In this document: positions 1-64,000 of the stretch, one piece after another | Layout: each line of letters starts with the position of its first letter | Numbering within the stretch: the stretch's first letter is position 1 | Origin: Candidatus Peribacteria bacterium | Lineage (GTDB): Bacteria > Patescibacteriota > Gracilibacteria > Peribacterales > Peribacteraceae | NCBI GenBank assembly: GCA_023245865.1 | Contig: JAHFJN010000001.1 | Coordinates: 398,587 to 462,586, forward strand | Direction of reading: 5' to 3' | DNA: 64,000 bases | Position numbers and translations under genes: made by a program | The notes under the pieces: generated by a model | Told to the model about the DNA's origin: nothing | The model's database searches: none | The model's input: only the letters and a program-made list of their open reading frames with translations

Positions 1-502
1 ATTGCTCGGTGCAGACGATCAGCAATACCGCGGGAGCGACGAGTGATCTTGCGGACAGCAATGGAGCGAGTGCGACGGCGAGCATGACTGCGACGTGTCC
101 GATCGTGAGCTCGAGCAGTTCAAGTGCTCCTTCGACTGCGGATCTTCTGATCGAGAAGAGCGGACCGACCTCGATCGTGCAGGGACAGAGTGTGACATAT
201 ACCATTCGCGTAGCGAATGCAGGACCGGGGAATGCGACGAATGTGGTCGTGAATGATCCCATTCCTGCAGGACTGACATATCAAACGAGCAATGGAGCGA
301 ATTGTAGTGTGGTGGGGGGTGCGGTGCGCTGCACGCTCGGGACGATTGCGAGCAATGATAATAGGACGTTTACGGTGACGTTCGGGACACCGGCACCGGG
401 AGCGAATTGCTCGGTGCAGACGATCAGCAATACCGCGGGAGCGACGAGTGATCTTGCGGACAGCAATGGAGCGAGTGCGACGGCGAGCATGACTGCGACC
501 TG
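1..502 (+). repeat. near-identical 405-bp tandem repeat inside the DUF11 gene
   Basis: Bases 1-94 are identical to bases 406-499, giving a repeat unit of 405 bp (135 codons). The copies diverge just after, at the junction to the next repeat. The unit encodes one DUF11 domain plus its Cys-rich border. Only one full unit and the end of the preceding one are visible, so the array continues upstream. Downstream DUF11 repeats share protein motifs but little DNA identity. Confidence 0.9.
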
Positions 503-3500
503 CCCACCACCGCAAACCGTCGAACTTCTTATTGAAAAGAGCGGTCCCACGAGCATCGTACAAGGACAAGACATCACCTACACCGTCCGCGCCGGAAACG
601 CCGGACCCGCGACAGCCACTAATGTTATTGTGACAGATACGATCCCGACAGGGCTCACGTACGTCAGAAGCAACGGTGCAACGTGCAGTTCTAACGGAAC
701 GCAAGTGCGCTGCACACTCGGCACGATCGCTGCGAACGGAAATACGACATTCACCCTCACATTTACGACACCGCAACCGAGTAACAGCTGCACGATCCAG
801 ACCATCAGCAATACTGCCTCGATCGCAAGTGATCAAGTGGACAGCAATCCAAGTACTGATCGTTCCACGGCCGTGATCACGGCTCTGTGCCCTCCTCCGC
901 AAACGGTTGAGCTCCTTATACAAAAGAGCGGCCCAAGCACTATTCCGCAAGGACAGAATCTGGTCTACACAATCCGCGTGGCGAATGCAGGACCGGCAAC
1001 TGCCACCAACGTGATCGTCACGGATCCGATTCCTTCGGGCCTCACCTACCTCGCATCAATCGGTGCAACCTGCAGCCCCGTTGGAACACAAGTGCGTTGC
1101 TTGCTTGGAACAATCTCGGCCAATGATAACCGCACCTTCGCTCTCACGTTCTCCACGTCCGCTCCTGGAAATAGCTGCACAGTGCAGACCATCAGCAATA
1201 CTGCTGCGATCGCAAGTGATCAAGTGGACAGCAATTCGAGCACCGATAGTTCTACGGCGGTGATCACGGCCACCTGTCCAACGGCAGATCTCGCAATCAC
1301 GAAAACGGGTGTCAACGCCGCACCGCGCAATTCCGCGATCGGCTACACCATAACAGTGACCAATAACGGTCCCGCAACTGCGACGAACGTCTCGGTTTCA
1401 GATCCGCTCCCCGCGCAGACAACCTTCAATGCCGCAAACTCCGACCCGAGCTGTTCGATAGTCGCCGGAGCGATCGTCTGTAATCTCGGCACGATTCTTC
1501 CCGGTCAACCGCGCAGCTTCTTCATAACGCTGAATATCAATGCAACGGCAACCTGTAACTCACAAATCCAGAACTTCGCGACCGTGGCAGGGGCGCAGAA
1601 CGATCCGAACACCGTCAATAACAGAAGCCAAATAGTCCCGACAACCGTGCAGTGCCCCGTGGATCAAGCGGATATTTCCATCCAAAAGTCAGGCCTTGCG
1701 ACCGTGCAGCGCGGCGACCAAATGACCTACGCGATCACGGTCGCAAACGCCGGTCCTCAGGCCGCTCAGAACGTCGTGATCTCCGATGTGCTGCCGACAC
1801 TCCTCACAAACGGGAACGTGTCAGTGGCTCCCTCGAGCACCGTGAATAACAGCAGCAGCAACGTCCAGTGTGGGGTCACGAGCGGCGTACTCACGTGTAC
1901 CGTCCTCAACTTCCCCGCAAACGGAACACTCGTGATCAATTTGTCCTTCACAGTGCCACTCATTGCAAACTGCACGCAGACGACGATGACGAATACCGCA
2001 CAAATCACGAGCAGTGGTACGAACGATCCGAACGCCGCCAATAACAGCAGTTCCTTCGCAACCACCGTCACGTGCCCTGCCATCCCGCTCGGCTGCATCG
2101 ACGTCATCAAAGAAGCCTACACAGATAATTCGCTCACGGTTCCTGTCACGCCCGTCCCCGCGTTCACCTTTACGCTCGACAATGCTTCGCAACTGCAAAA
2201 TGATGCGGCAGGCCGAACACGCTTCAATAATGTCCCTCTCGGAACGCATACGGTCATCGAGTCTGCCCTTGCCGGCTGGACGCCGAATCTGGTCAGCCCG
2301 GCCGGCGGCATCGTACAGGTCAACCAAACAAATTCCTGCTCGACCGTGACCTTCAAGAACGTACAGGTTCCGCCGCCACCTCAAACAGGATGCATCGACA
2401 TCACGAAACTGACATTCAACCCGCAAGGGCAGCCGCTCACTCCCGTGACGCAGTTCACCTATACGCTCGATGGCGCGAGCCCGACGACGAATGATTCCGC
2501 CGGTCGTGCGCGCTACAACTTCGTCGCCGTCGGCAATCATACCATCGCAGAAATTATTCCCTCGGGCTGGACGCAGACTGCGCTCACGCCCGCAGGCGGC
2601 GCTGTGACCGTGACGGCTTCTCCGAATAACACAGCATGTGCGCAAGTGAACATCAGCAACCGCCAGAACGCAGGACCGACCGTGGATGTGTCGATCACGA
2701 AGACCGCGACACCCACCACAGTCGTGCGCGGCAATAACGTTCAGTACACACTCACGGTTCTGAATACCGGGACGACGAACGCAACCAACGTGGTGGTGAC
2801 AGATTCGGTACCGGCAGGATTCCAATTTGTTGCCGCGGGCAGTGACGCAAGCTGTGCACTGCAGGCGACAGGCAACATTCTCTGCACGGTCGGAATACTG
2901 ACGCCCGCGACGCCACGAACACTTCTCGTAAATTTCACGGTTCCGACAGTCGCGTCCTGCACGCAAACGACCGCCACGAACACGGCATCTGTCAGCTCGA
3001 CGGAAATCGACAGCAATCCCGCCAACAATCAGAGCTCGGCGACGATCACCGTCAATTGTCCGCCTGTGCAGACCGGCTGTATTCAAATTACCAAGACCGC
3101 AAATGACGCGAATAATAATCCGATTGCGTCTGTCCCCGCCTTCACCTTCACGCTCGATGGCGGTACGCCCGTCTCGAATGCTGCGAACGGTCAAGCGCGT
3201 TTCGATAACGTGACCGTCGGCAACCACACTGTCGCTGAAATCCTCCCCTCCGGCTGGACGCAGACCTCGTTCACACCCGCAGGCGGTGTGGTAGCGGTCG
3301 CAGCCTCCGCCGGAAACGTCAGTTGCTCACAGGTGACCGCAAGTAACCGCCAGAACCCGATCACGACGAACGTTGATCTGAGTATCACGAAGACCGCGAA
3401 TCCAACAGCACTGCAGGGCGGCAGCAATGTGCAGTACACACTGAACGTGCAGAACCTCTCGTCCACAGGCGCAACGGCCATCGTCGTGACGGACACCATG

Positions 3501-4934
3501 CCAAATACCTTCACGTTCATCAGCAGCACCGATCCCCTCTGCACCCCGCAGGGCGGTTCGATCATCTGTAACTGGCCGAGCCTTGCTGCAATTGCTTCGC
3601 GCAGCGTCACGCTCACCTTCGCAACGCCCTCCGGCAGTAACTGTGCTCAAGGAAACGTCCTCAATACCGCATTCGTGCGGGCCTTGCAGACGGACAGTAA
3701 CCTGGCAAACAATCAGAGCTCTGCAACCGTTAATCTGAGCTGCTCAAACAGTCTCGGATGCATCCAAGTCACGAAACTCGCCTACGACACGAACGGCAAT
3801 CAGATCTTCTCTGTACCTTCCTTCAACTTCACGGTCGATAACGGACAGAATCAATCCAACAACAGCAACGGCCAAGCCCGCTTCGACAACGTCACCACGG
3901 GCAGGCACTCCGTGACTGAAAGCTTCCTCTCGGGATGGGTGCAGACCTCCGTGAACCCGAGCGACGGATCCGTGCAGGTAAACCCGGGCAACAGTTGTGC
4001 GACGATCACATTCTCCAATCGCCAGAACTTCAACCCGACGAACAATTTCACCATCAGCAAAACCGACGGACGCTCGACCGTGCGCCCGGGTGAAACACTC
4101 ACCTACACAATCACCGTACGTAACTCCAGCGGGATCGCCGCAAATAACGTCACAGTCACCGACACGGTTCCCGATGAAGAGACCGTACGTTTCGTTTCTG
4201 ACGGTGGCTACCGGTCGGGTCGCTTCGTGACATGGAGAAACCTCTACTTCGGACCATACGAAACAAAGACGCTCACACTGATCGCCGACGTGAACAGCGA
4301 CGCCGACGGCACGCTCGAAAACCGCGCGCAGGTCGCGGGACAGATCGCCAGAGATTTCACTACCATCGAAGGCGGCAGAAACGTCGGACTCGACCTCACA
4401 AAGTCCGCGAGTACCACCGAAGTACTGCCGGGCGGGATCATTGCCTACACCGTGCAACTGCGAAACACGAGCAATGATACGATCCGCAACCTTCGTGTAA
4501 CGGACAACCTGCCAAATCTCGTCTCCGTCATCGATGACGGCGGCGCGGACAGCCGCGGTACCAACCAGTTGACCTGGAACATCGGCTCGCTTAGCGGCAA
4601 TGCCAGTCGCACGATTCGCTATCGCGTGTCTGCGAACACCAATCTGCAAGTAGGCCAGATCATCCGCAACGATGTGCGTGCAACCGCGGACGGCAACATC
4701 GACGAGCACGAGGCTGTGACGGTCTTCGTGATCGGGACGCTGCCGCAGACCGGCGGCGAAAACTTAGCTGCGAATGTGAGCAATCTGCAAGCGATCAATC
4801 GCAATACACAGGTGCAGCAATCTTCAGATTCCAATGAAAACAGCACGCTGCCGCTCGCCGGTTGGATCGCCATAGCCGGCCTCGCAAGTGGTGCGGGTGC
4901 AGGATTTTTGAGGAGGATGATCGTTGGAATCTAA
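3..4934 (+). CDS. giant DUF11 / SpaA-like repeat surface protein (5' end outside window)
   Basis: The reading frame is already open at the first bases, so the N-terminus and any signal peptide lie upstream. The visible part (about 1,640 residues) holds nine DUF11-type repeats of about 120 residues, recognisable by K-S/T-G at the start, a V-x-Y-T-I-x-V-x-N strand and D-x-x-P near the middle. Four SpaA/Cna-B-like domains, each beginning GCI-(D/Q)-(V/I)-xK, alternate with the later repeats. The C-terminus has LPQTGG (about residues 1578-1583), a 30-residue Ser/Asn/Gln linker, a membrane helix (about 1617-1634) and RR, resembling a sortase-type anchor but with an unusually long gap before the helix. 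Likely an exported cell-surface adhesin or envelope protein; its ligand is unknown. Confidence 0.9.
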   Translation, partial: CSVQTISNTAGATSDLADSNGASATASMTATCPIVSSSSSSAPSTADLLIEKSGPTSIVQGQSVTYTIRVANAGPGNATNVVVNDPIPAGLTYQTSNGANCSVVGGAVRCTLGTIASNDNRTFTVTFGTPAPGANCSVQTISNTAGATSDLADSNGASATASMTATCPPPQTVELLIEKSGPTSIVQGQDITYTVRAGNAGPATATNVIVTDTIPTGLTYVRSNGATCSSNGTQVRCTLGTIAANGNTTFTLTFTTPQPSNSCTIQTISNTASIASDQVDSNPSTDRSTAVITALCPPPQTVELLIQKSGPSTIPQGQNLVYTIRVANAGPATATNVIVTDPIPSGLTYLASIGATCSPVGTQVRCLLGTISANDNRTFALTFSTSAPGNSCTVQTISNTAAIASDQVDSNSSTDSSTAVITATCPTADLAITKTGVNAAPRNSAIGYTITVTNNGPATATNVSVSDPLPAQTTFNAANSDPSCSIVAGAIVCNLGTILPGQPRSFFITLNINATATCNSQIQNFATVAGAQNDPNTVNNRSQIVPTTVQCPVDQADISIQKSGLATVQRGDQMTYAITVANAGPQAAQNVVISDVLPTLLTNGNVSVAPSSTVNNSSSNVQCGVTSGVLTCTVLNFPANGTLVINLSFTVPLIANCTQTTMTNTAQITSSGTNDPNAANNSSSFATTVTCPAIPLGCIDVIKEAYTDNSLTVPVTPVPAFTFTLDNASQLQNDAAGRTRFNNVPLGTHTVIESALAGWTPNLVSPAGGIVQVNQTNSCSTVTFKNVQVPPPPQTGCIDITKLTFNPQGQPLTPVTQFTYTLDGASPTTNDSAGRARYNFVAVGNHTIAEIIPSGWTQTALTPAGGAVTVTASPNNTACAQVNISNRQNAGPTVDVSITKTATPTTVVRGNNVQYTLTVLNTGTTNATNVVVTDSVPAGFQFVAAGSDASCALQATGNILCTVGILTPATPRTLLVNFTVPTVASCTQTTATNTASVSSTEIDSNPANNQSSATITVNCPPVQTGCIQITKTANDANNNPIASVPAFTFTLDGGTPVSNAANGQARFDNVTVGNHTVAEILPSGWTQTSFTPAGGVVAVAASAGNVSCSQVTASNRQNPITTNVDLSITKTANPTALQGGSNVQYTLNVQNLSSTGATAIVVTDTMPNTFTFISSTDPLCTPQGGSIICNWPSLAAIASRSVTLTFATPSGSNCAQGNVLNTAFVRALQTDSNLANNQSSATVNLSCSNSLGCIQVTKLAYDTNGNQIFSVPSFNFTVDNGQNQSNNSNGQARFDNVTTGRHSVTESFLSGWVQTSVNPSDGSVQVNPGNSCATITFSNRQNFNPTNNFTISKTDGRSTVRPGETLTYTITVRNSSGIAANNVTVTDTVPDEETVRFVSDGGYRSGRFVTWRNLYFGPYETKTLTLIADVNSDADGTLENRAQVAGQIARDFTTIEGGRNVGLDLTKSASTTEVLPGGIIAYTVQLRNTSNDTIRNLRVTDNLPNLVSVIDDGGADSRGTNQLTWNIGSLSGNASRTIRYRVSANTNLQVGQIIRNDVRATADGNIDEHEAVTVFVIGTLPQTGGENLAANVSNLQAINRNTQVQQSSDSNENSTLPLAGWIAIAGLASGAGAGFLRRMIVGI

Positions 4935-4971
4935 AAAGCGTTGAAGAGCACCTTGCGGCGAAGCCGCGCAA

Positions 4972-5514
4972 TTACAAAGAACAAAACTCCTTCACCATCT
5001 CCGGAATTTTTTCATACGCACTTTTCAATATCTTTTCTTCTTCTGAAGTCATCGCACTCAGGACCCACGCCGCAAGGTCAACGTTGTCCTGCTTCGGGCC
5101 TATGCCAATCCGCAACCTCGGGAAATCCTCTCCGAATGTTTCCACGATCGATTTGAGTCCGTTGTGCGTTCCTGCACTTCCGGTACGCCGCAAACGCAGT
5201 GTCCCCAGTGGCAAATCGATATCGTCGCAGAGGACGAGCAATTGCGCTTTGGGATCAAGCTTATAAAAATCCACGAGTGAGCGGATGCTCTGCCCGGAGA
5301 GATTCATGTACGTGTGCGGTTTGACGAGGAGGACCGGCACGGCCACGACTTTTCCTTCGGCAAGTTCCGCATCGAACTTGTCACTGCGCTTCGACGGACC
5401 CTGCCCGTACATCTCAGCAAGGACGTCAATCGCCTGGAAGCCTGCGTTATGGCGCGTGCGCGCATACTCCTTGCCCGGGTTCCCGAGGCCGATGATCACA
5501 AGAGATGGTTTCAC
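4972..5514 (-). CDS. pth: peptidyl-tRNA hydrolase
   Basis: Pth hydrolyses peptidyl-tRNA released from stalled ribosomes in the cytoplasm. At 180 residues it is of normal family length. The N-terminal GLGNPG motif (residues 10-15), catalytic His in RHNAGF (about residue 22), the DDIDLPLG strand-loop (about 95) and the NGLKS motif are all present. It is convergent with the surface-protein gene, leaving 37 bases between the stops. The next gene upstream on this strand begins a small membrane-protein pair, so Pth is probably expressed with them. Confidence 0.96.
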   Translation of the reverse strand: MKPSLVIIGLGNPGKEYARTRHNAGFQAIDVLAEMYGQGPSKRSDKFDAELAEGKVVAVPVLLVKPHTYMNLSGQSIRSLVDFYKLDPKAQLLVLCDDIDLPLGTLRLRRTGSAGTHNGLKSIVETFGEDFPRLRIGIGPKQDNVDLAAWVLSAMTSEEEKILKSAYEKIPEMVKEFCSL

Positions 5515-5529
5515 TGAAGGGAAGATAGC

Positions 5530-5922
5530 TCATCTCGCAACTTGGGCAAATGCATGCTGCAAGACAGACTGAAAATGATTCGCATCGGCGATGCTCGCGG
5601 TGGCCCCTTGCTGATGCGCGATGATGTTACGGAGCTTGTGGCATTTCCACAGTGCTTCCTTATTCGAAAAACGTGCGGCACCCTTCATCAACTTTTCCCC
5701 CGTTGTCCCTTGAAATCCGAGCTCCAGAAGTAATTGATCGAGAATTTTATCGTATTCGATGATGCGTAGCACCGGGTCTCCCGCCAGGTCCGCACGCTGA
5801 ATCATCGCTCGAATACGCGTCGACGCGGCGGCAGTCAAACGTCTGCGCAAACGTGCAATCGCGATCCACACGAGGCTTGCGAGCGCCAACAGAAGCAACA
5901 ACACGAAAACAACCCACAGCAT
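5530..5922 (-). CDS. small membrane-anchored HEPN-like protein
   Basis: A 130-residue protein with one N-terminal membrane helix (about residues 2-23), a basic RLRRR stop-transfer segment, then a helical soluble domain. The C-terminal part contains RNIIAH, which fits the R-x4-6-H signature of HEPN and DUF4145-type domains, preceded by a D-x-L-L-x-x-L-G-F helix. HEPN domains are often RNases in toxin or defence systems, but some are inactive, and this one lies between housekeeping genes. Lies 15 bases upstream of pth and 9 bases downstream of the PH-domain gene on the same strand, so a three-gene operon is likely. The family call rests on the motif and predicted helices only. Confidence 0.7.
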   Translation of the reverse strand: MLWVVFVLLLLLALASLVWIAIARLRRRLTAAASTRIRAMIQRADLAGDPVLRIIEYDKILDQLLLELGFQGTTGEKLMKGAARFSNKEALWKCHKLRNIIAHQQGATASIADANHFQSVLQHAFAQVAR

Positions 5923-5931
5923 GACGCCATC

Positions 5932-6552
5932 TTACTCCTCATCATCGCCGTCGTCCTCCCCACTCAATTCCTCCCGCTGCAAATGTTCGGCAACGATCGC
6001 GGATAAAATTTCCTGCACGTGCTTGGCGTCCTTCAGATTTTTCGTGTGCAAGTACGTTTCCATGCGATGTAAAATCAGTGACTCCACTTTCTTTGGCTGA
6101 GAGACGTATTCGAGTTCGATTTCCTCGCCATTCGAGATCTTCTCCACTGCGACCGTTCCGTAGCGAAGCAGCGTCCCGGCAACGCCATGAATTTCATAAC
6201 TCACCCCCTGAATATCGCTGTAGAGCACGCGTGCGGATTCGCGGTGAAACCACCCGAACCACTCAATGTCGATGATTCCATGGTCGGTGATGAGCCACGC
6301 ATCAAGATAGTAATCAAAAAAGCTGCGCAACCACCAGAGTACAATCGCGATGCTGAGCACCGCGCTGATCGTGATCATCGCGCGCGTCTGCGCGTAGGCA
6401 CTTAAGCTCCACACAAACGCAAACACGACCGTCGGCCAGAACAGCAACCGAAGTCCGAGCAGCCAGTGCTTGTGCACGACACGTACGAGCGTTTCGTCGT
6501 CCTCGAGATGCTTATGGAAGAAGAAGCGTCGCAGCACCTTTCCAGTATACAC
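5932..6552 (-). CDS. membrane protein with bacterial PH domain
   Basis: A 206-residue protein with two hydrophobic segments (about residues 30-75) followed by a bacterial PH-like domain. The run from YYLDAWLITDHGIID through SDIQGVSYE to YGTVAVE is typical of this fold: a new-strand motif, an internal helix-capping Asp and a terminal strand. The C-terminus is strongly acidic. The start codon appears to be GTG at 6552, since the nearby ATG is out of frame. Divergent from lepB with 28 bases between start codons, so both promoters must overlap the coding ends. Function unknown; such proteins are common in CPR genomes. Confidence 0.75.
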   Translation of the reverse strand: MYTGKVLRRFFFHKHLEDDETLVRVVHKHWLLGLRLLFWPTVVFAFVWSLSAYAQTRAMITISAVLSIAIVLWWLRSFFDYYLDAWLITDHGIIDIEWFGWFHRESARVLYSDIQGVSYEIHGVAGTLLRYGTVAVEKISNGEEIELEYVSQPKKVESLILHRMETYLHTKNLKDAKHVQEILSAIVAEHLQREELSGEDDGDDEE

Positions 6553-6580
6553 GCATCCGACTAATCGCTACACTCCCCGC

Positions 6581-7213
6581 ATGGCACAGGCGAAACAGCA
6601 CGGGGTGTGGTTTCATATTCTCGACGTTGTCTTTAACATCGTCGTGATCGTTGCGATCGTCGCGGGGATCCGCACGTTTTTAGTGTCGCCATTTCAAGTG
6701 GAAGGGAGCTCGATGGTGAACACGCTTGAAAACAACGAATACATCATCATCAATAAACTGGTGTACTTCATCGGCACACCGCAGCGCGGAGAGATCGTCG
6801 TCTTTCGTCCGCCGAATGATCCGAAGAAATACTACGTGAAACGCGTGATCGGGCTGCCTGGCGATGAAGTGATGATTCGCGGCGGCAACGTGTACATCAA
6901 AGCGGCAGGGAAAGACAAAGAGGAACGACTCGATGAGCCCTACCTGAATGCAAGCAACCAAGGAAAAACCTATCGCCACCCCCCCGGCAGCGGTGACCCG
7001 CGAGAAATCGACTACATCGTCCCGCCGGACCATTACTTCGTCATGGGAGACAATCGTCAGGGAAGCCTCGACTCTCGCAGTTTTATGCTGAGCGATGGTG
7101 AAGCATCCCCGTACGTCCAGAGAACCAGCATCAAGGGACGCGTATGGTTTGTCGCGCTGCCGATCACCAAAATCCACGCGTTTGAGGCGCCGAATTACCA
7201 TTTGGAACCGTAG
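6581..7213 (+). CDS. lepB: signal peptidase I
   Basis: Type I signal peptidase, which removes signal peptides from secreted proteins at the outer face of the membrane. 210 residues from the chosen ATG; an in-frame extension upstream would overlap the divergent gene and lacks similarity. One N-terminal membrane helix (about 12-32) precedes the catalytic Ser44 (GSSM). The general base Lys87 sits in KRVIGLPGDE, and the third conserved box is MGDNRQGSLDSR. Stands alone between the PH-domain gene and secE, with a hairpin terminator downstream. Confidence 0.95.
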   Translation: MAQAKQHGVWFHILDVVFNIVVIVAIVAGIRTFLVSPFQVEGSSMVNTLENNEYIIINKLVYFIGTPQRGEIVVFRPPNDPKKYYVKRVIGLPGDEVMIRGGNVYIKAAGKDKEERLDEPYLNASNQGKTYRHPPGSGDPREIDYIVPPDHYFVMGDNRQGSLDSRSFMLSDGEASPYVQRTSIKGRVWFVALPITKIHAFEAPNYHLEP

Positions 7214-7223
7214 TCAAAATCCC

Positions 7224-7278
7224 TTGCAGCATAGTATGATTCCTGTATTCTATTCATAGGCCCGCGACGGGCTTTTTT
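7224..7278 (+). promoter_or_regulatory. promoter followed at once by an intrinsic-terminator hairpin, ahead of secE
   Basis: TTGCAG (7224-7229) and TATTCT (7246-7251) are spaced by 16 bases and would start a transcript just before a GCCCG-CGA-CGGGC hairpin (7260-7272) with six T residues. The hairpin may simply end lepB transcription, or may attenuate secE-nusG, whose start codon is at 7291. Confidence 0.5.
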
Positions 7279-7290
7279 CAGAAAGTTCCT

Positions 7291-7479
7291 ATGAACGCCA
7301 TTACGAAGTACATCAATGAAGCCCTCGAGGAATTACACCACGTGCGCTGGCCCACGCGCCAGCAGGCCGTGCGATTTTCGATGGTCGTGATCGCCTTTAC
7401 CGCCGCATCGGCGGTCCTCTTCGGAGCGCTCGACTTCGCTCTGTCGCAACTGCTGAACCTCATTCTTCCTTCCGCGTAA
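7291..7479 (+). CDS. secE: preprotein translocase subunit SecE
   Basis: A 62-residue single-span SecE. The amphipathic region ending EELHHVRWPTR (residues 14-24) is the conserved segment that contacts SecY, and one membrane helix follows. It stabilises the SecYEG channel. The order secE-nusG, nine bases apart, is the common bacterial arrangement. The usual rplK-rplA genes do not follow. Confidence 0.95.
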   Translation: MNAITKYINEALEELHHVRWPTRQQAVRFSMVVIAFTAASAVLFGALDFALSQLLNLILPSA

Positions 7480-7488
7480 AAAAACTCT

Positions 7489-8034
7489 ATGGCAAAGCAA
7501 GACCCCAATGCAGGACGCAACTGGTACGTGGTACACACCTACGCCGGCTACGAGGACAGCGTGCGTCAATCGCTGCTGCAGCGCGTGGAAACGTTTGGCA
7601 TGCGCGACTACATTTTCGACGTGCAAGTGCCGAAGGAAAAACAACTAGTCTTCAAGAAAGGCAGCCCCGTCGAGGAGGAGCGCAAACTCTTCCCCGGGTA
7701 CGTGCTCGTGGACATGACCGTCACCGATGAATCGTGGTACCTCGTGCGTAACACTCCGAACGTCACCGGCTTCGTAGGGTCCGGCAACATCCCCGTCCCG
7801 GTCACACCCGAAGAATTCGGCGTCATCCAGCGCAGAGTCGGCGAGACCGAAGCGAAGTTCAAGAGCGACTTCCAAGTCGGCGACCTCGTTGTCATTGCGG
7901 ACGGTCCGTTCAAAAACTACGAAGGCTCAGTCGACAGCGTCGATGTCGACAAGGGCAAACTGACCGTGCTCGTCCTGATCTTCGATCGCGAAACGCCGGT
8001 GGAACTGGACTTCACACAAGTGAAGAAAAAGTAA
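7489..8034 (+). CDS. nusG: transcription termination/antitermination factor NusG
   Basis: 181 residues, normal length. The NGN domain starts NWYVVHTYAGYE and carries the LFPGYVLVDM and VRNTPNVTGFVG motifs. The C-terminal KOW domain begins FQVGDLVVIADGPF. NusG binds RNA polymerase and couples it to Rho or to the ribosome. Follows secE by nine bases in an operon. Confidence 0.97.
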   Translation: MAKQDPNAGRNWYVVHTYAGYEDSVRQSLLQRVETFGMRDYIFDVQVPKEKQLVFKKGSPVEEERKLFPGYVLVDMTVTDESWYLVRNTPNVTGFVGSGNIPVPVTPEEFGVIQRRVGETEAKFKSDFQVGDLVVIADGPFKNYEGSVDSVDVDKGKLTVLVLIFDRETPVELDFTQVKKK

Positions 8035-8048
8035 TCTACGTAAGCATT

Positions 8049-8975
8049 ATGAGTGATGACAATAGTGAAAAAGAGAGTATGACTCATCCGAACATTCCTG
8101 ATGGCAGTGATGATGATATCGAACAATTATTTCGCGCCTTCGTTTTCGAGGCATGCACTGACATCCTCGCACATTCGCAACCGGGAGTTCCGCGCGACGT
8201 GGATGAAAGTTTTCTGAATACTAATTTGAAGATCGGCACAGCTGAAATGCGAAACATTATCAGAAAAGCAAAATGTGATCCTGCAGTAATGCAAATGCTC
8301 CAAAATGGCTATCGAAATGAATTGGAAAGAAGAATACAATCGAGCACTATGGAAAAAGAGAGAATGCAAGATGCTCCGACATTGAGTACACGTGAACAAG
8401 AAATCATTTCTGTAACAATGCACGTGGAAGAAATAGCGGAGGAGCTAAAAAGAGCGTGGGAATTTTTGTCAGAGGAAAAAGATAGATGGGGCAAATCCTA
8501 CGACATACGAGGTCCGTTACGCTCAATGCTGAACAATACACCACCGAAAACCCGCCGCGGCCGTTTGAGCAAACAACAAAGAGCGGACGTCGAAGAAAGC
8601 AAAAACATTGCACAGCAAATACTTACTTTCGCTGCCGTTGATCAGAAAGCCGTGGCCCTCGGATTGGACGATCACCCGCACATTCAGGAACTGCTCGGTG
8701 AGGCGAGAAAAGATTGCCAAAATATTCTGAACGGATCATTCCTTTCGTATCCCGATGCCGACACGCTCGCTGGCGCAGAAAGCGCTATGAATGATATTTA
8801 CCCCACCTTAAACATCATGTCAGAAATCATACACGAACTCAAAGGAGGGAAAGGTCCAGCGAATGATATGTTCTCCACTGTAAACTCTAGGAAAGGAAAC
8901 ATGGGAAAATGGAAGAGAAGAAAACAAAAAAGACAACGAAACGAAGGCTCAATCGATGACAGAACAATTCTTTGA
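8049..8975 (+). CDS. hypothetical hydrophilic protein downstream of nusG
   Basis: 308 residues, starting 14 bases after nusG. I recognise no family. It is soluble, acidic at the N-terminus (DDNSEK, DGSDDD), largely helical, and ends in a very basic KRRKQKRQRN stretch that could bind nucleic acid. Base composition is visibly more AT-rich than the flanking genes, which may indicate low expression or acquisition. It takes the place where rplK normally follows nusG. Confidence 0.7.
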   Translation: MSDDNSEKESMTHPNIPDGSDDDIEQLFRAFVFEACTDILAHSQPGVPRDVDESFLNTNLKIGTAEMRNIIRKAKCDPAVMQMLQNGYRNELERRIQSSTMEKERMQDAPTLSTREQEIISVTMHVEEIAEELKRAWEFLSEEKDRWGKSYDIRGPLRSMLNNTPPKTRRGRLSKQQRADVEESKNIAQQILTFAAVDQKAVALGLDDHPHIQELLGEARKDCQNILNGSFLSYPDADTLAGAESAMNDIYPTLNIMSEIIHELKGGKGPANDMFSTVNSRKGNMGKWKRRKQKRQRNEGSIDDRTIL

Positions 8976-9187
8976 TGTACAACGAAAATTCGAGCTCATT
9001 CTATCATATATTAATATATGATAACGTGGTACCTCGGTACTTTTTTTATGATGTCACACTGAGTGAATTACGTGTCTGGTGCTTCGATACACCCAGCAAC
9101 TTTTCACGGAAAAAAGGTGCTGGTCACTCAGCATGACACGTAATTTGTATCGAAGTGCGGCATGACACGATCGGTGTACCGAGGCAC
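8976..9187 (+). repeat. intergenic region with a 22-bp perfect palindrome and hairpins
   Basis: Bases 9002-9023 form a perfect palindrome (TATCATATATT and its complement). Bases 9088-9123 fold as a hairpin with CCAGCA/TGCTGG closing arms. The segment 9063-9187 contains inverted and direct copies of CATGACACG and of a TGTATCGAAG-like word that recur near other palindromic repeats in this window. No gene is seen here. It separates two convergent genes. Confidence 0.6.
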
Positions 9188-10498
9188 TCAATTCCTAATT
9201 CCTCGTACCGCCCCCGGCAGCATCACTGCAAGTCCCACAAACGAAATCCCCTGCCCCGCGAGAAACCCGATCGGAATCGCGATGATGCCAAGGCTCGGCG
9301 TCAGCGTCCATGCAGTTGTGATCGCGACTGCACCGTTCAGCACGCTGAAGATCGCGGGAGTTGCCGTGCGATGGAGTGAGTAAAACGCACGCAAGTAGAG
9401 ATGATTGAGACTTTCAAACGGCACCGCGATCGCATACCAGAGAAGCATGGATCCAAAGAGTGCCTCGACACGTGTGAGGTGCACAAGCCACGCCGCAACA
9501 GGCGACGAGAAATATAAAATGATCGACGCCGGAATCGTGAGCGCGAGGACCCAGAAGACGCCTTTTTGCATGTAGAGCGAAAATCGATGACGATCGTTCG
9601 CTGCCGCGGACTCACTTAAATGTGCGAATGCCGATTGCGCGAGTGCGATGCCGATCACACCGACGACGAACGATTCGAAGTTGCGCGCGTTGCTGTTGAG
9701 CGTCACCGATCCCGCGGGCAAATGGGAAGCGACGCTGTCGAAGAGAAGGAGCTGCAGTTGAAGCGCGGCAAGCGCGAGCATCCGCGGGAGCATCAGCCAG
9801 CCCATCGTCGCAATGTCCGGATGCCACATGCGAACAGAAGGACGATACCCCGCATACACCGCACCGATCAGACGCAGGAGAACATACACGACTCCCCCAC
9901 TGAGTGTTCCGAGCATCGGTCCAAGTGCGCCATAGTCCTTTGTGAGGAAGAACGTACCGAGAATCGTACCCACGGTATAGAGGATCGGCGTGATTCCATA
10001 GATCCAGTAACGCTTGCGCACATTCAAGTATTGTCCGAGAGCATTGCCCGACACGAAGAGAAAATTCGTAAGGAGAGCGAGGCGCCCGAAGGTGATGTAG
10101 AGCGCAAGTTGATCACCCTGAAAGCCGACGAACTGCGGCGCGATCATGGGGAACAAGAACGCGAGCAGGAGCGCAAGACATCCGAAGAGAATGGAACCTA
10201 AACCAAGAACACTCGAGAGAAGTTCCGACGCCTCACTTTTTTCATCTTTGGCCAAGTGCCGCGCGAGCATCGGCAGCAGCACCGTGGAAATGCCCGACAT
10301 GATCGTGATCTGAAACAGAAGATCGGAAGGCCGAAAACTTGCGATGTATACATCAACCGTCCCAAGACCCGGAAAAGTGCGGTTCAGCATATTATCGCGA
10401 ACCAGTCCTGCGACCGATGCGCCCGCCTGTGTGAGCGCAAGGACAAGCGCACCGCCAAGGAGTCGGTGTTGCGAAAATGAGGAAAGAAGTCGTCGCAT
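9188..10498 (-). CDS. murJ: lipid II flippase MurJ (MviN family)
   Basis: About 436 residues with about a dozen hydrophobic segments. It resembles MurJ/MviN in the N-terminal run AGLVRDNMLNRTFP, in a central positively charged set of helices and in the length, though it is shorter than the 500-plus residues of many homologues. MurJ moves the peptidoglycan precursor lipid II across the membrane. An ATG three codons upstream (10507) is also possible; a TAGACT -10 element ten bases before 10498 favours the shorter form. Divergent from the SLH-like protein. Fits with murC, murE, murL and murD in the same window. Confidence 0.85.
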   Translation of the reverse strand: MRRLLSSFSQHRLLGGALVLALTQAGASVAGLVRDNMLNRTFPGLGTVDVYIASFRPSDLLFQITIMSGISTVLLPMLARHLAKDEKSEASELLSSVLGLGSILFGCLALLLAFLFPMIAPQFVGFQGDQLALYITFGRLALLTNFLFVSGNALGQYLNVRKRYWIYGITPILYTVGTILGTFFLTKDYGALGPMLGTLSGGVVYVLLRLIGAVYAGYRPSVRMWHPDIATMGWLMLPRMLALAALQLQLLLFDSVASHLPAGSVTLNSNARNFESFVVGVIGIALAQSAFAHLSESAAANDRHRFSLYMQKGVFWVLALTIPASIILYFSSPVAAWLVHLTRVEALFGSMLLWYAIAVPFESLNHLYLRAFYSLHRTATPAIFSVLNGAVAITTAWTLTPSLGIIAIPIGFLAGQGISFVGLAVMLPGAVRGIRN

Positions 10499-10553
10499 GC
10501 TTACCATCAGTCTAGCGGGAATGCTATGCTATGGCACCTTTCCACCCTCGACG

Positions 10554-11885
10554 ATGATCTCTCGCAAACGAACAATGCTGCGTGTTTCTGTTCCGGCACT
10601 CTTCTTCGTTCTTGCTCTTACGTGGACCATGCTCGCTCGGGCCGCAACCGGCGATACCGTCTCATCCGACTCGTCATCCTCCTCTGAGGCCAGCTCGAGT
10701 GCCTCCTCGGTCTTCAGCGGTATCGGCACCATTACGATTGAACAAAAAAATAGTACAGACAGCAATCAAATCGGTAAGTGGACACTGCTCAAACCCGCAA
10801 ACGAACAGCAAGCGAGTACGAATCCGACAACAACGATTGCAAGCTCGAAGGCAGGAATCTACACCATTATTCTCTCTCTTCCCCATGGAGCAAGTTCCAC
10901 GATCCGCGTGTATCGCGGTGACGTACTGCTGGCACTCGTCGAGCGGCCGCAGGCGACCTTCACACTCGGAAACGGCGAAAATATCCGAGTGGTCGTTCAC
11001 TACGTACTCACGCGCGTGGGCACGGTGGCGGCAGACAGCGACCCGACCGGAATGACATTCCGTATAGAAGGCCCCAACGGCGTCGTTCTCAAGGGCGAAA
11101 CACCGACATCGTTTGAAAACACTCCCGAGGGACAGTACAAAATCATCTATGACGCTCTGGCCGGCTGCAATGCACCAACGCCCAAAAGTCTCCGACTCGA
11201 GGCGGAGGGCCGCATCAACTTTTCGGTGAAAGTCGTCTGTGAGGAAGCGAATCGCATGCGCGACGAGCGGTCGCAGCAAAATGCTTCTGATGATACTCAC
11301 ATCACCGTGACAAATGGAAATGGCTCGGTCACGTTTGAGGATGTACCAAAAGATGCATGGTTTGCGACGTATGTCTTTACCGCAGCGAAGGCGGACATCC
11401 TCACCGGCTACCACGATGAGAAAGGAAATCCGACGGGACAGTTCGGCCCGGGCAACAACGTTACTGTTGCGGAGCTGGCGAAAATAGCGCACAAGATCAG
11501 CGGAAAAAGCGAGGAAGCGTTCGCATCGGCAGTCCCGGAAAATCCGCACGCGAGGCACGAGTGGTTTTCCCCGTTCCTTGCATCCGCCGAGCAGCGCGGA
11601 TGGACGATCTTTGCCGATGCCACTATCGATCCTGTCCGCCCCGCAACGAGAGGCGAAGTGCTCGTCACGCTCCTCCAAGCACTCGACGTTCCGCTCCAGT
11701 GGCAAAAAGGGACGATCTTCACCGACGTCACGCCACGCACGGCCTATGCAGGCGCGATCGAGACCGCGGCACAGGATGAGATCGTCGAGAAAAATGCGAC
11801 CTTCTTGCCCGGGAGCGCCATCAATCGCGCTGAAATGGCCAAGATCATCACGAAGGCGTTGGAGGTCTATCGAGACGTCAAATGA
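10554..11885 (+). CDS. exported protein with SLH-like C-terminal repeats
   Basis: About 443 residues. The chosen ATG gives a classic signal peptide (SRKRTM, then a hydrophobic helix, cleavage near ARAA-TG). A Ser-rich linker follows, then a beta-rich region (about 60-260). The C-terminal third has three S-layer-homology-like repeats, with motifs such as F-x-D-V-x-x-x-x-AYAGAIETA and INRAEMAKIITKAL. Such repeats anchor proteins to cell-wall polymers. The pyruvyltransferase at 16.8-17.8 kb could supply the pyruvylated wall polymer that SLH domains bind; that link is an inference. Its stop overlaps the end of convergent murC by eight bases. Confidence 0.8.
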   Translation: MISRKRTMLRVSVPALFFVLALTWTMLARAATGDTVSSDSSSSSEASSSASSVFSGIGTITIEQKNSTDSNQIGKWTLLKPANEQQASTNPTTTIASSKAGIYTIILSLPHGASSTIRVYRGDVLLALVERPQATFTLGNGENIRVVVHYVLTRVGTVAADSDPTGMTFRIEGPNGVVLKGETPTSFENTPEGQYKIIYDALAGCNAPTPKSLRLEAEGRINFSVKVVCEEANRMRDERSQQNASDDTHITVTNGNGSVTFEDVPKDAWFATYVFTAAKADILTGYHDEKGNPTGQFGPGNNVTVAELAKIAHKISGKSEEAFASAVPENPHARHEWFSPFLASAEQRGWTIFADATIDPVRPATRGEVLVTLLQALDVPLQWQKGTIFTDVTPRTAYAGAIETAAQDEIVEKNATFLPGSAINRAEMAKIITKALEVYRDVK

Positions 11886-13152
11886 GTAATCGGTCCGCGA
11901 GCGCGGTAACATCCCCCGCTCCCATGGTGATGACAACATCACCTGCTCGTGTCTCTGCGCGCACCGTCGCCTCTGTCCGGTCTGTCGATCTTCCGTTTCG
12001 TACGTCACACATGCTGCCCGCCGCGATGTCCGCAACGAATACATCGACATCCACTTCTTTCGTTTCGATCTCTGAACGGGCATTATAGATGTTGGGAATG
12101 ATCACGATATCGGCATCGCTGAACGCAGTCGTAAACGCATCATAGAGTTTGAGTGTCCGATCGTGCGTATGCGGCTGAAAGACACAGACAATGCGTTGCT
12201 GCGGATACGCCTCTCGCATGGCGGAGAGTGTCGCACGAATCTCGACCGGGTGATGCGCATAATCGTCGATCACCGTCGCACCGTTCTTCATGATGCCTTT
12301 TACCTCCATCCGCCGCCACGTTCCCGAAAATTCTGAGAGGCATTGTCTCGTTTTGGTTGCATCCAGTCCCAGATGATCCGCAAGCGCGAGGACCAATTGT
12401 GCGTTCTGGCGCATGTGAAGACCGGGAGTCGTAAGAGCGATAAGCGGGTAGCGATCAGCGTCCAGCATGGGGCGGCCGGATGCTTGAACAACTGCGGCAG
12501 ACGCCGGATCATCTCCATGTGTAATCACATTACCTTCCGGGGGAAGTCGCTTCAAAAAATCCACGAATGCCTGCCGGTAGTCCTCGATCGATGTAAACGC
12601 ATCGAAGTGATCGCCATCGATATTCGTCATGAGAACGATCGACGGATCGAGAAAATGAAATGATTTTCTGTATTCACATGCTTCAACGAGGAAAATATCA
12701 CTCGTGCCCTTGCGCCAGTTTCTGCCGTCGAGTTCTCTCACTTTCGTCCCCACCACAACTGTCGGATCCAGCCCCGCATCACCGAGCACGCGCGCGGCCA
12801 TCGCAGTCGTGGATGATTTGCCGTGTGTGCCGCAAACGGCGATGACGCGCTTGCCGCGGCTCAGTTGCCCGAGTGCCTGAAAGTAAGACTCCGATTGGAC
12901 TGCCAATTCCTCCGCCCGTCTGCGCTCCGGACTTTCTTTGGCAATAGCCTCGGAATACACAAAAAGATCCGCATCCGGCGGAATCGCAGACCCATCTTGC
13001 GTGAGCGTGACCGTTATCCCCTGCTTGCGTAGATCGTCGATGAGTACACTTCCCGATCGATCACTGCCGGTGACCTGGTGCCCCGCTGCGTGTTGCAACG
13101 CCGCATACGCACTGAGCCCTATGCCGCCGATGCCGCTGCAGAAAATCTTCAT
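11878..13152 (-). CDS. murC: UDP-N-acetylmuramate--L-alanine ligase
   Basis: 424 residues. MurC adds the first amino acid, L-Ala, to UDP-MurNAc in the cytoplasm. It has the N-terminal Rossmann motif GIGGIGLSA, the ATP P-loop CGTHGKSST (about residues 108-116), the LMTNIDGDHFDAF motif and the late DDYAHHP motif characteristic of MurC. The family is normally 450-490 residues, so this is compact. Convergent with the SLH-like gene and divergent from the DivIC-like gene, with only 30 bases between start codons. Confidence 0.95.
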   Translation of the reverse strand: MKIFCSGIGGIGLSAYAALQHAAGHQVTGSDRSGSVLIDDLRKQGITVTLTQDGSAIPPDADLFVYSEAIAKESPERRRAEELAVQSESYFQALGQLSRGKRVIAVCGTHGKSSTTAMAARVLGDAGLDPTVVVGTKVRELDGRNWRKGTSDIFLVEACEYRKSFHFLDPSIVLMTNIDGDHFDAFTSIEDYRQAFVDFLKRLPPEGNVITHGDDPASAAVVQASGRPMLDADRYPLIALTTPGLHMRQNAQLVLALADHLGLDATKTRQCLSEFSGTWRRMEVKGIMKNGATVIDDYAHHPVEIRATLSAMREAYPQQRIVCVFQPHTHDRTLKLYDAFTTAFSDADIVIIPNIYNARSEIETKEVDVDVFVADIAAGSMCDVRNGRSTDRTEATVRAETRAGDVVITMGAGDVTALADRLLI

Positions 13153-13170
13153 GGGAAGAATAAGAACCTC

Positions 13171-13176
13171 TATAGT
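13171..13176 (+). promoter_or_regulatory. -10 box six bases before the DivIC-like start (leaderless mRNA candidate)
   Basis: TATAGT lies six bases before ATG at 13183. With the usual seven-base distance from -10 to the first transcribed base, the mRNA would begin at or next to the start codon. An overlapping TATACT on the other strand can serve murC. Confidence 0.55.
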
Positions 13177-13182
13177 ATACCC

Positions 13183-13635
13183 ATGCCCTACAAGAAGGAC
13201 ATCGAGCCGCTCAGCAAACAGCTGACTATCGTCGTCGGCTTAACGGTCGTCGGATTCATGGCGTTCGGTCTCGCACTCTCGTTCTACCGCAATATACTGT
13301 TTGAAAAAACGTTGCAGGATCTCGCGGACCAAAATCATACGATCGCATCCACGATCGAACGGGGGTACGCGGACTTGGAGTACTACCGGTCGGACCAATA
13401 TCGCGACAAGTATGCGAAGGAAAATTTGGGGCGTCTCAATCGAGGTGAAAAATTGATCATCCTGCACCCGCGCACAACATCTGTGGAGGATGCCACGACA
13501 ACCGACGATGCTGCGGCGAAGGAAGAGCGCGAGGCGGCATACTTCGAAATTCTGCGTCAGATGCCCGTCATTGAACACTGGAAACTGTACCTCTTTGAGG
13601 GGAACAGAATTGAGGAGCTGAAGAGGGCTCTGTGA
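13183..13635 (+). CDS. septum-formation protein of the FtsB/DivIC type
   Basis: 150 residues: short basic N-terminus, one membrane helix (about 14-36), then a heptad-rich coiled coil (FEKTLQDLADQNHTIASTIE) and a conserved-looking Y-A-K-E-N-L-G-x-L-N-R-G-E-K segment. That order is the pattern of FtsB/DivIC, which joins the FtsL-FtsQ division subcomplex outside the membrane. The coding region ends exactly where the convergent tRNA-fMet gene begins. Family call from architecture and the short conserved box. Confidence 0.75.
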   Translation: MPYKKDIEPLSKQLTIVVGLTVVGFMAFGLALSFYRNILFEKTLQDLADQNHTIASTIERGYADLEYYRSDQYRDKYAKENLGRLNRGEKLIILHPRTTSVEDATTTDDAAAKEEREAAYFEILRQMPVIEHWKLYLFEGNRIEELKRAL

Positions 13636-13713
<78 letters not shown>

Positions 13714-13783
13714 CGATAGAGGCATTCTGAAGCAGAAAACTGCCACTTGCAAGCTGGAAACCGTTCGGTAAAATACTTCGGCT

Positions 13784-14077
13784 ATGGCACATAAGAAAGC
13801 AGGAGGTACCACCACCAACGGCCGTGACAGCAGAGCGAAGCGCCGCGGCGTGAAGCGTTTCGGCGGAGAGGCTGTGAACGCGGGTGAAGTTCTTATTCGT
13901 CAAAAGGGCTACTGGTATCGCCCGGGAAAGAACACGCACGTCGGCAGGGACTGGACGATCCACGCGTCAGTTCCGGGGATGGTGCACTTCAGCAAGAAAA
14001 AAATGACATCGTTCAGCGGATCACGTGCCTGGGCAACGCTGGTACATATCGTGCCGGCCGCTCCAACGCATGTTTGA
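13784..14077 (+). CDS. rpmA: 50S ribosomal protein bL27
   Basis: 97 residues. The start MAHKKAGGTTTNGRDS is nearly diagnostic; the N-terminus reaches the peptidyl-transferase centre. Also visible are KRRGVKRFGGE, IRQKGYWYRPGKN and the VHFSKKK segment. The usual upstream partner rplU is absent. The next gene overlaps its stop by eight bases. Confidence 0.97.
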   Translation: MAHKKAGGTTTNGRDSRAKRRGVKRFGGEAVNAGEVLIRQKGYWYRPGKNTHVGRDWTIHASVPGMVHFSKKKMTSFSGSRAWATLVHIVPAAPTHV

Positions 14078-14738
14078 CATATCAGGCCCATCGGAATCAG
14101 GCGCACCAGGCGAGGAGGGTGGAGGAGGAGGCGAAGTAGCCCGTGAGCAAGCGCGGGACGGATTTGCTGCGGCGCAACAAGCCAGCCTGCAACAACTGCA
14201 ACGCGATGAGAAGAAGTCGAAGAAGCGTGATGACGGCGTGGCGCAGATCATTTTGCAATTTCTCACCGATACCCAGAGAACGCACCTGGCCGTGCTGATC
14301 GCGCGCCTCGTTGCCATCAACTGTCCGACACCTTTCATCCTTGCAATCCTCTCCCTCATCAACGAACAATGTCGCGCGGGCGTCGAAGAATATTTGAAGG
14401 ACAAAAACGTACAGACGTCCGAAAATCAGTCACTGCCGATCATACTTCAGGGGGAACGCGGTCTCGATGCATCCGCGAATACCAAGCTCGTGATGTGGAT
14501 CGCTCGGATGGATCACGTGCTCCAAACCGATCCGGAGACTATCCTTGGCTCGCTCCTCATTGATCAAAACAACATCGACGGTACCGTCCTCCAACTTACG
14601 ACATTCGTTCTCCAAACATTTTTGACCGAGCACGGAAAAAATGCGGAGTTTGAAAATCTGCAGGCGCTCTCGGTCGGCGTTTTACAATCGCTGTTTACGT
14701 CGCATATGGGGGGAAACGCGCGAGATAAATTGGAGTAA
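14070..14738 (+). CDS. hypothetical helical protein overlapping rpmA
   Basis: 222 residues; the ATG at 14070 overlaps the rpmA stop, so the two are probably translationally coupled. The N-terminus is Gly/Glu-rich (GEEGGGGGE) and is followed by a charged coiled-coil-like helix, then mostly amphipathic and hydrophobic helices without clear membrane spans. I recognise no family. Coupling to L27 suggests stable co-expression with the ribosome but not a function. Confidence 0.65.
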   Translation: MFDISGPSESGAPGEEGGGGGEVAREQARDGFAAAQQASLQQLQRDEKKSKKRDDGVAQIILQFLTDTQRTHLAVLIARLVAINCPTPFILAILSLINEQCRAGVEEYLKDKNVQTSENQSLPIILQGERGLDASANTKLVMWIARMDHVLQTDPETILGSLLIDQNNIDGTVLQLTTFVLQTFLTEHGKNAEFENLQALSVGVLQSLFTSHMGGNARDKLE

Positions 14739-14744
14739 TGCATT

Positions 14745-14940
14745 CGATGGAGGAGCCCGCCGCCACGGGGGGTGAAGGGGAAGCCCTGTGCGAATGCAAC
14801 ATGACGAAACAAGCGCCGAAGCCCTGCCTGCCGGCAGGCAGGCTTGGAGGCGCTTGTGAGGAATGACAGGGCGGGCGGAGGAGGATTGGCGGCGGAGAAT
14901 TTTTGGTTCTTTTGTTTCGTATGACAAAAGAACAAATGTA
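14745..14940 (+). repeat. dispersed intergenic repeat, copy A, ending in a 10-bp hairpin
   Basis: Contains a CCTGCC/GGCAGG palindrome (about 14823-14843) nested in inverted arms (AAGCGCCGAAGC... and its near complement) and ends GGCGGAGAATT followed by a hairpin: GTTCTTTTGT at 14906-14915 and ACAAAAGAAC at 14924-14933. The final GGCGGAG-plus-hairpin module recurs at 34161-34202 and 49479-49526 with different but still perfectly paired arms. Confidence 0.8.
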
Positions 14941-14943
14941 AAA

Positions 14944-16791
14944 TTATCTCTTGAGTACAGATAAAAAAGCCTCCTGCGTCAGGGTCACCCTCCCCATTTT
15001 CTTCATTCTCTTTTTCCCCTTCTTCTGCTTTTCGAGAAGCTTTTTCTTGCGCGATACGTCGCCGCCATACAAATACCCCGTCACATCTTTTCGCATCGCG
15101 CCGACGGTTTCGCGCGCGACGATTTTGCCGCCGATCGCCGCCTGGATCGGAATTTCAAATTGTGCCTTGGGCAAGACTTCCTTGAGGCGCTTGCAAATGA
15201 TCGCGCCGACCGCGTGCGCCTCGCTTTTATGCACGACCGTGCTGAGCGCATCCGCAGGTTCTCCAAGGAGCAAGATCGCAAGCTTCACCAAATCCCCTGT
15301 CCGGTAGCCGAGCGGCTCATAGCTCATAGAGCCGTAGCCTTCGGTGCCGGATTTTAATTTGTCGAAGAAATCGAGCACGATCGCCTGGAGCGGCACATCG
15401 AACCGCAGCAAACATCGCCCCGCATCAAGATACTCCAGTGTGTGATAGATACCACGGCGCTCCTGCACCAGATTCATGGCGGCTCCGATATCCTGCGCAC
15501 GGCACACGATTTCAAGGTGCACCCAGGGTTCCCGCACCTCTGCAATGTACGCGGCATCGGGAAAATCCGCGGGATTCGAAATCCGCGCGACATCCGGTTC
15601 ATCCGGTTTCAGAAGACTCGCACGCACGACGCTCGCCGGTTGCCGGACATTGAGTTTCACTTCATAGAGCACGCTCGGTGCGGTCACCACGAGATCACAA
15701 TCGTACTCGCGCTCGAGACGTTCCTGAATGATGTCGAGGTGCAGAAGCCCCAGGAATCCGCAGCGAAACCCGTTTCCGAGCGCAGCATTCTGCTCAGGCT
15801 CGCTCGAAAGAGCGGAGTCATTCAGTGAGAGTTTCTCTATGGCTTCACGCAAATCCGGGTAACTGTCCGCCTCGGTCGGATACAGCCCCGCAAAGACCAT
15901 CGGCTGCACGTGCGCATATCCGGGAAGCATCGCCGCATCTGCACGCGACGCAACCGTATCACCAACCCGCACCAGCTTTACGTCTTTGAGACCCGTCACG
16001 ATGTAACCGATCTGGCCTTCGGCTAGCTCTTCATCGGGAATGAATTTTGGAGAAAAGAATCCGACTTCCAATATTTCGAACGGCGTTTTGGTGCCCAGGA
16101 AATGCGCTTGCATTCCTGCCTTGAGAGTTCCCCCCATCACACGCACGTACGCCACGACCCCGCGGTAACTGTCGACAACGGCATCGAAAATTAATGCACG
16201 TGTACTTGAGTCTTGCGTCTTGAGTCTTGAGTCCCGTGCATGCGGAGGAGGAATCCTTTCAATCACCGCATCCAGAAGTTCCCCCACTCCCCTCCCATCC
16301 TTCGCGGAAATTTGGAGAATGTCTTCCTTCTTGCAACCGATCAACTTGATCACTTCCTCACAGACTCTCTCGGGATCCGCCGCAGGCAGGTCGATCTTAT
16401 TGAGAACGGGGATGATGGTGAGGCTATGTTCAAGCGCCATCATGAGCACCGCAATTGTCTGCGCTTGGACCCCTTGCGATGCATCCACAAGTAAAATCGC
16501 CCCCTCACATGCAGCCAAACTTCTGCTCACTTCGTAGCGAAAATCCGTATGACCGGGTGTGTCGATAAGGTTCAATTCAAAAGCAGTGTCATCCTGAGCC
16601 CGACGAAGGACCATGCGGACTGGCGTGAGTTTGATCGTAATCCCGCGCTCACGCTCGAGGTCCATCATGTCGAGCGTTTGTTCCCGCATCTGACGTTTTT
16701 GCAACGTTCCCGTCAGCTCGATCATCCGATCACTGAGCGTCGATTTGCCATGATCAATATGCGCGATGATACAAAAGTTACGGATGTTCAT
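14944..16791 (-). CDS. lepA: elongation factor 4 (LepA), ribosome back-translocase
   Basis: 615 residues from MNIRNFCIIAHIDHGKST. GTPase boxes G1 (AHIDHGKST), G3 (DTPGH) and G4 (NKID) are clear, and the LepA-specific C-terminal domain is present to the end. The chosen start overlaps the end of the pyruvyltransferase gene by 14 bases; longer in-frame starts exist but lack similarity. Two repeat-derived stretches lie inside: RRAQDD, from a 23-bp palindromic repeat, replaces the loop before the G3 motif, and DSRLKTQDSSTR, from a heptamer array, lies near residues 197-208. Both keep frame. Confidence 0.97.
   Translation of the reverse strand: MNIRNFCIIAHIDHGKSTLSDRMIELTGTLQKRQMREQTLDMMDLERERGITIKLTPVRMVLRRAQDDTAFELNLIDTPGHTDFRYEVSRSLAACEGAILLVDASQGVQAQTIAVLMMALEHSLTIIPVLNKIDLPAADPERVCEEVIKLIGCKKEDILQISAKDGRGVGELLDAVIERIPPPHARDSRLKTQDSSTRALIFDAVVDSYRGVVAYVRVMGGTLKAGMQAHFLGTKTPFEILEVGFFSPKFIPDEELAEGQIGYIVTGLKDVKLVRVGDTVASRADAAMLPGYAHVQPMVFAGLYPTEADSYPDLREAIEKLSLNDSALSSEPEQNAALGNGFRCGFLGLLHLDIIQERLEREYDCDLVVTAPSVLYEVKLNVRQPASVVRASLLKPDEPDVARISNPADFPDAAYIAEVREPWVHLEIVCRAQDIGAAMNLVQERRGIYHTLEYLDAGRCLLRFDVPLQAIVLDFFDKLKSGTEGYGSMSYEPLGYRTGDLVKLAILLLGEPADALSTVVHKSEAHAVGAIICKRLKEVLPKAQFEIPIQAAIGGKIVARETVGAMRKDVTGYLYGGDVSRKKKLLEKQKKGKKRMKKMGRVTLTQEAFLSVLKR
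16206..16233 (-). repeat. four-unit heptamer array inside lepA
   Basis: Plus-strand units TTGAGTC, TTGCGTC, TTGAGTC, TTGAGTC, translated in frame within LepA. Same class as the heptamer arrays in eno, murE and murD. Confidence 0.85.
16588..16610 (-). repeat. palindromic repeat (GTCATCCTGAGC family) inside lepA
   Basis: GTCATCCTGAGC followed by CGACGAAGGA on the plus strand. Encodes RRAQDD in LepA. Net length change in the protein is about one residue compared with the usual loop. Confidence 0.8.
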
Positions 16792-17791
16792 GAAGGCCTG
16801 CATGGTACGCGAAAGCATCCCGCAGCGCATCTTCCCCGACAACAACAAGCGCACAAAGCTCCGCAGGATCTTTTTTTACATAATCCTTCAAGGCGTCCAA
16901 TTTATCACGTTCTGCTTGTGTGATGATCTCGACGGGAATCCCGAGTGCCAAGGCGGCAAGGGCGCCATGGTAACGCTCCGCGAGAACGAATCGTGCGTCG
17001 GACAATGATTCAGCCATTGCATCAATGGATCGAATGGAAATGGTTGTGGTGGGGATGGACAACTCAGACTGCAACGTACGTGCGTAGGAAACCTCCGCTT
17101 CATTGTCGGGCTGAAGGAGGAGGATCCGAATGGAATCAAATCGCTCTCGAACGAGAGCATTTTTCACATGCTCTCGGAGAGTTGCACCAGAATTATTTCG
17201 GGGTATGACAATGAGTACATTTTGTGAACTTTGTTGTCTGTTCTCTTTACGGAGTAATAAAAAGACAGGATCGAATGTTTGAACAATTTTTGTACTCAAT
17301 GACCATCTATGCACTCGATCGTACGAGACATGGTCACGGACAGAAATGAATGCGGCCCTCCGACACACCCACCTCGTTATCCACTCCCCCCTCCTCGTCC
17401 TCAAAGGACCAATTCCTTGAAATGCCAGTAGAATTGGCTTACCCAGTGCCCACGCAAAAAACGCATGCCACCCCCACAGAAAGCATGCAAACAACGATTC
17501 GCTGTCGGTAAAGAGCGATCCCCCGCCAAACACAACCGCATCGGCTCTGTAAAACGCCTTTATTGTCTTCCACCAAGGAGTAAAGAGAGAGCAAAAGCCG
17601 AATGGAAGGCGGGGCACGAGTGTCATGCCAAGTGAAAAACGTGTCGACCCTTCGACGAGCTCAGGATGACACGTTTTTTGTACCGAGGTAACCGTCCACT
17701 CCACCTCCGGAAACGTACCCAAAAAGTACTCCTTCAGTGCTTCATCGCCGAAGTTCCCCACGCCAAAGTTCCCGATCAGCACACAGCGCAT
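16778..17791 (-). CDS. polysaccharide pyruvyl transferase (CsaB/WcaK-like)
   Basis: 337 residues. The start MRCVLIGNFGVGNFGDEALKE, the AVVFGGGSLFTD motif, IGPLRT and the late LAERYHGALAALALGIPV block are the family hallmarks. CsaB-type enzymes add pyruvate to wall polysaccharides, which SLH domains then bind; the SLH-like protein at 10.5 kb is a possible user. A palindromic repeat encodes CHPELVEGSTRFSLGM near residues 41-56, in the surface region after the first strands. Its 3' end overlaps lepA by 14 bases. A TATACT box sits six bases before the ATG, suggesting a leaderless mRNA. Confidence 0.88.
   Translation of the reverse strand: MRCVLIGNFGVGNFGDEALKEYFLGTFPEVEWTVTSVQKTCHPELVEGSTRFSLGMTLVPRLPFGFCSLFTPWWKTIKAFYRADAVVFGGGSLFTDSESLFACFLWGWHAFFAWALGKPILLAFQGIGPLRTRRGEWITRWVCRRAAFISVRDHVSYDRVHRWSLSTKIVQTFDPVFLLLRKENRQQSSQNVLIVIPRNNSGATLREHVKNALVRERFDSIRILLLQPDNEAEVSYARTLQSELSIPTTTISIRSIDAMAESLSDARFVLAERYHGALAALALGIPVEIITQAERDKLDALKDYVKKDPAELCALVVVGEDALRDAFAYHAGLHEHP
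17647..17672 (-). repeat. palindromic repeat inside the pyruvyltransferase gene
   Basis: Plus strand reads ACCCTTCGACGAGCTCAGGA then TGACAC; encodes CHPELVEGS in frame. Followed by a short TACCGAGG word that also occurs beside the repeat cluster at 9.05-9.19 kb. Confidence 0.9.
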
Positions 17792-17797
17792 AGAGAG

Positions 17798-17803
17798 AGT
17801 ATA
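17798..17803 (-). promoter_or_regulatory. -10 box (TATACT) six bases before the pyruvyltransferase start
   Basis: On the minus strand TATACT, then CTCTCT, then ATG at 17791. No Shine-Dalgarno sequence fits between, supporting a leaderless transcript. Confidence 0.6.
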
Positions 17804-17810
17804 GCACCAG

Positions 17811-18272
17811 CTATTTGACCTCTATTGCCGGTTCCTCGGCAGCTTGAGCCTGGGGCTCGGCGGCTTGAGCCTGAGAATCTGGCGTCACCTCTGGCGCAAC
17901 CACCCCAAACTCGTCCTCGGTCGTGAACCGCTCAATCATGCGGGCAGATTTACCGGCCCGACCGCGGATAAAGAAGAGCTTCGCACGACGCGTTTTGGCC
18001 ACCTTTTTAACCTCAATCTTCTCAATAACGGGGCTTAAGAGCGCAAACACTTTCTCTACCCCAATACCCGAGACAATTTTGCGAACTGTGAAAGACCGAT
18101 CCATGGGCACATGGCCTTTATGGACGGAGATCACGAGACCCGAAAACACCTGAATACGCTCTTTGCCTCCTTCTTGGATCTTCTCATGCACGCGCACTGT
18201 ATAACCAGGGAGGATCTCCGGAACGGTCTTGAGGGCACCTTTCGCCTGGGATTGAATGAGGAGAGACGTCAT
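17811..18272 (-). CDS. rplS: 50S ribosomal protein bL19
   Basis: 153 residues. The core (PGYTVRVHEKIQEGGKERIQ, FSGLVISVHKG, SFTVRKI, GVEKVF, then RRAKLFFIRGR) is typical bL19. A 35-residue C-terminal tail rich in Ala, Gln and Glu (QAQAAEPQAQAAEEPA) extends beyond the usual end and is itself a short internal repeat. Located at the 50S-30S interface. Lies 19 bases upstream of the pyruvyltransferase gene on the same strand. Confidence 0.96.
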   Translation of the reverse strand: MTSLLIQSQAKGALKTVPEILPGYTVRVHEKIQEGGKERIQVFSGLVISVHKGHVPMDRSFTVRKIVSGIGVEKVFALLSPVIEKIEVKKVAKTRRAKLFFIRGRAGKSARMIERFTTEDEFGVVAPEVTPDSQAQAAEPQAQAAEEPAIEVK

Positions 18273-18315
18273 AAGGTGGCGGTAGGGTACCGAGGGAAGC
18301 CGATGCTGTAAAGCT

Positions 18316-18909
18316 TCATTTCTGAGCCTCCTCGATCTGCTTCTGGAGTAGGTTCAATACAATCAAATGTCGTGGATCATTGAGAATCTCAAGGACGAAG
18401 CGATCCTTCAGGCTCAGGCGATACAGGAAATCCGCCTCGGAGAAGATGGAATACTTCACGTATTTAAGGCTCGGATCTTGGGCGAGCAGGGCCTCCAGAA
18501 CTTCTTTTTTGATGTCGCCGACAAGGAGCAGGTCGACTTTGCTCTCTGTCCCGCAAAGATTGCCCGCAAGCAGGACCAGTTTGACATGGGGCAAACTCTT
18601 GAGGCTTGTGACAAAGGGGCTCTCGCCCTGAACCGCCTTACTAAAGAGGCTGCGAAGATCTCCATAGAGAGCGAATTCGGTATCGATGCGGTAGTATTTC
18701 TTACGATTCTTGTGACGCGCTTTCACGAGCCCCACGCGGCGCAGGTTTTCAAGTTCGCGGCGAATCGAGTTAATCTGCTCATTGAGGAGGCGTGTAAGCT
18801 CACGAATAAAATATTCCTCCTCGGGGTGGAGCAGGAACGTCGAGAGCAACTTCACACGGGTTTGTGAACTGAAAAGCGCCTTGAGAACAGAAGCAGAAGA
18901 CATGTTCAC
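18316..18909 (-). CDS. winged-helix regulator fused to a degenerate nucleotidyltransferase-like domain
   Basis: 197 residues. The N-terminal half (VLKALFSSQTRVKLLSTFLL, then FIRELTRLLN, then RRELENLRRVGLV) is an ArsR-like winged helix. The second half resembles a minimal nucleotidyltransferase: VKLVLLAGNLCG followed by VDLLLVGDI, but the catalytic GSxARG-x-D-x-D pattern is not intact, so enzyme activity is unlikely. Such fusions are frequent in archaea and CPR. Divergent from the large membrane protein across 243 AT-rich bases. Possibly an autoregulator. Confidence 0.8.
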   Translation of the reverse strand: MNMSSASVLKALFSSQTRVKLLSTFLLHPEEEYFIRELTRLLNEQINSIRRELENLRRVGLVKARHKNRKKYYRIDTEFALYGDLRSLFSKAVQGESPFVTSLKSLPHVKLVLLAGNLCGTESKVDLLLVGDIKKEVLEALLAQDPSLKYVKYSIFSEADFLYRLSLKDRFVLEILNDPRHLIVLNLLQKQIEEAQK

Positions 18910-19152
18910 AAACAGTATTCAGGAACACACGGATAGTGCAAGAAAAGTACTCAAGAATATGATCAATATTTGTATACAGAATAATTGGCTATAGGAAGCT
19001 AAAATTGATTGATTTTGACCATTATATTTTTATTCATTGAACAAAATTTATACTCGCATAAAAAGTGATTTCATGGTGTAAGAATACTTTGCATGTTCGT
19101 CGTTCGCTTCTCTCCATTGAGAAAAATACCTAAAAATGGTACAATAGTCGGA
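18910..19152 (+). promoter_or_regulatory. AT-rich divergent promoter region
   Basis: A strikingly AT-rich stretch between two divergent genes. A good promoter faces right: TTGAGA (19117-19122), 17-base spacer, TACAAT (19140-19145), seven bases before the ATG at 19153. No gene is seen inside. Confidence 0.6.
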
Positions 19153-20922
19153 ATGCCTTCTCGTCAATCCTACAGGCAAACAGGAATAATTCTCGTGACT
19201 CTGCTGCTCGTGCTTTTTGTCGTACCGGAGCCAGCTTTCGCAGCCGGCAAACCCTTTGGTCCATCGTTTGTTTCGGGAATAGCAAAGGCAGTCTCAATGC
19301 TCATTACAGGACTTAACATGCTGACGTGGGTGATGTTTATCTTCCTGAATTTCTTAATGGACCCCAGCTTCATGTTCGATATCAAAACAGATGGAACGCC
19401 GCAGTTCCTCAATATTCTTAACAGCATCTGGGTTCTCTCGCGAGACCTCATGAACTTGGTCTTCGCGCTGATCCTCATTGCAGCAGCGATCTACACGATC
19501 GTAACCGCGAAGAAGGACTTCATCATCGAGCACTATAAAAAATTCATCCTTGCGGTGATCCTTGTGAACTTTTCATGGTTCCTGCCGAGAATTGTTATCG
19601 ACGTTGCAAACATATCCGCTGCGTCCGTGTACGGCATTCCGTCGCTGATCGGCAATCAATTTGATATCGCAAAGTGTAAAGTCAAAGGCGCCACCTGTAA
19701 GGCTGTCGTCGACGCAGAGATGCTCATGGATGACCGGCGCGTAACGGAACTAAAGGGATTGGGCTGGGATTGCAGGCTCGGCAATTTACTCTGCGTAAAA
19801 TTGGAGGATCTCGATGCAAATTCAGTTGCCGGGCACAGTGCTATCCTTAACGGACTTATTATCAATCATGCGAAGCTGCAAAGCTTGGCCCAAGTACCAC
19901 CTCCCATCAACGCCGACGACGTAGGGCAAATCATCGTATTCATGATGCGTGAGGCGCTGATTTTGGTTCTGCACGTCGCGCTCTTCTTCCCCCTGCTTGC
20001 GATGGTCGTAGCATTTGCGATACGAATCCCCGTACTCTGGATCACGATCGCGTTCATGCCGTTTTACTTCCTGGGGTTCGTGTACGAAAAACTGAGCCTC
20101 GGCGGTGAAACGGAGAAGATTCTCAAGCATTTCCTGAAGGCCGCGTTCCTTCCCGCCATCGTCGCGATTCCCCTCTCGATCGGCTTCATTATGATCAATG
20201 CGGGGTCTCAACTGACGGATCCCGGTCTCGGCGGCATAAAAATTCGCCTGCTCGACCAGGTCGGCAACTTCTGGGAACTGCTGTGGCTCGGCATGAGCCT
20301 CGGGGTCATGTGGGCGGGGGTCTTCACCGCACTCTCCAAGATCGAGTTCGCCGCGAAGATCAGTGAGACGATCAAAAACATCGGTCAGGCCACCGGCAGA
20401 CTCGTCCTCAAAGCTCCCCTCGCTCTGCCGATCATTCCGGGTCCGGGAGGCATGACAAGCCCGCTCTTCGCGCTCAAAACCATGGACCCGCGTAATCTCG
20501 AACACACGATCGAAGGCAAAAAAGGGCTCGGCGAAGTGCTCGATAAATGGAGGGGCGCACCGGGGGCGGGGGGCAAAGGGCATGCGGAAGAACTCAGCAA
20601 GGGCAGCCGTGAGAGCCTTACCAAATTAAGTGAACTCCATAAAGACTTGCAAGATCTGAAAAACCTCCCGCGCGGAGCGGATCCATCTGCCATTCTCGCA
20701 AAAATCAACTCAACGACCGGAAGAAGTGACAATGCTTCAACAATCCATGAAGGGATAAAGACGTTCATTTCCGGTTTGAAAGAAGGAGTCGGCAGAAATA
20801 CGGACGCGGCTGCGGCAGCGAAAGTGAGAATAGAGATAGGCAAAATTGAAGCAGCTGCACCTATTGCACCGCCACCTCCTCCCGCCGCCGCTCCCGCAGC
20901 CGGCGCAGCCCCCGCAGCACCA
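19153..20922 (+). CDS. large polytopic membrane protein, secretion-channel-like
   Basis: About 590 residues ending at the TGA 20923-20925. Signal peptide-like N-terminus (cleavage near AFAAG), then about eight membrane helices over residues 35-430, and a Pro/Ala-rich soluble tail (APPPPPAAAPAAGAAPAAP). The layout of a long lipid-embedded core plus a cytoplasmic tail recalls VirB6/TrbL components of type IV secretion channels, and a VirB2/TrbC-like small pilin occurs at 52.6 kb, but no signature residue secures this. The stop overlaps the next start as ATGA, so the two genes are coupled. Preceded by a good promoter, probably leaderless. Confidence 0.7.
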
Positions 20923-22127
20923 TGACCACTGCCCATACCAATGAACAGCCGCAAGGCACACTCTCTCTGGAACAAACAAAGGAGAATACAAACCGAAAGA
21001 CGAACACCCTGAACGGGCTCGTGATGGGCTCAGAGACAGAGCGAGCGGCGAGGCTCGGGAATAATCCGCAGGAAATGGAGGCGGCGGTGACGAATGCGCT
21101 GGGGCCTAGGATGCTCCTGCAACTATCCGGTATCATCGAGAGTAACAAATCGATCGTCGATAGAGGATTACGTACGCAACTGAACATCATCACGAAGAAT
21201 GATCCGATCAAGTTTCAAAAAACCATCGATGATATTCTGAGTGCTCTGACAGATGACGTATATGGCAACTTGAAAAAGCATCGGTACCTCTACCGGGACA
21301 ACATACCGAAGAAGAATGAATCGCAGGACACCGCCACCTACGGCATACTTTTTGGCAAATGCGAGGAGGATTATGATTTTTTGCAGGAGTTGATCGCGAT
21401 GCACCCTGACAAGTCTGAGGAATTGCGCCAACTGCAATCAATGATCAACCGCTTTGTGCAGGTGGACCCGCGAAACCTCGGCATGTACCAAGTCGCGCGG
21501 AGCCGCAACAGCGGTTACGGGACCCAAGGACTGAAACAAATGGGAAAAATGTCATTGTTTCTTGCGGGAACCGGCCTCGCGGTCATCACCGGCATCATGT
21601 CGATATCCCAGAAAAAATTCTCCGCGGCCCCCTTCCTCTATGCCGCGGTTGCAGGGCTCGTCGCAAGCCCCAGCCTGCGGCGACTGCTCTTCAGTCCGCA
21701 GCAAGAGATTCAATTACATGAAATCAATACCGTCCTCAATGACCGGCAGTTCCTCATCGCCTCACAAACTTACAACATTCAGGGTGCGAGGTGGAGAGCG
21801 CTCGCCGATCAATTGATGAACAGTCGCAACAACAAGACTCTGAAACAATTCGTGGAAAGCCTTCGCAAAGACACTGCAACCGATACGGAGAAGGAGACAT
21901 TTGTCAAAAATATGACGCTAGACGCCGCTGAGCAGGAGCAACTGAAAAACATGATCAACCAGAAAAAATTTGTGTATTTTGCGGATCAGCTCATGAGTGT
22001 CGGCACGAAAGATGCCAAAAGCGTCATCGGCGACTACATCGAACGAGGCGCGGCAAAGTACGCGAAAGAAATACGCAGTGTGGAAGATGTTCTTGAGGAA
22101 TCTCAGCAAAACCAAAGAAATACCTAA
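20922..22127 (+). CDS. hypothetical protein coupled to the polytopic membrane protein
   Basis: 401 residues; the ATG overlaps the previous TGA. Mostly helical and charged, with two adjacent hydrophobic helices in the middle (MSLFLAGTGLAVITGIM and APFLYAAVAGLVASPSL), so probably membrane-associated with both ends on the same side. I recognise no family. Coupling implies a partner role for the upstream membrane protein. Its 3' end overlaps convergent infB by four bases. Confidence 0.65.
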   Translation: MTTAHTNEQPQGTLSLEQTKENTNRKTNTLNGLVMGSETERAARLGNNPQEMEAAVTNALGPRMLLQLSGIIESNKSIVDRGLRTQLNIITKNDPIKFQKTIDDILSALTDDVYGNLKKHRYLYRDNIPKKNESQDTATYGILFGKCEEDYDFLQELIAMHPDKSEELRQLQSMINRFVQVDPRNLGMYQVARSRNSGYGTQGLKQMGKMSLFLAGTGLAVITGIMSISQKKFSAAPFLYAAVAGLVASPSLRRLLFSPQQEIQLHEINTVLNDRQFLIASQTYNIQGARWRALADQLMNSRNNKTLKQFVESLRKDTATDTEKETFVKNMTLDAAEQEQLKNMINQKKFVYFADQLMSVGTKDAKSVIGDYIERGAAKYAKEIRSVEDVLEESQQNQRNT

Positions 22128-24364
22128 GCTTCTTTTTTCTTAAACTCCCGGTGGAAGACCTCGAGGATATCGCCCGGTTCGATCGGCATCGTTGTCTCCA
22201 CCCGCATACCGCACTCGCTGTCTGCTTTGGCCTCCTTGATGTCCTGATCGACTTTCTTGAGGGATAAGATTCGCCCTGTTCCTACCGTTGTCTCAGCCCT
22301 CTGGAGCCGGAACATCACGCGCTTCACAACCCCATCTGTCACGCGTCCGCCGATGATCTGCTCGCTCTTTTTCGTCAGGAATACTTGCTTCACTTCGAGG
22401 TGGCCGAGGATTTTCTCCTGCTCCTCCGGAATCAGCAGTCCTTCGAGGAGTCCCTGTACATCCTCGAGTAGGCTGTAGATGACATCGTACTCACGAATCT
22501 TCACTCCTTCTCTCTCCGCAGTGCGGGCGACCGCCGCAGGGACAGGGGCGCGGAAACTCATGACGAGCGCGCTGCTCGCCGATGCCATCATCACGTCACT
22601 TTCGGAGACGGCTCCAACGGCGGAGTGGATCACCTTCACTTGTACCTTGTCGCTCCCCTGCTTCTCGAGTGCGGACTGCAGAGCCTCGAGTGACCCTTGT
22701 GCGTCAGCCTTGAGCACGATTTTAAGCTGGAGAAGTTTGCCTTCGTGCAGCATGCTGACAAGATCGCCAAGGCCTCGCTTCACCTGCTGTCCCTCATTTT
22801 CGAGCAGCAGCTTCTGCAGATCGCGCGCCTCGCGCTCGCTTCCCACCACTTGCAAAATATCACCGACCTGCGGAACGTCGGAAAATCCTGAGATGCGAAC
22901 CGCCCCCGACGGTGGAACATCATCGAGTCGCTGCGCTTCGGCATCACTCATGGAACGCACTTTTCCAACAGTCTTTCCGCACACGAACGCTTCACCGACC
23001 TTGAGCGTCCCGGCATTCACGATGACCGACGCAAGCGCTCCGAGCGAAGGATCCAGGTGACTTTCGATGACGGTCGCAACCGCCATGCGTTTTGGGTTCG
23101 CTCTGAGGTTCGCAATCTCCGCGACGATCAAAATGTGGTCAAGAAGTTCGGGAATTCCGAGCTTGGTCACTGCGCTGCAGAGCACGTACGGCACCGTGCC
23201 ACCCCACTCCTCGGGCTGGAGTCCTGCACCGGCCAATTCGCCCTTCACACGCTCGGGGTCGGCGTTGGGTCGGTCCATCTTGTTGATGGCGACGATGATC
23301 GGCACATTCGCCTCCTTCGCATGCGCAATCGCTTCCGTGGTCGTCTCCTTCACGCCCTCCTCCGCCGATACGACGAGGATCGCAATGTCGGTCACCTGAG
23401 CACCGCGCGCGCGCATGGCAGTGAATGCTTGATGGCCCGGAGTGTCGAGGAACGTGATCGGCTTACCATCATGGATCACTTGATATGCTCCGATGTGCTG
23501 GGTGATGCCACCGGACTCCTTGGCAACGACATCGGTATGACGAATGGCATCGAGAATGGAAGTTTTCCCGTGGTCCACGTGGCCCATCACAACAACAATG
23601 GGCGGACGCGACACCATGTTCTCAGGTTCATCGTGCAGCAACGCATCGAGGTTTTTGCTCAGCAGTGATTCGACGCTCGCCACCGCTTGCTCCCGCTCGA
23701 CCGTCACCCCCAGCTCCGCCGCGACGATCGCCGCGGTATCATAGTCGATCGATTGCGTCACCGTCGCCATGACGCCATTTTTCATGAGTGCTTGAATGAT
23801 TTTGGGTACTTGGACGCCCGCCTTCTCGGCAAATTCTTTGACGGAAATTTGTGACGGCAGCGCGACAATCCCCTCCTTCTTTTTGATTTGCTCCTGCAAA
23901 CTGCCCGATGCGCTTGTGCGTCGGGCGAGTGCAGCCGCCTCGCGCTCCTCACGGAGTTTCTCTTCCTTTTCCTCCTTGCTTACCCTCACGTCCACCGTCT
24001 GCTTGGCAATCGCCTCTTTGGAGACATCATCGAGCGTGAGTTTACGAAGAACATGGAGTCCCGCATCGGTCTGCTTGTGAACACCGGCGGTTGGATGTGG
24101 GTCGGGGTTTGGGCTTGGTGCTGCGGGCTCACCGCTCTCAGAAATTTCTTTTTCCTCTTTCTCTTCCTCTACTTGTGTCATTCCGAGAGTTTCGAAATCC
24201 ACGGTGATGCCGTGTTTGCGCGCGACGAAGCGGATGATGCCAAGCGCAAGATTATCGGGAATCTCGCGATCGGTCGGCTTGATGCCGAAATCAACAGACG
24301 TCAGTTCGTGACGAAGCTGCTGTCCGGTCATACCCAATGCTTTTGCCACCTGCACGAGGCGCAT
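22124..24364 (-). CDS. infB: translation initiation factor IF-2
   Basis: 746 residues. N-terminal IF2N-type segment (LVQVAKALGMTGQQLRHEL), a linker with E/K runs, a second IF2N-type domain, then the G domain: MGHVDHGKTSILD, DTPGHQAF, NKMDR. Domains II-IV follow to a normal end. IF-2 delivers initiator tRNA to the 30S subunit. Lies 27 bases downstream of the phosphoesterase gene on the same strand, a common association (nusA-infB-rbfA-nrnA region), though nusA and rbfA are not here. Confidence 0.97.
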   Translation of the reverse strand: MRLVQVAKALGMTGQQLRHELTSVDFGIKPTDREIPDNLALGIIRFVARKHGITVDFETLGMTQVEEEKEEKEISESGEPAAPSPNPDPHPTAGVHKQTDAGLHVLRKLTLDDVSKEAIAKQTVDVRVSKEEKEEKLREEREAAALARRTSASGSLQEQIKKKEGIVALPSQISVKEFAEKAGVQVPKIIQALMKNGVMATVTQSIDYDTAAIVAAELGVTVEREQAVASVESLLSKNLDALLHDEPENMVSRPPIVVVMGHVDHGKTSILDAIRHTDVVAKESGGITQHIGAYQVIHDGKPITFLDTPGHQAFTAMRARGAQVTDIAILVVSAEEGVKETTTEAIAHAKEANVPIIVAINKMDRPNADPERVKGELAGAGLQPEEWGGTVPYVLCSAVTKLGIPELLDHILIVAEIANLRANPKRMAVATVIESHLDPSLGALASVIVNAGTLKVGEAFVCGKTVGKVRSMSDAEAQRLDDVPPSGAVRISGFSDVPQVGDILQVVGSEREARDLQKLLLENEGQQVKRGLGDLVSMLHEGKLLQLKIVLKADAQGSLEALQSALEKQGSDKVQVKVIHSAVGAVSESDVMMASASSALVMSFRAPVPAAVARTAEREGVKIREYDVIYSLLEDVQGLLEGLLIPEEQEKILGHLEVKQVFLTKKSEQIIGGRVTDGVVKRVMFRLQRAETTVGTGRILSLKKVDQDIKEAKADSECGMRVETTMPIEPGDILEVFHREFKKKEA

Positions 24365-24391
24365 AGAAATAAGGAAAAGGCCACCGGCACT

Positions 24392-25744
24392 TTACGCCTT
24401 CGTGATGTCTTTCACAATATCCTTCCCATGCCCATCCCCATTCTCTCCCACTGCCTTGAGAACGTCGATTTCCTTTACAGACGGGACCACGGAAGACGCA
24501 GGCGTCTTCTCCATTTCCTTCGATATTGGTTTCGGAGCAACGGAGACGCCCGATGCGGGCGTCTCTACAGACGACACGCTTTCTTCCGCATGCTGTTCCT
24601 GCATCCCCTCCTTCAGTTTTTGCACGCACTCGATGACTTGCAGCTGAAAATTATCGTACTGCTTCACACGGAATCCCGATGCACGCGCATGTCCCCCGCC
24701 CCCGTACGTCCTGCCCGCGAGGCGGCTCACATCCACCGCAGCGGAACTGCGCATACTGGCCTTCAGCCCACCCTCCTCCACCTCGGTGAAAAGCACGTAC
24801 ACGTCTGCATCGGGGATGGTGGAAATCAATTCGTCGAGAATGCCATGCGTTTCTTTGCTTGTAGCATTCATCTCGGCAAGATCTTCGCGACTGACCGCCG
24901 ACCAGACGATGCGTGCGTGCGCGTCGATTTGAATACGATTCAATGCTCTGCCCCAAATCTTCAAGGTGCTGAGAGGTTTTGTCTTGTAAATGTGTTGGAT
25001 AATCTCCTGCTGGCGCGCGCCCTTTTCGAGCAACTCCGCGGCGACCTCGAGGCTGCGCGGGGTGGTGTTGGGGTTCTGGAAACTGCGGGTGTCCGTGATG
25101 AGGCCGGTGAGCAGCAGGGTAGCCAGATCCGGCGTCAACTGTTCCTTAAACTTCGGCACCTGCATGAACCAGTTGTAGAGCACCTCGGTGGCACTTGCAC
25201 AGACCGGGTCGATCAATTGGATCTGTCCGAACTGGGTGTTGCTGATATGATGGTCGATATTGAGGATCGGCACTTCCGAAAAAAGTTCGCTGTGGTCTGT
25301 ATAGAGCGACCCGAGGAGTGCAAGGTCGGCAGTATCCACAATCACGAGGAGATCGTACGCGGGTCGACCTTCCGCGAGGCTGAAATGCTCCGGCCGAATC
25401 CGTCCGGTCTTTGGCACCACGATGATATTCACCTTATGGTCCTCGACGGTATAGCGGAGCTTGTCGACCTCGACCCCCTCGTTCAAATTGATCGTCACAA
25501 CGAATTCCTTGTTCTCCTTCAATTCTTCTTCCAGCTTCTCAAAGCCCGGGAGGAAATTGAGACTCTCGGGCTTCGTATCGGGGCAAATCACCGTCACATC
25601 CTTGCCGAGAGCCGAAAAGACCTGAAAGCAGGCAAGGGCACTGCTGAGTCCATCGGGGTCTACATTCGCATGCGGACACACGAGGAGCCTCTGATGGCCT
25701 TCGATGGCCTTGAGGGCTGCCTGGATGGATTGGGGGGAAAGCAT
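24392..25744 (-). CDS. DHH-family phosphoesterase (NrnA-like) with repeat-derived tail
   Basis: 450 residues. DHH motifs: HANVDPDG (about residues 24-31), VDTAD, NIDHH and GLITDT; the DHHA1 part ends with GGGGHARASGF. NrnA-type enzymes degrade nanoRNA or pAp. After about residue 370 the protein carries a low-complexity extension in which VETPASGVS and EKTPASSV are encoded by two GC-rich palindromes. Such a tail is absent from ordinary NrnA. Upstream of infB in the same transcription direction. Confidence 0.9.
   Translation of the reverse strand: MLSPQSIQAALKAIEGHQRLLVCPHANVDPDGLSSALACFQVFSALGKDVTVICPDTKPESLNFLPGFEKLEEELKENKEFVVTINLNEGVEVDKLRYTVEDHKVNIIVVPKTGRIRPEHFSLAEGRPAYDLLVIVDTADLALLGSLYTDHSELFSEVPILNIDHHISNTQFGQIQLIDPVCASATEVLYNWFMQVPKFKEQLTPDLATLLLTGLITDTRSFQNPNTTPRSLEVAAELLEKGARQQEIIQHIYKTKPLSTLKIWGRALNRIQIDAHARIVWSAVSREDLAEMNATSKETHGILDELISTIPDADVYVLFTEVEEGGLKASMRSSAAVDVSRLAGRTYGGGGHARASGFRVKQYDNFQLQVIECVQKLKEGMQEQHAEESVSSVETPASGVSVAPKPISKEMEKTPASSVVPSVKEIDVLKAVGENGDGHGKDIVKDITKA
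24492..24565 (-). repeat. two perfect palindromes in the tail of the phosphoesterase gene
   Basis: GAAGACGC-AG-GCGTCTTC at 24492-24509 and GAGACGCCCG-ATG-CGGGCGTCTC at 24543-24565. Both encode TPAS-type peptides in the non-conserved C-terminal tail. Confidence 0.9.
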
Positions 25745-25852
25745 AACTAATTATTATAACATATTTTATAGTTTTTGCAATAGTTCACTCATATTGTCAA
25801 AAGAGGGGTATGGAAGCAGAGAAAGAGCTCGATGGCAAGAGATCCCCACCTT

Positions 25853-27445
25853 TTACAGATCCGCAATCTGGATGCAGGGACGCACCTTGCGATCGAGACC
25901 TGTGAGTTCACTGACTTGCTTCTCGGTCAAACTGACAAGATCCTGCTCCCATTCCTTCTCATCGTACGAAATTCTATAGATCTCGGGCATCAGCGGATGC
26001 ATAGCTTCGCCGATGGTGATCTGTCGGCTCATCTGCATGAGGCGATCCCACGTATCGGATTTCCCATAGAGAATCAAATCAATACCACTTGCGAGCGCCA
26101 CTCTCCCTCCGTCGTATCCGAGGAACGCAAACGTGAGTCCGTCACAAATCTCCTTGGTTTGGGCGCGCGCACAGACCTCGATGCTGCGGTAGTTCCCGAG
26201 ATCGACATTCATCTTGATGTAAGCATTCTTCATCGCAGTGAGATAATTCACCTGATTGAATCCTCCGAGGCACTTGAGTCCGTAGTAGAAACTGATGGTG
26301 ATGAAATTGAGCAATAGCCCTGGGATCAGTTCACGCTTCTGCATCGCTTCCCGAAGGGCTTCCGGATGAAGCTCCACTCGGTACGAACCGTCCTTTGTCT
26401 CCAGGTACCTGCCCTTGCGCCACAACTGCTGATTGATCTTCGCCCCTTTGGGAAGCGCCCAAAACAAATACGTACCCGCCTGGTCCGCACGAGAGAATGA
26501 TCCGAAAATTCCCTCGAAATACTGCTCGATGAACGTTTCACTCGCAGGATCAAAGAGAAGACGGTTGATCACCGTATCGTGCGTGAGATGATACTTGGTG
26601 AGCAAACGCACGACGATATCTTCTTGATCCAAATAGAGCAGTTGCGGCACCCGAACATCACTCGCAGCGAAGAAACGACTCCACAGATCACGATTGGTGC
26701 GCGCAACCTGATCGCGGTAACTCTCACAGGCAAGAATCTCGGGACGGTCATAGACTTCCTCCATGAGCATATGGAGCCGATCTGCGATCGCCCGCGGTAC
26801 ATCGCCCTCCTGCGTCATCTCCCGCAAGCGTCGCTGCACTTTGACGATTTCCTCCTTCGTGAATGGGCGAAAATTGTACGCGGAGCACGAGTGAGCGTTG
26901 CTCGGCAAAAACGAAAGTCGATGCTGGCGGAGTGCTCCGTCGCGGCAAGTGTTGAAGAGCAGACCCCGCGGGAATGAGGAATTATTGAGGGAAACATTGG
27001 CGCACGCGAGCACGGGCACAAACTGAAGCAACGGATCGGTGTGCGTATGGAGTGCAAGAGCGGTCAGGAGATTGGAATTTACAAAGAACGGGTGCGTCAC
27101 CGGCCCCGTATGATCCGCGGTTGAGACGAAGTAATACTTCTCCAATTGAGCACGCAGGCCATCGGCTACTTCTGAGCCAAAACGCTCAGACGCGGCTTCG
27201 TGAATCGTCGTCAAGCATTCATGCTGTCGCCGCACGATGGGAGGATTCAAGTTCACATCGACGTACTCATTCGCATAATCCAGCAGTGCCTTGCCACCGT
27301 GCTTTGTGAGGATTTCACGAAGAACAGGCCGTTTGCGAAGCACCTGCTCTTGGAGGCGCAAAAAGCGCTCAGAGAGAGAAGAAGTGTCCGGAACCGGGGC
27401 TGAAGATCGCTGCTGACGATCCACGAGCAAAGCGGAGGGATCCAT
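25853..27445 (-). CDS. hypothetical conserved-looking 530-residue protein
   Basis: Soluble protein from ATG 27445; a TTG 18 codons upstream is possible but less likely. I recognise no family. It is rich in His, Arg and aromatic residues, with enzyme-like segments such as YFVSTADHTGPVTHPFFVN, VSLNNSSFPRG, YLFWALPKGAKIN and FLGYDGGRVALASG. The density of His-Thr-Gly and Asn-Ser motifs suggests a catalytic or ligand-binding protein rather than a scaffold. No clear operon partner: 108 bases separate its stop from the upstream end of the phosphoesterase gene. Confidence 0.7.
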   Translation of the reverse strand: MDPSALLVDRQQRSSAPVPDTSSLSERFLRLQEQVLRKRPVLREILTKHGGKALLDYANEYVDVNLNPPIVRRQHECLTTIHEAASERFGSEVADGLRAQLEKYYFVSTADHTGPVTHPFFVNSNLLTALALHTHTDPLLQFVPVLACANVSLNNSSFPRGLLFNTCRDGALRQHRLSFLPSNAHSCSAYNFRPFTKEEIVKVQRRLREMTQEGDVPRAIADRLHMLMEEVYDRPEILACESYRDQVARTNRDLWSRFFAASDVRVPQLLYLDQEDIVVRLLTKYHLTHDTVINRLLFDPASETFIEQYFEGIFGSFSRADQAGTYLFWALPKGAKINQQLWRKGRYLETKDGSYRVELHPEALREAMQKRELIPGLLLNFITISFYYGLKCLGGFNQVNYLTAMKNAYIKMNVDLGNYRSIEVCARAQTKEICDGLTFAFLGYDGGRVALASGIDLILYGKSDTWDRLMQMSRQITIGEAMHPLMPEIYRISYDEKEWEQDLVSLTEKQVSELTGLDRKVRPCIQIADL

Positions 27446-27548
27446 AATTTGGCCTACCCTAGTCTCACGGCAGAAAAATGCAAGGGCGGAAATCTGCAAA
27501 AATGACAGTAGCCTCTCTATTCTTTATTGCGTACCATGCATGAAGTCT

Positions 27549-27625
27549 CGGGATGTAGCTCAGTTGGCCAGAGCGCATGCATGGGGTGCATGAGGTCGCA
27601 GGTTCAAGTCCTGTCATCCCGACCA
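27549..27625 (+). tRNA. tRNA-Pro (GGG)
   Basis: 77 bases including CCA. Acceptor CGGGATG pairs with CATCCCG; the anticodon stem CATGC/GCATG encloses ATGGGGT, giving GGG. Convergent with eno, five bases from its stop. Confidence 0.97.
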
Positions 27626-27630
27626 TCAAT

Positions 27631-28956
27631 TCAAAAAGCATTCTCAAATCTCGCATCCCCGCCCAACTCCTCCTCAATCCTCAGCAACTCATTATATTTA
27701 CACACTCTGTCCGTCCGCGAGAGCGAGCCGGTTTTTATCTGCCCGGTGCCGAGCCCCACTGCCAAGTGCGCGATGAAGGTATCCTCGGTTTCGCCGCTGC
27801 GGTGGCTGACCACTGCGCGCCAGCCGTTTTTTTGAGCAAGTTGGATGGCATCGACGGTTTCACTGACCGTTCCTATTTGATTGAGCTTGATCAGGACCGC
27901 ATTCGCCGCTTTTTTCTCAATTGCTTTGGAAATGCGTTCGGTATTGGTCACGAGCAAATCGTCCCCGACAAGCTGCACGTTCTTGCCAAGTTTTTGCATC
28001 ATTCTTTGGAACCCCTCCCAGTCGTCTTCACTATGGCTGTCCTCGATGCTGACGATCGGAAATTTTTTGCAGAGGGCGACGTAGTAATCGACGAGTTCAG
28101 CCGAGGAAAGCTTTTTGCCATCAACGTGGTAGCTATCCGCTTGTCGCTTATCGCTATTCGCTATCATAAATTCCGAAGCAGCCGCATCGATCGCGAGTTG
28201 TACCTTCCCTTCATAGCCTGCAGCACTGATCGCTTCGACGAGGAGCGTGAGCGCTTCGTCACTGCTGGAAAGATGCGGCGCAAACCCACCTTCATCCCCG
28301 ACCGAAGTCACCATGCCGCGCTTCGTGAGAATATTTTTGAGCGTGTGAAAAATTTCCGCACCGGCGCGAAGCGCATCGGAAAATTGAGAAAACCCTGTCG
28401 GCACAATCATGCACTCCTGGAAACTCAAACCCGAGTCCGCGTGCTTCCCACCATTGAGGACGTTCATGAGCGGAATAGGGAGTAGCGAAGGATTTTTCAC
28501 ATCATATTGTTCTGCCAATGATCGATAGAGGGGTTTTCCTTCACTCACTGCACGCGCGCAGCAGACCGCCATCGAGACGCCGAGAATCGCGTTCGCACCG
28601 AGCTTGGACTTATTCGGCGTTCCATCGAGATCAAGCAACATTTGATCGATCGTGCGCTGATCGGACACGCTCGCTCCTGTGAGTTTTTTTGCAATCACCG
28701 TATTCACATTCAAAACCGCGCTCTCCACGGATAGCCCACCGTACTTTTTCTTGTTTCCATCGCGAAGCTCGAGTGCTTCATGGGTTCCGGTCGACGCCCC
28801 CGATGGGACCGCTGCACGACCAAGAACTTGTCCTGAGCCTTCCCTACCGGCAGGCAGGCCTGCCGAAGGTTCATCCAGTGTGCAATCGACTTCCAGGGTC
28901 GGGTTCCCGCGCGAATCAAGAATCTGGCGCGCGTGGAGGGATGTGATGGCAGACAT
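27631..28956 (-). CDS. eno: enolase
   Basis: 441 residues from MSAITSLHARQILDSRGNP. Enolase converts 2-phosphoglycerate to phosphoenolpyruvate. GRAAVPSGASTG, the catalytic Lys in VLIKLNQIGT and the VSHRSGETED motif are intact. Two additions are encoded by repeats: SAGLPAGREGSGQVLG, before GRAAVPSG, comes from a CTGAGC-type repeat with a nested GGCAGG palindrome, and ANSDKRQADSYH comes from a heptamer array. Both lie where homologues have surface loops. Start chosen by similarity; the upstream region holds an inverted array and no clear ribosome-binding site. Confidence 0.97.
   Translation of the reverse strand: MSAITSLHARQILDSRGNPTLEVDCTLDEPSAGLPAGREGSGQVLGRAAVPSGASTGTHEALELRDGNKKKYGGLSVESAVLNVNTVIAKKLTGASVSDQRTIDQMLLDLDGTPNKSKLGANAILGVSMAVCCARAVSEGKPLYRSLAEQYDVKNPSLLPIPLMNVLNGGKHADSGLSFQECMIVPTGFSQFSDALRAGAEIFHTLKNILTKRGMVTSVGDEGGFAPHLSSSDEALTLLVEAISAAGYEGKVQLAIDAAASEFMIANSDKRQADSYHVDGKKLSSAELVDYYVALCKKFPIVSIEDSHSEDDWEGFQRMMQKLGKNVQLVGDDLLVTNTERISKAIEKKAANAVLIKLNQIGTVSETVDAIQLAQKNGWRAVVSHRSGETEDTFIAHLAVGLGTGQIKTGSLSRTDRVCKYNELLRIEEELGGDARFENAF
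28134..28165 (-). repeat. heptamer array inside eno
   Basis: Plus-strand units TATCCGC, TTGTCGC, TTATCGC, TATTCGC and a partial TATC. Translated in frame in enolase. Confidence 0.85.
28829..28876 (-). repeat. palindromic repeat with nested CCGGCAGG palindrome inside eno
   Basis: A TTGTCCTGAGCCTTCC half and a GCCGAAGGTTCATCC half are separated by TACCGGCAGGCAGGCCT. Encodes about 16 residues near the N-terminus of enolase. The GGCAGGCAGG core also occurs at 14.83 kb. Confidence 0.85.
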
Positions 28957-28969
28957 CGCTGCGATGATA

Positions 28970-29035
28970 GTTTGAAAGTTGAAAAGTAGAAAGTTGAAAA
29001 GAGATGAGCAAAAACCTTCTACCTTCAAACTTTGG
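28970..29035 (+). repeat. inverted heptamer arrays upstream of eno
   Basis: Left arm 28970-29001 repeats GAAAGTT/GAAAAGT-type heptamers; the right arm 29014-29035, read on the other strand, gives CAAAGTT, TGAAGGT, AGAAGG. The arms can pair as one long imperfect hairpin. It lies between eno and the upstream gene, with the right arm inside the last codons of that gene. Confidence 0.75.
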
Positions 29036-29825
29036 AACCACACGATCGTTGCCTCGCCCTCAGATGAATCACCCCGCAGTACCCCGCCAGCATCGTAAGC
29101 ACCAGCAACTCCACCCCCATCCCCGACGAAGGCAAATGCGGCGGAGAAGAAGAAATCAGAACGCTGTCTTTCGCACTATGTACAGGAACAATCAGATCCC
29201 CTGTTGCTGCACGCGATACGATCCTCACTTGCCTGCGCTCCTGGTTTCGCAATTTCATGCGCCACTGCTCCTCTGCCGGAATGGAAGAATGCGTGAGATT
29301 TGTTTCGCTTGCGGTGAGTAGGGGGTTCCATGGTTGGCGCTCTGAAAGAACTCCGAGAATGGCAAACGGGACAAAAAGAGCAGCCAGCATCAGGCTCCGC
29401 GCGCCGCGCTGCCGCAAGATCTGCACGCAGAAGAGCAAAAGCAAGAGCAATGCAAAGGCCACCGGCAAGAGCGACCAACCCCACGTGTACACCGTGAATG
29501 CCTTCTGCACGGCCGGTCGGAGCGTGGAAAACAGTTGCAGGAGTAATGCGCCAAGAAGTATCAGCAGCGGCAAAACGTGGAGCAAACGAAATGCATTGTC
29601 CGCTCTGCGCATACGAAAAAATGGAGAGAGGATCATCGGATACAGAGCAGCAACAATGAGAACTGACACCCACGGCAATGGGCTCAGGGCGAAGCGTGGC
29701 AAGACAGCACCAGCAACACCGGCAAGCACCATGCTCAAGGCCAGCAGACACACCATGAACGTTTCCGTCGAATGCTTGAGGGGCATAGGAAGGGATATGG
29801 TTGCTGAATTTTGAATTTGTGTCAA
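29025..29825 (-). CDS. hypothetical membrane protein
   Basis: Up to 266 residues (an ATG at 29786 is also plausible). Six or so hydrophobic segments: four between about residues 20 and 160, and one near the C-terminus. A soluble loop of about 70 residues precedes the last span. I recognise no family. The last codons fall in an inverted heptamer array. Confidence 0.6.
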   Translation of the reverse strand: MTQIQNSATISLPMPLKHSTETFMVCLLALSMVLAGVAGAVLPRFALSPLPWVSVLIVAALYPMILSPFFRMRRADNAFRLLHVLPLLILLGALLLQLFSTLRPAVQKAFTVYTWGWSLLPVAFALLLLLLFCVQILRQRGARSLMLAALFVPFAILGVLSERQPWNPLLTASETNLTHSSIPAEEQWRMKLRNQERRQVRIVSRAATGDLIVPVHSAKDSVLISSSPPHLPSSGMGVELLVLTMLAGYCGVIHLRARQRSCGSKV

Positions 29826-29843
29826 TCAGTGCCTTTCATGCTT

Positions 29844-30752
29844 TTATAACCACTTCTTCCATAAGAAATACCCGAAGAAACTTGCGATGATGGCAAGCAT
29901 TCCTACAAGGAGCAGATAGAACATCTCGGGATTCGTCTGGTATGGAATCGGAACGTTCATACCATAGAGACCGGTGATCACCGTGAGCGGGAGCATGGTC
30001 ACCGAGAAGGTGGTGAGAATGCGGATGATGGAGTTTGTCTTGTGTGTAAGCCACGATTCGTGCGTATCTTGGAGAGCCTCACTCATTTCCTTCGCAGTTT
30101 CAAGCAGCGACCATTGCCGCTCGACGGCATCGTGCACGTCATCGAAGTAGAGATCCAACTCCTTCGGAATCAGTTCCTTGTTCTTGTGCTGCAGAAGCAC
30201 GATCACGGCGCGCTGCGGGAAGAGGATACTGCGCATCGTGATGATATTGCGCTTGAGGGTCAGAATGTCACGCAGGATGTTGATCTTGTGCTCCTCTTTC
30301 TCGAAGAGTTCGATCTCGATTCGGCGCAATTCCTTCACCATTGTTTCGATGAGGTGAAAGCCACGATCGAAGAGGGCATCCATGAGCTTGTAGAGGAAGA
30401 ACCCCGTACCCTGGTGAAAATACTGCTCACGCTTCGTTCGGGAATCGCGCAGCACGTTCCAGAGTTCCTCAAGCACATCCGTTCTTCCCTCGTGCAACGT
30501 GACAATGAAATCTTTGCCGAGGAACACGTTCACCTCCTCCTTGACGATACGTCCTCCGGCCTTCACGGGAACGTGGAACACGCAAAAGATGTAGCCGGGA
30601 TATTCCTCGATCTTCGGCCGTTCGTGCTCGCTCAGGCAGTCTTCAATGTCCAGTTTATGAAAATGATATTTGCGCTGTAGCATGAGCAAATCCTGCTCTG
30701 CAAACGTCGAAGAATTGAACCACGTGATGCCGTTGACAACAATGGATTGCAT
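29844..30752 (-). CDS. corA: CorA-type Mg2+/Co2+ channel
   Basis: 302 residues. Long soluble N-terminal domain with the HFHKLDIEDCL and RPKIEEYPGYIF stretches, an extended helical stalk, then two C-terminal membrane helices with the signature YGMNVP between them. The C-terminus ends in a basic KKWL, as usual. CorA pentamers carry divalent cations into the cell. Start at ATG 30752; a longer start would overlap the preceding gene. Confidence 0.95.
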   Translation of the reverse strand: MQSIVVNGITWFNSSTFAEQDLLMLQRKYHFHKLDIEDCLSEHERPKIEEYPGYIFCVFHVPVKAGGRIVKEEVNVFLGKDFIVTLHEGRTDVLEELWNVLRDSRTKREQYFHQGTGFFLYKLMDALFDRGFHLIETMVKELRRIEIELFEKEEHKINILRDILTLKRNIITMRSILFPQRAVIVLLQHKNKELIPKELDLYFDDVHDAVERQWSLLETAKEMSEALQDTHESWLTHKTNSIIRILTTFSVTMLPLTVITGLYGMNVPIPYQTNPEMFYLLLVGMLAIIASFFGYFLWKKWL

Positions 30753-30756
30753 ACGA

Positions 30757-31170
30757 TCAGCGCCGGGATTTCGGTAAATACTTCGCACGCGGATCGAAAC
30801 CCCCGATCTTCGGCAGCACTTCGTAGTACCGCATGCGAAACACTTTCACTTGGAAAAAGAGGTACAGTGCCGCACAGAGGATCCATACCACCCACCAGAG
30901 TCGCATCGCAACATACTGAATCTGCTCCACCCGAGCGACGGTGAGGAAGATACCTGTGAGCCCGAACCAAAACGAAACGGAAGACCACGACGAACTGAGT
31001 CGTCGCAATTGTTCCGATTGTCGCTTGCGCCAGAAGGACAGGAAAAACGAGAGAAGAATGAGAAGCGCGCAGAAGAGGAGAAGCCCCGATGCCTTGGGGC
31101 TGCCATACGAGGCATTACCAGGGTTCGGCCAGAAGAGGTACGTGAAGAGTTGGAGGAATTGTTGCTGCAT
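30757..31170 (-). CDS. small three-span membrane protein
   Basis: 137 residues from MQQQFLQLFTYLFWPN. Three hydrophobic segments (about 29-49, 66-86 and 92-112) and a basic C-terminus (PKIGGFDPRAKYLPKSRR). I recognise no family. Five bases from corA downstream and five from the Lgt-like gene upstream, so all three form one operon. Confidence 0.65.
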   Translation of the reverse strand: MQQQFLQLFTYLFWPNPGNASYGSPKASGLLLFCALLILLSFFLSFWRKRQSEQLRRLSSSWSSVSFWFGLTGIFLTVARVEQIQYVAMRLWWVVWILCAALYLFFQVKVFRMRYYEVLPKIGGFDPRAKYLPKSRR

Positions 31171-31175
31171 ATCAA

Positions 31176-32105
31176 TCAAAGATGGGGGTGTCGACGTCGG
31201 TGGACCACAACGTACACCACGGTCGCGAGGAGCGCCAGTATCGCGAGCAGCTGCGAGAAGCGTAGTTCCACGATATCGAGTGTGAGCCAGGACCGAACGA
31301 ACAAATACACCGCGCACACCACCGTCGTACACGCTTCGATGATCACGATTGTCCGCTGTGTGAGCATGATCTCCACTGTGGCAAACACACCAAGACTCAT
31401 GAAAAGCAGGAGAAGAAGAATGAAATCCAGTTTCGTCGCAAAGACGAGAATGGCAAAGTCTCCGCGGAAATATTCGAAGAAAAACGTCGCGATGGAGGCG
31501 AGCGCGATGCCCGCGAGCGTCTCGGCTCCCGCGCGTTTTGCGTGCTTACGCACGATGAGCAGTACGAACGTCAGCAGGAAAAAGAAGAGGGCATAGTAGA
31601 GTTGGACAGGGTGTACGGGGACCGCGAAACGAACGTTTGCCGCATCATACGTCACGCCCCAGAACATGTCGGTCGGCTTGCCGTAGGCCTGGCCGGCAGC
31701 GAATTTCCCGAGCCAGTTGAAGCCGAGTCCGAAACACGTCGCCGGCAAGAGTACATCAAGCCACTGCAAAAACGTCGTCCGCGATGCGCCGCGAAACAGA
31801 TAGAGCACCACCGCGATGCCGGTCGCAGCGCCGAGGAAACTGAAATTCCCATCGTGGACGAAGAGGAACCTCAGCGGATCATCACCGCGCAAGTACACGC
31901 GGTACTGCTCCATGACTGCAAACAGCCTTCCACCGACGAGGGCCGCAAGCAGATGCCACCGCGCATGATCCTGAAAATGTTGGAGCGAGAGGCCTGCCGT
32001 CTCCGCGAGGCGGAAGAAAAATTCCGCTGCGGCCCAGAGTCCGATCAGCAGAAACAGCAAATGAATCCAGATGATGAACGGGCCGATCTCGAAGGCTTCG
32101 AACAT
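31176..32105 (-). CDS. divergent paralogue of prolipoprotein diacylglyceryl transferase
   Basis: 309 residues, polytopic. Segments line up with Lgt: LVGGRLFAVMEQYR, HDGNFSFLGAATG and PVHPVQLYYALF. However, the family signature G-L-G-R-I-G-N-F-I-N is replaced by GLGFNWLGKFAAGQ, removing the Arg-Asn pair expected in Lgt. A canonical Lgt is encoded at 50.0-50.8 kb, so this copy is probably not the main lipoprotein enzyme. It may have a new substrate or be inactive. Starts just after thrS in the same direction. Confidence 0.75.
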   Translation of the reverse strand: MFEAFEIGPFIIWIHLLFLLIGLWAAAEFFFRLAETAGLSLQHFQDHARWHLLAALVGGRLFAVMEQYRVYLRGDDPLRFLFVHDGNFSFLGAATGIAVVLYLFRGASRTTFLQWLDVLLPATCFGLGFNWLGKFAAGQAYGKPTDMFWGVTYDAANVRFAVPVHPVQLYYALFFFLLTFVLLIVRKHAKRAGAETLAGIALASIATFFFEYFRGDFAILVFATKLDFILLLLLFMSLGVFATVEIMLTQRTIVIIEACTTVVCAVYLFVRSWLTLDIVELRFSQLLAILALLATVVYVVVHRRRHPHL

Positions 32106-32119
32106 GGGCTGAGGATACT

Positions 32120-33934
32120 CTATCCAATCGACGCCTCCAACTTCCTCTGTGCCACATCACTCGTAACGGACGCAAAGAATTCCTCGAACGAGAGAGTCAC
32201 TTGTTTCTTGGTCTTCACATTGCGAACCGTGACGGCATTCTCGGACGCTTCACGATCCCCCACCACGAGGAGATACGGAATGCGATGCATCTCACCATCG
32301 CGGATGCGTTTGCCAAGCGATTCCTCCGCGTTCCTATACTCTGTCCGAATCCCCTTCTCGAGAAGCTTTGCTCCAAGCTGAGCGGCATAGTCTTCATGCG
32401 CGCTCGCGACGGGTAACAGGGCGACTTGCACGGGCGCGAGCCAGAGAGGGAAAAGCCCCTTGAAGTGCTCGATGAGAAGTCCGATGAACCGCTCAAAGGA
32501 TCCGAAAATCGCACGGTGCATCATGATAGGCCTTTGCTTCTGGCCGGTTTCATCGATGTAGTACAAATCAAAACGTTCCGGCATGTTGTAATCAACTTGG
32601 GGGATGGTCCCGAGCTGCCACTCGCGCCCGAAGTCGTCGCGCACGATCAGATCGATCTTCGGTCCATAGAACGCCGCCTCCCCCACTCCTTCCACAAACG
32701 GCAATTCCATCTTCTGAAGCGTGGTACGAAGAGCGGACTCCGCCTTCTGCCAATTTTCATCCGTGCCGATATACTTTTCGCGATTGCTTGGATCGTGCAG
32801 GCTGAGCCGCAGTAAAAAATCTTCAAAACCAAGCGTACGGTAAATAAAGAATGCGAGATCAAGAATACCCGCAATCTCCTGCTCCATCTGATCGGGACGC
32901 ATAAAGAGATGCGCGTCGTCTTGGGTAAAACCGCGAACGCGCGTGAGTCCCCCCACCTGCCCGCTCTTTTCGTAGCGATACACCGTCCCGAATTCTGCGA
33001 TCCGCACGGGCAGTTGCCGATAGCTATGCTGCTCACTGCGATACACCTCCATGTGATGCGGGCAGTTCATGGGTTTCAAGATGTAGTCACTGTCCTGCGC
33101 CTTGATGGCAGGGAAAATATCGTCGGAAAAATGCGAAAGATGGCCGGATTTCTTGTACAGATCCGCGCGTCCGATATTCGGTGTGTAGGCAAAGCTGTAG
33201 CCGCGGCGCTTCAATTCCTCACGGATCCAGTTCTCAAGCTCCTGACGAATGATCGCTCCTTTGGGCGCGAGCATGGGCAGACCCGGGCCTACGATATCGG
33301 AGATCACGAACAGATTCATTTCACGCCCGAGGACCCGGTGATCGTACAGAGCAGCTTCCTCGCGCTGGTGCACAAAGTGATCGAGTTCTTCCTTCGTTGC
33401 AAACGCTGCGATGTAGATGCGCGTCAGTTGCTCACGCTTCTCATCACCACGCCAGTACGCCCCCGCCAGACTCATAATTTTGAATCCATCGACAGGAATC
33501 TCGCGCAGATTCTCCACGTGTCCCCCACGGCAGAGATCCGTGAATGTTTCTGCTCCACCGGGCCCGATGTTCACGTAGTGCGTGACTGTCTTCACACCGT
33601 CGTTTTTCTCGAGATCCTCGATCAATTCCACCTTGAACGGCTGCTTGGCTTTTTTCCAGTACGACTTGGCATCCTTCGCTGAGAGTTCGTCCCGACGAAA
33701 CGTTTGGCCTTGGTGAATGATTTTCTTCATCTCCTTCTCGATCGCAGGAAAATCCTCGCTGGAGATGGACGCGGAAAAAAGGAAATCGTAGTAACAGCCG
33801 TACTCGATCGGCGGGCCGATGGTGATCTTCGTGTCGGGCCAGAGCTTCGTCACCGCCTGCGCAAGCACGTGGGCAAGGCTGTGACGCATTTTTGCAAGAT
33901 CGTCGGGTGCCTGCGCTGGTTTGATGGAAGACAT
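32120..33934 (-). CDS. thrS: threonyl-tRNA synthetase lacking the TGS domain
   Basis: 604 residues from MSSIKPAQAPDDLAKMRHSLAHVL. The protein begins directly at the editing domain (HSLAHVLAQAV, later the GGHVENL box), so the usual N-terminal TGS domain is missing. Class II motifs follow: KPMNCPHH, the RVRGFTQDDAH motif 2 loop and HRAIFGSFERFIG motif 3, then the anticodon-binding domain. An ATG at 33967, behind a purine-rich stretch, could add 11 residues. The longer frame running through the upstream intergenic repeat is not credible as protein. Confidence 0.95.
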   Translation of the reverse strand: MSSIKPAQAPDDLAKMRHSLAHVLAQAVTKLWPDTKITIGPPIEYGCYYDFLFSASISSEDFPAIEKEMKKIIHQGQTFRRDELSAKDAKSYWKKAKQPFKVELIEDLEKNDGVKTVTHYVNIGPGGAETFTDLCRGGHVENLREIPVDGFKIMSLAGAYWRGDEKREQLTRIYIAAFATKEELDHFVHQREEAALYDHRVLGREMNLFVISDIVGPGLPMLAPKGAIIRQELENWIREELKRRGYSFAYTPNIGRADLYKKSGHLSHFSDDIFPAIKAQDSDYILKPMNCPHHMEVYRSEQHSYRQLPVRIAEFGTVYRYEKSGQVGGLTRVRGFTQDDAHLFMRPDQMEQEIAGILDLAFFIYRTLGFEDFLLRLSLHDPSNREKYIGTDENWQKAESALRTTLQKMELPFVEGVGEAAFYGPKIDLIVRDDFGREWQLGTIPQVDYNMPERFDLYYIDETGQKQRPIMMHRAIFGSFERFIGLLIEHFKGLFPLWLAPVQVALLPVASAHEDYAAQLGAKLLEKGIRTEYRNAEESLGKRIRDGEMHRIPYLLVVGDREASENAVTVRNVKTKKQVTLSFEEFFASVTSDVAQRKLEASIG

Positions 33935-33982
33935 CGAATGAAGAGTATCATACTTTGTTTCATTCATTCCACCCTTCTCCCT

Positions 33983-34202
33983 CCCCCCTCTCCCCATGTG
34001 GAGAGGGGGGAAATAATGTGCCGACTGTTCTTGAACCAAGGAGGCATGTTCCATGCTTCAGCATGTCCTTCGACTACGCTCAGGATGACACGAGGAGTAG
34101 ACGGAGGGGAACCCGCCAGTGCCGCGGGGGTGTTGCGGCCGGCGGAGTGTGGCGCCACCTGGCGGAGCGCTTTTGGTTCTTTTCTGGCCCTGAGAAAAGA
34201 AC
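33983..34202 (+). repeat. dispersed ~185-bp intergenic repeat, copy B
   Basis: A CTCTCC/GGAGAG hairpin (about 33987-34012) precedes GTGCCGACTG at 34018. From there to 34202 the sequence matches copy C at 49336-49526 almost throughout. It includes TTCTTGAACCAAGGAGGCAT, a GTCATCC-type palindrome half (34066-34091), the GCGGGGGTGTTGCGGCCGG block and GGCGGAG. It ends in a 10-bp hairpin: GTTCTTTTCT (34176-34185) and AGAAAAGAAC (34193-34202). Lies between dnaA and thrS. Confidence 0.9.
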
Positions 34203-34235
34203 AAGTAATGGGAACAAGATTGCCCTGCCACACCA

Positions 34236-35696
34236 TCAAACAAAATCCAGTTCTTTCTCCAGTGACCTCACTTCCCGCAAAAACTGGGCATCGCTCTGCA
34301 ATTTATCCTCAATCTTGCGCACCGCATTCATCACCGTCGTGTGATCGCGTCCTTCAAAAACCTCCCCGACGCGCTCGTGGCTCATGCGCACGTATTTCTT
34401 GAGGAGGAACATCGCGATCTGGCGTGGGATCAGAATCTCTCGCACGCGCGACTGCCCGACCATGTCTTGCACCGACACGGAGTAGTACCGGCTGACCGCC
34501 TCCATCACGTCTTGGAACGTCGCACTGCGCTTGGCGGGCAGATCGAAGCCAACGGATTCCTCTTCCCCATGCGGATCTTTGTTCAATTTACACATGATCT
34601 CCGCAATACTCTTGACGGTGGGTACCCGCTGCTCGAGCTCATACTGCGCGACCGCCTGCATCAAAATCCCCTCCAGTTCGCGGATGTTCTGTGTCGCATG
34701 TTCTGCGATGAACTGGAGCACCGACATATCGATGAAGAGTTCATACTCTTGCGCTTTGCCAATGAGAATTGCCAGCCGTGTTTCGTAATCGGGCAAGCTG
34801 ACATCGGCGATCATTCCTCGTTCAAATCGCGACGTAAGGCGATCTTCCAGTTGCAGTTCCTGCGGTGGTCGATCGGCGGAAATGATCACCTGCTTGTGGT
34901 CCTCGTAGAGCGTGTTGAATGTGTGAAAAAATTCCTCCTGCGTGCGCTCCTTGTTTGCCAGGAACTGCACGTCATCGATGATCAGCACATCGACGACGCG
35001 ATAGCGCTTGCGAAACTGTTCCATCCGCTGTTGCGAAATCGCCTCGATCACCTGATTCGTAAAATCCTCCGTCGTCGTGTACACCACCGTGGCCCGCGGC
35101 ATCTGTTTGAGGATCGCATTACCGGTTGCTTGGAGGAGATGCGTTTTTCCGAGTCCCACACCCCCATAGAGAAAGAGCGGGTTATATTTTCCCCCCGGTT
35201 GCAGCGACACCGATTGGCACGCCGCGTACGCAAGGCGATTATTCGCACCCACCACGAAATTATCCAACGAGTAGCGCGGGCTGAGGATCTTGCTCACGAT
35301 ACCCTCCGCCAACTTCACCTCCTGCTTACCGGGAAGTTTCCGCCGCTTCGGCTCGGGAAAAGCCGTGAGTAAATCGAATGTCCGGAGCGGATCATCTTTG
35401 AGTGCGCCGTCGACCTTGTACACGACCTGATGAATGGTGGGATCAAGCTCCTGCGCTGTCTGGAGCGTGAGGGCCCGGTAGTGCTCCAGGTGCCAGTTGA
35501 GCGACATCGGGAGCGGAAGCCCCACCACGAGTGTGCCCTCTTCGTGCCCGAGAATCGCGGTGTCGCGAAACCAGGTAATGAACTGACTGCGCTGCACTTT
35601 GGGTTCGATTTTCCTCAGAATCTCCAACCACAAGTCGCGCTTGGAGATTGTCGGATAGACGCGGACGTCTTCAAGAGAAGAGACGGAGGATATCAT
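34236..35696 (-). CDS. dnaA: chromosomal replication initiator DnaA
   Basis: 486 residues. The N-terminal domain resembles the DnaA oligomerisation domain, with W-x-x-F-R-D-x-x-I at about residue 35. Walker A (GGVGLGKTH), Walker B (LIIDDVQFL) and the box RLTSRFERG are present. The C-terminal DNA-binding helix carries GRDHTTVMNAV. The ATG lies inside the last codons of rseP (26-base overlap), coupling the two. A paired set of DnaA-box-like nonamers lies upstream of rseP. Confidence 0.97.
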   Translation of the reverse strand: MISSVSSLEDVRVYPTISKRDLWLEILRKIEPKVQRSQFITWFRDTAILGHEEGTLVVGLPLPMSLNWHLEHYRALTLQTAQELDPTIHQVVYKVDGALKDDPLRTFDLLTAFPEPKRRKLPGKQEVKLAEGIVSKILSPRYSLDNFVVGANNRLAYAACQSVSLQPGGKYNPLFLYGGVGLGKTHLLQATGNAILKQMPRATVVYTTTEDFTNQVIEAISQQRMEQFRKRYRVVDVLIIDDVQFLANKERTQEEFFHTFNTLYEDHKQVIISADRPPQELQLEDRLTSRFERGMIADVSLPDYETRLAILIGKAQEYELFIDMSVLQFIAEHATQNIRELEGILMQAVAQYELEQRVPTVKSIAEIMCKLNKDPHGEEESVGFDLPAKRSATFQDVMEAVSRYYSVSVQDMVGQSRVREILIPRQIAMFLLKKYVRMSHERVGEVFEGRDHTTVMNAVRKIEDKLQSDAQFLREVRSLEKELDFV

Positions 35697-36777
35697 AGAA
35701 CGTGACGAGGATGATGACGAGCAGGAGCACCGCAAACCCCACCGTGTTGGTCACAATCTCAAAACGACGACTCCCCGGGCGTACGAAGAGTTCACTGAGA
35801 ACAAACAGTAACCGCCCTCCATCGAGTGCGGGGAACGGGAGAATATTGAGCACCGCGAGACTGAGGCTCAGAAGCGCCACGAGGCGCAAGTACACCATGA
35901 ATCCTTTCTGCACCGAGGTGTACGTAAGCTGTGCGATCCCCACGATCCCCGTCACCCCCTGCGGGACGGCACCGTGCTGCGCAAGCGACGAAAACAATTT
36001 CACGATCCCGAGCACCGTTTGATCGGTGACGACCGCGGTCTCACGGAGCGATAATTTCACCGCATGCAGCAGATCGCGTTTGGGCGCCGAGAGATCGAGC
36101 GGCGTCGAACGCAAATACACCCCCGTCTTTCCATCTTGTACCGAGACACGCACGGTCTGCGGTTCCGCGTCACCTTTGGCGAGATACGTATAGCTCACGC
36201 GTGTTTTTCCACGTTGGATTCTGACCACGTCTTCCGGATGCATCACCGCGATGTCATTGACCTTCAGGAGAATGCTGCCGACAGGAATCTTGGCCTCGAT
36301 GGCGGTCCCACCCATGAGCACATCCTCAATCACGACCCCCAGACGCAGATGAATTTCTCCATCGGCCGCCGCTTGCTCCATCGCGGGGAGTGACAAGTAC
36401 GTTGGGATCCACTGACCGTAGGAAAACCCAAAAATGAAAATGAGAATCGCAAGCAAGAAATTCATCGCAACCCCCGCAACGAGGATCACGCAACGCGCAG
36501 GAATGCCGGCATGGGAAAAACTGCCGGGTTCCCGTCGCTCCCCTCCCTCCGCGTTCTCACCCTTGAGCCTCACGAAGCCTCCGAACGGAATCCAGTTCAG
36601 CGAAAACTGCGTCCCCCCGGAACGAAAGAGCTTCAAAAACCGTGGCGGCAGGCCGAATCCGAATTCCTCAACCGTGACCCCCAGCTTTCGCGCCGCGAAG
36701 AAGTGTCCGCATTCGTGAATGAGAATCAGCCCCGTAATGAGGACAAAGAATGCGATGGCGGAAATCAAAAGCACCAT
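35671..36777 (-). CDS. rseP: site-2 intramembrane metalloprotease (RseP/RIP family)
   Basis: 368 residues from MVLLISAIAFFVLITG. Zinc motif HECGH (HExxH) sits in the first membrane helix. A PDZ-like domain spans about residues 150-230 (EDVLMGGTAIEAKIPVG), and the second metal-ligand region LNILPFPALDGGRLLF is near the C-terminus. It cleaves membrane-bound regulators or signal-peptide remnants. Directly upstream of dnaA with overlapping ends. Confidence 0.94.
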   Translation of the reverse strand: MVLLISAIAFFVLITGLILIHECGHFFAARKLGVTVEEFGFGLPPRFLKLFRSGGTQFSLNWIPFGGFVRLKGENAEGGERREPGSFSHAGIPARCVILVAGVAMNFLLAILIFIFGFSYGQWIPTYLSLPAMEQAAADGEIHLRLGVVIEDVLMGGTAIEAKIPVGSILLKVNDIAVMHPEDVVRIQRGKTRVSYTYLAKGDAEPQTVRVSVQDGKTGVYLRSTPLDLSAPKRDLLHAVKLSLRETAVVTDQTVLGIVKLFSSLAQHGAVPQGVTGIVGIAQLTYTSVQKGFMVYLRLVALLSLSLAVLNILPFPALDGGRLLFVLSELFVRPGSRRFEIVTNTVGFAVLLLVIILVTFYDILRLFS

Positions 36778-36813
36778 GCGTGTGTGGGAAGTGGAGATGC
36801 ATGCTAGCGCGAA

Positions 36814-36839
36814 TGTGGAAAACGCAAAACTTTTCCACA
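36814..36839. promoter_or_regulatory. inverted pair of DnaA-box-like nonamers upstream of rseP-dnaA
   Basis: TGTGGAAAA (36814-36822) and TTTTCCACA (36831-36839) form a perfect 9-bp inverted repeat with an 8-base spacer. TTTTCCACA differs by one base from the DnaA box TTATCCACA. It precedes the rseP-dnaA operon, so DnaA autoregulation is a natural guess. Confidence 0.5.
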
Positions 36840-36921
36840 CAGATTGAATTGCGCTTCCGCGTGAGACGATGTGAAGGGATAGAAGGTATGAAACGTTCGA
36901 CTTGGCGAGTATTTTTTTTGA

Positions 36922-37560
36922 TCACCCCTGCGCGATCACGAGTGCCTCCACATGCTGCGCTCCCGCATCTTTCAGAGCCTTCGCACACGCATCGAGCGTC
37001 GCGCCGGTTGTCGCGATGTCATCAACAAGAACAATGTGTGCGGGCACCGGTGACGCGGTGACGCGGAACATTCCGTGCATTGCAGTCAACCGTTCCTTGC
37101 GTGGACGGTGCGCTTGATGACCGGTCGGGCGGGTTCGCACGAGGAAATTCTGCATTGGCCACCCGCGCGCAGTACTCACGACCATCGCAAGCAACTGCGA
37201 TTGATTGAATCCGCGTGAAAATCTGCGCGTCCAGTGGAGCGGCACCGGGCAGAGGACAGTGTCGGTGTATTCCGTGAGAAGCTTGGACGCTTCGACGAGG
37301 AGCAAACCCAATGGGTTTTGGAGAGCCGAGACTTTTCCATACTTGAACCGCTGCACGGCAGTGCGGAGCATCGGCGAGGCATCGTACGTACTCGCGGCGA
37401 CAATGCGATCGAGGGAACGAAGTCTGCGTTCCCGCAAAACATTCTGCTCGATCCTGATCGGGTAGCTGCGAATCTCGGCCATCTCCTCACTCGTCACCCA
37501 CTCACCCTCCCTGCCACTCAGGGAGACCTTGGGGAAGAGGAGATCGAGGAGGGAGAACAT
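36922..37560 (-). CDS. ComF-type phosphoribosyltransferase-like protein
   Basis: 212 residues. The C-terminal half is a type I PRTase fold with the PRPP loop IVLVDDIATTGATL, preceded by CPVPLHWTRRFSRGFNQSQLLA, the ComF hallmark. The N-terminal region lacks the Cys pairs that form a zinc finger in many ComF proteins. ComF helps DNA import during natural competence. Flanked on the upstream side by the DUF559 cassette. Confidence 0.9.
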   Translation of the reverse strand: MFSLLDLLFPKVSLSGREGEWVTSEEMAEIRSYPIRIEQNVLRERRLRSLDRIVAASTYDASPMLRTAVQRFKYGKVSALQNPLGLLLVEASKLLTEYTDTVLCPVPLHWTRRFSRGFNQSQLLAMVVSTARGWPMQNFLVRTRPTGHQAHRPRKERLTAMHGMFRVTASPVPAHIVLVDDIATTGATLDACAKALKDAGAQHVEALVIAQG

Positions 37561-37579
37561 AGAGATGATCGAGTACGAA

Positions 37580-37951
37580 TTATACCTCCTCTCCCCGAGG
37601 GAGAGGATTGAGGTGAGGGGTCCTAAGATATTTCACAATCACTTCGATGACCACATGAATATCTTCCTTCAATTCATGATTTTCAAAATGCAGAATGCGA
37701 TGCCCGCATTTCTTCAAAAATTGTTCTCTTTTTTGATCATAAGCAACTTGCAATGCATGGATTCCGCCATCAAGCTCGATAATGAGGTTCGCTTCTCTAC
37801 AAAAGAAATCAACGATGTAGCAACCGATGGGAACTTGTCGGCGAAATTTGTAATCGCAGAGTTGCCTGTTCTTCAATTTTTTCCAGAGCAACTTCTCCAC
37901 AGGCGTTTGCTGTTTGCGAAGAGTCCGTGCGAATACAATGTTCTCTTTCAT
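37580..37951 (-). CDS. DUF559 (Vsr-like) endonuclease
   Basis: 123 residues. The fold signature is present: TPVEKLLWKKLKNR, then YKFRRQVPIGCYIVDFFC, then LIIELDGGIH, then a C-terminal RILHF strand. These contain the Asp, Glu and Gln/Asp residues of a PD-(D/E)XK-type nuclease related to very-short-patch repair enzymes. The last 15 or so residues are encoded by a palindromic repeat that also flanks the other side of the gene in inverted orientation. This suggests the gene travels with the repeats. Confidence 0.88.
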   Translation of the reverse strand: MKENIVFARTLRKQQTPVEKLLWKKLKNRQLCDYKFRRQVPIGCYIVDFFCREANLIIELDGGIHALQVAYDQKREQFLKKCGHRILHFENHELKEDIHVVIEVIVKYLRTPHLNPLPRGEEV

Positions 37952-38006
37952 GGAAGATTCATTCTACCCCTCACCCTAACCCTCTCCCTATAGGAGAGGG
38001 GTACCA
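37586..38006. mobile_element. DUF559 nuclease cassette framed by inverted palindromic repeats
   Basis: Left frame (37588-37623): a CCTCTCCCCGAGGGAGAGG hairpin, then GAGGTGAGGGGTCC. Right frame (37970-38000): ACCCCTCACCCTAACC-like start, then a CTCTCCCTATAGGAGAGG hairpin. The frames are inverted relative to each other with hairpins outermost, and the only content is a DUF559 gene whose C-terminal LRTPHLNPLPRGEE is encoded by the left frame. A gene-free version of the same frame lies at 45834-45936. Confidence 0.8.
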
Positions 38007-38054
38007 TGTGTTGCATCTCTTCGTTAATCCTCTTACACTTTCACTCTCTTCACC

Positions 38055-38130
38055 GGGCAATTAGCTCAGCTGGGTCGAGTCCACCTTGGCGGACGAGCAA
38101 TCAGAAAAGCGCCACTGGCGCTCTAGCCAG
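38055..38130 (+). repeat. fold-back tRNA-Val fragment with inserted core (upstream of tRNA-Val)
   Basis: 38055-38073 equals the first 19 bases of tRNA-Val. Next comes an insert forming a hairpin (GTCCACC/GGCGGAC, one mismatch) and the word ACGAGCAATCAGA. Then AAGCGCCAC resumes the tRNA around positions 24-31, and 38116-38130 (TGGCGCTCTAGCCAG) is the perfect reverse complement of tRNA-Val bases 38178-38192. The same design with the same core precedes tRNA-Ile. No anticodon or 3' half is present, so it is not a tRNA gene. Confidence 0.85.
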
Positions 38131-38162
38131 ACGGTTGAGAAGCTGTCATTATTTATACATTC

Positions 38163-38239
38163 GGGCAATTAGCTCAGCTGGCTAGAGCGCCACATTGACA
38201 TTGTGGAGGTCACTGGTTCAAGTCCAGTATTGCCCACCA
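38163..38239 (+). tRNA. tRNA-Val (GAC)
   Basis: 77 bases with CCA. Acceptor GGGCAAT pairs with ATTGCCC; anticodon stem CCACA/TGTGG encloses TTGACAT, giving GAC. Immediately preceded by a fold-back fragment of itself. Confidence 0.97.
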
Positions 38240-38332
38240 TTCGACCTTTCACATCCTCAGAAGCAGGTATGCATCTGGGCTCATGGCGAGCCTAGATTCC
38301 CTACCTGTTTTCTCACGAAAAGGAGACTGATT

Positions 38333-38881
38333 ATGTGGCCTTGGTATGTCATCTGCGGTGTTGCATTGGTATTGGGCATAGGAATCTGGAACCTTCTCAA
38401 ATGGGCCTTGAGTGAGGCCTTTCCTGACGTTGTCGACATCTTTTCGCTCGAACGCCAAGCAACACAGGATCTCCTGCAACACCTTGGACCGGAAATTGCG
38501 ATTGGGCGAAGCAACGGAGCCATGCGGTGGCTCATGAAAAATGGCATGCGGGTATCCGGCAGCTATCACTTTTTTTCACTGAAGGACGGCGTCGTGTACG
38601 GACACCTCGGCGCATGGCCGGAAGAGGTGGTCGTCGATGCTGAAGGCACTATCTACCCTGATGGCGGAAGCGAAAGACGGAATCGAGAACACTTGATCGC
38701 TCGCCTCGGGCCGGAGTACTGCTTCCGAAAGAAAGATAAACTGTGGTACCTCACACATGTGATGAACACAGTGAGTGAGGGATACAACGAATTCCATCTC
38801 CATGGAAACAGGGTCATGGCAATCAGATACTCAGAACATGTGGAGATTGCAATACCTTGCCCAGAAGAAGCACTCCGCTAG
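38333..38881 (+). CDS. hypothetical protein with N-terminal membrane helix
   Basis: 182 residues. ATG at 38333 follows AAAAGGAGACTGATT, one of the few strong Shine-Dalgarno sequences in the window. One membrane helix (about residues 4-22) precedes a soluble alpha/beta domain that ends by residue 180. I recognise no family. It is monocistronic: tRNA-Val upstream, an intrinsic terminator downstream. The strong ribosome-binding site and terminator resemble the tiny membrane-protein operon at 49.6-49.9 kb more than the other genes here, so it may be acquired. Confidence 0.65.
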   Translation: MWPWYVICGVALVLGIGIWNLLKWALSEAFPDVVDIFSLERQATQDLLQHLGPEIAIGRSNGAMRWLMKNGMRVSGSYHFFSLKDGVVYGHLGAWPEEVVVDAEGTIYPDGGSERRNREHLIARLGPEYCFRKKDKLWYLTHVMNTVSEGYNEFHLHGNRVMAIRYSEHVEIAIPCPEEALR

Positions 38882-38913
38882 AGAACCACTCCCTCTTGTG
38901 AGAAAACAAACGA

Positions 38914-38941
38914 CGCCCAGGTCACTGATCTGGGCGCTTTA
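38914..38941 (+). terminator. intrinsic terminator
   Basis: CGCCCAG - TCACTGAT-type loop - CTGGGCG, followed by a short T-rich run; ends the 38333-38881 transcript. Confidence 0.65.
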
Positions 38942-38999
38942 TTGAGCATTTCTCCTGCATACCATACAAAAAACTATTTGTAATTCCTCGCAACTCCTC

Positions 39000-39036
39000 C
39001 CCGCTGCCAAAAAGCGGGTTTTTCCGCTATAATAGA
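39000..39036 (+). terminator. terminator hairpin followed by a promoter -10
   Basis: CCCGCT (39000-39005) pairs with AGCGGG (39013-39018), followed by five T residues. A TATAAT box follows at 39028-39033, ahead of the gene at 39061. Confidence 0.6.
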
Positions 39037-39060
39037 AGGATTTCTCATACACAAAAAACC

Positions 39061-39555
39061 ATGTCAACTTCCGATCTTCCGCCAACGCCCCAACCGCAGG
39101 TATTGATGAGCTGGCAGGCACCGATTCAGGCATATCACGAACGCTCCAAGCGCTGGTACACGATCGGCGGCGGTGTGGTGCTCCTTGGGGTTGTGTATGG
39201 GATCCTCACCGATTCCTGGCCACTCTCGATCGTGATACTGCTCACGGGCGCGATGTATTTTTTGCTGCGCGGGCACCGGCCACCGCTCCGGCAGATCATC
39301 ATCACCACCGAGGGTTTTTTCTTAGAAAATATCTTTACCCGTTTCGATGCGTTCAGTGGATTTTGGCTGCTCCCGACCCCCGAGTACACGGAGCTGCACT
39401 TCAGCCCAAAAAGCGCACGCAGCCCCGATATCATCATTCAAACGGGTGCAACCGACCCCGCAGAGCTGCGCGCGATCCTGAGTGAATGCCTCCCCGAACT
39501 CCCCGACAAACAGGAAGGTTTGCTTGACATTTTACTTCGCCTCACTAAACTCTAA
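39061..39555 (+). CDS. two-span membrane protein with PH-like domain
   Basis: 164 residues. After a Pro-rich N-terminus with AYHERSKRWY there are two close membrane helices (about 36-54 and 57-72), then a small beta-rich domain (IIITTEGFFLENIFTRFDAFSGFW) ending in an amphipathic helix. The arrangement resembles small bacterial PH-like membrane proteins; the role is unknown. The stop TAA is directly followed by the next ATG, so the genes are coupled. Confidence 0.65.
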   Translation: MSTSDLPPTPQPQVLMSWQAPIQAYHERSKRWYTIGGGVVLLGVVYGILTDSWPLSIVILLTGAMYFLLRGHRPPLRQIIITTEGFFLENIFTRFDAFSGFWLLPTPEYTELHFSPKSARSPDIIIQTGATDPAELRAILSECLPELPDKQEGLLDILLRLTKL

Positions 39556-42153
39556 ATGGTGCCTTTGCGAAAGCTTCGGCACTTCGCACCTCAAACGGTC
39601 CCCGAAAGGGAGAACCGTCTTTTGGCGTTTGCCAAATCCCCCGGTACTCCGGGAACGAACAATGACGATGAAAATAATGTGCTGAATCCACAGCCTATTG
39701 TTGTATCTGCAAATCCGAATGCAAAGACCTCTGCCCCTGGAACAAAAGCAAAAACAATCGGAGAAGAAGTAAAAGAAGCAATTGTAGAGGCATTTAAACA
39801 GCAGAAAGCATCGGAAAGTGCCGAAGCAAAAGCCAAGAAAGAAGAGGAAGCTGCCGCAGCAGAGGCCGAGAGAGCGCGAAAGGCACAAGAAGAAATGGAG
39901 GAGCAAAAAAAGAAGAAACGTGAGGCGAGGATCGAACGCATAAAAAAAATTGCAGATAATGCAAAAAAGCAGATTGATGAATTGGAAACACTCAAAATGC
40001 AATTAGGTGACAAAGGGAAAATCCAAACGCTCCGAACGTACGGCACTCCCGAATTGCTGCGTCAATGGGAGGCTCTCCTTTCACTGGTTGATAGAGAAAT
40101 AGAAAGCGGTACTGTGGATCATCTGATCCTACGGGACATACTGTGTCTGGCTGAAGGCACAGATTCTGCAAATACCTTTGTAGCGAAATTTAAAAATGAC
40201 TTGGAAACGAGCACTAATCAAGTGTACGGATTTAAAGATGCAGGCTTAGCTGTCATTGAAGGTATTGAACATGATCCGGACAGACCTGCAGATATTACGG
40301 ACGCACTACTCGCAATAGAAGCAAGCAGCACATCGAGCCCTGGGAGCGAAGAAGAACGATTGAAAGCTGTTGAGTATGTCCTCGAGAGAGGAAATTTGAA
40401 TCATTGGATGACGAACGTGGAGAAGTACAACGAAGCATTTTCAAAAGGTCTGGAGGAAGAAAAAAAATGGGTGGAGCGCGTGGAAAAATCGCTCGGTAGC
40501 GCAGAGGCCATGGCGGAAAATGAGGCAAATGACGGGATACTTGAAAAACTGAGAGGAATGCGTTTTTACTCCGTGCTGGATTACTACAATGCAGCGAAGA
40601 AGTACTGGGATGCCGTGAAAAAAACATGGGATACCCGCGGCGAGCGACACAGTGCCGATATTGCAGGTATGATCGGCAGAGCACTCAAGTTCATCCCCAT
40701 CTACGGCACGGAAGTAGACCGTATCTTGGACCAAGAACTGGAAAGCAAACGCAGCGAAGAAACAGAGGCCATGAAGAAATATCTGGAACGCAAAAATGCG
40801 AAGTGGGAGGATCTCTTCGGTGCAGAAAGAGGTGAATTCAAACTTTTTGCACGTTCCAACCCGAACAAAGCGCGCGGCATTCTGGAATACGCGGCAGAGC
40901 ACGGTTTCCTGTATGACATTGATGACGCGGTGGTGCACGGGTCTCAAGCTTACATTTACGGGGTAAAGCTGAGCAGTATTTGTTCCGATTGGCAATCTGC
41001 TGGTGAAACCATCAAGATCAACAACTACTTCACAACACTGCGCGGTAAAAACTCACAGGGACGCGAACACGAAATGGAGCACGGTTATAAGAAAGAATTC
41101 GACTGTGAATTCGTACCGCGATTCATTGAACTGTTGGAAGAAGCAATGGACGAACACAACCTCTGGGAAGCGGCCGGCATCTGTAAACGTGCGATGGAGC
41201 GTGGTTTTCAGGGAGAGGTCGCGGCGTGGCTGTTTACCACTATCATGGGAAAACTGCGACAGTACCCGGAACTGCGCAAAGTGACGCCCGTCAGCTTCTT
41301 CGATATCGTTGGAAAACTCAGCATGTACACCACCGCCTTCACGCTGGGACTCGCCAAGGGATACCGCAAAGAACTGCGCGAATGGGCAAAGAGCGGAGGT
41401 GACCAGCCGGACGAATCGATCCTCGAAAGAAAAACCCAGCTGCATCGACTCAAAATCATCGAGGATTACATCAAAGACAAAAGCGATTCGGACAAGGATT
41501 ACACAACTCCGAAAGGTAAGACAAAAATGCGCCATCTGGTTGCGCAAGTACTCGCCGGGCAAATCGTCGAACTCGACAACGGCAATTATATTCACATCTA
41601 CGAAACTAAATTCAACGCATACCGTGGCATTGTCAAAACCATGTTCTTTGACATTCACAAACCTCTGTCTGAAGACCCCGACTTCGCAACTCAAACGACA
41701 GAAAAAAGCATGCTTACCGAGGAATCTTATAAAAAGATTCTCGCCTATCGTTCGCAGTTCGATTACGAAAATGCATCATGGACACTCGCGTTTATGAGCA
41801 ACTTACTTACTACAGCCGAGGGGCTCTCCAAAATACCTCAACTCTCAGATGCATACACGAACTACATCAAGGAAGTACGTCCCAAATTCGACGCACACAT
41901 TCGTACGACCCTGAGGGAGTCACGCTTTATTCGCTTGCTTGAGACAAAAGATCCAAATAGAACAGGCAAATCGTCATTTGCAGCGCTCGTTGCGGGAAAA
42001 CTCATCTCATGGGATGTTATTAAAAAAGCAAGCTATATCGACACCCTCAAAATCCAGCTCAAAGATGAATTCCCTGATTTTTGGGATGGCTTAAGCACTG
42101 AAGATAAAGTAATTGACACAGCAAAAGTTGAAGCTGCGAAAAAAGGCGAGTAG
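39556..42153 (+). CDS. large hypothetical coiled-coil protein
   Basis: 865 residues, starting on the base after the previous stop. The N-terminal 120 residues are disordered, followed by a Lys/Glu/Ala-rich coiled coil (about 75-160). The rest is a long helical soluble protein without membrane spans. I recognise no domain. Together with the genes at 8.0, 14.1 and 20.9 kb it belongs to a set of sizeable lineage-only proteins. Position after a membrane protein suggests a cytoplasmic partner. Confidence 0.6.
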   Translation: MVPLRKLRHFAPQTVPERENRLLAFAKSPGTPGTNNDDENNVLNPQPIVVSANPNAKTSAPGTKAKTIGEEVKEAIVEAFKQQKASESAEAKAKKEEEAAAAEAERARKAQEEMEEQKKKKREARIERIKKIADNAKKQIDELETLKMQLGDKGKIQTLRTYGTPELLRQWEALLSLVDREIESGTVDHLILRDILCLAEGTDSANTFVAKFKNDLETSTNQVYGFKDAGLAVIEGIEHDPDRPADITDALLAIEASSTSSPGSEEERLKAVEYVLERGNLNHWMTNVEKYNEAFSKGLEEEKKWVERVEKSLGSAEAMAENEANDGILEKLRGMRFYSVLDYYNAAKKYWDAVKKTWDTRGERHSADIAGMIGRALKFIPIYGTEVDRILDQELESKRSEETEAMKKYLERKNAKWEDLFGAERGEFKLFARSNPNKARGILEYAAEHGFLYDIDDAVVHGSQAYIYGVKLSSICSDWQSAGETIKINNYFTTLRGKNSQGREHEMEHGYKKEFDCEFVPRFIELLEEAMDEHNLWEAAGICKRAMERGFQGEVAAWLFTTIMGKLRQYPELRKVTPVSFFDIVGKLSMYTTAFTLGLAKGYRKELREWAKSGGDQPDESILERKTQLHRLKIIEDYIKDKSDSDKDYTTPKGKTKMRHLVAQVLAGQIVELDNGNYIHIYETKFNAYRGIVKTMFFDIHKPLSEDPDFATQTTEKSMLTEESYKKILAYRSQFDYENASWTLAFMSNLLTTAEGLSKIPQLSDAYTNYIKEVRPKFDAHIRTTLRESRFIRLLETKDPNRTGKSSFAALVAGKLISWDVIKKASYIDTLKIQLKDEFPDFWDGLSTEDKVIDTAKVEAAKKGE

Positions 42154-42196
42154 ATAGTGTGATGACAGGTGCGTATGGGATCGGTAGTGTGTTTGC

Positions 42197-42634
42197 ATGC
42201 ACGTCCAGATCCAACGCATCGATCCGACCCTCCCCCTCCCCTCCTACCAGACCAAAGGTGCGGTGGGATTCGACGTGATCACGCGCGAGACGACCATGAT
42301 AGAACCGGGCCAGATCGCCCTCGTACCCGGCAATGTGATTGTGAAAGTTCCGGATGGGTATGCGCTGCTCCTCGTTCCGCGTTCTTCGTTACCACGTAAA
42401 AAAGGCCTCATCTGCCCCCACTCACTCGGTGTGATCGATCAAGATTACCACGGAGAAAAAGACGAACTGATGGTGCAGGTGCAAAATATTTCAGAGGCAA
42501 CGGTCACCGTCGAGCGCGGCGAACGGATCGCCCAGGGGTTATTCGTAAAAATCGAGCAAGCGGCATGGGAAGAAGTGACGAGTCACAATGCTACAAGTAG
42601 GGGCGGATTCGGTAGCACCGGGGGTCACAGTTAA
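42197..42634 (+). CDS. dut: dUTP diphosphatase
   Basis: 145 residues. All five trimeric dUTPase motifs are visible: GAVGFDV, PRSSL, GVIDQDYHGE, RGERIAQGLF and RGGFGSTGG. Hydrolyses dUTP to dUMP, protecting DNA from uracil and feeding thymidylate synthesis. Followed within two bases by the four-helix-bundle cassette. Confidence 0.95.
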   Translation: MHVQIQRIDPTLPLPSYQTKGAVGFDVITRETTMIEPGQIALVPGNVIVKVPDGYALLLVPRSSLPRKKGLICPHSLGVIDQDYHGEKDELMVQVQNISEATVTVERGERIAQGLFVKIEQAAWEEVTSHNATSRGGFGSTGGHS

Positions 42635-42635
42635 C

Positions 42636-43082
42636 GTTGCTGGTTGCTCGTTTACTCGTTGCTCGAACGTGCAATCGGATCACGGTGCAGATGCTCCTGA
42701 AGATACGCCATAAGCTTTGCAAGTTGTGCCCCGATTTTTCTTGTTCGTTCTGCAGCATCCTTGAATTCGGGCTCTGTCATATATCCTTCATCGACACCAT
42801 AATACAAATGTGAACGAACCTCGGCACTAGATCGTTTCGCATAGCCCAAAAACATTACAAATTCAGGATTTGTCGTTGCATCATTTCCTTCCGCAATATT
42901 TGCCATGATCGACAATGCTGCGCGTGAAATTTGATCAGCCCATCCCCAATCTTTCCTTTCAACTGCCTTCTTGCAAAACAACCGGACCATGCGAGTAAGA
43001 TCTCGAGCTTCCTGCCATGCAGCAATCTCCTCGAAAGTTTTAAATTGCATAGCGAGAAACGAGAAACCAGTGAACCAGCAAC
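42636..43082. mobile_element. four-helix-bundle gene cassette framed by inverted heptamer arrays
   Basis: Left array (42636-42665) reads GTTGCTG, GTTGCTC, GTTTACTC, GTTGCTC. The right array (43052-43082), read on the minus strand, gives GTTGCTG, GTTCACTG, GTTTCTC, GTTTCTC. The arrays are inverted, and the 447-bp unit fits exactly between the ends of dut (42634) and ftsZ (43084). The gene's start and stop lie at the inner edges of the arrays, with its last codons inside the left one. Confidence 0.75.
42652..43050 (-). CDS. four-helix-bundle protein (23S rRNA intervening-sequence / Avd-like family)
   Basis: 132 residues. The family motif FEEIAAWQEARDLTRMVRLFC at the start, DQISRAALSIMANIAEG, the FLGYAKRSSAEVRSHLY segment and a C-terminal helix are typical. 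Members are found in 23S rRNA intervening sequences and are related to the accessory protein Avd of diversity-generating retroelements; they are small basic oligomers that bind nucleic acid. No ribosome-binding site precedes the ATG; the heptamer array is directly upstream. The stop codon and the last residues (SSNE) come from the other array. Confidence 0.9.
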   Translation of the reverse strand: MQFKTFEEIAAWQEARDLTRMVRLFCKKAVERKDWGWADQISRAALSIMANIAEGNDATTNPEFVMFLGYAKRSSAEVRSHLYYGVDEGYMTEPEFKDAAERTRKIGAQLAKLMAYLQEHLHRDPIARSSNE

Positions 43083-43083
43083 A

Positions 43084-44337
43084 TTATTTACTGATCGGCT
43101 TCCTCATGAACGCCGGAACCTCCAGTTCCTCTTCATCGAGCTTGGGGGCAGTGGACTTCGCAGCGGGTTCGACCTTGTCCTCTTTGAATCCTCGCATGTC
43201 GCGTTCGTTGCGCGCGGGTGGTGTTCCCGCTTTGCTGAGGTAGCGCTGCGCCGGAGTGCTGTACCCTGCCGGTGAACTCATGTCCGGTGCATCGAAACCC
43301 GTCGCGATGACGGTACACTTCACTTGTCCCGTGTAGTTTTCATCGATGACGGCACCGAAGATGATCGTGGCCTCGGGTGCGGCGGTCTCCGTGATGATGC
43401 GCGCAGCCTCGTCGACTTCGAACATGCTGAGATCATTGCCACCCGTGATATTAAAGAGAATCCCCTTCGCTCCGCTGATGCTGAGATCGAGCAGCGGACT
43501 GTCGATCGCTGCTCTGGCCGCCTCGGCAGCGCGGCTGTCGCCCGTACCGTAGCCGATACCCATGAGCGTGGTTCCGCCGTCTTGCATGATGGTCCGGACG
43601 TCCGCGAAGTCGACGTTCACGAGACCGTGCTGTGTGATGAGGCTGCTGATCCCTTCGATGGCATGCTGCAGCACTTCATCGACGACCTCGAAGGCTTCCG
43701 TGAGAGGCGTGGTTTTATCGATGATGGAGAGAATTTTATCGTTTGGAATCGTAATCAACGTATCAACCTTGCCCTTGAGCAGTTCCAGCGCTTCCTCGGC
43801 ATTCTTGCGACGCTTGAGACCCTCGAAACTAAACGGCTTCGTGACGACCCCGACCGTGAGGATCCCCATGCTGCGCGCCAGCTCCGCAATGATATGGAGC
43901 GCGCCGCTCCCCGTGCCGCCACCGAGGCCCGCCGTGAGGAAAAGCATATCCGTGCCCTCGAGTTCTTTTTTGATCTCCTCCGTGCTCTCCTCCGCCGCAC
44001 GCTTGCCGATTTCGGGGTTTGCCCCCGCGCCGAGCCCCCGTGTGGTGCCGCGACCGATCGTGATCTTCTTTGGTGCAGGATTGTGGTAAAGAGCCTGCAA
44101 ATCGGTATTCACGGCAATAAACTCCACTCCCTGCACTTTGCCGGTCACCATACGCGCGACAGCGTTCGATCCGCCTCCGCCCGCACCGAGCACACGAATG
44201 ACGGCACCGGGCAGAGCGTCGGGCCGCACCTCGCGCACGGACGCTTGCGTTGTGTCATCATCTCCTTTTCCCGTACCTGTACCGGTGCCAGTGGTGGGCC
44301 GTTGATTCGAGAACAGTGAGCGGAAGGTATCGGACAT
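43084..44337 (-). CDS. ftsZ: cell division GTPase FtsZ
   Basis: 417 residues. Tubulin-type nucleotide motifs: GAGGGGSNAV (about residues 51-60) and GGGTGSGA (139-146). The C-terminal linker is short and ends in the conserved peptide EELEVPAFMRKP, which docks FtsA. An N-terminal Thr/Gly repeat (TGTGTGTGKG) lengthens the disordered start. Lies 18 bases downstream of ftsA, the usual ftsA-ftsZ order. Confidence 0.97.
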   Translation of the reverse strand: MSDTFRSLFSNQRPTTGTGTGTGKGDDDTTQASVREVRPDALPGAVIRVLGAGGGGSNAVARMVTGKVQGVEFIAVNTDLQALYHNPAPKKITIGRGTTRGLGAGANPEIGKRAAEESTEEIKKELEGTDMLFLTAGLGGGTGSGALHIIAELARSMGILTVGVVTKPFSFEGLKRRKNAEEALELLKGKVDTLITIPNDKILSIIDKTTPLTEAFEVVDEVLQHAIEGISSLITQHGLVNVDFADVRTIMQDGGTTLMGIGYGTGDSRAAEAARAAIDSPLLDLSISGAKGILFNITGGNDLSMFEVDEAARIITETAAPEATIIFGAVIDENYTGQVKCTVIATGFDAPDMSSPAGYSTPAQRYLSKAGTPPARNERDMRGFKEDKVEPAAKSTAPKLDEEELEVPAFMRKPISK

Positions 44338-44355
44338 AAAAGGAGAGGAAAAAAA

Positions 44356-45588
44356 TTACGGAAGTAAACTCTTGAACCACGTGCCGACGCTGACCATCGC
44401 ACGCTTCATTTGGAAGTTGGCCATCCCCCCCGCTTGATCCCCTTCCCTCAGGCCCCAGATCAACGTCCCGAGTGCGGTTGCGTACGCGGGATCATCCACT
44501 TTTTCGATCACGCCTCCGATGTCGACGGGGAATCCCATCTGCACGGGGAGACCAAGGACATCGCGCGCGAGATCAAGGACACCGGGAGCTTTGACAGCGG
44601 CTCCCGTGAGTACCGCGCCGGCAGGGAGCATCCCGCTGCGAGCGATGCGCGTGAGCTCGGCCTTGACGAGCGAGAAGATCTCGAAGTAACGCGCCTGCAT
44701 GATCTCCGCCATGTAGCGCTTGCTGACGGTTTGGGTATCGACGCGACTGACCGACGACAGGTCGATCATCTCGCGTTCATTGATCTCCTGCGGGAGCACC
44801 GAACCAAATTCGATCTTGATCCGCTCCGCGGTGTCCACCGATGTGCGAAGGCCGATCGCAATGTCGTTCGTGACCATCTCGCCGGCAACAGGCAGCCCCA
44901 CCGAGTGCAGGATTGTCCCCTCTTCAAAGACCGACACGCTCGTGCAACCGGCTCCGATGTCGATCACCACCACTCCGAGTTCCTTCTGACGCTTGCTTAA
45001 GGTCGCCTCCGCCGCGGCGATTGTACTCGGCACGAGAGCGTCGATATCGACCCCCGCCTGCGAAATACACTTCTCGATATTCTTCACATGCTGAACGTGG
45101 CCCGTGATGATGTGCGCCTCGACCTCCAGGCGAATACCCGTCATGCCGATGGGATTTTTAATGCCGCGCTGCTCATCGACGCTATAGGCCTTGGGCTCGA
45201 TATGGAGAATTCTGCGGTTGGGAGGAATGCTGACGGCCTGCGCCGCCTCGAGCACACGCGCGACGTCGTCCATCGTGATTTCACTGCCGGAGATCGCGAT
45301 GACCCCGCGGCTGTCGAACGCCTCGATGTGTGACCCGCTCATCCCTACAAATACATGGTTCACCGGCACACCCGCCATGCGCTCCGCGTCTTCGAGCGAG
45401 GAAATGATGTTGTGAATCAGCTCCTCCACGTCGATCACCTGCCCCTTGCGAATACCGAGCGAAGGCGAAACGCCGACACCGATGATATTCGGAACACGCT
45501 GTTCCTGTCCTCCATCTGCTATGGCAACGACGGTCCGGATTTTACTACTTCCGATATCCAGACTAGCGAGCACTCGTTCCTTGGGCAT
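44356..45588 (-). CDS. ftsA: cell division protein FtsA
   Basis: 410 residues, actin-like. Begins ERVLASLDIGSSKIRTVVA (phosphate 1 motif), has VVIDIGAGCTS (phosphate 2), an adenosine motif near VLTGAAVKAPG and a C-terminal amphipathic membrane anchor (MVSVGTWFKSLLP). FtsA tethers FtsZ filaments to the membrane. No ftsQ or mur genes precede it; the upstream 350 bases hold repeats and no convincing gene. Confidence 0.96.
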   Translation of the reverse strand: MPKERVLASLDIGSSKIRTVVAIADGGQEQRVPNIIGVGVSPSLGIRKGQVIDVEELIHNIISSLEDAERMAGVPVNHVFVGMSGSHIEAFDSRGVIAISGSEITMDDVARVLEAAQAVSIPPNRRILHIEPKAYSVDEQRGIKNPIGMTGIRLEVEAHIITGHVQHVKNIEKCISQAGVDIDALVPSTIAAAEATLSKRQKELGVVVIDIGAGCTSVSVFEEGTILHSVGLPVAGEMVTNDIAIGLRTSVDTAERIKIEFGSVLPQEINEREMIDLSSVSRVDTQTVSKRYMAEIMQARYFEIFSLVKAELTRIARSGMLPAGAVLTGAAVKAPGVLDLARDVLGLPVQMGFPVDIGGVIEKVDDPAYATALGTLIWGLREGDQAGGMANFQMKRAMVSVGTWFKSLLP

Positions 45589-45939
45589 AAAACTGAAGGG
45601 TAATAGGGAAGCAAAACATACTCCGACCGCTGCATTCGTTGATGGAAATCAGTCTACGGATGATGCATACGCCATTGCAAGGGCACTACGACTACCTTTC
45701 GTGTACAGAATTGCGAAACGAGTGCACAAAATATGTTCAGAACTTTTGGCTCACCTTCAAGGGAAAGACAAAAATGTATTCAGGAGAAAACGGGGCGAAT
45801 TATTAGTGTATACGGATTGTATACAGAAATTTCCTCTCCTTGAGGGAGAGGACTGAGGTGAGGGGTCCACAAAAATTTCCACAAATTGAATTTGCTCCAA
45901 CCCCTCACCCTAACCCTCTCCCGCGGGGAGAGGGAAGAA
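45589..45939. other. 351-bp gap upstream of ftsA: weak ORF and empty DUF559-type repeat frame
   Basis: 45589-45830 presumably contains the ftsA promoter. A plus-strand frame runs through it to 45856 but has no start codon clear of ftsA and no recognisable family. GTATAC words form an imperfect palindrome near 45809-45825. 45834-45936 is a palindromic repeat pair, described separately. Confidence 0.5.
45834..45936. repeat. empty version of the DUF559 cassette frame (inverted palindrome pair)
   Basis: CCTCTCCTTGAGGGAGAGG hairpin plus GAGGTGAGGGGTCC (45834-45870), then about 30 AT-rich bases, then ACCCCTCACCCTAACC and a CTCTCCCGCGGGGAGAGG hairpin (45900-45933). Same order and orientation as the frame around the DUF559 gene at 37.6-38.0 kb. 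Confidence 0.85.
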
Positions 45940-46893
45940 CTAGAACAACGCCATCTGCTTCTGCTCAACCGCACCCACGAAGAGGTGCTGCTGCGACACA
46001 TCCATTGCAGCAAAAATCTTCTTCCCGTAGTCCGTGCTACAAAATTCCCGCAATCTCCTTGTCAGCAGCGTGAACTCCGTCTGCGCAAAAAAATCGATGA
46101 TGTTCTGTGCCGGCAAATCGTGAAGCGTAATTTCCTCAAGCGTTGGGTGGAGCGGAATATCGCAAATGAGCACCGCCATGCGCTGACAAAAGAAGGCCTG
46201 CTCGCGATCACGCTCGAGCTTCGCTCGCACTGCAGGACGAATATCGGCGAGGTTCTCGTACACACCTTCGAGTGTCTGGTAACGCTGTAAAAGATCTGCC
46301 GCGGTAACAGGGCCGATGCCAATCACTCCCGGCAAGTTATCGGAACTGTCACCGACGAGCCCCTTGTAGGCGGCAACCTGATCGGGGCGGATGCCATACT
46401 TCGCCTCGATTTCGGCCGGTCCCAAATACTCCGCCTGCAGGTAGCCCTTATGGGGAATAGCAATACGCGTACGATCCGTCGCAAGTTGGAATGCATCACG
46501 ATCGCCCGTCACGATCGTCACCTTCATGTCATTCGCCTCACCGGCTCGTGCATATGCGCAAAGGAAATCATCCGCCTCGTATTGCTTGTCACTCACATGT
46601 GAGAGTCCCATTGCCGTCACCAATTGCATGACCCGCGGAATCTGCACGTAAAAATCATCCGGTGTTTCCGCACGTCCTTCCTTATACGTGGCATTCTCCT
46701 GGTGGCGAAATGTCTCGTCACCGGCATCGAAACAGAGAATCATATGGGTCGGCTCCTCCGTACGCAAAATATGCAGGAGCATCGAAGCCATGCCAAAGAC
46801 GGTATTCACCTGCTCCCCCGCCTTCGTTTTGAGGGTCCGGGGAATGGCCCAGTACGCCCGGTACATGAGGTGGTGGCCATCGATTAAGACCAA
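45940..46893 (-). CDS. stand-alone 5'-3' exonuclease (PolI N-domain / flap endonuclease)
   Basis: 317 residues. Matches the N-terminal nuclease of DNA polymerase I: LIDGHHLMYRAYWA, CFDAGDETFRHQ, YEADDFLCAYA, VTGDRDAFQLA, KGLVGDSSDNLPGV and the helix-hairpin-helix GIGPVTAADLL. The acidic metal ligands are in place. It stops after the nuclease domain, so there is no polymerase fusion. It removes RNA primers and flaps. Upstream of it lie inverted hexamer arrays. Confidence 0.93.
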   Translation of the reverse strand: MVLIDGHHLMYRAYWAIPRTLKTKAGEQVNTVFGMASMLLHILRTEEPTHMILCFDAGDETFRHQENATYKEGRAETPDDFYVQIPRVMQLVTAMGLSHVSDKQYEADDFLCAYARAGEANDMKVTIVTGDRDAFQLATDRTRIAIPHKGYLQAEYLGPAEIEAKYGIRPDQVAAYKGLVGDSSDNLPGVIGIGPVTAADLLQRYQTLEGVYENLADIRPAVRAKLERDREQAFFCQRMAVLICDIPLHPTLEEITLHDLPAQNIIDFFAQTEFTLLTRRLREFCSTDYGKKIFAAMDVSQQHLFVGAVEQKQMALF

Positions 46894-46931
46894 GTGTGAT
46901 ATACGCGCACTTTAGCATAGATATCGGTACG

Positions 46932-47010
46932 CGGGTTCGGGTTCGGGTTCGGACTTTACTTGTAATTAAATAGTTTCCTAATCCTAACCCAAACCCTAGC
47001 CCGAACCCTC
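46932..47010. repeat. inverted hexamer arrays
   Basis: Left arm repeats GGGTTC three times (46933-46950). The right arm, read on the minus strand, gives GGGTTC, GGGCTA, GGGTTT, GGGTTA, GGATTA (to about 46978). About 25 AT-rich bases separate them. Period 6 in both arms. Confidence 0.85.
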
Positions 47011-47035
47011 AATTTCCGCTATACTGAGGGGAAAT

Positions 47036-47623
47036 ATGAATACCTCCATCGCCCGCCCCTACGACATCCATTCCCTCGAACAAAAGGTCAACAATAAGGT
47101 TGCCCTGCAGGAGGAACTCGGTTGGACTCCGGAACCCAAGCGCGCAATGGTGTGCCTCCCGACCGGGATCAGCGAGAAGCTCGGCGGGGAACTGTTGAAG
47201 GAAGTACTTCCGGGACTCCTGATGCTCCCGATCGAGATCGTGATTCTTGGGAAAGGTTCCTCCTCCTACGGCGCGTACATCACGGAGATCGCAAAGAAAC
47301 ATCAGCACCGCGTAGCGATCATCAATAACGACGAAGGGAGTGTGCGCAAGATGTTTGCCGCAGCAGATATGTCGCTCTTCCTCGCGGAGAGCGTAACGAT
47401 GCCGGAGTTGCAGGAAAGTTTGCGGTACGGGACGATCCCGGTATGTCCGGCGAATAAAATCCTCACGTCGTACGATCCGAATCAGGAGAGCGGCGAAGCA
47501 TTCGTGTTTGAAAAAATGTCACCGTGGCTCTGCTTCGCGGCAATCGTTCGCGCACTTGAGACCTACCGGTTTCCGTTCGACTGGAGGACCATACAGAAGC
47601 ATTGTATGGAGAAAATCGCATGA
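47036..47623 (+). CDS. orphan GT-B C-terminal half, glycogen-synthase-like
   Basis: 195 residues. Aligns by eye with the C-terminal Rossmann half of glycogen/starch synthase: NKVALQEELGW, IVILGKGSSSYGAYI, RVAIINNDEGSVRKMFAAADMSLF, then ESLRYGTIPVCPAN and GEAFVFEKMSP. The N-terminal half that binds the acceptor is absent, and the family's E-x-x-E-type acidic pair is replaced by ESVTMPE. Either a truncated relic or a protein that works with another subunit. A TATACT box ten bases before the ATG implies a short leader. Confidence 0.75.
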   Translation: MNTSIARPYDIHSLEQKVNNKVALQEELGWTPEPKRAMVCLPTGISEKLGGELLKEVLPGLLMLPIEIVILGKGSSSYGAYITEIAKKHQHRVAIINNDEGSVRKMFAAADMSLFLAESVTMPELQESLRYGTIPVCPANKILTSYDPNQESGEAFVFEKMSPWLCFAAIVRALETYRFPFDWRTIQKHCMEKIA

Positions 47624-47630
47624 CGCTGCA

Positions 47631-47714
47631 GAAGGTATGGAAGGTATCGGAGGTACGGGAGGTATTGGAAGTCACTTTCCTTACATCCATTACATTCCTT
47701 ACCTTCCTTACTTC
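47631..47714. repeat. inverted nonamer arrays
   Basis: Left arm units GAAGGTATG, GAAGGTATC, GGAGGTACG, GGAGGTATT. The right arm (47675-47714), on the other strand, gives GAAGTAAGG, AAGGTAAGG, AATGTAATG, GATGTAAGG. Only three bases separate the arms. Period 9. Confidence 0.88.
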
Positions 47715-48152
47715 ATTGCTATACTGAATACTCTGAACCAGCACCTCTCCTTCTCCGCCCACACCGTTCCCGGCTCCGGCCGCGGTAAAACACTCGGCGT
47801 CCCGACGATCAATCTGGATCTTGCTGATGTTCCGACTGCAATGGAGGAAGGTATTTATGCATGCCGTGTCACGATTGAAGATCGCATCTATCCCGCCGCA
47901 CTCCACTACGGTCCGCGGCCTGTTTTTGGCGATACTCCTTCGTGCGAAGTGCATCTCATCGATGCTGGTGCGGGGTTGGCCGAGCTCACCATGACACAAG
48001 TGGAAATTGAGATCATAGAGCGCGTTCGCCCCGTGCAAGATTTTGACTCCCCTCATGCTTTGATCGAACAAATGCTGCGCGACATCGCTGCCTGCCGTGC
48101 TATCCTAGCCACTCATGGCAATCATTCGGACCATCAAAAAACTGATTCCTGA
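47637..48152 (+). CDS. stand-alone riboflavin kinase domain (start uncertain)
   Basis: Matches the C-terminal flavokinase half of RibF: GSGRGKTLGVPTINLDL, GIYACRV, PAALHYGPRPVFG, CEVHLID and a terminal FDSPHALIEQMLRD helix. It phosphorylates riboflavin to FMN; the FAD-synthetase half is absent. The conserved part begins near 47740. The nearest in-frame ATG (47637) lies inside the nonamer array and would give a nonsense Gly/Ile/Tyr-rich leader, so a non-ATG start such as CTG 47733, just after a TATACT box (47720-47725), is more likely. Its end overlaps murE by 38 bases. Confidence 0.75.
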   Translation: MEGIGGTGGIGSHFPYIHYIPYLPYFIAILNTLNQHLSFSAHTVPGSGRGKTLGVPTINLDLADVPTAMEEGIYACRVTIEDRIYPAALHYGPRPVFGDTPSCEVHLIDAGAGLAELTMTQVEIEIIERVRPVQDFDSPHALIEQMLRDIAACRAILATHGNHSDHQKTDS

Positions 48153-49323
48153 GCAGCATCCCCTGCGCCTGCTGTGGCACAGAAGCAGATCTTTACTCGC
48201 GGCGCTGCGATACGGTTTTCCAGCGCGGCACGTGACCGTGATCGGTGTCACCGGCACCGATGGAAAAACGACGACCGTGGGGATGATCGCCCACATTCTC
48301 CATGCAAACGGAATTCGCGTCGGCGCGCTCAGCACAGCATTCTTTCAAATCGATGGAGACATCCGATGGAACGCAACACAAAAGACCTCCCCCTCTCCTT
48401 TTGTGGTTCAAAAATTCCTGCGCAATCTCGTCCGGCGAGGCTGCACGCATGCGGTCCTTGAGTATTCATCGCACGGGCTCGTGCAGGGGCGCACACTCTT
48501 CACGTGGCCGAGTGTCGCCGCGATCACAAACCTGAGCGAAGAACATCTCGATTATCACGGCAACATGGAAGAATATCTGCGTGCGAAGAGTTTGCTTTTT
48601 TTGATGCTTCGCAAAAACGGAACGAAGGTGCTGAATAGAGACGATCGTTCGTATGAAACGCTGAACCAAATCCCCTCTGCACGTACAGCGATCTACTCGC
48701 TCATCGCTCACCGCTATTCGCTGCGATTAAGGATCCCTGGTTCCTTCAATATCGAAAATGCCCTCTGTGCCATCACGTGCGCCGAGGCAGTTGGCATCGC
48801 ACCCGAGAAATCCATCGCAGCTCTCGCAACATTTCCGGGCGTCCCCGGCCGCATGGAACAAATCTCCGAAGGACAACCCTTCACGGTGATCATCGACTTC
48901 ACCGTAACGCCGAAATCGTACGAAGCTACTCTCTCGACTCTCCGAGAATCACTCGCGATCGGATCGAAACTCCTCGTGCTCATGGGCAGCTGCGGCGACC
49001 GCATGAAGGAGAAACGCCCCATCATCGGAAACATCGCGAGTACCTATGCAGATATCATCGTCGTCACGAACGAAGACCCGTACACGGAGGATCCGGAAAA
49101 AATCATCGATGAGGTCTGGGCAGGGATTGATCATGCTCGCGTGCAGGCGCATCGCATCTCCGATCGAAAATCCGCGATTGAATTTTTACTGAAATCGGCG
49201 ACTCCCGGCGACACCGTGATCTTCTGTGGCAAGGGATCGGACACGACGATGATGACAGCGAACGGGCAGGTCCCCTGGGACGAAAGAGAGATTGTTCGTT
49301 CTTTATTGGAGGCCCGCCGCTAA
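48115..49323 (+). CDS. murE: MurE-like Mur ligase lacking the N-terminal domain
   Basis: 402 residues, about 90 fewer than typical MurE. Starts almost directly at the ATP-binding central domain: VTGTDGKTTT, then the LEYSSHGLVQGR and TNLSEEHLDYHG motifs. The substrate-binding N-terminal domain is missing, and a stretch of about 40 residues before GSFNIENALCAI is also lost where a heptamer array sits. The C-terminal domain has TNEDPYTEDP, near the position of the DNPR amino-acid-specificity loop, and FCGKGSD. Probably adds the third stem residue; specificity cannot be read. Confidence 0.8.
   Translation: MAIIRTIKKLIPEQHPLRLLWHRSRSLLAALRYGFPARHVTVIGVTGTDGKTTTVGMIAHILHANGIRVGALSTAFFQIDGDIRWNATQKTSPSPFVVQKFLRNLVRRGCTHAVLEYSSHGLVQGRTLFTWPSVAAITNLSEEHLDYHGNMEEYLRAKSLLFLMLRKNGTKVLNRDDRSYETLNQIPSARTAIYSLIAHRYSLRLRIPGSFNIENALCAITCAEAVGIAPEKSIAALATFPGVPGRMEQISEGQPFTVIIDFTVTPKSYEATLSTLRESLAIGSKLLVLMGSCGDRMKEKRPIIGNIASTYADIIVVTNEDPYTEDPEKIIDEVWAGIDHARVQAHRISDRKSAIEFLLKSATPGDTVIFCGKGSDTTMMTANGQVPWDEREIVRSLLEARR
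48697..48724 (+). repeat. heptamer array inside murE
   Basis: Units TCGCTCA, TCGCTCA, CCGCTAT, TCGCTGC, translated in frame as SLIAHRYSL. Confidence 0.8.
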
Positions 49324-49335
49324 TAATACAACAAA

Positions 49336-49526
49336 GTGCCGACTGTTCTTGAACCAAGGAGGCATGTTCCTTTTTAATGGAATATCCTTCGACTACGCTC
49401 AGGATGACACAAGAAATTGATGGAGGGGTACCGCTAGTGCCGCGGGGGTGTTGCGGCCGGTGGAGTGGGGCGCCACCTGGCGGAGAATTTCTTTGGTCCT
49501 TTCTTGTTGCCCTGACAAGAAAGGAC
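49336..49526 (+). repeat. dispersed ~185-bp intergenic repeat, copy C
   Basis: Closely matches copy B (34018-34202) throughout, including GTGCCGACTGTTCTTGAACC, a palindrome half at 49386-49410 and the GCGGGGGTGTTGCGGCCGG block. Ends in a 12-bp perfect hairpin: GTCCTTTCTTGT (49496-49507), loop TGCCCTG, ACAAGAAAGGAC (49515-49526). Arms differ from copies A and B but remain fully paired. Located 3' of murE. Confidence 0.92.
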
Positions 49527-49544
49527 ACACTAGAAAAACAGCAC

Positions 49545-49587
49545 CATAAAAAGACCGTCCCCACACATAGTGGGCGCAGGGACGGTC
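49545..49587 (-). terminator. intrinsic terminator of the tiny membrane-protein operon
   Basis: On the minus strand GACCGTCCC (from 49587) pairs with GGGACGGTC (to 49553) around an 17-base loop, followed by TTTTTATGG. Lies 16 bases after the stop of the second tiny gene. Confidence 0.8.
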
Positions 49588-49603
49588 ATTGGACTTAAAG
49601 GGG

Positions 49604-49738
49604 TCAGGAACGCTTGCGGCGCTTGCGCCAACGCCGGCGCCATTCCACCAATTGATCAAAGACCAACAACATGATGGTCAACGTCAGGCAGATTACGACC
49701 GCAAATTCTTTGTGCAACCAGTAGAGACTATTGAACAT
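49604..49738 (-). CDS. tiny membrane protein, second of a pair
   Basis: 44 residues: MFNSLYWLHKEF, one membrane helix (about 12-29), then a strongly basic tail (EWRRRWRKRRKRS). The ATG follows AAAGGAGACGACAAGG, a clear Shine-Dalgarno. It overlaps the preceding tiny gene by 11 bases. The design of one helix plus a polybasic end fits a membrane-bound regulator, toxin-like peptide or subunit; I recognise no family. A longer in-frame start upstream would overlap the first gene completely and is not used. Confidence 0.7.
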   Translation of the reverse strand: MFNSLYWLHKEFAVVICLTLTIMLLVFDQLVEWRRRWRKRRKRS

Positions 49739-49874
49739 CCTTGTCGTCTCCTTTCGTGAATTGCCACTCGATGTACGCGACATAGAGAATTGCTCCAAGC
49801 CACGCAACAACGAGCAGGGCCAAGTGGAACGTGTCGCGATCACTCGTGAGATCATTCCAGAAGGTTTTCCACAT
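49728..49874 (-). CDS. tiny membrane protein, first of a pair
   Basis: 48 residues: MWKTFWNDLTSDRDTFHL, one membrane helix (LALLVVAWLGAILYVAYI) and a charged end with KGDDKD. The ATG follows GAAAGGAACCTAAGAC, a good Shine-Dalgarno. It is the first gene after a consensus promoter at 49995-50022 and is coupled to the second tiny gene. I recognise no family. The pair, with its own promoter, ribosome-binding sites and terminator, is a complete small operon. Confidence 0.72.
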   Translation of the reverse strand: MWKTFWNDLTSDRDTFHLALLVVAWLGAILYVAYIEWQFTKGDDKDVQ

Positions 49875-49994
49875 GTCTTAGGTTCCTTTCATAAGGCACC
49901 CCCCTAAGTACACGTGGTAACAGCAGCGAGCATCCAAACTCTCTGCAATGTCACCATCGTGGACTCAGTGCTATGCTGAAAAAGACCTTCTATA

Positions 49995-50022
49995 ATTATA
50001 TTCCAATATAGAAATTTGTCAA
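49995..50022 (-). promoter_or_regulatory. consensus sigma-70-type promoter for the tiny-protein operon
   Basis: On the minus strand TTGACA (50022-50017), 16-base spacer, TATAAT (50000-49995): both hexamers perfect. Predicted leader of about 110 bases to the ATG at 49874, which contains no obvious riboswitch. Confidence 0.85.
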
Positions 50023-50037
50023 ACATCGCAAAAACGT

Positions 50038-50808
50038 TCATTTTCTCCTCCATAACCACACCCCTGCCACTACGATCGGTATCGTCAACCACTGCCCCTC
50101 GGAGAGTCCCCACCAAAAAACCCCATGCTGCTCGCGAATGAACTCGAGGAGAAATCTCACGATGCCATAGAGGAGAAGGAAGAGGGCACAATTTTTTCCG
50201 TCCTTCGACGAGCTCAGGATGACACGTGATGAATATTTCAGATTCCAAAAGAGAATCGCTGCAATGATCATCATCAAGCCAAAATCATAGAGTTGAATCG
50301 GGTGCCGCAGCCCCTCTGCGCCGGGAAATTGCATCCCCCACGAAAGCCGCGTTACGGTTCCGTAGAGTTCTTGATTGATGAAGTTGCCGATGCGCCCGAG
50401 GCCAAGACCAATGGTGATCGGAATGACAACGACATCCGCAATGCGCAGGGTTACGTCGTTGGTTTTGCCACGCAAACTCCAGAGGAGTGCGACCGTGACC
50501 CCAATGAACCCTCCATGTGAGGCCATCCCTCCTTTCCAAACTTGCAAGATCTCGATCAGGTGAGTGGCATAGTACCGCGGATCATAGAAGAAGACGTACC
50601 CGAGCCGCCCGCCGACGACGACGCCGATAATGGCAGCGGCGATGAGATCGGACCATTCATCACGCGTGAGGTTGAGATCGCGGTAGCGCTGGAGCCTCGG
50701 TAACATCCAAAATGCGAGGAGAAAGGAAGCGAGGTACAGGAGTCCGTACCAATGCACTCCGAAGCCAAAAAGCTCGAAAGCGACGGCGCGGGAGGGAAAG
50801 AGAGACAT
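50038..50808 (-). CDS. lgt: prolipoprotein diacylglyceryl transferase
   Basis: 256 residues from MSLFPSRAVAFELFG, polytopic. Canonical Lgt segments: GGRLGYVFFYDP, GGMASHGGFIGV (with the catalytic-region His) and GLGRIGNFINQELYG, followed by RHPIQLYDF. It transfers diacylglycerol to the lipobox Cys of prolipoproteins. A palindromic repeat at 50201-50225 encodes RVILSSSKDG in a loop between the last two membrane helices. Its start codon shares a 20-bp palindrome with the divergent tsaD start. Confidence 0.95.
   Translation of the reverse strand: MSLFPSRAVAFELFGFGVHWYGLLYLASFLLAFWMLPRLQRYRDLNLTRDEWSDLIAAAIIGVVVGGRLGYVFFYDPRYYATHLIEILQVWKGGMASHGGFIGVTVALLWSLRGKTNDVTLRIADVVVIPITIGLGLGRIGNFINQELYGTVTRLSWGMQFPGAEGLRHPIQLYDFGLMMIIAAILFWNLKYSSRVILSSSKDGKNCALFLLLYGIVRFLLEFIREQHGVFWWGLSEGQWLTIPIVVAGVWLWRRK
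50201..50225 (-). repeat. palindromic repeat inside lgt
   Basis: TCCTTCGACGAGCTCAGGA followed by TGACAC on the plus strand; in frame within a cytoplasmic or periplasmic loop of Lgt. Confidence 0.9.
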
Positions 50809-50825
50809 GCTATGATCATAGCATG
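50806..50825. promoter_or_regulatory. 20-bp perfect palindrome holding both start codons and both -10 boxes (lgt/tsaD)
   Basis: CATGCTATGA and its complement. TATGAT occurs on each strand (50811-50816 plus; 50820-50815 minus). Each is followed by six bases and then ATG (tsaD 50823; lgt 50808). Symmetric, and probably gives two leaderless transcripts. Confidence 0.7.
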
Positions 50826-51932
50826 CATATTCTCGCACTCGAAACCTCCTGTGATGAAACCGCGGTGGCGATTGTCGAAGATGGCACCAAGGTCCTCAGC
50901 AATGTGATCGCAAGCTCAAGCGACGCATTCAATGCCGCGGGCGGCGTGATCCCCGAGGAGGCAGCCCGCAAACAAGTGCAGTGCATTCTGCCGGTCATCC
51001 ATCAAGCCCTGAAAAAAGCAGACTGCACCTGGAAGCAGATCGATGCCCTCGCCGTCACGCGCGGACCGGGGTTACTTGGCTCGCTCCTCGTCGGCACGAC
51101 CGCCGCCCGCGCGCTCGCCTCGCTTCATCAACTCCCTCTTATAGGAGTTCACCACACGCTCGGCCACTTAAGTTCCACATGTCTTGATAGTGATCCATGC
51201 GATGGTGTCATGGTGAGCGTAGTCGAACCACAATTCCCTGTCCTGTCCCTCTCCGCCTCCGGCGGCCACACGGAACTGTGGCTGCGCACTGCGCACACCA
51301 AAGGAACGCTCCTCGGTCGCACGCGCGATGACGCAGCCGGCGAGGCGTTTGATAAAGGCGCGAGCCTGCTTGGGCTCCCCTACCCCGGCGGCCCCGCCAT
51401 CAGCAAAGCTGCAGAGAGCGGTGACCCCGACGCATTCCCCTTTCCTCTTCCTCTCAAAAACGAAGACACGCTTGATTTCAGTTTTTCGGGACTCAAGACA
51501 GCCTTGCGCTATACGATTCGGGATGCAATGCAGTGTCATCCTGAGCACAGTCGAAGGACGACACACGGTGTCCATGGTTCGACCGTGCTCACCATGACAC
51601 CGTTACCTATTGCCGACCTCGCCGCCTCCTACCAAGCCGCCCTCTGTCTGCATCTTTGTGATCGCATCAAACGAGCACTCGAGGCTCACTCGGAGATCCG
51701 TGAAATCCACATTGTCGGCGGCGTCTCAGCCAATACGTTCCTCCGTTCGCTCGTGCAGTCGATCGTGCCGGCACACATCATCCTACGTTTCCCGAAAAAA
51801 ATCTCGTACTGCACCGACAACGCCGCGATGATCGGCAGTGCCGCATATTGGATGGCGCAAGAACTCCGCGAGGAAGCGTATGCATCGTTTGAGACAATGG
51901 CATCACTACCCTTGGCAGCCGCATTGTCATAG
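50823..51932 (+). CDS. tsaD: tRNA N6-adenosine threonylcarbamoyltransferase
   Basis: 369 residues, about 30 longer than usual. Makes the t6A37 modification of tRNAs reading ANN codons. MHILALETSCDETAVA, the metal motif HHTLGH, SASGGHTEL, DDAAGEAFDKGA and GGVSANTFLR are in place. Extra residues come from palindromic repeats: VSVVEPQF after the metal motif and a 22-residue piece (CHPEHSRR ... STVLTM) encoded by an inverted repeat pair. Both keep frame and lie outside the active-site motifs. Confidence 0.95.
   Translation: MHILALETSCDETAVAIVEDGTKVLSNVIASSSDAFNAAGGVIPEEAARKQVQCILPVIHQALKKADCTWKQIDALAVTRGPGLLGSLLVGTTAARALASLHQLPLIGVHHTLGHLSSTCLDSDPCDGVMVSVVEPQFPVLSLSASGGHTELWLRTAHTKGTLLGRTRDDAAGEAFDKGASLLGLPYPGGPAISKAAESGDPDAFPFPLPLKNEDTLDFSFSGLKTALRYTIRDAMQCHPEHSRRTTHGVHGSTVLTMTPLPIADLAASYQAALCLHLCDRIKRALEAHSEIREIHIVGGVSANTFLRSLVQSIVPAHIILRFPKKISYCTDNAAMIGSAAYWMAQELREEAYASFETMASLPLAAALS
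51207..51598 (+). repeat. one single and one paired palindromic repeat inside tsaD
   Basis: Single copy at 51207-51230 (GTCATGGTGAGCGTAGTCGA plus ACCA). Inverted pair at 51535-51558 (GTCATCCTGAGCACAGTCGA plus AGGA) and 51576-51598 (its near complement), separated by 17 bases, able to form a long hairpin. Confidence 0.92.
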
Positions 51933-51942
51933 AATACCCACC

Positions 51943-52497
51943 ATGGCCATCACCCTCAGCTGGGACCTCATCGTCATCGTGTTCTTCGCCCTCGTCATGG
52001 CGTACAGCTTCATCGTAGGTAAAGATGAATCGGTCAAAATCATCATCGCCAGTTACATCGCAATCGTCGCCGTGCAGGCATTCGGAAATTTGCTCGAGAT
52101 AGGGCTCGGCACATCGGGAGCATCGTCCCTTGGCTTCGGGCTCGACAAAAATATTCTCTCGACCGTGAAGCTCGTGCTGTTTGTCGCCACCATCATCTTC
52201 CTCGCGATCCGCGGCGGGTTTGAGATGGACTACGCAAAAGACATCGATGGCATCTGGAACACCGTCCTCACGGGAGCATTTGGATTTGCAACCGCGGGTC
52301 TGCTCCTTGCGGCGCTGCTCACGTACATCGCGGGAAAACCGCTTCTCGACGTCACGCTTGGGGGCGCACCACTGCTCCTGCCGCTTCTCGAAAAAAGCAC
52401 GCTTGTCCCGCTCATGGTCGCCTACCAAAATCTCTGGTTCACCCTGCCCGCGGTACTCCTCGTTGGAGTCGGGTTCTTTGCCCAAAGAAAGGAATAA
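51943..52497 (+). CDS. hypothetical four-span membrane protein
   Basis: 184 residues from MAITLSWDLIVIVFF. Four to five hydrophobic helices, with short charged loops and a basic C-terminus (AQRKE). Overall pattern recalls CvpA-like proteins, but I see no decisive motif. Ten bases after tsaD, so probably co-transcribed. Confidence 0.6.
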   Translation: MAITLSWDLIVIVFFALVMAYSFIVGKDESVKIIIASYIAIVAVQAFGNLLEIGLGTSGASSLGFGLDKNILSTVKLVLFVATIIFLAIRGGFEMDYAKDIDGIWNTVLTGAFGFATAGLLLAALLTYIAGKPLLDVTLGGAPLLLPLLEKSTLVPLMVAYQNLWFTLPAVLLVGVGFFAQRKE

Positions 52498-52616
52498 TAT
52501 TCCATACTAATCTCCTCTATCAATCAATCCGATGTCGCATCGTGTGTGCATGAATAGCTTGCATGAAGGCCTCGCATAGACAAAACTGAGACACGTTTCC
52601 CCTTCCACTTCTTTCT

Positions 52617-52982
52617 ATGAAACAAGTACTAAAGAACTTCGGTCGGTCTGTAGCCTGCGCAAGCATCACCTCGATGGCCTACGCCTCGACAGCTCTTGCT
52701 GCTTTCGGCGGCAACCTGCCGGATCTCAATGGAGTACCAAACTCCACAGACCCGCGCGACACCATCACAAAGATCCTGAATGCAGTGCTCAACTTCTTGG
52801 CCTTGATCGCCGTCGTCGTCATCGTCATCGCCGGTATCCGCCTGATCGTCTCGCAAGGAGAAGAGGAGCAGAAAGACAAGGCAAAGAAGACGATCTTCTA
52901 CGCAGTTATCGGTCTGATTATCATCCTGTTCTCGAAGGTCATTGTTTCGCTCATCACGAACTACCTCGCTGCACAGATTTAG
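52617..52982 (+). CDS. VirB2/TrbC-like small pilin
   Basis: 121 residues. Signal peptide with cleavage near ALAAF, a short Asn/Pro/Asp-rich segment, then two long hydrophobic helices separated by a charged loop (SQGEEEQKDKAKK). That order is the pattern of VirB2/TrbC conjugative pilins, which CPR genomes often encode next to no other secretion gene. Monocistronic, ending in a strong terminator. The polytopic protein at 19.2-20.9 kb could belong to the same apparatus, by inference. Confidence 0.78.
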   Translation: MKQVLKNFGRSVACASITSMAYASTALAAFGGNLPDLNGVPNSTDPRDTITKILNAVLNFLALIAVVVIVIAGIRLIVSQGEEEQKDKAKKTIFYAVIGLIIILFSKVIVSLITNYLAAQI

Positions 52983-53014
52983 TGAACATTGTCCGTACGT
53001 TGATTTGTACAAAG

Positions 53015-53039
53015 CAGGGACCTTCGGGTCCCTGTTTTT
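53015..53039 (+). terminator. strong intrinsic terminator after the pilin-like gene
   Basis: CAGGGACC-TTC-GGGTCCCTG followed by TTTTT. Confidence 0.92.
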
Positions 53040-53063
53040 GAGCGTAGCGAACCCTCCGTAGCT

Positions 53064-53597
53064 TTATGCGAAGGAAGGTGCACTCTCCTTCAATACCACC
53101 TCCGCCGCCGTCACCGTCGGCACGGGAAGAGTGGGGTCACGGACGATGACCGCTTCCTTCGTCACACGGAGAATGGACGATGCGGGAATTGGCGTCCCCC
53201 ACCGAAACCACTTTTTTGGAAACAACCACTCGAGACGAAACAGTTTCGTATCAAATTGAACATCCTCGCAATGCCCGAGCACACGCCCCGACTCTGTGAG
53301 CATGCGTTGATGGATCATGCGCCGCCCTTCATGAAAAAGTGCCTGTAAACGAACATGATCCTCCATCGGGAAAAGCACATCGGAGCTTCTCACGCGGACC
53401 CGCACCCCCCAATGCGCTATGTCCACACACGCAAGAAACAAGCGCTCCGTATGGAAAAAACCGGGGATGCGTACGAAAAATCCCTCCACGGTGCCGGTTT
53501 CGGGATTCAGGAATATATCCTCGAGAAAGCCGATCGCACCATCCATGAATGGATCGGTCACAGGCAGTCCGCGGGCAGTGGAGAATCGCACGTGCAT
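53064..53597 (-). CDS. PRC-barrel-like protein
   Basis: 177 residues. Two beta-rich halves resemble PRC-barrel domains: ARGLPVTDPFMDGAIGFLEDIFLNPETGTVEGFFVR and ESGRVLGHCEDVQFDTKLFRLEWLF are the typical 'setting plus beta-barrel' stretches, here shown as separate blocks. Such domains bind RNA or photosynthetic and ribosome-maturation partners. The role here is unknown. Divergent from prs with overlapping -10 boxes and start codons 20 bases apart. Confidence 0.7.
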   Translation of the reverse strand: MHVRFSTARGLPVTDPFMDGAIGFLEDIFLNPETGTVEGFFVRIPGFFHTERLFLACVDIAHWGVRVRVRSSDVLFPMEDHVRLQALFHEGRRMIHQRMLTESGRVLGHCEDVQFDTKLFRLEWLFPKKWFRWGTPIPASSILRVTKEAVIVRDPTLPVPTVTAAEVVLKESAPSFA

Positions 53598-53602
53598 GTG
53601 CT

Positions 53603-53612
53603 ATACTATAGT
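53603..53612. promoter_or_regulatory. overlapping divergent -10 boxes for the PRC-barrel gene and prs
   Basis: TATAGT (53607-53612, plus) lies five bases before the prs ATG. TAGTAT (53608-53603, minus) lies five bases before the PRC-barrel ATG. Both mRNAs would be leaderless or nearly so. Confidence 0.55.
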
Positions 53613-53617
53613 GCAGA

Positions 53618-54544
53618 ATGCACTTCTTTGCGGGAACATCCCATCCGGCGCTTGGAACGAGCCTCGCCAAGCAGTTAGGAATGCATCCGGGCAAGATCCA
53701 GCTCAAGAAGTTTTCCTGCGGGGAATCGTACGTTCGCTTCATGGAATCGGTACGGGGTCAGGATGTGTATCTGCTGCAAGCCCCGGGGATCGACCCGCAC
53801 GACGCCCTCTTCGAGCTTTTCCTTATGTGTCAGGCGGCGAAACTCAGCTTCGCCTCACGCGTGCACATCATCCTCCCCTACTTTCCCTACGCACGCCAAG
53901 ACCGCGTGAGTGAGCCGCGGGAACCCGTTTCCGCAAAACTCATGGCAAGCCTTCTCGAAGAAGCGGGTGCCGACCACGTGATCACCATGAACCTGCACAG
54001 CGATCAGATTCAAGGATTCTTCTCAGTGCCGGTCGATGTTTTAGATACACGGCCGATTTTCGCGGAGTATTTTGGAAAGAAACTCAAACGACCGGTCGTT
54101 ATTTCTCCCGATATCGGCGGGTCCAAGCAAGCCAAGAAATTCGCGGACGCACTGGGTGCCGATCTCGCGATCATGCATAAAACGCGCAGCGCTCACCACA
54201 AGGCGGAGATCGTCGACGTCGTCGGTGAGGTTAAGGGCCGCGACTGCATCCTCTTTGACGACATGATCGACACGGCCGGCACACTCATCAGCGCCAAAGA
54301 TGCACTTCTGCGACGCGGCGCGAACAAAGATGTCTATGCAGCCGCAACCCATGCGCTCTTCTCCGGCCCCGCGATCGAGCGCCTGAAGAAGGCAAAGTTT
54401 AAAGAGGTCGTCGTGACCGACAGTATCCCGCACGCATTCCACTACGCATGGCTGAAAGTCCTCCCTATCGCCCCGCTGCTCGCACAGGTCATTGAACACA
54501 TAGAAAGTAAACAGAGCGTCACAGACATTTACAAAAAGAAATGA
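53618..54544 (+). CDS. prs: ribose-phosphate pyrophosphokinase
   Basis: 308 residues. Makes PRPP for nucleotide, His and Trp synthesis. FSCGESYVRF, ILPYFPYARQDR (ATP-binding flap), VITMNLHSDQIQGFF, and the PRPP loop CILFDDMIDTAGTL are intact. Follows a -10 box by five bases. The next gene encodes an unrelated small exported protein with its own start region. Confidence 0.97.
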   Translation: MHFFAGTSHPALGTSLAKQLGMHPGKIQLKKFSCGESYVRFMESVRGQDVYLLQAPGIDPHDALFELFLMCQAAKLSFASRVHIILPYFPYARQDRVSEPREPVSAKLMASLLEEAGADHVITMNLHSDQIQGFFSVPVDVLDTRPIFAEYFGKKLKRPVVISPDIGGSKQAKKFADALGADLAIMHKTRSAHHKAEIVDVVGEVKGRDCILFDDMIDTAGTLISAKDALLRRGANKDVYAAATHALFSGPAIERLKKAKFKEVVVTDSIPHAFHYAWLKVLPIAPLLAQVIEHIESKQSVTDIYKKK

Positions 54545-54586
54545 CGTGGTAGACTCCGTCTGCTTATTCATTCACCACTTTTTGTT

Positions 54587-55006
54587 ATGAAAAAATCCAT
54601 TGCCCTGATGGCAGCTCTCTCCACAGTCGCCATCTCTCTCCCGCTCGCATTTGCGCAGGACCAAATGAGCTCTTCCTCCGCTTCTTCTGCCGTGAGTAGT
54701 GTCAGTTCGAGCTCTGTTTCTTCAGAAACAGGACCCTGTGCAGGGATGAAGGACACCGAAAAACTCACCTGTCTCGGCAATCAACGTATGATGAACAAAG
54801 AGCCCGTGCGCAGTGTTCGCCAGAACACCGCCGCCCACGCGCGCATTGCAGCTTGTAGCGATAAGACGGGACTGAATAAGACACAGTGCCTGCGCAGCAT
54901 GCAAATCGGCAACAAAGTAATGAAGGAAACGAAGTCGATGCAAAAGGCGGGGAAAATGATGAATAAAGTAGATAAGTTGAAAGGAAGAATGGGCTCCGGT
55001 TACTGA
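54587..55006 (+). CDS. small exported Ser-rich protein
   Basis: 139 residues. Signal peptide with cleavage near AFAQD, a 30-residue Ser/Val/Ala-rich linker, then a helical basic domain with four Cys (PCAGMKD, LTCLG, IAACSDK, TQCLR) that could form two disulfides. The end is Lys/Met-rich. I recognise no family. Ends in an intrinsic terminator shared with the convergent tRNA-Ile. Confidence 0.65.
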   Translation: MKKSIALMAALSTVAISLPLAFAQDQMSSSSASSAVSSVSSSSVSSETGPCAGMKDTEKLTCLGNQRMMNKEPVRSVRQNTAAHARIAACSDKTGLNKTQCLRSMQIGNKVMKETKSMQKAGKMMNKVDKLKGRMGSGY

Positions 55007-55030
55007 TTCCCCTCTTTTGAGAAAACGAAA

Positions 55031-55053
55031 AACGCCCGCAAGGGCGTTTTTTT
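55031..55053. terminator. bidirectional intrinsic terminator
   Basis: AACGCCC-GCAA-GGGCGTT with a T run on the plus side and an A run on the other, so it can serve both the exported-protein gene and tRNA-Ile. Confidence 0.9.
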
Positions 55054-55066
55054 ATGCGTATAAGGT

Positions 55067-55142
55067 TGGTGGGCGATGATGGATTTGAACCATCGACCTC
55101 GACATTATCAGTGTCGCGCTCTAACCCCTGAGCTAATCGCCC
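55067..55142 (-). tRNA. tRNA-Ile (GAU)
   Basis: 76 bases with CCA. Acceptor GGGCGAT pairs with ATCGCCC; anticodon stem CGACA/TGTCG encloses CTGATAA, giving GAU. Preceded, in its direction of transcription, by a fold-back fragment of itself. Confidence 0.97.
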
Positions 55143-55164
55143 GTTTAATGATGGAAAGATTCTA

Positions 55165-55243
55165 TCAGGGGTTAGAGCGCAAGTCGCGCTCATCTGATTG
55201 CTCGTACGCCTCAGGCGTACTCAACCCCCTGAGCTAATCGCCC
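55165..55243 (-). repeat. fold-back tRNA-Ile fragment with inserted core (upstream of tRNA-Ile)
   Basis: On the minus strand, 55243-55225 equals the first 18-19 bases of tRNA-Ile (GGGCGATTAGCTCAGGGGG). Then a hairpin GTACGCC-TGA-GGCGTAC and ACGAGCAATCAGA, then GAGCGCGAC resuming the tRNA. It ends with a 16-base perfect antisense of the tRNA D-arm (55180-55165 against 55131-55116). Core, order and insertion point match the tRNA-Val element at 38055-38130. Confidence 0.87.
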
Positions 55244-55283
55244 ATAAAATACCTCGCAAGGGTACGGAAATTGATGTCCGTGG

Positions 55284-56579
55284 TCAATTCTTGTGCATCC
55301 ACTCCACATACTTGCTCAATTCCAACGCATACGGCAGCACGGTGCCATCCTTCTGAATCGCACGGACTGCAAGAGTGGAAGGATCAAAGAGGAATGTGAC
55401 AAGTTGATCGCCCGTCCCACCACCAATCACCGCATCGCGAACACGAACGGAGCCCTCTTCTGGTTGCCAGGCGGTCTCGGATGTAAACATGAATCCTGCG
55501 GCTTGGAGGAGGGATTTTGCCTGGGCGATGAGGATGGTGGGGTCGATGGAGGAATGGGAGGAGCTACTCTGTATATTGTTCTCATCCCCTCTCCCTATGG
55601 AAGAGGGAAGTACATCCTTGAGAGCAACGATCTCCTGCAATGTTTTTGCCGCCTCCGGCGCAAGGTAGCGCTGATATGGCTGAGCGATCTTTTGAACAGC
55701 ATTGATATATCTCTCCAGACGTTCCGGGGAGCGATCACTGTCGATCTGCTGCATCTGCTGCTTGAAGATCGGAAGCAGCACGGTGAGATATTTCCCAAAA
55801 GGATCTTTGCGCGAGGCGAGGAGCACACTCCACCCCTGCTGCCACTGACGAACAGCCAATGCAGAAACAGCATCAGGCAATGTGTCACTTGGAATCAACA
55901 TGTGAAGCCGCAGCATCCTTTGCTCCTCCGTGACGCCTACAGGTTCGGGCAACACCCACGCGTAATCGCGAAGTTCAGGATGGAACGATGCAAGCAGCCA
56001 CCGATCGGGGGTATGCACAAAAAGAGGAAGGGACAGAGCGGTTTTGCCCGCGCGCATATCCTCGTGCAAGGCCAGATCATCCGTACGTGTGCTTGAAGAT
56101 GCGGCATCAAGATCACTCATGAGATGCGAGACAACCATCAGTCGATCGCGCAGATAACTCTCAGGGAGACCCTGCAGTGCCTGCGGTGCATCGGAGAACG
56201 TGCTCTGCGACTGCGCGGGAACGATGATGCTCCGGCCACCTTCGGTAAGCAGCACCGGCGTCGTGAGAGCTGCGACCGTGAGGGAAGAAGCGTCCCGCGT
56301 GATTTCAAACCCGCCGGAAAATCCTTGGAGAACCCGCTCTCCCGCTGTGACTCTCACGAGGCCTTTGCTCACGATCAACGCCGTCCCCTGACGAAAATCA
56401 ATCGTTGCGCCCGATGCCGAGAGCAGCGTTCCGGGCGTCGATTGCAGGGCTACGGTTGGAGCAGCCTGCAGAACATGTGCAGACGCAGGAAAAAACACAT
56501 CGTGGAGCGACACACCAAAGACCATCACGGCGAGCGGCAAAGCGACGAAGAGCCGATGGGAGGGGGTAGATGTACGCAT
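55284..56579 (-). CDS. hypothetical exported protein, FecR-like N-terminal region
   Basis: 431 residues from MRTSTPSHRLFVALPL. One N-terminal membrane helix or signal peptide, then a beta-rich stretch (ATIDFRQGTALIVSKGLVRVTAGERVLQG) that resembles FecR-type domains. A long helical region follows, then a C-terminal beta segment. A palindromic repeat encodes VLPSSIGRGD around residue 330. I cannot assign a function. Divergent from ruvC across a nonamer-array hairpin. Confidence 0.65.
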   Translation of the reverse strand: MRTSTPSHRLFVALPLAVMVFGVSLHDVFFPASAHVLQAAPTVALQSTPGTLLSASGATIDFRQGTALIVSKGLVRVTAGERVLQGFSGGFEITRDASSLTVAALTTPVLLTEGGRSIIVPAQSQSTFSDAPQALQGLPESYLRDRLMVVSHLMSDLDAASSSTRTDDLALHEDMRAGKTALSLPLFVHTPDRWLLASFHPELRDYAWVLPEPVGVTEEQRMLRLHMLIPSDTLPDAVSALAVRQWQQGWSVLLASRKDPFGKYLTVLLPIFKQQMQQIDSDRSPERLERYINAVQKIAQPYQRYLAPEAAKTLQEIVALKDVLPSSIGRGDENNIQSSSSHSSIDPTILIAQAKSLLQAAGFMFTSETAWQPEEGSVRVRDAVIGGGTGDQLVTFLFDPSTLAVRAIQKDGTVLPYALELSKYVEWMHKN

Positions 56580-56616
56580 GAAAAGAGGATTTCTCACTAT
56601 TATAGCAGAATTTATG

Positions 56617-56690
56617 ATAGTAAGGAAGGTACGGGAGGTAAGGGAGGTGCCTCCAGTACTTTCTATACCTTCGTTACTTTCCTTACCGTA
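56617..56690. repeat. inverted nonamer arrays upstream of ruvC
   Basis: Left arm units GTAAGGAAG, GTACGGGAG, GTAAGGGAG. The right arm (56651-56690), on the other strand, gives GGTAAGGAA, AGTAACGAA, GGTATAGAA, AGTACTGGA. Two bases separate the arms. It also contains the ruvC -10 box (TATCAT, 56689-56694). Confidence 0.85.
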
Positions 56691-56694
56691 TCAT
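56689..56694 (+). promoter_or_regulatory. -10 box (TATCAT) six bases before ruvC
   Basis: TATCAT, then CCCCCC, then ATG. No ribosome-binding site; leaderless mRNA likely. Confidence 0.55.
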
Positions 56695-56700
56695 CCCCCC

Positions 56701-57201
56701 ATGCGCATTCTCGGTATCGATCCCGGCCTTGCCACCATTGGACTTGGGATTATTGACCGATCCGAGAACGGCGATATGACTGCCGTGGACTGGCTCACCA
56801 TCAAGACGAAAGCAGGACTACCCATTGCGGAACGCTTGTGTGAGATTGCAGAGGATTTGAAAGGATTTCTGAGGACCATAAAACCCGATCTTGCGGTCAT
56901 CGAACGACTTTTCTTTGCGACGAACGAAAAAACCGCCCTCGATGTCGCTCACGCACGCGGCGTGATCGTGCACACGGTCGCATCGGCCCGAGTTCCCATG
57001 CTCGAACCCACTCCCCTGCAATTGAAACTGGGAATCACCGGCGACGGCGGCGCCGACAAAGTACAGATGCAGACGATGCTCGTGCACCTCCTCTCCCTCT
57101 CAGAAATTCCTACGCCCGATGATGCTGCAGATGCGCTTGCATTGGCAGTGTATGGAGCTCTGCATGCACCTCACCCGGCGGTACTCGCACCGCAGTCATG
57201 A
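56701..57201 (+). CDS. ruvC: Holliday junction resolvase RuvC
   Basis: 166 residues. Catalytic acids: Asp7 (GIDPGLA), Glu in LAVIERLFF (about residue 66) and the late pair in PDDAADALALA. It cuts Holliday junctions during recombination. TATCAT lies six bases before the ATG, so the mRNA is probably leaderless. The last 92 bases overlap recF tail to tail. Confidence 0.95.
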   Translation: MRILGIDPGLATIGLGIIDRSENGDMTAVDWLTIKTKAGLPIAERLCEIAEDLKGFLRTIKPDLAVIERLFFATNEKTALDVAHARGVIVHTVASARVPMLEPTPLQLKLGITGDGGADKVQMQTMLVHLLSLSEIPTPDDAADALALAVYGALHAPHPAVLAPQS

Positions 57202-58219
57202 TCACTTGATGCTCCCGGCAAGCACCGAGAAGTGCGCGCTGGTGAGTATCATCAAGCTCGGAAAAAGCATCATCGAGGAGAATCACCGGTTTCTCGCCAC
57301 GCCGCAGTTCGAGGTACGACACCTGCAGCATCAGAAGTGCCAAGATGGCGGTTCGCTCCTGACCGCGCGAGGCGAAGGTGGAGAGCTCGCGCTCATCGCA
57401 GACAACCTGCCAATCTTCACGATGCGGGCCAATGCTCGTCGTCTCGAGAATAACATCCCGCTCCTGATGCTGCGTGAGTAATGTGCGATACTCCTGCTCG
57501 AGCGCACTCTCCGTTTGCGCGCTCGTGCGGCGTTCGTAATGGAGCACCGGTGCTCTCCATGTTTCCCCGAGCCTGCGGACTTCTGCGCCAAATGTGAGGT
57601 TCAGTGCAGAAATCAGTTCCAAACGCGCGAGCGTGATCCGCGCAGCCCTAACCGCAAGCTCGCCGTCCCAGACTGCGAGCATGGAAAGCTCTTCCTCGCC
57701 GGCCTTGATACGTTTCAAGAGAGCGTTACGCTGCTGCAGGACTTTGTGATACTCCGAAAGATCCTGAAAGTAGACGGACGATAACTGGCAGAGGAATTGA
57801 TCGAGCCATCGTCGACGCTCACTCGGCGGCCCGCTGAAAAGCGTCATGTCTTCCGGCAGGAAAATGACGGTGGGAAACCTCCCCGGAACGCCACCGACGG
57901 GAGTCCGTACATCATTGAGAAAATACGCTTTACGTTTGCGGGGTGCGAGTTCACTTACGATCTCCATACAGAGCCGCTCGCCCGCGTCACTTTGGAGATC
58001 CGCACGAACGCGGTAAAAAGGATGCGTCCACTGCACCATGTCCTGTTCGTCTTTGTCCCGGCAAGATTTGGTAAGCGAGAGCAGCCCAATGGATTCGAGG
58101 AGATTCGTTTTGCCGCTGCCGTTTTCCCCGACAAACAGGTGAATGGGATCCGGCGAAAAATCGACCGTTTGTGCGGTGTAATTGCGAAAATGCTCGAGAG
58201 TGAGGGTGAGGAGACGCAT
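57110..58219 (-). CDS. recF: DNA replication/repair protein RecF
   Basis: 369 residues from MRLLTLTLEHFRNY. Walker A FVGENGSGKTNLLE, the ABC-like signature FASRGQERTAILAL and Walker B VILLDDAFSELDD are present. RecF loads RecA at gaps. The start overlaps the Nudix stop as TGATG. The C-terminal 30 codons run over the end of convergent ruvC and look non-conserved (HTLPMQAHLQHHRA), so a stop was probably lost. It is not next to dnaA, unlike in many bacteria. Confidence 0.95.
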   Translation of the reverse strand: MRLLTLTLEHFRNYTAQTVDFSPDPIHLFVGENGSGKTNLLESIGLLSLTKSCRDKDEQDMVQWTHPFYRVRADLQSDAGERLCMEIVSELAPRKRKAYFLNDVRTPVGGVPGRFPTVIFLPEDMTLFSGPPSERRRWLDQFLCQLSSVYFQDLSEYHKVLQQRNALLKRIKAGEEELSMLAVWDGELAVRAARITLARLELISALNLTFGAEVRRLGETWRAPVLHYERRTSAQTESALEQEYRTLLTQHQERDVILETTSIGPHREDWQVVCDERELSTFASRGQERTAILALLMLQVSYLELRRGEKPVILLDDAFSELDDTHQRALLGACREHQVIMTAVRVPPGEVHAELHTLPMQAHLQHHRA

Positions 58220-58677
58220 CAAATGAGGGTGAACGCTTCTTCCACCAATTTCTGGACCAAGTGAAGGTACTCCTTGCGTTTCACGAACTTCGGAATCTCG
58301 CCCGGCTTCACCCACATACACTTGTCTACTTCCTTGTTATCAACCACGACCGCGGTGTCGAGGGGGCAAAGAGCGAACACAAATCCGATCTGTTGGCCAC
58401 AGATGTGATCGGGACGAAAGCGACGGTATGATGGTGGGAAACGATACTCGTACACGAGCGCGCTCTGCCCATGCACCTGCACATCGGAAATCCCCGCCTC
58501 CTCGTGGAGTTCTCGTACCGCCGCCTCGGCGAGAGTTTCGCCCTCTTCGATTCCCCCTTGGGGTAATTGCCACGCATCGCGCTTGCGGGGTTTATGCAGA
58601 AGTAATAAGGAATAGCTCCCGTCTGTTTCCGGACGAAGGAGCACCATCGAGGCCGCTTGGCGAAAGATGTCGTTCAT
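58219..58677 (-). CDS. Nudix hydrolase, RppH-like
   Basis: 152 residues from MNDIFRQAASMVLLRP. The Nudix box GIEEGETLAEAAVRELHEEAG-type motif is complete (written here without its first residue), preceded by RDAWQLPQGG as in RppH. RppH removes pyrophosphate from mRNA 5' ends. A C-terminal FVKRKEYLHLVQKLVEEA helix completes the fold. Coupled to recF by TGATG. An inverted octamer array lies directly upstream. Confidence 0.9.
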   Translation of the reverse strand: MNDIFRQAASMVLLRPETDGSYSLLLLHKPRKRDAWQLPQGGIEEGETLAEAAVRELHEEAGISDVQVHGQSALVYEYRFPPSYRRFRPDHICGQQIGFVFALCPLDTAVVVDNKEVDKCMWVKPGEIPKFVKRKEYLHLVQKLVEEAFTLI

Positions 58678-58683
58678 GGGTGA

Positions 58684-58749
58684 AGAATAACAGAATATCG
58701 GAATAACAGAATAACAGGCCCTGTTACTCCGATACTCCGACTCTAATTC
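58684..58749. repeat. inverted octamer arrays upstream of the Nudix gene
   Basis: Left arm units GAATAACA, GAATATCG, GAATAACA, GAATAACA. The right arm (58719-58749), on the other strand, gives GAGTCG, GAGTATCG, GAGTAACA, GG. The arms are adjacent with no spacer. Period 8. The right arm overlaps the last codons of the bL33-like gene. Confidence 0.87.
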
Positions 58750-58955
58750 GACGAATGCTTCTCTTCCTTCAACTTTACCGCAACACGCTTGCGCGCAGTG
58801 GGGCAGTACTTCTCGAGTTTTGCAGCATGCTCCTTCCACGATTTTCCCATTTTGTCTTGCTTATGAAACCGCATGCTCCCGAGCCGCTCACCGCTATGAG
58901 GGCAAGAGGGTTCATTGCAGAAGACGCCGAAAACAGTGCGCTTACCACGGGGCAT
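58743..58955 (-). CDS. rpmG: probable 50S ribosomal protein bL33
   Basis: 70 residues. The C-terminal half LEKYCPTARKRVAVKLKEEK matches the bL33 ending (L-x-K-Y-C-P-x-x-R-K), and the small basic character fits. The N-terminal half has CNEPSCPHSGERLG, with a Cys pair that could bind zinc together with the late Cys, and is longer than in the standard protein. Located between trxB and the Nudix gene. Family call is by eye. Confidence 0.65.
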   Translation of the reverse strand: MPRGKRTVFGVFCNEPSCPHSGERLGSMRFHKQDKMGKSWKEHAAKLEKYCPTARKRVAVKLKEEKHSSN

Positions 58956-58976
58956 TGCGGTGAGTGTACATAGATT

Positions 58977-59948
58977 TTAGCTCGATGCAAGTGTCTGCAC
59001 GTACTGAAACACACTATTCGCCGCGACCGTGGCCTCCCCTGCCGCGGTTGTAAATTGGGCAAAGTGATTGCTCGCACTCGTGACATCTCCGGCGCCGTAC
59101 ACTCCCGGAACGCTCGTTTGCATCGTATTGTCGACCTTGAGGAAGCCACGATCATCGAGCGCACAACCAAGTTGCAGAGGAAGACGTACCTCTGGATCGG
59201 ACCCTATTTCGATGAAGACGCCATCGACCGTGAGGGTATCGCTCCCCTGAAACGGAGTATCGAGCTTGATGCCTGTTACCTTGCTTGTTCCAAGAACCTC
59301 CACCGTTTGATGTCCGAGTACGAAGGTCACATTTTCCTTCGCTTTCACGCGGTCGACCCAGTAGGGCTCCGCCCGAAACTGATCGCGCCGATGGACAAGG
59401 TACACCTTCCGCGCGACCTGCGCCGCGATCGCGGCGCCCTCGACCGCACTGTCCCCTCCACCGATCACCGCGACATCTTTGCCGCGGTAGAAAAACGCAT
59501 CGCATGTCGCGCAGTACGTCACCCCTTTACCCGAAAATTCCTCCTCTCCCGGGATCCCGAGATGTCGCTTGCTACTGCCCGTCGCGATGATGATTGTCTT
59601 TGCTTCGTACGTTTCCCCGCCCTCGAGCGTGAGTTGAAAACCCCTTGCTTCCCCCGTGTCATTCCGAGCATTCATTTGTGTGTCATTCCGAGCGTAGTCG
59701 AGGAACGACACCCGATCAATCTTGTACGTCACCGTATCACCAAAGCTGAGTGCATGCTTCTTGAACTTCTCCATCAAATCAGGGCCTTTGATTTCGATCT
59801 CTCCCGGCCAATTACCCACCTCCGCCGCGGTGTTGCCCATCCCCCCCTCCTCGAGTCCAACGAGCAGCGTGCTCAATTTATACCGCGCCGTATACACAGC
59901 AGCGGTGTACCCCGCACATCCAAGCCCAATAATTGCAACATCGAACAT
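58977..59948 (-). CDS. trxB: thioredoxin reductase
   Basis: 323 residues. FAD motif GLGCAGYTAA (with Cys where Pro is usual in GxGPAG), redox pair C146-A-T-C149 in YCATCDAFF, NADPH motif IGGGDSAVEGA and the late GAGDV. It passes electrons from NADPH to thioredoxin. About ten residues extra relative to E. coli TrxB before the redox pair are encoded by palindromic repeat DNA (DYARNDTQMNARNDTGEA), which contains a tandem ARNDT. The start follows GGAGGC. Confidence 0.95.
   Translation of the reverse strand: MFDVAIIGLGCAGYTAAVYTARYKLSTLLVGLEEGGMGNTAAEVGNWPGEIEIKGPDLMEKFKKHALSFGDTVTYKIDRVSFLDYARNDTQMNARNDTGEARGFQLTLEGGETYEAKTIIIATGSSKRHLGIPGEEEFSGKGVTYCATCDAFFYRGKDVAVIGGGDSAVEGAAIAAQVARKVYLVHRRDQFRAEPYWVDRVKAKENVTFVLGHQTVEVLGTSKVTGIKLDTPFQGSDTLTVDGVFIEIGSDPEVRLPLQLGCALDDRGFLKVDNTMQTSVPGVYGAGDVTSASNHFAQFTTAAGEATVAANSVFQYVQTLASS
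59656..59712 (-). repeat. palindromic repeat with partial tandem duplication inside trxB
   Basis: GTGTCATTCCGAGCATTC, then GTGTGTCATTCCGAGCGTAG, then TCGAGGAACGACAC. The GTCATTCCGAGC half occurs twice 29 bases apart, translated as ARNDT twice. Confidence 0.9.
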
Positions 59949-59973
59949 GCCTCCATTGTATCATATGAAGGGA

Positions 59974-60059
59974 TGGTGCCATGGGAGGGACTTGAACCCT
60001 CAATCCCTTTCGGGAACACGATTTTGAGTCGCGCGCGTATACCATTCCGCCACCATGGC
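59974..60059 (-). tRNA. tRNA-Leu (CAA)
   Basis: 86 bases with CCA and a long variable arm. Acceptor GCCATGG pairs with CCATGGC; the anticodon loop CTCAAAA gives CAA. Divergent from the GT-C gene. Confidence 0.93.
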
Positions 60060-60098
60060 CTAGACGCATCATAACGCTTCTCGCTACGCTGCGGAAGA

Positions 60099-61532
60099 AT
60101 GCATAAACGACACTCTTCTCTCCTTCTCCTCTGTATCCTTCTCGGCGGCGTCCTTGCACGGATCCTCGCGATGCATCACGAACTCCTCTTCGACGAAGTG
60201 TGGAGTATGGAGCTTGCGATGCGGATCAAGCATCCACTCGATGTCTTCACAACGATCCACCACGACAATAATCACTACCTGAATACCTTATACCTCTTGT
60301 TGGTTGGACCTGCGCAACCGTTCTGGATGTATCACATTCCTTCGGTCATCGCAGGGTCACTGCTTATCATCCTCGTTTCCCTGTGGGCGTGGCGCAGAAA
60401 CAAAACCCAGGGACTCATCGTCGCACTTCTTCTTAGTAATTCCTATATCTTCATCCGCTACAGCGTCGAGGCGCGCGGATTTATGCCGATGATGCTCTTT
60501 GGATTTCTGTCATTCCTCAGCCTCGATCGATTTTTGCGCAAGCACCCCGCGAAGTCCGCCTCAGGCGGACGAAGTGGGGTTCTCATACTCTTCTGGCTCA
60601 CCGCTCTCACCGCCTTCCTCTGGCACCTCACGTACATGGAGTGGTACCTGGTCTTGATCGTGTGGTCGGGACTGCGGCTCTACAGCCAAAAGCGCCGGCA
60701 CTGCATTACAGATTTCGCCCTGCTGCACCTGCCGATCCTGCTGTTCTTACTGCTGCTACTCATCGTCGATATCCGATCCATGGATGTTGGCGGCGTTGCG
60801 AAATTTGGCATATTCGCAGAGACACTCATTGCGGGACTTGCGATGCTGCTTGGTACGGAAACCATCTGGCAACCAAGCTCGTGGATGGCATGGGCGAGTG
60901 GCGGAGCACTGTTTCTGTATCTCCTGATGCTTCTCAGAACATGTATGCGCCGGACCATCCGAGACCCGGGACTTCGCGTCCTTTTGTGGCTCCTCGCAAT
61001 TCCCTGCGGACTCTTTGTCCTCTCCGCCCTCACGATTCTCACCGCACGATTGTTCTTTCCCTTTCTGCTTTTTCTGCTGCTTCTTCTTGCGCAGCAATGG
61101 CATCATCACCTTTCTTCAAAAAGCTCTGTCCGCCGCGTGGTCGCAGGGCTGCTCTTACTCTGCATGCTCAGCACCAATGCACTGCAGATTCTGCACCTGA
61201 TCCGTTTCGGCGATCCTAGGTACGTAGAAACACTTGCCTACATTGTCGCCCATGATCCTGCAGATCCAATCACGGTATCATCGAACAGCAATCTGCGCGC
61301 ACAGAAACTGCTCCGGTTTTATGTGCCCCGCCTTCACACCTCAAAAACCATAACCTACGTGCGAGATCCCGAGCAATCGGCCCTATCACCCGCCTGGCTG
61401 CTCCTCGAAAACGACATCGTCGAGACGCCCCCGACCTACATGATCGGGAAAGCCACATACGACCGTATGCACATCAATGATAGGCCGGGACAGTTCTGGT
61501 CGTTATACCGTGGTTCGTCGGGTTCACCATGA
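60099..61532 (+). CDS. GT-C type membrane glycosyltransferase
   Basis: 477 residues with about eleven membrane helices. The first extracytoplasmic loop has the acidic motif ELLFDEVWSMELA and later HHDNNHYLNT, as in ArnT/PMT-like (GT39/GT83) enzymes that use polyprenyl-phosphate sugars. A CCGCCT/AGGCGG palindrome (about 60557-60574) encodes SASGGRSG in a loop. Probably glycosylates a wall or surface polymer. Placed 24 bases before murL. Confidence 0.8.
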   Translation: MHKRHSSLLLLCILLGGVLARILAMHHELLFDEVWSMELAMRIKHPLDVFTTIHHDNNHYLNTLYLLLVGPAQPFWMYHIPSVIAGSLLIILVSLWAWRRNKTQGLIVALLLSNSYIFIRYSVEARGFMPMMLFGFLSFLSLDRFLRKHPAKSASGGRSGVLILFWLTALTAFLWHLTYMEWYLVLIVWSGLRLYSQKRRHCITDFALLHLPILLFLLLLLIVDIRSMDVGGVAKFGIFAETLIAGLAMLLGTETIWQPSSWMAWASGGALFLYLLMLLRTCMRRTIRDPGLRVLLWLLAIPCGLFVLSALTILTARLFFPFLLFLLLLLAQQWHHHLSSKSSVRRVVAGLLLLCMLSTNALQILHLIRFGDPRYVETLAYIVAHDPADPITVSSNSNLRAQKLLRFYVPRLHTSKTITYVRDPEQSALSPAWLLLENDIVETPPTYMIGKATYDRMHINDRPGQFWSLYRGSSGSP

Positions 61533-61556
61533 CATCTTCAGGTATGCTGGTCATCC

Positions 61557-62858
61557 ATGAAAGAGTTCCAATCCTTCATCTTCGACTCTTATTCCTTCGA
61601 TGCTTCGACGGGAAAGATTACGCTGAACTACAGCCTGGATGATGAGGTGAAGTTTACAGAAACTCTCGAGGTGCCTGTGTCTAGTCTTCGACAGGCTCAG
61701 ACTGACACACTCGAAGCTCTGCTTTTCGCACTCCACCTCATCGGCGGCATCAGCTACTACAAAACCTGTCTGCCCAAAAACATTGTCATTCGCTCGGGAA
61801 CACTCACAAAAGAGCAGGCAACATTTTGGAATACCGTGTACGAGGAGGGGCTCGGGGAATTTTTCTTTAAGAACAAGATTGATTTTCGGGGTCGTATCGA
61901 CTTTCCAAACAATCCGATTGCGTGTCACATTGAGCCTGTCGAAATGTCGACACGCAAGTCTATGCTTCGACAGGCTCAGCATGACAAAAAAATCCTCGTC
62001 CCCCTCGGTGGCGGCAAGGACTCCCTTGTGACCGTGGAACTGCTCAAAGCACAGGGCCACCCGATCACACTGCTACGCCTCGGTGCACATCCTCTCATTG
62101 ACGAACTTGCCAAGATCGCAGGGCTCCCACTCCTGAACGTGAAACGCTGCCTCTCTCCCGAACTCTTCCGCTTGAATGAAGAGGGCGCACTGAACGGACA
62201 CGTTCCGATCACCGCTTACCTCAGCATTCTCTCGATTGTGATCGCAGAACTCACGGGACACACCGACGTCGTCATGAGCAATGAAGTGAGCGCCAACGAA
62301 GGCAACGTGATTTTCCACGATAAAGAGATCAATCACCAGTGGAGCAAGAGCGCGGAATTTGAAACAATGCTGCAGGAATACATCGGCGGGATCGGAAGCG
62401 ACGTTCGGTATTCCAGTTTGCTTCGGCCTTACACGGAGCTGCAGATCGTGGAAATGTTTTGCCACTACCCGCAGTACTTCGAGCATTTCACGAGTTGTAA
62501 CAAAAACTGGAAAATTCGCTCATCTCCAAAGAGTAGTGGCTTGCCACGCGAAGCTCTGAGCACAGCGAAGAGCGAAGTGTGGTGCGGCTCCTGCCCCAAA
62601 TGTGCATTCGCCTTCTGCTTGTTCGCCGCCTATCTTCCGCTCTCGACACTACTGAAAATCTTTCGCAAGAATCTCTTCGAAGATGTCTCGCTCCTCCCCC
62701 TGTATCGAGAGTTGCTTGGCCTCGAAGGCTTCAAGCCGTTTGAATGCGTAGGCACCAAAGAAGAAACCCGCGAAGCCTTTCGCCTCGCCCACGTGCGTGG
62801 GGAATTGGAAGGAACGCCTGTCATGGACATGTTTCTCAATGCATATGCACATTCGTGA
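61557..62858 (+). CDS. murL: UDP-N-acetylmuramoyl-L-alanyl-L-glutamate epimerase
   Basis: 433 residues. Resembles MurL in order: LHLIGGISYYKTCLP, LVPLGGGKDSLVTVELLK (ATP-binding PP-loop-like), ALNGHVPITAYLS, NEVSANEGN, INHQWSKSAEFE, YSSLLRPYTEL, HFTSCNKNWKI and WCGSCPKCAF. MurL inverts the terminal L-Glu of UDP-MurNAc-L-Ala-L-Glu to D-Glu, replacing glutamate racemase. Three stretches are repeat-encoded: SSLRQAQTDT, a 22-residue piece with HIEPVEMS and MLRQAQHD, and GLPREALSTAKSEV. Overlaps murD by 14 bases. Confidence 0.85.
   Translation: MKEFQSFIFDSYSFDASTGKITLNYSLDDEVKFTETLEVPVSSLRQAQTDTLEALLFALHLIGGISYYKTCLPKNIVIRSGTLTKEQATFWNTVYEEGLGEFFFKNKIDFRGRIDFPNNPIACHIEPVEMSTRKSMLRQAQHDKKILVPLGGGKDSLVTVELLKAQGHPITLLRLGAHPLIDELAKIAGLPLLNVKRCLSPELFRLNEEGALNGHVPITAYLSILSIVIAELTGHTDVVMSNEVSANEGNVIFHDKEINHQWSKSAEFETMLQEYIGGIGSDVRYSSLLRPYTELQIVEMFCHYPQYFEHFTSCNKNWKIRSSPKSSGLPREALSTAKSEVWCGSCPKCAFAFCLFAAYLPLSTLLKIFRKNLFEDVSLLPLYRELLGLEGFKPFECVGTKEETREAFRLAHVRGELEGTPVMDMFLNAYAHS
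61684..62582 (+). repeat. three palindromic repeat insertions inside murL
   Basis: 61684-61709 is a single half (TCTTCGACAGGCTCAG plus ACTGACAC). 61922-61988 is an inverted pair: GTGTCACATTGAGCCTGTCG ... CTTCGACAGGCTCAGCATGA. 62544-62582 is a different nested palindrome (CCACGC..GCTCT..AGAGC..GTGTGG). All keep frame. Confidence 0.9.
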
Positions 62859-64000
62859 ATTAAGCGGCAAACGCATCTGCATCCTCGGCTACGGCAAGGA
62901 GGGACAGGCGATGGTCAGAGCACTAGAAAAGTACGCACCGGGGTGTGAGATCACGATTGCGGATCGAGAGACGAAGATCCAAGAAACAAGATACAAGATG
63001 CAAACAGGGGAAAAATATCTCGAAAATCTCGATCGTTTCGACGTGATCATCAAATCCCCGGGGGTACCCCCAACGAAGATGCAAGATGCAAGATGCAAGA
63101 TGCAAACAACACCGACGCAAATATTTTTCGACTCCATCGCCAACTCCGGCGTCATTGTCATCGGTGTGACCGGAAGCAAAGGCAAAAGCACCACGGCAAG
63201 TTTGATTCATCACATTTTATCAGCTCGAAGCTTTCTCGTAGGAAATATTGGGGAGCCAGCTATCGCACATCTAGAAGACGCAAAGAAGGGAACCATCTTT
63301 GTGATGGAGCTCAGCAGCTATCAACTTCTGGGTCTGAAGATCTCCCCACACATCGCTGTCATCACAAGCTTCTTTCCGGAGCACCTCGATTACCATGCCT
63401 CGACTCCGCTCGGCACAGGTTCAACTCCTTTGGAAAATTATATGGATGCGAAGAAAAATATCACCCGATTCCAAGGGGAAGATGACATTGTCTTCTTCTG
63501 TGCAGATTCGCACGGTGCCGCCGAGATCGCAAAGGAAGGACTCGGCCGCAAAATACCCTTCTCGGCATCCGATGCCCCCGTACACATCGAAGAGACGCAC
63601 TTGCTCGGCACTCATAACTTGAGCAATATCGCAGCGGCCTTCGCAGTTGCGCGTGAACTTGGGGTAGATGACAATGCTGCGATCGCAGCGATCAAAACCT
63701 TCCACGGACTCCCCCACCGCCTCCAATCGCTTGGGGTCCATCACGGCTGCGAATGGATCGACGATGCAATCTCGACGACCCCCGAGTCCACGATCGCGGC
63801 CCTTGATGCTCTGGGTGATCGCGTCCACACCATCATCCTCGGGGGGCAGGATCGCGGGAATGACTTCACTGAGCTCGGCAAACGGATCGCCGAGTCCTCC
63901 ATCAAACAGGTCATTCTCTTCCCTGGCAGCGGCCCGCGGATCCGCAAAGCGATTGAAGACGCGGGAGCAGATGTTACGTTCTTCGAGGCAAATTCGATGG
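62845..64000 (+). CDS. murD: Mur ligase of the MurD type (3' end outside window)
   Basis: 385 residues visible. The ATG at 62845 overlaps the murL stop region by 14 bases. Begins GKRICILGYGKEGQAMV, has GVTGSKGKST (ATP loop), MELSSYQL, SFFPEHLDYH and, late, IILGGQDRG, all typical of MurD. It adds glutamate to UDP-MurNAc-L-Ala. Next to murL it may be the L-Glu-specific MurD2 form. Repeat-derived stretches: two heptamer arrays (IQETRYKMQ and KMQDARCKMQ) and STPLGTGSTP in the HLDYH loop. Frame intact to the window edge. Confidence 0.9.
   Translation, partial: MHIRELSGKRICILGYGKEGQAMVRALEKYAPGCEITIADRETKIQETRYKMQTGEKYLENLDRFDVIIKSPGVPPTKMQDARCKMQTTPTQIFFDSIANSGVIVIGVTGSKGKSTTASLIHHILSARSFLVGNIGEPAIAHLEDAKKGTIFVMELSSYQLLGLKISPHIAVITSFFPEHLDYHASTPLGTGSTPLENYMDAKKNITRFQGEDDIVFFCADSHGAAEIAKEGLGRKIPFSASDAPVHIEETHLLGTHNLSNIAAAFAVARELGVDDNAAIAAIKTFHGLPHRLQSLGVHHGCEWIDDAISTTPESTIAALDALGDRVHTIILGGQDRGNDFTELGKRIAESSIKQVILFPGSGPRIRKAIEDAGADVTFFEANSM
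62974..63103 (+). repeat. two direct heptamer arrays inside murD
   Basis: 62974-63001: AAGATCC, AAGAAAC, AAGATAC, AAGATGC. 63076-63103: AAGATGC four times. Both are followed by AAAC and both are translated in frame. Confidence 0.92.

Follow-up and report, generated by a model that had tools for sequence, protein, structure and literature searches.

Peribacteria are small groundwater bacteria, and in the nearly complete 1.1 Mb genome of one Peribacteraceae species three dispersed repeats (copies A, B and C) end in hairpins whose arms differ between copies and yet pair perfectly. What are these hairpins the end of, and why has their pairing been kept? The window analysed here is a stretch of 64,000 nucleotides, bases 398587-462586 of a 1.07 Mb contig. 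The original prediction placed each hairpin behind the motif GGCGGAG, and took the matched changes in its arms as a sign of a functional hairpin, be it a mobile-element terminus, a protein site or an RNA. On re-reading, the hairpin positions and the perfect pairing proved exact, and GGCGGAG precedes the hairpin in all three copies. That observation was confirmed to be understated as well as correct: the hairpin (P5) belongs to a set of five covarying helices, covariation extends to its loop and to the T-tract preceding it, and the copies represent two size classes of one element, A being long and B and C short (Table 1).

Table 1. Location of the three element copies and their parts in the window.
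Feature	Position	Strand	Remarks
Copy A, whole long-type element (contig 413333-413519)	14747..14933	+	matched by the covariance model at 150 bits, E 3.5e-36
Copy A, P1 5' strand CCGCCGCCA, partner 14887-14895	14757..14765	+	covariation in relatives, double changes in 9/9 pairs
Copy A, P1 3' strand TGGCGGCGG	14887..14895	+	covariation in relatives
Copy A, P2 5' strand GCCCTGT, partner 14866-14872	14783..14789	+	covariation
Copy A, P3 5' strand ACAAGCGCC, partner 14849-14857	14809..14817	+	covariation
Copy A, palindrome CTGCCTGCCGGCAGGCAGG inserted into P3 loop	14824..14842	+	recurs in one further copy, at contig 652780
Copy A, box1, pyrimidine tract TTTTT, proposed third strand	14900..14904	+	
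Copy A, terminal hairpin P5, arms 14906-14915 / 14924-14933	14906..14933	+	
Copy B, leader, common to all four short-type copies; includes CGACTACGCTCAGGATGACA repeat	34019..34103	+	
Copy B, short-type element; P1 = 34113-34119 with 34159-34165	34104..34202	+	
Copy B, box1 TTTT	34171..34174	+	
Copy B, terminal hairpin P5, arms 34176-34185 / 34193-34202	34176..34202	+	
Copy C, short-type element; P1 = 49431-49437 with 49477-49483	49420..49526	+	58 bits, E 1.8e-12
Copy C, box1 TTTCTTT	49488..49494	+	
Copy C, terminal hairpin P5, arms 49496-49507 / 49515-49526	49496..49526	+	

Reading of the chromosome contig yielded 20 copies in the source genome, sixteen of the long type (approximately 165-195 nt) and four of the short type (approximately 100 nt plus an 85-nt leader). 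The element as a whole ranges from 100 to 190 nt in length and has no ORF of its own. P1 encloses either P2, P3 and a small P4 (long type, where these helices lie 5' of P5) or a short core (short type), and the terminal module follows. Further copies do not show the mostly unpaired arms that would speak against a functional hairpin: nine distinct P5 5' arms occur (among them GTTCTTTTGT, GTTCTTTTCT, GTCCTTTCTTGT, GTTCTTTCTTGT, AGTACTTTCTTGT and CCACTTTCTTTT), and 226 of the 227 terminal pairs are Watson-Crick, the single exception being T.G. The inner helices of the long type vary in the same manner, with P1 found as CCGCCGCC/GGCGGCGG, CCATCGCC/GGCGATGG, CCGTCCAGTG/CACTGGACGG and GGCCGTG/CACGGCC, and P3 as ACGAACTGC/GCAGTTCGT, GCAGACGTC/GACGTCTGC and ACAAGCGCC/GGCGCTTGT. 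Among the 11 copies with long arms, 50 cells are changed on both sides, compared with 18.3 +/- 3.8 after shuffling (0 of 500 shuffles reach the observed number) and 0-12 in slid controls; the anticipated excess of paired substitutions is thus present. A reversed hairpin pattern, used as a control, gave 0 matches in 379 genomes.

Fold is conserved more than sequence, and a functional hairpin with pairing under selection is supported. Of the three functions originally proposed, a sequence-specific protein site is made unlikely by arms that vary freely in sequence while remaining paired; a mobile-element terminus is best supported, and an RNA is its main rival. The palindrome in the P3 loop of copy A recurs in one other copy (contig 652596-652787), where the flanking P3 arms belong to two different P3 versions and are unpaired.

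DNA identity searches of relatives matched nothing beyond the source genome, so that a covariance model was needed. The model was built from the source-genome copies and searched in the genomes of the family and in genomes of the same class outside it. The original prediction had proposed such a scan, and the structure recurs: 40 of 57 family genomes contain the element and 17 lack it, at 0-39 copies per genome, and within a single genus the copy number is 1, 17 and 20. None of approximately 100 same-class genomes outside the family gave a match to the model. In a 257-billion-base genome collection the core motif was found in 71 stretches, all of them on contigs of Candidatus Peribacteria, Peribacteraceae or Peregrinibacteria; similar ends also occur in contigs unrelated to this group. 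When 61 copies of other genomes were aligned, 95.7% of the cells proved to be paired, double changes occur in 39 of 41 pairs, and 686 cells are double-changed against 222 in shuffled and at most 102 in slid alignments. Fitting this alignment to the model favours structure, and the slid controls and the model-free alignment from the source genome agree with the result. Copies are closest to their neighbours in the same genome and not to those of another genus (0.89 within G012, 0.76 from G012 to G405). No Rfam family matched above its gathering score, and plasmid or phage spread found no match in the collections tested, either for the element body or for modules from other lineages. An incomplete literature search returned no earlier description of the arm sequences, of Peribacteria repeats, or of triple-helix pseudoknots in bacterial repeats.

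The low GC content of the hairpins had been taken to make a plain terminator less likely, and this judgement held. An intrinsic terminator has a GC-rich stem followed by a U-run, and the element has no such structure: no U-run lies behind P5 on either strand in copies A, B and C, and none of the three received a terminator call. The elements do sit behind genes, and 24 of 78 lie in a convergent context, as might be expected of bidirectional intrinsic terminators; copy C, however, has a separate true terminator approximately 26 bases away (window 49553-49587, minus strand), a strong one with a 14-bp stem and T-run that is independent of the element. We regard termination as the function of these elements as extremely improbable.

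The novel part of the finding is the terminal module, which consists of 5'-X, a pyrimidine tract (box1), the P5 5' arm, a loop containing X', and a purine-rich 3' arm. Box1 varies along with the 5' arm (TTTT with CTTTT, TTTCTTT with CTTTCTT), and when asymmetric it is a mirror rather than a direct copy of the arm (CTCTCTTT with TTTCTCTC, CTTTCTTC with CTTCTTTC, CTTTTCTTT with TTTCTTTTC). Simple counting in the Peribacteria set gives a mixed picture, with 17 mirror-longer and 14 direct-longer cases; the direct-longer cases reflect a single edge base, and differences of two or more bases are all mirror (7 types against 0 direct). An independent test was provided by a scan of 2.9 million viral contigs. 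Here, TTCTCTTT/TTTCTCTT gave 10 mirror and 0 direct matches and CTTTTCTTT/TTTCTTTT gave 23 and 5, while distinct, well-formed asymmetric modules with a paired foot, a filter chosen after the matches were known, numbered 11 mirror and 0 direct. The mirror test ruled out box1 as a direct repeat capable of an alternative duplex. Copy A has only T in its tract, and the mirror relation is drawn from the relatives and the viral contigs, not from this tract.

X, in turn, is complementary to the loop (GTCGCC/GGCGAC, GGGCCGCC/GGCGGCCC, CCACCG/CGGTGG, CTTGAT/ATCAAG, and CCGGCG/CGCCGG adjoining CCGGTG/CACCGG). The longest complementary run averages 3.54 in Peribacteria (3.10 +/- 0.08 when permuted) and 3.44 in viral contigs and other genomes (2.81 +/- 0.07), a value reached by 0 of 5,000 permutations in either case, although these p-values are optimistic because related copies are not independent. 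Nine of the 11 asymmetric modules show the complementarity. In the window copies it extends over 3-4 nt only; for this reason, and because the tract of copy A is uniform, the window alone would not reveal the relations within the module.

Since box1 mirrors the pyrimidine 5' arm, it can run alongside the purine arm in parallel orientation and serve as a Hoogsteen third strand. This mirror-repeat arrangement is the one expected of a triple-helix pseudoknot, and X, box1, arm, X' and arm follow one another as they would in an H-type pseudoknot containing a pyrimidine.purine-pyrimidine triple helix. Going by the sequence relations, such a triple helix may form, in DNA or in RNA. The loop leaves 0-3 nt after X', which is tight for a complete pseudoknot, and two alternating hairpins are a possible alternative. 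Telomerase RNA has an H-type pseudoknot whose loop 1 contains a triple helix, and the order there is stem 1 strand, U-rich third strand, stem 2, stem 1 strand and purine strand; the strand order of the element module is the same. Triple helices of the ENE type are found in MALAT1 (PMC11411715) and at the 3' end of the RNA of the Arabidopsis mobile element Evade (PMC12501189). The present module differs from all of these in belonging to bacterial interspersed repeats, in carrying C in the third strand, and in that its triplex is predicted and DNA is favoured for the other helices.

These likenesses raise the possibility that the element acts as a structured RNA, i.e. a sense-transcribed 3' UTR or small RNA whose terminal triple-helix pseudoknot would block 3' exonucleases, as in MALAT1 and some plant retrotransposon RNAs. 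The part order is that of triple-helix pseudoknots, and the 1-nt link across the 4-5-bp foot fits A-form RNA better than DNA. In 13 of the 20 source-genome copies the gene on the 5' side is co-directional, often ending 4-9 nt upstream, and ENE triple helices are described as protecting plant retrotransposon RNA (PMC12501189). Base pairing in the element argues in the other direction. Among 2,355 cells (outermost P5 pair excluded) there are 31 G-U (1.3%) and 18 A-C, compared with 45 G-U and 0 A-C in the 1,008 pairs of the 46 source-genome tRNAs (Fisher p ~2e-7 for G-U against the element), an imperfect control in that ARAGORN's own rules shape the tRNA pairs. The sense strand is more stable as RNA in absolute energy in 61 of 61 copies; measured against shuffled sequence, however, antisense folding is as good or better (z -4.6 versus -3.4 for sense). 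The rarity of G-U and the folding of the antisense strand indicate that the helices are not shaped like usual RNA helices, and with G-U pairs scarcely commoner than A-C the data do not favour a plain RNA. The lack of an Rfam match and a direction fixed relative to replication rather than to neighbouring genes (38 of 78 elements) also count against an RNA, and we consider this explanation unlikely, if still one to be taken seriously. Strong covariation with almost no G-U offers a way of separating DNA-level from RNA-level structure.

The helices behave like DNA hairpins, or like arms that are kept equal by template switching. In the latter case, quasipalindrome correction during replication would equalise the arms, each paired change would be one mutational event, and no function of the hairpin would be implied. 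Template switching creates and maintains hairpins in other genomes, as two reports describe (PMC8794818; PMC8604942), and it agrees with the near absence of G-U and one-sided intermediates and with the source-genome loops TGCCCA and TGGGCA, which resemble a loop inversion. It may account for the matched arms of the simple helices. It cannot yield a mirror tract outside the hairpin or the complementarity of X and loop; the P1 arms are separated by over 100 nt and by three intervening helices, and the copy at contig 652780 with the P3 palindrome has kept its unmatched P3 arms. As an explanation of the whole element, template switching seems quite improbable. Returning to a selected fold, the folded form would be what is recognised and would exist mainly as single-stranded or extruded DNA, given that G-U pairs are not favoured.

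Element orientation follows replication. When origin and terminus are placed by GC skew, 18 of 18 copies in G405 agree with replication polarity (skew and copies exclude C1:900001-920000, L269, which reads as N), as do 14 of 15 in G198, where the skew is noisy, and approximately 15 of 20 in the source genome (14-16 according to where precisely the origin lies, p 0.01-0.12). Genes were called with a simple dicodon model, without annotation. Those adjoining the elements point in both directions, so that gene direction is not the cause of the polarity; it was rejected as the source for G405. Divergent gene pairs surround 11 of 78 elements, compared with 28% of intergenic gaps in the source genome. 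Strong polarity in G405 and G198, together with chromosome-wide dispersal, might suggest a non-mobile chromosomal signal read in replication or repair, like KOPS or primosome sites. Such a signal is hard to reconcile with an element that fluctuates as strongly within one genus and across related species as the copy numbers above show, that is missing from 17 family genomes, and whose polarity in the source genome is only partial; we hold this reading to be very improbable.

The data favour instead the end of a proliferating element, on the basis of copy number varying from 1 to 20 within a genus, replication polarity, and a copy within a gene. This last copy (contig 713920-714088) continues the reading frame of a 727-aa acyl-CoA synthetase and forms the linker between the ligase and ATP-grasp domains, which in relatives is shorter and variable. 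The gene (G000:C3:712556-714736, L407) encodes an ADP-forming enzyme, and the element copy is translated as its interdomain linker; in a relative (L408), a different repeat-like peptide occupies the same linker. Rickettsia palindromic elements (RPE) are likewise palindromic repeats able to sit in frame in protein genes. The Peribacteraceae element resembles them in this respect and differs in having one in-gene copy only and an unrelated sequence and fold. RPE-4 and RPE-6 have been equated with CGTC REPs (PMC3733652).

REP, BIME and REPIN sequences of the GTAG and CGTC superfamilies are 20-40 bp long with a GTAG or CGTC tag and one stem (PMC3733652, PMC3116915). The present element shares with them dispersed palindromic repeats, mostly intergenic position, dimers of opposite orientation and occasional location in genes and, with the CGTC type, the lack of a dedicated transposase (PMC3733652, PMC3116915). 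Its dimers are head-to-head pairs with P5 outward, 12-57 nt apart, as at L240 (1266-1444 / 1501-1677) and source contig 932619-932992. In contrast to REPs it is 100-190 nt long, with five helices, a mirror tract, loop complementarity and no Y1 gene, and in source-genome copies a TTTTG or TTTCTTTG tract rather than an unpaired GTAG/CGTC tag precedes the hairpin foot. Movement as a REP by a RAYT (Y1 HUH) transposase would agree with a conserved tag at the hairpin foot, dimers, intergenic position and replication polarity, and Y1 genes are present in 38 of 57 family genomes. No Y1 transposase gene was found, however, in the element-rich genomes G000 (the source genome), G012, G018, G022, G198, G399, G405 and G418, and a GTAG or CGTC tag is lacking; movement by RAYT is accordingly highly improbable.

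A further parallel is provided by IS200/IS605, whose subterminal hairpins are recognised as single-stranded DNA, with base triples taking part in recognition, and whose insertion is biased to the lagging-strand template (PMC6006769). The orientation of the element is biased by replication polarity in a similar manner; its element-rich genomes, in contrast, are without Y1 or TnpB, and the box1 and X relations are unlike the tetranucleotide guide. TnpB/omega-RNA was rejected as a mover, there being no TnpB above the cut-off, as was copying by reverse transcriptase, none being found in G405, G018, G198, G022 and G399. Being short, non-autonomous and dispersed, with 20 copies, no ORF and variable copy number, the element also resembles MITEs. 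MITEs further have terminal inverted repeats that match a transposase, and a target duplication; here single copies carry P5 at one end only and head-to-head pairs at both, and no target duplication was recognised. Sister species gave no clean empty site; in the best case, L365 and L394 (with the element) compared with L389 (without), unrelated sequence takes its place. As neither a mover nor a clean empty site was found, the case for mobility is made by the variation in copy number, the dispersed context and the copy within a gene. In sister species many copies occupy the same locus, so that an element already in place is also stably retained.

Taken together, hairpins A, B and C may be the 3' ends of a non-autonomous, proliferating, REP/MITE-like interspersed element of the Peribacteraceae that is selected for folding and spread at replication forks, a reading in which our confidence is about evenly divided. 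Copies would spread via single-stranded DNA at the fork, moved in trans by an enzyme, in a manner perhaps comparable to REP and IS200/IS605-derived elements. The terminal module might be the end read by this enzyme or by a host factor, and copies would be tolerated just behind stop codons and, once, in an interdomain linker. More tentatively, and with somewhat less than even confidence, we suggest that interspersed repeats of several bacterial lineages, although otherwise unrelated, have in common a triple-helix pseudoknot at their 3' edge, and that an enzyme or host factor uses this device in copying or protecting them at replication forks. These repeats would make up a third, structurally defined REP-like superfamily with a telomerase-like fold. 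The rule of mirror tract plus loop complement is testable and unites a family whose members look like unrelated hairpins when searched by sequence; the hosts have very small genomes, and no mover is known in them. Should the triplex fold prove real, a triple-helix pseudoknot would stand at the end of bacterial mobile DNA, and replication polarity would make the mechanism of spread directly testable.

In many of the viral contigs (L062-L138), short inverted-repeat units (CAAAAGTTTTTTGG...) are bounded on either side by TTTTGGTTCTTTT hairpins; these look like another family with the same terminal hairpin. The window contains other repeats as well. The separate high-copy repeat CGACTACGCTCAGGATGACA occurs at 34071-34090, 49390-49409, 51206-51225, 51534-51553 and 59681-59700, has approximately 35 further partial matches in the source genome, and also makes up part of the short-type leader. 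A dispersed repeat pair rich in CCTCTCCC and GAGGGAGAGG is found at 37587-37634 / 45832-45879 and 37966-38000 / 45900-45934, and bases 1-100 and 406-505 form a 100-base duplication of 98% identity within a very long ORF.

Follow-up and report, generated by a model that had tools for sequence, protein, structure and literature searches.

Many bacteria have intergenic DNA full of short palindromic repeats. The GTAG-type REPs are, to our knowledge, the only ones with an accepted mobiliser; the Box C repeats of E. coli and the RIME-like repeats of Sinorhizobium we know solely as repeats, described without one. In the REPtrons, formed by REP/REPIN palindromes and a RAYT (TnpA-REP) of the HUH Y1 type (PF01797), a small gene lies between two inverted palindromes, solo and doublet palindromes occur elsewhere in the genome, and these repeats are similar to the frame of that genome's gene (PMC3733652; PMC3116915). 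CGTC-type REPs have no dedicated transposase, and untagged palindrome families are unexplained (PMC3733652).

A different set of enzymes is related to the locus described here by its nuclease. Vsr very-short-patch repair endonucleases and YcjD, which has been assigned to the PD-(D/E)XK superfamily, share the fold and superfamily of DUF559 (PMC1189080), and one DUF559 gene has been placed in the EDxHD homing family (PMC9403480). The Caulobacter DUF559 protein VsrA is reported to cause an SOS response when a cytosine methylase is missing, which was read as mismatch repair (PMC12907096); this DNA damage signalling makes it plausible that DUF559 proteins are active as nucleases in cells.

The cassette analysed here, a DUF559 gene between two inverted palindromes, shares with REPtrons the framed small gene, the solo and doublet palindromes elsewhere and the resemblance of genomic repeats to the genome's own frame. 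Unlike REPtrons, it encodes a PF04480 nuclease of the Vsr/EDxHD fold, and in place of a GTAG or CGTC tag its palindromes have a head of the TGAGG/CCTCA type (the frames in the window, which is the whole 64,000-nucleotide stretch of DNA analysed, end in GAGGTGAGGGGT and ACCCCTCACCC). It appears to work like REPIN/RAYT and yet is no member of that system, because the HUH transposase and the GTAG tag are absent. With EDxHD homing endonucleases such as I-Bth0305I (PDB 3R3P) it has in common a related nuclease sequence, the family catalytic residues and the apparent character of a selfish, self-spreading gene; unlike them, it lies outside introns and inteins, has palindromic ends of its own and occupies varied intergenic sites that differ among genomes. 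Unlike Vsr, it seems to be mobile, is multi-copy and palindrome-framed, and in the window has no adjoining cytosine methylase gene.

The DUF559 gene and its two palindromes

The cassette and its neighbours in the window are as follows.

36922–37560, minus strand: ComF-like phosphoribosyltransferase gene, neighbour (33 of the 36 genomes searched have an orthologue)
37580–37951, minus strand: DUF559 (PF04480) endonuclease gene of the Vsr/EDxHD fold, 123 aa (hmmscan E=2e-37)
37588–37606: left (3') frame hairpin, CCTCTCCC-CGA-GGGAGAGG (inverted repeat; folds alone)
37610–37621: left frame head, GAGGTGAGGGGT, facing the gene (sequence, translation)
37966–37976: right (5') frame head, ACCCCTCACCC, facing the gene (sequence, inverted repeat)
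37980–38000: right frame hairpin, CCCTCTCC-CTATA-GGAGAGGG (sequence, inverted repeat; folding)
37588–38000: whole cassette, palindrome–DUF559–palindrome, ~413 bp, proposed mobile unit (paralogue boundaries)
38163–38239, plus strand: tRNA-Val(GAC), neighbour (ARAGORN)

The gene is the sole DUF559 of a 1.1-Mb, 99.7%-complete, Patescibacteria-like genome. Its frames are inverted 34-nt arms (37588–37621 and 37966–37999) that are 82% complementary with 344 nt between them; either one consists of a perfect 8-bp-stem hairpin and a 12-nt head, and both heads face inward, to the gene. The original prediction held that DUF559 is the only gene inside the two inverted hairpin-plus-head frames and that the frame supplies its last codons. 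The ORF, the PF04480 match and the inverted repeats confirmed the first claim, with no other gene found between the frames, and the second holds as well, since the left frame, hairpin and head together, codes for the C-terminal residues TPHLNPLPRGEEV.

Across 40 DUF559 homologues, E, D, E-x-D, H and D are invariant, and the catalytic-type residues are present in the window protein. The protein's profile matches the solved structure of an endonuclease-like protein (PDB 3hrl) and that of the homing endonuclease I-Bth0305I (3r3p, E=2e-4); these solved structures were used in place of a single-sequence AlphaFold model, which was set aside (pLDDT 41).

The site is intergenic, between comF and tRNA-Val(GAC), and among these immediate neighbours of DUF559 there is no cytosine-5 methyltransferase gene. 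No DUF559 was found at the comF loci of 19 relatives, 13 of which have tRNA-Val(GAC) near on the same fragment. A partial tRNA-Val-like copy (GGGCAATTAGCTCAGCTGGG...), in which a 15-nt stretch is perfectly complementary to the real tRNA-Val, is found just upstream of the latter, at 38054–38192, and similar tRNA-like leaders stand in the same place in two relatives (L146, L152); the copy may be a structured leader or what is left of a tRNA. A separate observation concerns codon usage: four same-class relatives (G048, G057, G044, G046) have TGA in frame within DUF559, and some of them within ComF or Y1_Tnp matches, which suggests that TGA may be recoded in some relatives.

Framing of DUF559 genes across genomes

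Framing was scored over 300 bp on either side of DUF559, the left flank being compared with the inverted right flank. Most DUF559 genes of related genomes have strong flank pairs near the gene, which vary between loci and match within a locus; the window locus scores 17. The background was drawn from the window and its relatives as 21 regions, none longer than 20 kb (~390 kb together), and was scored as sliding windows and as other small ORFs. The sliding windows had a median score of 8.5 and a 99th percentile of 12.7, and 10 of 3861 scored at least 15. Whether flanking palindromes are enriched round DUF559 beyond the genome background was the point on which the original prediction had been staked, and they are: 15 of 24 DUF559 loci scored at least 15, against 2 of 238 control ORFs (Fisher p=1.7e-16, a value that ignores shared ancestry), and 12 of the 24 scored at least 18, a level reached by no control. 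One of the two framed control ORFs resembles an IS200-type transposase by sequence; such transposases are known to have palindrome frames. No other type of gene framed likewise was found in the ~390 kb of the window and its relatives.

Left and right flanks were also swapped between loci in a sample of 110 Patescibacteria loci. A score of at least 14 was obtained for 67% of a locus's own pairs, 30% of swaps between DUF559 genes of the same genome and 8% of swaps with other genomes. Own pairs beat swaps, and the pairing is therefore a property of the locus and not merely of a palindrome-rich genome. An artefact of repeat-dense intergenic DNA is ruled out by the sliding windows, the control ORFs and the swaps.

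When the set was enlarged to 161 distinct DUF559 loci, 93 were framed, and these belong to five phyla (Patescibacteria, Firmicutes, Proteobacteria, Cyanobacteria and Deinococcota). A matched frame is lacking at roughly a third to two fifths of DUF559 loci. Inverted palindromes frame the gene in Sinorhizobium (score 104), Azospirillum, Pseudanabaena and Deinococcus, as well as in Sphingomonas (in the sufB/sufC interval), Novosphingobium and Qipengyuania. The Firmicutes frame is a two-hairpin element with CGGATGAGGGG at its end. E. coli ycjD is followed by a palindrome of the same type as the DUF559 frames, which we take to be the Box C repeat known from the region upstream of envM/fabI; the Sinorhizobium repeats beside DUF559, also of this type, resemble RIME. 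The Neisseria gonorrhoeae locus (L076) has another layout: a copy of a ~110-bp repeat containing a CCCTCTCCC hairpin stands on either side of DUF559, and the two are in direct instead of inverted orientation. A link to CGTC-type REPs was sought; just 5 of the 161 loci have CGTC-like motifs in their flanks. A DUF559 consensus probe gave no match against viral contigs, and few DUF559 matches came from plasmid and phage collections.

The direction of the heads is mixed, inward at 31 and outward at 27 of the classable loci, so the arrangement is not explained by one simple cleavage geometry. Protein and frame similarity are weakly correlated (Mantel rho 0.21, p=0.001, ignoring shared ancestry), a relation also expected if the cassette were simply inherited from a common ancestor.

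Mobility of the cassette and its candidate mobiliser

Paralogous cassettes within one genome are 90% (G019), 83% (G004) and 81% (G030) identical over ~520–530 bp; they are alike from palindrome to palindrome and unlike beyond. The gene itself occurs sporadically and in several copies within genomes. At one locus pair (L018/L040; G011:C13:33250-34144), two tandem DUF559 cassettes stand 565 bp apart and are ~97% identical over 700 bp, which, as judged from this identity, is a recent local duplication.

The comparison of filled and empty sites that had been proposed for close strains yielded absent-cassette sites in Firmicutes and in Rhizobiaceae, at any one of which the difference could be a gain or a loss. 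In one Firmicutes genus the cassette adjoins a stop codon in two species (G171, G174), and G176 is without exactly the cassette and both palindromes, its adjoining sequence being 77–88% identical to theirs; no target-site duplication is apparent in G171/G176, on sites that have diverged. Shinella has no cassette between the same two genes that flank it in Sinorhizobium. Two other candidates were rejected: E. coli ycjD as a clean empty-site case, in that SF-173, which is without ycjD, has an RND efflux operon in the fabI–sapF interval, and Azospirillum L080 as a direct filled/empty pair, its flanks lying at differing places in relatives. In ~3360 of 5426 E. coli genomes, the greater part of the fabI–ycjD–sapF query region (L140) is present in one place.

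Because the unit recurs in five phyla and at new sites within genomes, it looks like an unrecognised minimal jumping element, and these sequence comparisons make it very probable that the palindrome-framed DUF559 cassette is mobile. The movement could be of the homing type, a reading that we regard as possible but rather unlikely: DUF559 would cut solo palindromes, and repair from the full cassette would convert the gene into palindromes that already existed. Both the I-Bth0305I profile match and the assignment of a DUF559 gene to the EDxHD homing family (PMC9403480) favour this reading, as does an Azospirillum site where A. lipoferum has a doublet, A. ramasamyi a solo palindrome and A. oryzae nothing. 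However, no palindrome is left at the absent-cassette sites of G176 and Shinella, and the homology available for repair would be only 30–50 bp.

Bare copies of the frame palindrome are scattered through genomes, and the repeats listed for each genome match its own DUF559 frames (e.g., G030, G024). Of the copies sampled in the G160 genome, the majority belong to the two-hairpin element that frames DUF559, and hairpin 2 shows compensatory changes. The A. lipoferum plasmids have gene-free palindrome–spacer–palindrome doublets at ~35 places (a count of similar places, five of which were aligned). Regular direct tandem arrays of palindromes with 193-bp and 250-bp spacing also occur in G160 (C1:1480500-1481089 and 3250666-3251176, respectively) and are a second mode of palindrome amplification.

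The number of palindromes follows the nuclease. Within the Firmicutes genus, counts are higher in genomes with DUF559 (p=1.6e-4, ignoring shared ancestry), a control with the reversed pattern is flat, and at least 9 copies occur in 10 of 29 genomes with the gene versus 1 of 35 without it. The same holds for the Patescibacteria relatives, both for counts (p=6e-5) and for the excess over the reversed control (p=4e-4; shared ancestry is again ignored). Counterexamples exist: DUF559 was not detected in some genomes that bear palindromes, and in several that have the gene the searched pattern is scarce.

That another enzyme, a RAYT or IS200 transposase, moves the palindromes and that DUF559 is cargo is improbable, even though RAYTs are associated with the GTAG-type REP palindromes (PMC3733652) and 32 of 58 relatives have Y1_Tnp genes. 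The window's genome, with 16 matches to the palindrome pattern, has no PF01797 (Y1_Tnp) match anywhere. Palindrome excess correlates with DUF559 (rho 0.46, p=3e-4) and not with Y1_Tnp (rho 0.11, p=0.40; both ignoring shared ancestry), and its mean is 4.9 in the 14 genomes with DUF559 and without Y1_Tnp versus -0.1 in the 7 with the converse. Moreover, the Y1_Tnp loci, which served as a positive control and are framed in 13 of 28 cases, have palindromes other than the DUF559 type, and DUF559 stood alone among gene types in being framed this way in the ~390 kb searched. Y1_Tnp as the mover of these palindromes is largely refuted. The original proposal that the nuclease may be the mobiliser gains support from the enrichment, the absent-cassette sites and this tracking; that DUF559 itself cuts the palindromes and moves the cassette is likely.

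A housekeeping role, in which a Vsr-like repair gene sits in repeat-rich intergenic DNA and terminators or other repeats collect beside it, would suit Caulobacter VsrA, with its SOS response without the cytosine methylase (PMC12907096), and the conservation of YcjD in many E. coli, but is very improbable, given that paired inverted palindromes are not produced by the intergenic background, that the gene is sporadic and multi-copy with similarity limited to the cassette, that DUF559 is absent at the syntenic comF site in relatives, and that equal framing round other small intergenic genes was tested and not seen.

A proposed mechanism and its meaning

The framing, the copies within genomes, the absent-cassette sites and the repeats that track DUF559 indicate a unit that behaves like REPIN/RAYT with a nuclease replacing the RAYT. 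On these grounds the cassette is probably a minimal mobile element, composed of one nuclease gene and two inverted hairpin-plus-head palindromes and moved by DUF559. The protein would bind its own frame palindrome, probably by the hairpin and the TGAGG/CCTCA-type head, and would cut at the palindrome so bound; the palindrome-bounded segment would next be copied by host repair or replication into a break at some other, mostly intergenic, place. Host functions would be required because enzymes of the Vsr/EDxHD fold hydrolyse DNA but do not rejoin it. Bare palindromes and doublets would be non-autonomous offspring of the cassette in the same genome, as REPs and REPINs are to RAYTs, and the DUF559 element may in this way also spread bare hairpin repeats that are common in bacterial genomes.

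A search of the literature, outside which most subscription papers and preprints lay, found nothing that linked DUF559, YcjD, PF04480 or COG2852 to palindromic repeats. We lean towards the view that the cassette represents a new class of element, in which a lone nuclease of the Vsr/EDxHD fold, unaccompanied by any transposase or recombinase, is the mover of a large superfamily of intergenic palindromes that spans phyla; on the same footing, that superfamily would comprise the CCCTCACCC-type, Box C-like, RIME-like and two-hairpin CGGATGAGGGG-type repeats. If this is true, DUF559 would join the RAYTs as a second known kind of mobiliser of REPs, and the origin of Box C-type repeats would become testable in E. 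coli K-12. Partnership with the CCCTC/TGAGG-headed class would give a role to a widespread domain whose function is unknown, and an element would be seen to be driven, through borrowed host repair, by a nuclease that has no strand-joining chemistry.

Follow-up and report, generated by a model that had tools for sequence, protein, structure and literature searches.

A tRNA-matched unit upstream of tRNA genes in Candidatus Peribacteria and other CPR families, and its possible role as a bistable leader RNA

Why should an intact tRNA gene be preceded by a partial copy of itself and by a strand complementary to it? The question is raised by the tRNA-Val(gac) gene in a stretch of 64,000 nucleotides (hereafter the window; GCA_023245865.1, contig JAHFJN010000001.1, positions 398,587 to 462,586) from a Candidatus Peribacteria genome, which belongs to the CPR and comprises 1.1 Mb in 11 contigs.

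Anatomy and spread of the unit

Sequence comparison within the window revealed that bases 1-19 of tRNA-Val(gac) are copied exactly ahead of the gene, at 38055-38073 (Table 1). As a direct repeat, copy and tRNA share 92% identity across 26 nt. The copy is followed by an insert (38074-38108) consisting of a hairpin (38079-38094) with GA/GA flanks, then ACGAGCAATCAGA and an A-rich run. After the insert, tRNA sequence is resumed for about 8 nt (AGCGCCAC), and the unit ends with a segment that is the reverse complement of the tRNA-Val D-arm at 15 of 15 positions. This is the layout given in the original prediction, which proved correct base for base. Directly upstream of the unit, a small ORF is located on the minus strand (37580-37951) that we take to resemble DUF559-type endonuclease-like proteins. 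Another minus-strand ORF (42652-43050) presumably resembles the four-helix-bundle 23S rRNA intervening-sequence protein family.

Table 1. Positions of the two units, their parts and their partner tRNA genes in the window
Feature	Position	Strand	Basis or remark
Weak candidate promoter, upstream of copy	38011..38039	+	TTGCAT, 17 nt, TACACT; read from sequence
5' copy, exact tRNA-Val bases 1-19	38055..38073	+	Edges at 1 and 19/20 found family-wide
Core G(U)C-GA-hairpin-GA-GC; tandem G.A flanking hairpin P2	38074..38098	+	Alignment, covariation
A-rich linker AATCAGAAAA	38099..38108	+	Conserved in alignment
Short sense copy, tRNA bases around 24-30; 5' arm of mini-hairpin P3	38108..38115	+	Sequence, alignment
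Antisense segment, perfect complement of tRNA-Val 38178-38192 (D-arm 3' half)	38116..38130	+	Sequence comparison
Terminator-like hairpin, then ATTATTTAT	38130..38147	+	Type enriched family-wide, about 1/3 of units
Spacer between unit and tRNA	38131..38162	+	-10-like hexamers enriched in Peribacteria spacers
tRNA-Val(gac), intact	38163..38239	+	
tRNA-Ile(gat), partner of second unit	55067..55142	-	
Second family unit, tRNA-Ile partner	55165..55243	-	Copy 55225-55243, antisense 55165-55180; composite fold z = -8.53 (shuffles)

With the Val unit as query, a second unit was found in the window, upstream of tRNA-Ile on the minus strand, and further copies were found in the same genome and its relatives. 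Those relatives that share the core and bear a name are Candidatus Peribacteria and Peribacteraceae. A covariance model built from 22 unit sequences detected 100 units in 43 of 74 Peribacteria-family genomes, so that related genomes do contain tRNA-linked units as had been expected; the other 31 had no match to the model, and the distribution is therefore patchy. For 90 of the 100 matches the next gene downstream is a tRNA: 82 end at most 60 nt from it and 8 are distal members of tandem pairs. The remaining matches reach contig ends (6) or lack a called tRNA (4). Partner tRNAs represent ten amino acids (Pro, Val, Ala, Ile, His, Arg, Asp, Thr, Gly and Trp), and the median distance from copy start to tRNA start is 104-106 nt (range 82-139). 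Reading upstream of the tRNAs recovered from the window's genome, we also observed divergent units before Lys(ctt), Trp and Thr(cgt). This unit-bearing tRNA-Trp is the only one found in the genome, so it must be made despite its unit.

Applied to a class sample, the covariance model retrieved zero units outside the Peribacteria family; applied to a phylum sample, it retrieved two in other families, termed here f33 and f40. A pattern search, in which only the antisense and the tRNA were specified and both copy and core were left free, brought up the plan again in another, large CPR family (f33) and in a third (f96). These loci possess a 5' copy at the expected place, matching at 15-19 of 19 bases, with few exceptions that include a tRNA-Ile match in genome G012. 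Cores of the other families are of type A (UGUC-GA-hairpin-GA) or type B (GCUCAG-UU-GG-ARAG-CC-NUCAGC). The 13-base core singled out in the original prediction is hence real as a Peribacteria variant, but the plan itself occurs, with differing cores, in at least two CPR families besides the Peribacteria family. The reversed pattern gave zero matches, and so did the pattern in 301 genomes of a non-CPR phylum. Two matches were obtained from 2.9 million viral contigs; both lack the copy and are taken as chance, and a phage-borne element was rejected on this ground.

Correspondence between unit and adjacent tRNA

The antisense scores 28.5 against its own tRNA versus 23.5 (sd 0.39) against permuted ones (0/20000 permutations), with the reservation that the sequences are related and p-values overstate their independence. 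Complementarity is high across tRNA bases 18-27 and drops on both sides. In standard cases tRNA base 20, which is C or T, is complementary to the antisense in 36/36 units in the Peribacteria family and 22/22 outside it; this count ignores kinship and leaves out a tRNA-His unit of f33 (L261), which carries a G.U pair at base 20. Even unusual D-loops are matched, for example GGTCAGAG with CTCTGACC and GGCCAGAG with CTCTGGCC. The antisense thus follows the identity of the adjacent tRNA as foreseen, in 58/58 standard cases at base 20 and in the permutation tests. Excess of wobble pairs in the antisense is not significant (p = 0.09), and substitutions in the acceptor strand of the copy are not biased towards those compatible with G-U. 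Pairing of the antisense merely with the copy was rejected, since copy and tRNA part ways at base 20, where it is the tRNA that the antisense matches. Recurrence of the unit 100 times in the family, together with the permutation test, rules out a chance repeat.

Similarity of the copy to its tRNA was evaluated in 63 units with diverged flanks (43 in the Peribacteria family and 20 others). In these, copy bases 1-19 match the own tRNA at 0.77-1.0 in the family, and copy bases 1-18 at 0.90-1.0 outside it. In the acceptor, copies have an identity of 0.905 to their own tRNA, compared with 0.434 to tRNAs for other amino acids. Averaged over flank positions -3 to -15, similarity is near background; at -1 and -2, the bases before copy and tRNA are alike as well. 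A copy that stays matched between sharp edges (base 1 and base 18/19) despite diverged flanks argues against recent duplication, and edges at just these tRNA bases point to a constraint at the RNA level. Recent tandem copies do exist, in arrays L043 and L067. The scar of a template-switching element, also among the original proposals, is weakened by such RNA-level edges where flanks have diverged, though the units may have originated by insertion.

Several units depart from the common plan. Those of tRNA-Arg are mostly without D-arm antisense; it is missing from the tRNA-Arg(tcg) units L003, L044, L048, L175 and L177, several of which share a 3' segment like TTCTTTGAT. Palindromic repeats of the CCGCCTTCGTC...GACTACGGTGGGCAAGC type lie within some tRNA 5' copies, mostly at the D-stem GCTC. 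This concerns L164 and, in genome G000, L204, L220 and L187, located ahead of Met(cat), Ser(cga) and Thr(tgt), respectively. The Ser(cga) unit keeps the plan without the usual core, having copy, palindrome and D-arm antisense ACTCTGCCAT. In G033:C56 (L167), G091:C22 (L170), G061:C29 (L173) and G000:C3:103647 (L003), the palindrome CCTGCCTGCCGGCAGGCAGG largely replaces the 5' copy; the core is kept in all four, and the antisense in all except the Arg unit. At L055 (after tRNA-Pro), L151 (tRNA-Arg-like) and L181 (tRNA-Ile-like), the core lies in a D-loop with no second 5' half downstream. These three loci may be decayed copies or recombination products.

Core structure, predicted folds and proposed role

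Alignment of the units revealed compensatory changes at all five pairs of hairpin P2. In the Peribacteria family P2 has tandem GA on its flanks, and the pair next beyond it is C-G in 57 cases, U-A in 6, U.G in 4 and C.A in 0. A k-turn was considered for this core; its GA/GA fits and its bulge does not, and the adjacent C-G/U-A covariation favours a tandem G.A internal loop. A hammerhead-like core was rejected, as the likeness is one of resemblance alone and the required motif is absent.

Compared with dinucleotide shuffles, the Val region folded together with its tRNA has z = -3.86; the Val unit folded alone is unremarkable (z = -1.26). When unit and tRNA are folded together, the minimum-energy structure joins the acceptor strand of the copy to the 3' acceptor strand of the tRNA, and the antisense to the real D-arm. 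The clearest folds, for example that of the window's Ile unit, keep the anticodon and T arms and form a composite cloverleaf from which the real 5' half is looped out. By forced energy comparison, the composite has the advantage over a native tRNA with its leader free in 83% of 81 units of the Peribacteria family (mean -5.4 kcal/mol) and in 23/23 units of other families (mean -13.3 kcal/mol), leaving about 17% of Peribacteria units in which it is not favoured. With swapped tRNAs this advantage is lost (+4.4 kcal/mol in the family, +2.3 kcal/mol in others). These energies and the covariation with the tRNA thus indicate two mutually exclusive conserved folds, one of the features by which a cis-acting bistable leader RNA is recognized.

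A strict sigma-70 scan returned no match upstream of the Val copy and none in the Val spacer. Peribacteria units show enrichment of -10-like hexamers at two places, ahead of the copy and in the spacer; judged from those in the spacer, transcription of the tRNA may often begin after the leader. Outside Peribacteria, such hexamers occur upstream of the copy at 0.70 versus 0.30 in shuffled sequences and are hardly enriched in the spacer (0.45 versus 0.32), so the unit is probably part of the tRNA transcript there.

Of the explanations proposed at the outset, the one with most support is that the RNA binds the nascent tRNA or regulates it; covariation at base 20, the permutation tests and the loss of composite folds on tRNA swap all speak for it. 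We propose that the unit is a conserved, cis-acting, tRNA-specific bistable leader which would gate maturation of its own tRNA by a "5'-half swap", and we put the probability of this reading at roughly one half. A transcript starting upstream of the unit would first contain the copy of tRNA bases 1-19 with a D-arm enlarged by the core, and then the strand complementary to bases 18-27 of the coming tRNA. As the tRNA emerges, the antisense would bind its D-arm and its 3' acceptor strand would pair with the copied 5' strand. The result would be a composite tRNA with the real anticodon and T arms, the real 5' half being looped out between D-arm and anticodon arm. Such a composite might represent a non-productive or delayed precursor, and the leader could then set the yield of functional tRNA per transcript, be it by the choice of start site, by cleavage of the leader or by a factor that binds the core. 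Anatomy, spread, specificity for the adjacent tRNA, conservation of pairing and predicted stability are shown by the present analysis; co-transcription, an inhibitory effect and any signal acting on the switch are what we infer from them.

Somewhat more tentatively, we suggest that these units constitute a CPR-specific RNA class, in which each tRNA has a tailor-made decoy of its own 5' half and two competing whole-tRNA folds may render its maturation individually switchable. If so, a major group of uncultured bacteria has tRNA genes that are individually provided with control RNAs matched to themselves, and neither Rfam nor the literature searched contains tRNA regulation of this form. It would then be clear how a cell can tune each tRNA when its roughly 46 tRNA genes are mostly single, and there would be a testable case of a precursor choosing between two complete tRNA folds. 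Annotation is also concerned, as 5' halves of the units can pass for decayed or duplicated tRNA genes.

Alternative explanations and known systems

Unlikely, yet first among the alternatives, is a selfish or mobile insertion: a small hairpin element would enter the tRNA D-loop and spare the tRNA by duplicating its promoter and 5' half, with the fold-back as part of the insertion mechanism. Consistent with this are the constant copy end at base 18/19, the tandem units, the patchy distribution, the palindromic repeats in several copies and the cores within decayed tRNA copies that have no second 5' half (L055, L151, L181). In most units, however, the flanks bear no duplication while the copy stays matched, and the antisense tracks each tRNA, unusual D-loops included. 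Moreover, no ORF or longer autonomous version of the element was recognised, and the sole two viral-contig matches, both without copy, are due to chance.

The composite might instead be the product: a tRNA or tRNA-like RNA of extended length, whose 5' end is processed at the copy and whose loop is perhaps excised later. We regard this as rather improbable. All four arms (acceptor, D, anticodon, T) are retained in the predicted composite, copy and tRNA are preceded by similar bases at -1 and -2, and the genome has RNase P RNA. Nevertheless, the complete downstream tRNA leaves no need for such a product, no conserved splice-like boundary was identified, and enlarged D-arms would be unusual in translation. 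Presence of RNase P RNA in the genome also disposes of the idea that special leaders compensate for missing RNase P.

Little credence is given to the possibility that the unit has no function and arose by tandem duplication, with gene conversion keeping the copy matched and inverted-repeat correction keeping the antisense matched. Recent tandem copies (L043, L067) and units with similar flanks would suit this scenario, but conversion would not halt at tRNA base 1 in 63 units with diverged flanks. Neither does it account for a tandem GA motif that is kept, uncorrected, while the adjoining pair covaries, nor for the same plan with different cores in separate CPR families.

We consider it equally doubtful that the unit is a transcription attenuator, in which the antisense would serve as a switch arm, allowing either a terminator ahead of the tRNA or an antiterminator to form. 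Terminator-like hairpins, such as that of the Val unit (38130-38147), are present in 37/107 units versus 17.3 (sd 3.1) in mononucleotide shuffles, about a twofold excess. They are nevertheless confined to a minority of one third of units, which excludes attenuation as a general rule, and the copied acceptor strand is left unexplained.

Returning to the bistable leader, one of its closest counterparts is the T-box riboswitch (RF00230), likewise a leader RNA that acts in cis, base-pairs specifically with tRNA and adopts alternative folds. T-boxes, however, sense tRNA in trans through specifier codon and CCA end and usually control mRNAs, whereas the unit lies ahead of a tRNA gene and pairs with the D-arm of that same tRNA. 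Neither the window nor the unit nor any of five other-family loci was matched by the T-box covariance model, with its stem I specifier loop and antiterminator T-box. Placement upstream of aminoacyl-tRNA synthetase or amino-acid genes, typical of T-boxes, is not the rule here either, a tRNA being next downstream in 90/100 cases. No Rfam family matched the unit when the window, the unit and the five other-family loci were scanned; this includes known ribozyme and group I intron models, and on the unit, up to E = 5, there was only a sub-threshold sRNA on the other strand.

In rtT RNA, the tyrT repeats of E. coli (RF00391), the 3' end of the tRNA is repeated downstream of it. Both systems thus have a repeated partial tRNA sequence adjoining a tRNA gene, but in the unit it is the 5' half (bases 1-19), located upstream and combined with an antisense arm and a conserved core, and Rfam gave no match. 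Remnants of tRNA left by integrating elements also form a direct repeat of part of a tRNA. The unit differs from them in having no element between the copies, a spacing of about 105 nt, a fold-back arm and a structured conserved core. As the distance from copy to tRNA (82-139 nt) is too short for a recombinase gene, it does not fit an integrative-element attachment site.

A description of such a plan was not found in the open literature searched. Pairing of a pre-tRNA 5' leader in a short acceptor-stem extension with 3' RCCA slows RNase P (PMC9433436). The proposed unit would similarly slow processing by leader-tRNA pairing, but it would do so with a copied half and a D-arm antisense. Leader RNAs with alternative folds are generally well known; what we rate as new in kind is a tRNA gene equipped with a decoy of its 5' half.

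What the first reader, a model, noticed from the sequence alone, without database searches (positions are those of the whole stretch)
42636..43082. Four-helix-bundle gene bounded by inverted heptamer arrays: candidate undescribed mobile unit
The unit fits exactly between dut and ftsZ stops. Its gene starts and stops at the inner edge of inverted GTTGCTC-type heptamer arrays and has no ribosome-binding site. The protein family is known from 23S rRNA intervening sequences and is related to Avd of diversity-generating retroelements, so RNA-mediated movement is plausible. The arrays may be terminal repeats or an RNA hairpin recognised by the protein.
Basis: partly seen in the sequence, partly recalled or inferred. 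Interest (0 to 1): 0.87.

Follow-up and report, generated by a model that had tools for sequence, protein, structure and literature searches.

The report
Repeat-bounded mobile element with S23-family protein
A 0.45-kb gene-plus-repeats unit in a small-genome bacterium belongs to a mobile element found across bacterial phyla and bounded by inverted arrays of 7- to 9-letter repeats that match its small protein; this would explain many puzzling short repeats in bacterial genomes.

Summary
A PF05635/TIGR02436 four-helix-bundle gene sits exactly between the convergent stops of dut and ftsZ, inside inverted degenerate 7-mer arrays. This is a rule of the family. In the window's class, 78 of 91 such genes have matching inverted arrays above 99% of controls, and 12 of the other 13 have the left arm further out. 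In about 20 other phyla, 53 of 79 pass. Unit sequence follows protein phylogeny, even within one genome.

Movement is shown by near-identical plasmids with and without the element: gene plus both arrays inserted as one unit, with 5-bp target duplications (GTAAT, TTCTA). A gene-less, array-bounded insert shows a 4-bp duplication. Gene-less arrays outnumber genes, keep the same polarity, enclose unrelated sequences and often carry the unit of a resident gene. In Xanthomonas codiaei two array types match its two genes. Arrays are about nine times rarer in genomes lacking the gene.

So this is a mobile element whose only protein apparently recognises its own tandem-repeat ends and mobilises gene-less copies in trans. 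The catalyst and the intermediate (DNA or RNA) are unknown. Most carrier genomes lack a detectable reverse transcriptase, which weakens the RNA-mediated idea. No paper found links this protein to these repeats.

The parts
42635..42665 (+). array on the dut side (3' arm of the gene): degenerate 7-mers GTTGCTG/GTTGCTC/GTTTACTC/GTTGCTC; contains the gene's stop codon
42652..43050 (-). gene of the PF05635/TIGR02436 four-helix-bundle family (132 aa)
   Evidence: model pLDDT 93.8; fold matches 2gsc, 2rld, Avd 4dwl
43053..43083 (-). inverted partner array on the ftsZ side (5' arm of the gene): CGAGAAACGAGAAACCAGTGAACCAGCAAC, reads GTTGCTGGTTCACTGGTTTCTCGTTTCTCG on the gene's strand
42197..42634 (+). 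dut, flanking gene (convergent)
   Evidence: used to find the empty site in relatives
43084..44337 (-). ftsZ, flanking gene (convergent)
28971..29033 (.). gene-less inverted array with the unit of another resident element (L001, GTTTGAA type)
46932..47009 (.). gene-less inverted array (CGGGTT / CCTAAC type, 6-mer)
47631..47706 (.). gene-less inverted array of 9-mers (GGAAGGTAT type, unit of the L087/L093/L096 clade in relatives)
56614..56694 (.). gene-less inverted array of 9-mers (same type as 47631-47706)

Best explanation
The unit is one copy of a widespread mobile element. It consists of a single gene for an Avd-like four-helix-bundle protein between two inverted arrays of short degenerate tandem repeats (7-mers, in some clades 8- or 9-mers). 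SHOWN: the arrays are the ends of the inserted unit; the unit enters intergenic sites with a 4-5 bp target duplication; unit sequence co-varies with protein clade; the two arms match each other even when the unit has changed at the same site; gene-less array pairs of the same unit and polarity are scattered through carrier genomes and enclose unrelated DNA. INFERRED: an oligomer of the protein (five chains in the solved relatives) binds the tandem repeats, one site per repeat, pairs the two inverted arms (as a cruciform/hairpin or as an RNA stem), and brings the ends to an insertion machinery. It does this for its own element in cis and for any segment bounded by the same repeats in trans (MITE-like). 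Because recognition is of short repeats, slippage and conversion between arms can change the unit while both arms and the protein co-evolve. UNKNOWN: whether the protein itself or a host enzyme cuts and joins, and whether the intermediate is DNA or RNA.
For: Inverted arrays in 78/91 genes of the class above 99% of 457 controls, and in 12 of the other 13 the left arm lies 125-201 nt upstream. In about 20 other phyla, 53/79 exceed the 99% control; also 5 of 6 cyanobacterial plasmid copies. Protein identity v array similarity: Mantel r = 0.36, 0/2000 permutations reach it, also 0/2000 when shuffling only within genomes; replicated across phyla, r = 0.16, 0/3000. At fixed orthologous sites self-arm scores beat cross-arm scores, median 42 v 20.5. 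Empty sites: Trichormus/Scytonema v Aulosira/Fremyella/Nostoc plasmids, duplication GTAAT; Nostoc plasmids, duplication TTCTA; gene-less insert, duplication TGAC. At dut-ftsZ only 2 of the relatives examined carry a gene, from unrelated clades (22% identity) in opposite orientation. Gene-less arrays: the window's unit ranks first among the family arms tested for hairpin arrays in 464 kb of its own genome, tied with its closest relative's. X. codiaei: 51 GGGACC hits v 0 for the reversed pattern, 13/13 pairs convergent like the gene-bearing copy; its second gene carries GGGATTC/GGGAATC arms, the genome's other array type. Polarity 30:4, p = 6e-6. Array density 8.9 per 100 kb with 12 genes v 0.9 per 100 kb with none, p = 2e-4. 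Gene under purifying selection (dN/dS about 0.1).
Against: No recombinase, nuclease or RT is encoded, so the catalyst is missing. Binding of the arrays by the protein is inferred only from covariation. Clean target duplications rest on three sites, all on cyanobacterial plasmids, and two of them are partly ambiguous. Some gene-less arrays match no resident gene that was sampled. On two Nostoc plasmids the same outer arrays hold different inner segments, which could also mean cassette exchange by ordinary recombination.
Confidence: 0.75

Rival explanations
1. RNA-level element like the 23S rRNA intervening sequences: the transcript folds into a stem closed by the arrays, RNase III cuts it out (making insertion harmless), and a reverse transcriptase supplied in trans copies it to new sites with the Avd-like protein as RT partner.
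For: Same protein family as the 23S IVS ORF and same ORF-in-a-hairpin architecture (PMC4990558); fold close to Avd of the DGR RNP (4dwl, 8ub7); arms pair in the RNA fold; carriers commoner among RT-bearing genomes, p = 0.02.
Against: 26 of 43 carrier genomes have no RVT_1 hit, including single-contig G028 and G029 and near-complete G013 with 7 genes. Insertions occur in either orientation relative to the neighbouring genes (dut-ftsZ).
Confidence: 0.2
2. The arrays are host repeats (terminators, regulatory or G-quadruplex sequences) that arise and spread on their own, and the gene is a passenger that inserts into, or is exchanged between, existing inverted arrays.
For: Gene-less arrays outnumber genes and enclose unrelated DNA; same outer arrays with different inner segments on Nostoc plasmids; several lie between convergent genes; papers describe such heptamers as regulatory or G4 (PMC4692102, PMC4679880, PMC2700814).
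Against: Array unit follows the protein tree, even within genomes. Gene and both arrays are absent together at empty sites. Arrays are rare in gene-free genomes.
Confidence: 0.15
3. Replication slippage and template switching produce quasi-palindromic short repeats around unrelated genes; the association with this family is chance or compositional.
For: Arrays are degenerate and low in complexity; arms evolve fast.
Against: 78/91 and 53/79 genes against a 1% control level; conserved polarity; precise presence/absence with target duplications.
Confidence: 0.03

Closest known systems
23S rRNA intervening sequences (IVS) with the S23p/IVP ORF (Leptospira, Coxiella)
   Same: Same protein family (PF05635), about 430-450 nt, ORF enclosed by inverted ends that can form a stem; long suspected to be selfish
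   Different: Here the unit lies between protein genes, not in 23S rRNA; the ends are tandem arrays of variable unit; there are many copies per genome, gene-less derivatives and 4-5 bp target duplications. Coxiella IVS ends are described as a single 28-bp stem (PMC4990558)
Avd, accessory protein of diversity-generating retroelements
   Same: Same fold (Foldseek); a distinct, sub-threshold family member sits beside an RT elsewhere in this genome
   Different: No RT, template repeat or variable repeat next to this gene
MITEs / insertion sequences
   Same: Inverted ends, target duplication, non-autonomous copies mobilised (apparently) in trans
   Different: Ends are fast-changing tandem repeat arrays rather than a fixed sequence; no transposase domain; inner segments of gene-less copies are unrelated to the gene-bearing copy
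REP/REPIN elements with RAYT
   Same: Short intergenic palindromic repeats dependent on a protein gene (from general knowledge)
   Different: Units are tandem 7-9-mers, the protein is not a Y1 HUH enzyme, and genes move with their arrays
Heptamer repeats: cyanobacterial STRR, Xanthomonas GGGAATC, Geobacter GGGACCG, Beggiatoaceae TAACTGA
   Same: Degenerate 7-mer arrays, mostly intergenic, in Xanthomonas often inverted pairs; in X. codiaei both array types match its two family genes
   Different: Published accounts (PMC4692102, PMC4679880, PMC2700814) propose regulation or G4 roles and do not mention this protein family

Membership tests
PF05635 / TIGR02436 (23S rRNA IVP, four helix bundle protein) | profile score above curated cut-off | tested here: met
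   90.7 v 33.8 bits; 90.4 v 24 bits
PF05635 / TIGR02436 (23S rRNA IVP, four helix bundle protein) | four-helix bundle fold as in 2gsc/2rld | tested here: met
   model pLDDT 93.8; TM-score 0.70-0.80 (query) and 0.80-0.93 (target)
23S rRNA intervening sequence | lies inside a 23S rRNA gene | tested here: not met
   lies between dut and ftsZ
23S rRNA intervening sequence | ORF closed by a terminal stem | tested here: met
   RNA fold closes arm to arm; arms inverted
23S rRNA intervening sequence | excised from the transcript by RNase III | not testable with these tools
   needs RNA work
Diversity-generating retroelement (Avd) | adjacent RT, template repeat and variable repeat | tested here: not met
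   own-genome RT hits lie at C3:606943 and C3:851087, outside the window (C3:398587-462586)
MITE/IS-type transposable element | inverted ends and target-site duplication at precise empty sites | tested here: met
   met for relatives on cyanobacterial plasmids; for the window's own copy, relatives lack the gene at dut-ftsZ but the flanks are too diverged to read a duplication
MITE/IS-type transposable element | transposase of a known family encoded by the autonomous copy | tested here: not met
   only ORF is PF05635; no family of another kind in Pfam or NCBIfam
REPIN/RAYT | Y1 (HUH) transposase gene linked to REP palindromes | tested here: not met
   the linked gene is not Y1; genome-wide presence of RAYT not searched
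STRR-type heptamer repeats | tandem degenerate 7-mers in intergenic DNA, many loci per genome | tested here: met
   period 7 in 48 of 58 loci across phyla and 40 of 84 in the class, 9 in 27 of 84; multi-locus arrays

The most novel reading that the evidence does not exclude
A new class of mobile element in which a small protein, without any known recombinase or RT domain, recognises tandem repeats at the ends and mobilises any DNA bounded by the same repeat. Repeat and protein co-diverge, generating the heptamer repeat families seen across bacteria.
Probability: 0.55. Interest if true: 0.95.

Novelty: categorically new. Interest (0 to 1): 0.9.

Why it matters
Tandem heptamers in cyanobacteria, Xanthomonas, Geobacter and Beggiatoaceae have been reported repeatedly without an accepted origin, and the S23/IVP protein family has crystal structures but no established function. 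Linking the two makes both directly testable: it predicts a protein partner for each repeat family, gives the protein a substrate, and adds a mobile element of under 0.5 kb, present in many phyla, that inserts between essential genes. If the protein does the cutting and joining, it would be a new kind of DNA- or RNA-moving enzyme; if not, it is a new way to hijack host machinery.

Tried and rejected
Resident reverse transcriptase as a requirement: rejected as a strict need. Rfam match for the inner segments of gene-less elements: none. A shared inner core in the Xanthomonas gene-less elements: apart from one tandem duplication in L237 the inner segments printed look unrelated. Phage carriage: no match in 50,697 phage records. 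My first detector for gene-less arrays in the own genome missed long-loop pairs and was replaced by searches with the elements' own arms. For 20 gene-less arrays the best match was in the same genome 4 times v 0.83 expected (p = 0.008); this is weak because only part of each genome's genes had been fetched. The self-v-cross arm test is biased because arms were chosen by best self-alignment, so the main weight is on control windows and the Mantel tests. Literature searches found no paper linking the family to short repeats; the library holds open-licence papers only.

Full report
WHAT IS THERE. Between the stop of dut (42634, +) and the stop of ftsZ (43084, -) lies a unit of 449 nt. Its only gene (42652-43050, -) encodes 132 aa of the PF05635/TIGR02436 family. 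On both sides are degenerate arrays of about four 7-mers, inverted to each other (76% complementary over 34 nt, inner part 83% over 23 nt). The stop codon lies inside one array; the start codon lies at the inner edge of the other. Folded as one strand, the unit closes arm to arm.

A RULE OF THE FAMILY. The genome (1.1 Mb; two relatives in its class have TGA codons inside gene matches, so it is probably near Gracilibacteria/Peregrinibacteria, an inference) has three such genes over the cut-off, plus a divergent fourth that looks like the Avd of a diversity-generating retroelement. All three have inverted arrays, each with another unit: GTTGCTC, GTTTGAA, AATGTAGA. Of 59 relatives, 43 carry the gene, up to 21 copies. 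In 91 testable loci, 78 inverted-arm scores exceed the 99% level of 457 control windows. In 12 of the other 13 the left arm lies further upstream (no separate control was run for that wider search). Relatives from about 20 other phyla (Bacteroidota, Bacillota, Pseudomonadota, Acidobacteriota, Planctomycetota, Chloroflexota and others) behave alike: 53 of 79 exceed the 99% control level, as do 5 of 6 copies read on cyanobacterial plasmids by eye and score. The period is mostly 7, and 9 in one part of the family.

THE UNIT FOLLOWS THE PROTEIN. Ordered by the protein tree, units form clades: AGCTTTG; GTAGTGA; TTAGGG/TTGGGG; 9-mers such as GGAACCAGA and GGTAAGGTA. Protein identity correlates with array similarity (Mantel r = 0.36, 0 of 2000 permutations, and 0 of 2000 when arrays are shuffled only among copies of the same genome, which removes genome composition). 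It is weaker but present across phyla (r = 0.16, 0 of 3000). At the same site in different genera (upstream of dinB and of frr) the unit has changed while the two arms of each copy still match (median 42 within a copy v 20.5 between copies over five sites). This points to recognition of the repeats by the protein and to pairing or conversion between arms.

IT MOVES. Among 30 relatives' dut loci read, only this genome and one other carry a gene between dut and ftsZ; those two proteins are 22% identical and lie in opposite orientation, so they are independent arrivals. Clean empty sites come from plasmids about 97% identical: Aulosira, Fremyella and Nostoc carneum read AAAAAGTAATTAACAAATAA, while Trichormus and Scytonema read AAAAAGTAAT-[arrays and gene]-GTAATTAACAAATAA, a 5-bp duplication. 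A second site on Nostoc plasmids reads AGGTTCTA-[element]-TTCTAGTTATG against AGGTTCTAGGTTATG; this is less certain because TTCT resembles the repeat and one base differs. A gene-less array pair in an Aulosira plasmid sits in AAAATTGAC-[insert]-TGACTGACTCGCG against AAAATTGACTGACTCGCG, a 4-bp duplication. The gene is under purifying selection (dS about 0.9-1.3, dN about 0.1).

GENE-LESS RELATIVES. Array pairs without the gene are common. At dut-ftsZ several relatives hold them in place of the element. In the own genome the window element's unit finds four gene-less hairpin arrays in 464 kb, more than any other family arm except that of its nearest relative, which finds the same four. In Xanthomonas codiaei, arrays of GGGACC 7-mers match 51 times against 0 for the reversed pattern. 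Thirteen pairs were recognised, all with the G-rich strands converging as in the gene-bearing copy, and the inner segments printed are unrelated. That genome's second gene is bounded by GGGATTC/GGGAATC repeats, and GGGAATC arrays are another abundant type there, the type described in X. campestris without a known origin (PMC4692102). In the window's class polarity is kept 30 to 4. Density is 16 in 180 kb in a genome with 12 genes and 2 in 213 kb in genomes without the gene (p = 2e-4; a third hit there was a run of N). The own genome, with 3 genes, gave only 2 in 464 kb by this same strict detector, so density does not simply scale with presence.

MECHANISM. Shown: arrays are part of the inserted unit; insertion duplicates 4-5 bp; unit and protein co-vary; gene-less copies share unit and polarity. 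Inferred: the protein, whose solved relatives 2gsc and 2rld have five chains and whose fold equals Avd, binds the repeats and joins the ends, for its own copy and in trans. Unknown: the catalyst and the intermediate. Four residues (Q40, S47, E54, E77) are invariant in 19 diverse members and are candidates for function. A resident RT is not needed in any simple way: 26 of 43 carriers have none detectable, although carriers are enriched among RT-bearing genomes (p = 0.02).

AGAINST WHAT IS KNOWN. The protein family is known from 23S rRNA intervening sequences, long suspected to be selfish (PMC4990558); the present unit is outside rRNA, has arrays rather than a single inverted repeat, many copies, gene-less derivatives and target duplications. 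Heptamer families in Xanthomonas/Nostoc, Beggiatoaceae and Geobacter were published as G4, regulatory or unexplained (PMC4692102, PMC4679880, PMC2700814). No paper in the searched library connects the two, but that library excludes most subscription journals, so priority is not certain. I rate the kind as categorically new because the ends, the absent recombinase and the trans-acting repeats fit no described element class known to me; the weakest links are the missing catalyst and the small number of clean target duplications.

Noticed in passing
L004 (own genome, C3:850570-853734): Apparent diversity-generating retroelement: divergent Avd-like gene, RT at C3:851087, and repeats ccgggcagccgaggaccagaca... 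about 450 nt apart that look like template and variable repeats.
   Followed up: partly
L257:160-470 v L232:755-1020 (Nostoc plasmids): Same site and same outer heptamer arrays but different inner segments, while L258, L259 and L262 lack the pair: suggests exchange of the cargo between arrays.
   Followed up: partly
L230, L255 (cyanobacterial plasmids): Copies of the gene sit inside CRISPR-cas operons (between cas6 and cas4; between cas10 and cmr3); another (L229) sits between the ribonucleotide reductase subunit genes.
   Followed up: no
window 45830-45936; also L101, L110, L122: A different hairpin type, CCCTCTCCC...GGGAGAGGG with GGGTGAGGG tails, recurs between genes in several relatives and is not a 7-mer array.
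   Followed up: no
G044, G055 (same class): RT frames with many in-frame TGA codons, as expected if these relatives read TGA as an amino acid.
   Followed up: no
L237:1360-1770 (Xanthomonas codiaei): A gene-less element containing two tandem copies of one inner segment, each preceded by its own array, followed by three reverse arrays.
   Followed up: no
L252:1-183 (Calothrix plasmid): Gene-less CAGGAGT array pair whose inner segment contains a stretch resembling part of a tRNA gene; no Rfam match.
   Followed up: partly
window 58684-58740: Short 8-mer arrays (AGAATAAC, TACTCCGA) close together, not tested for pairing with a family member.
   Followed up: no
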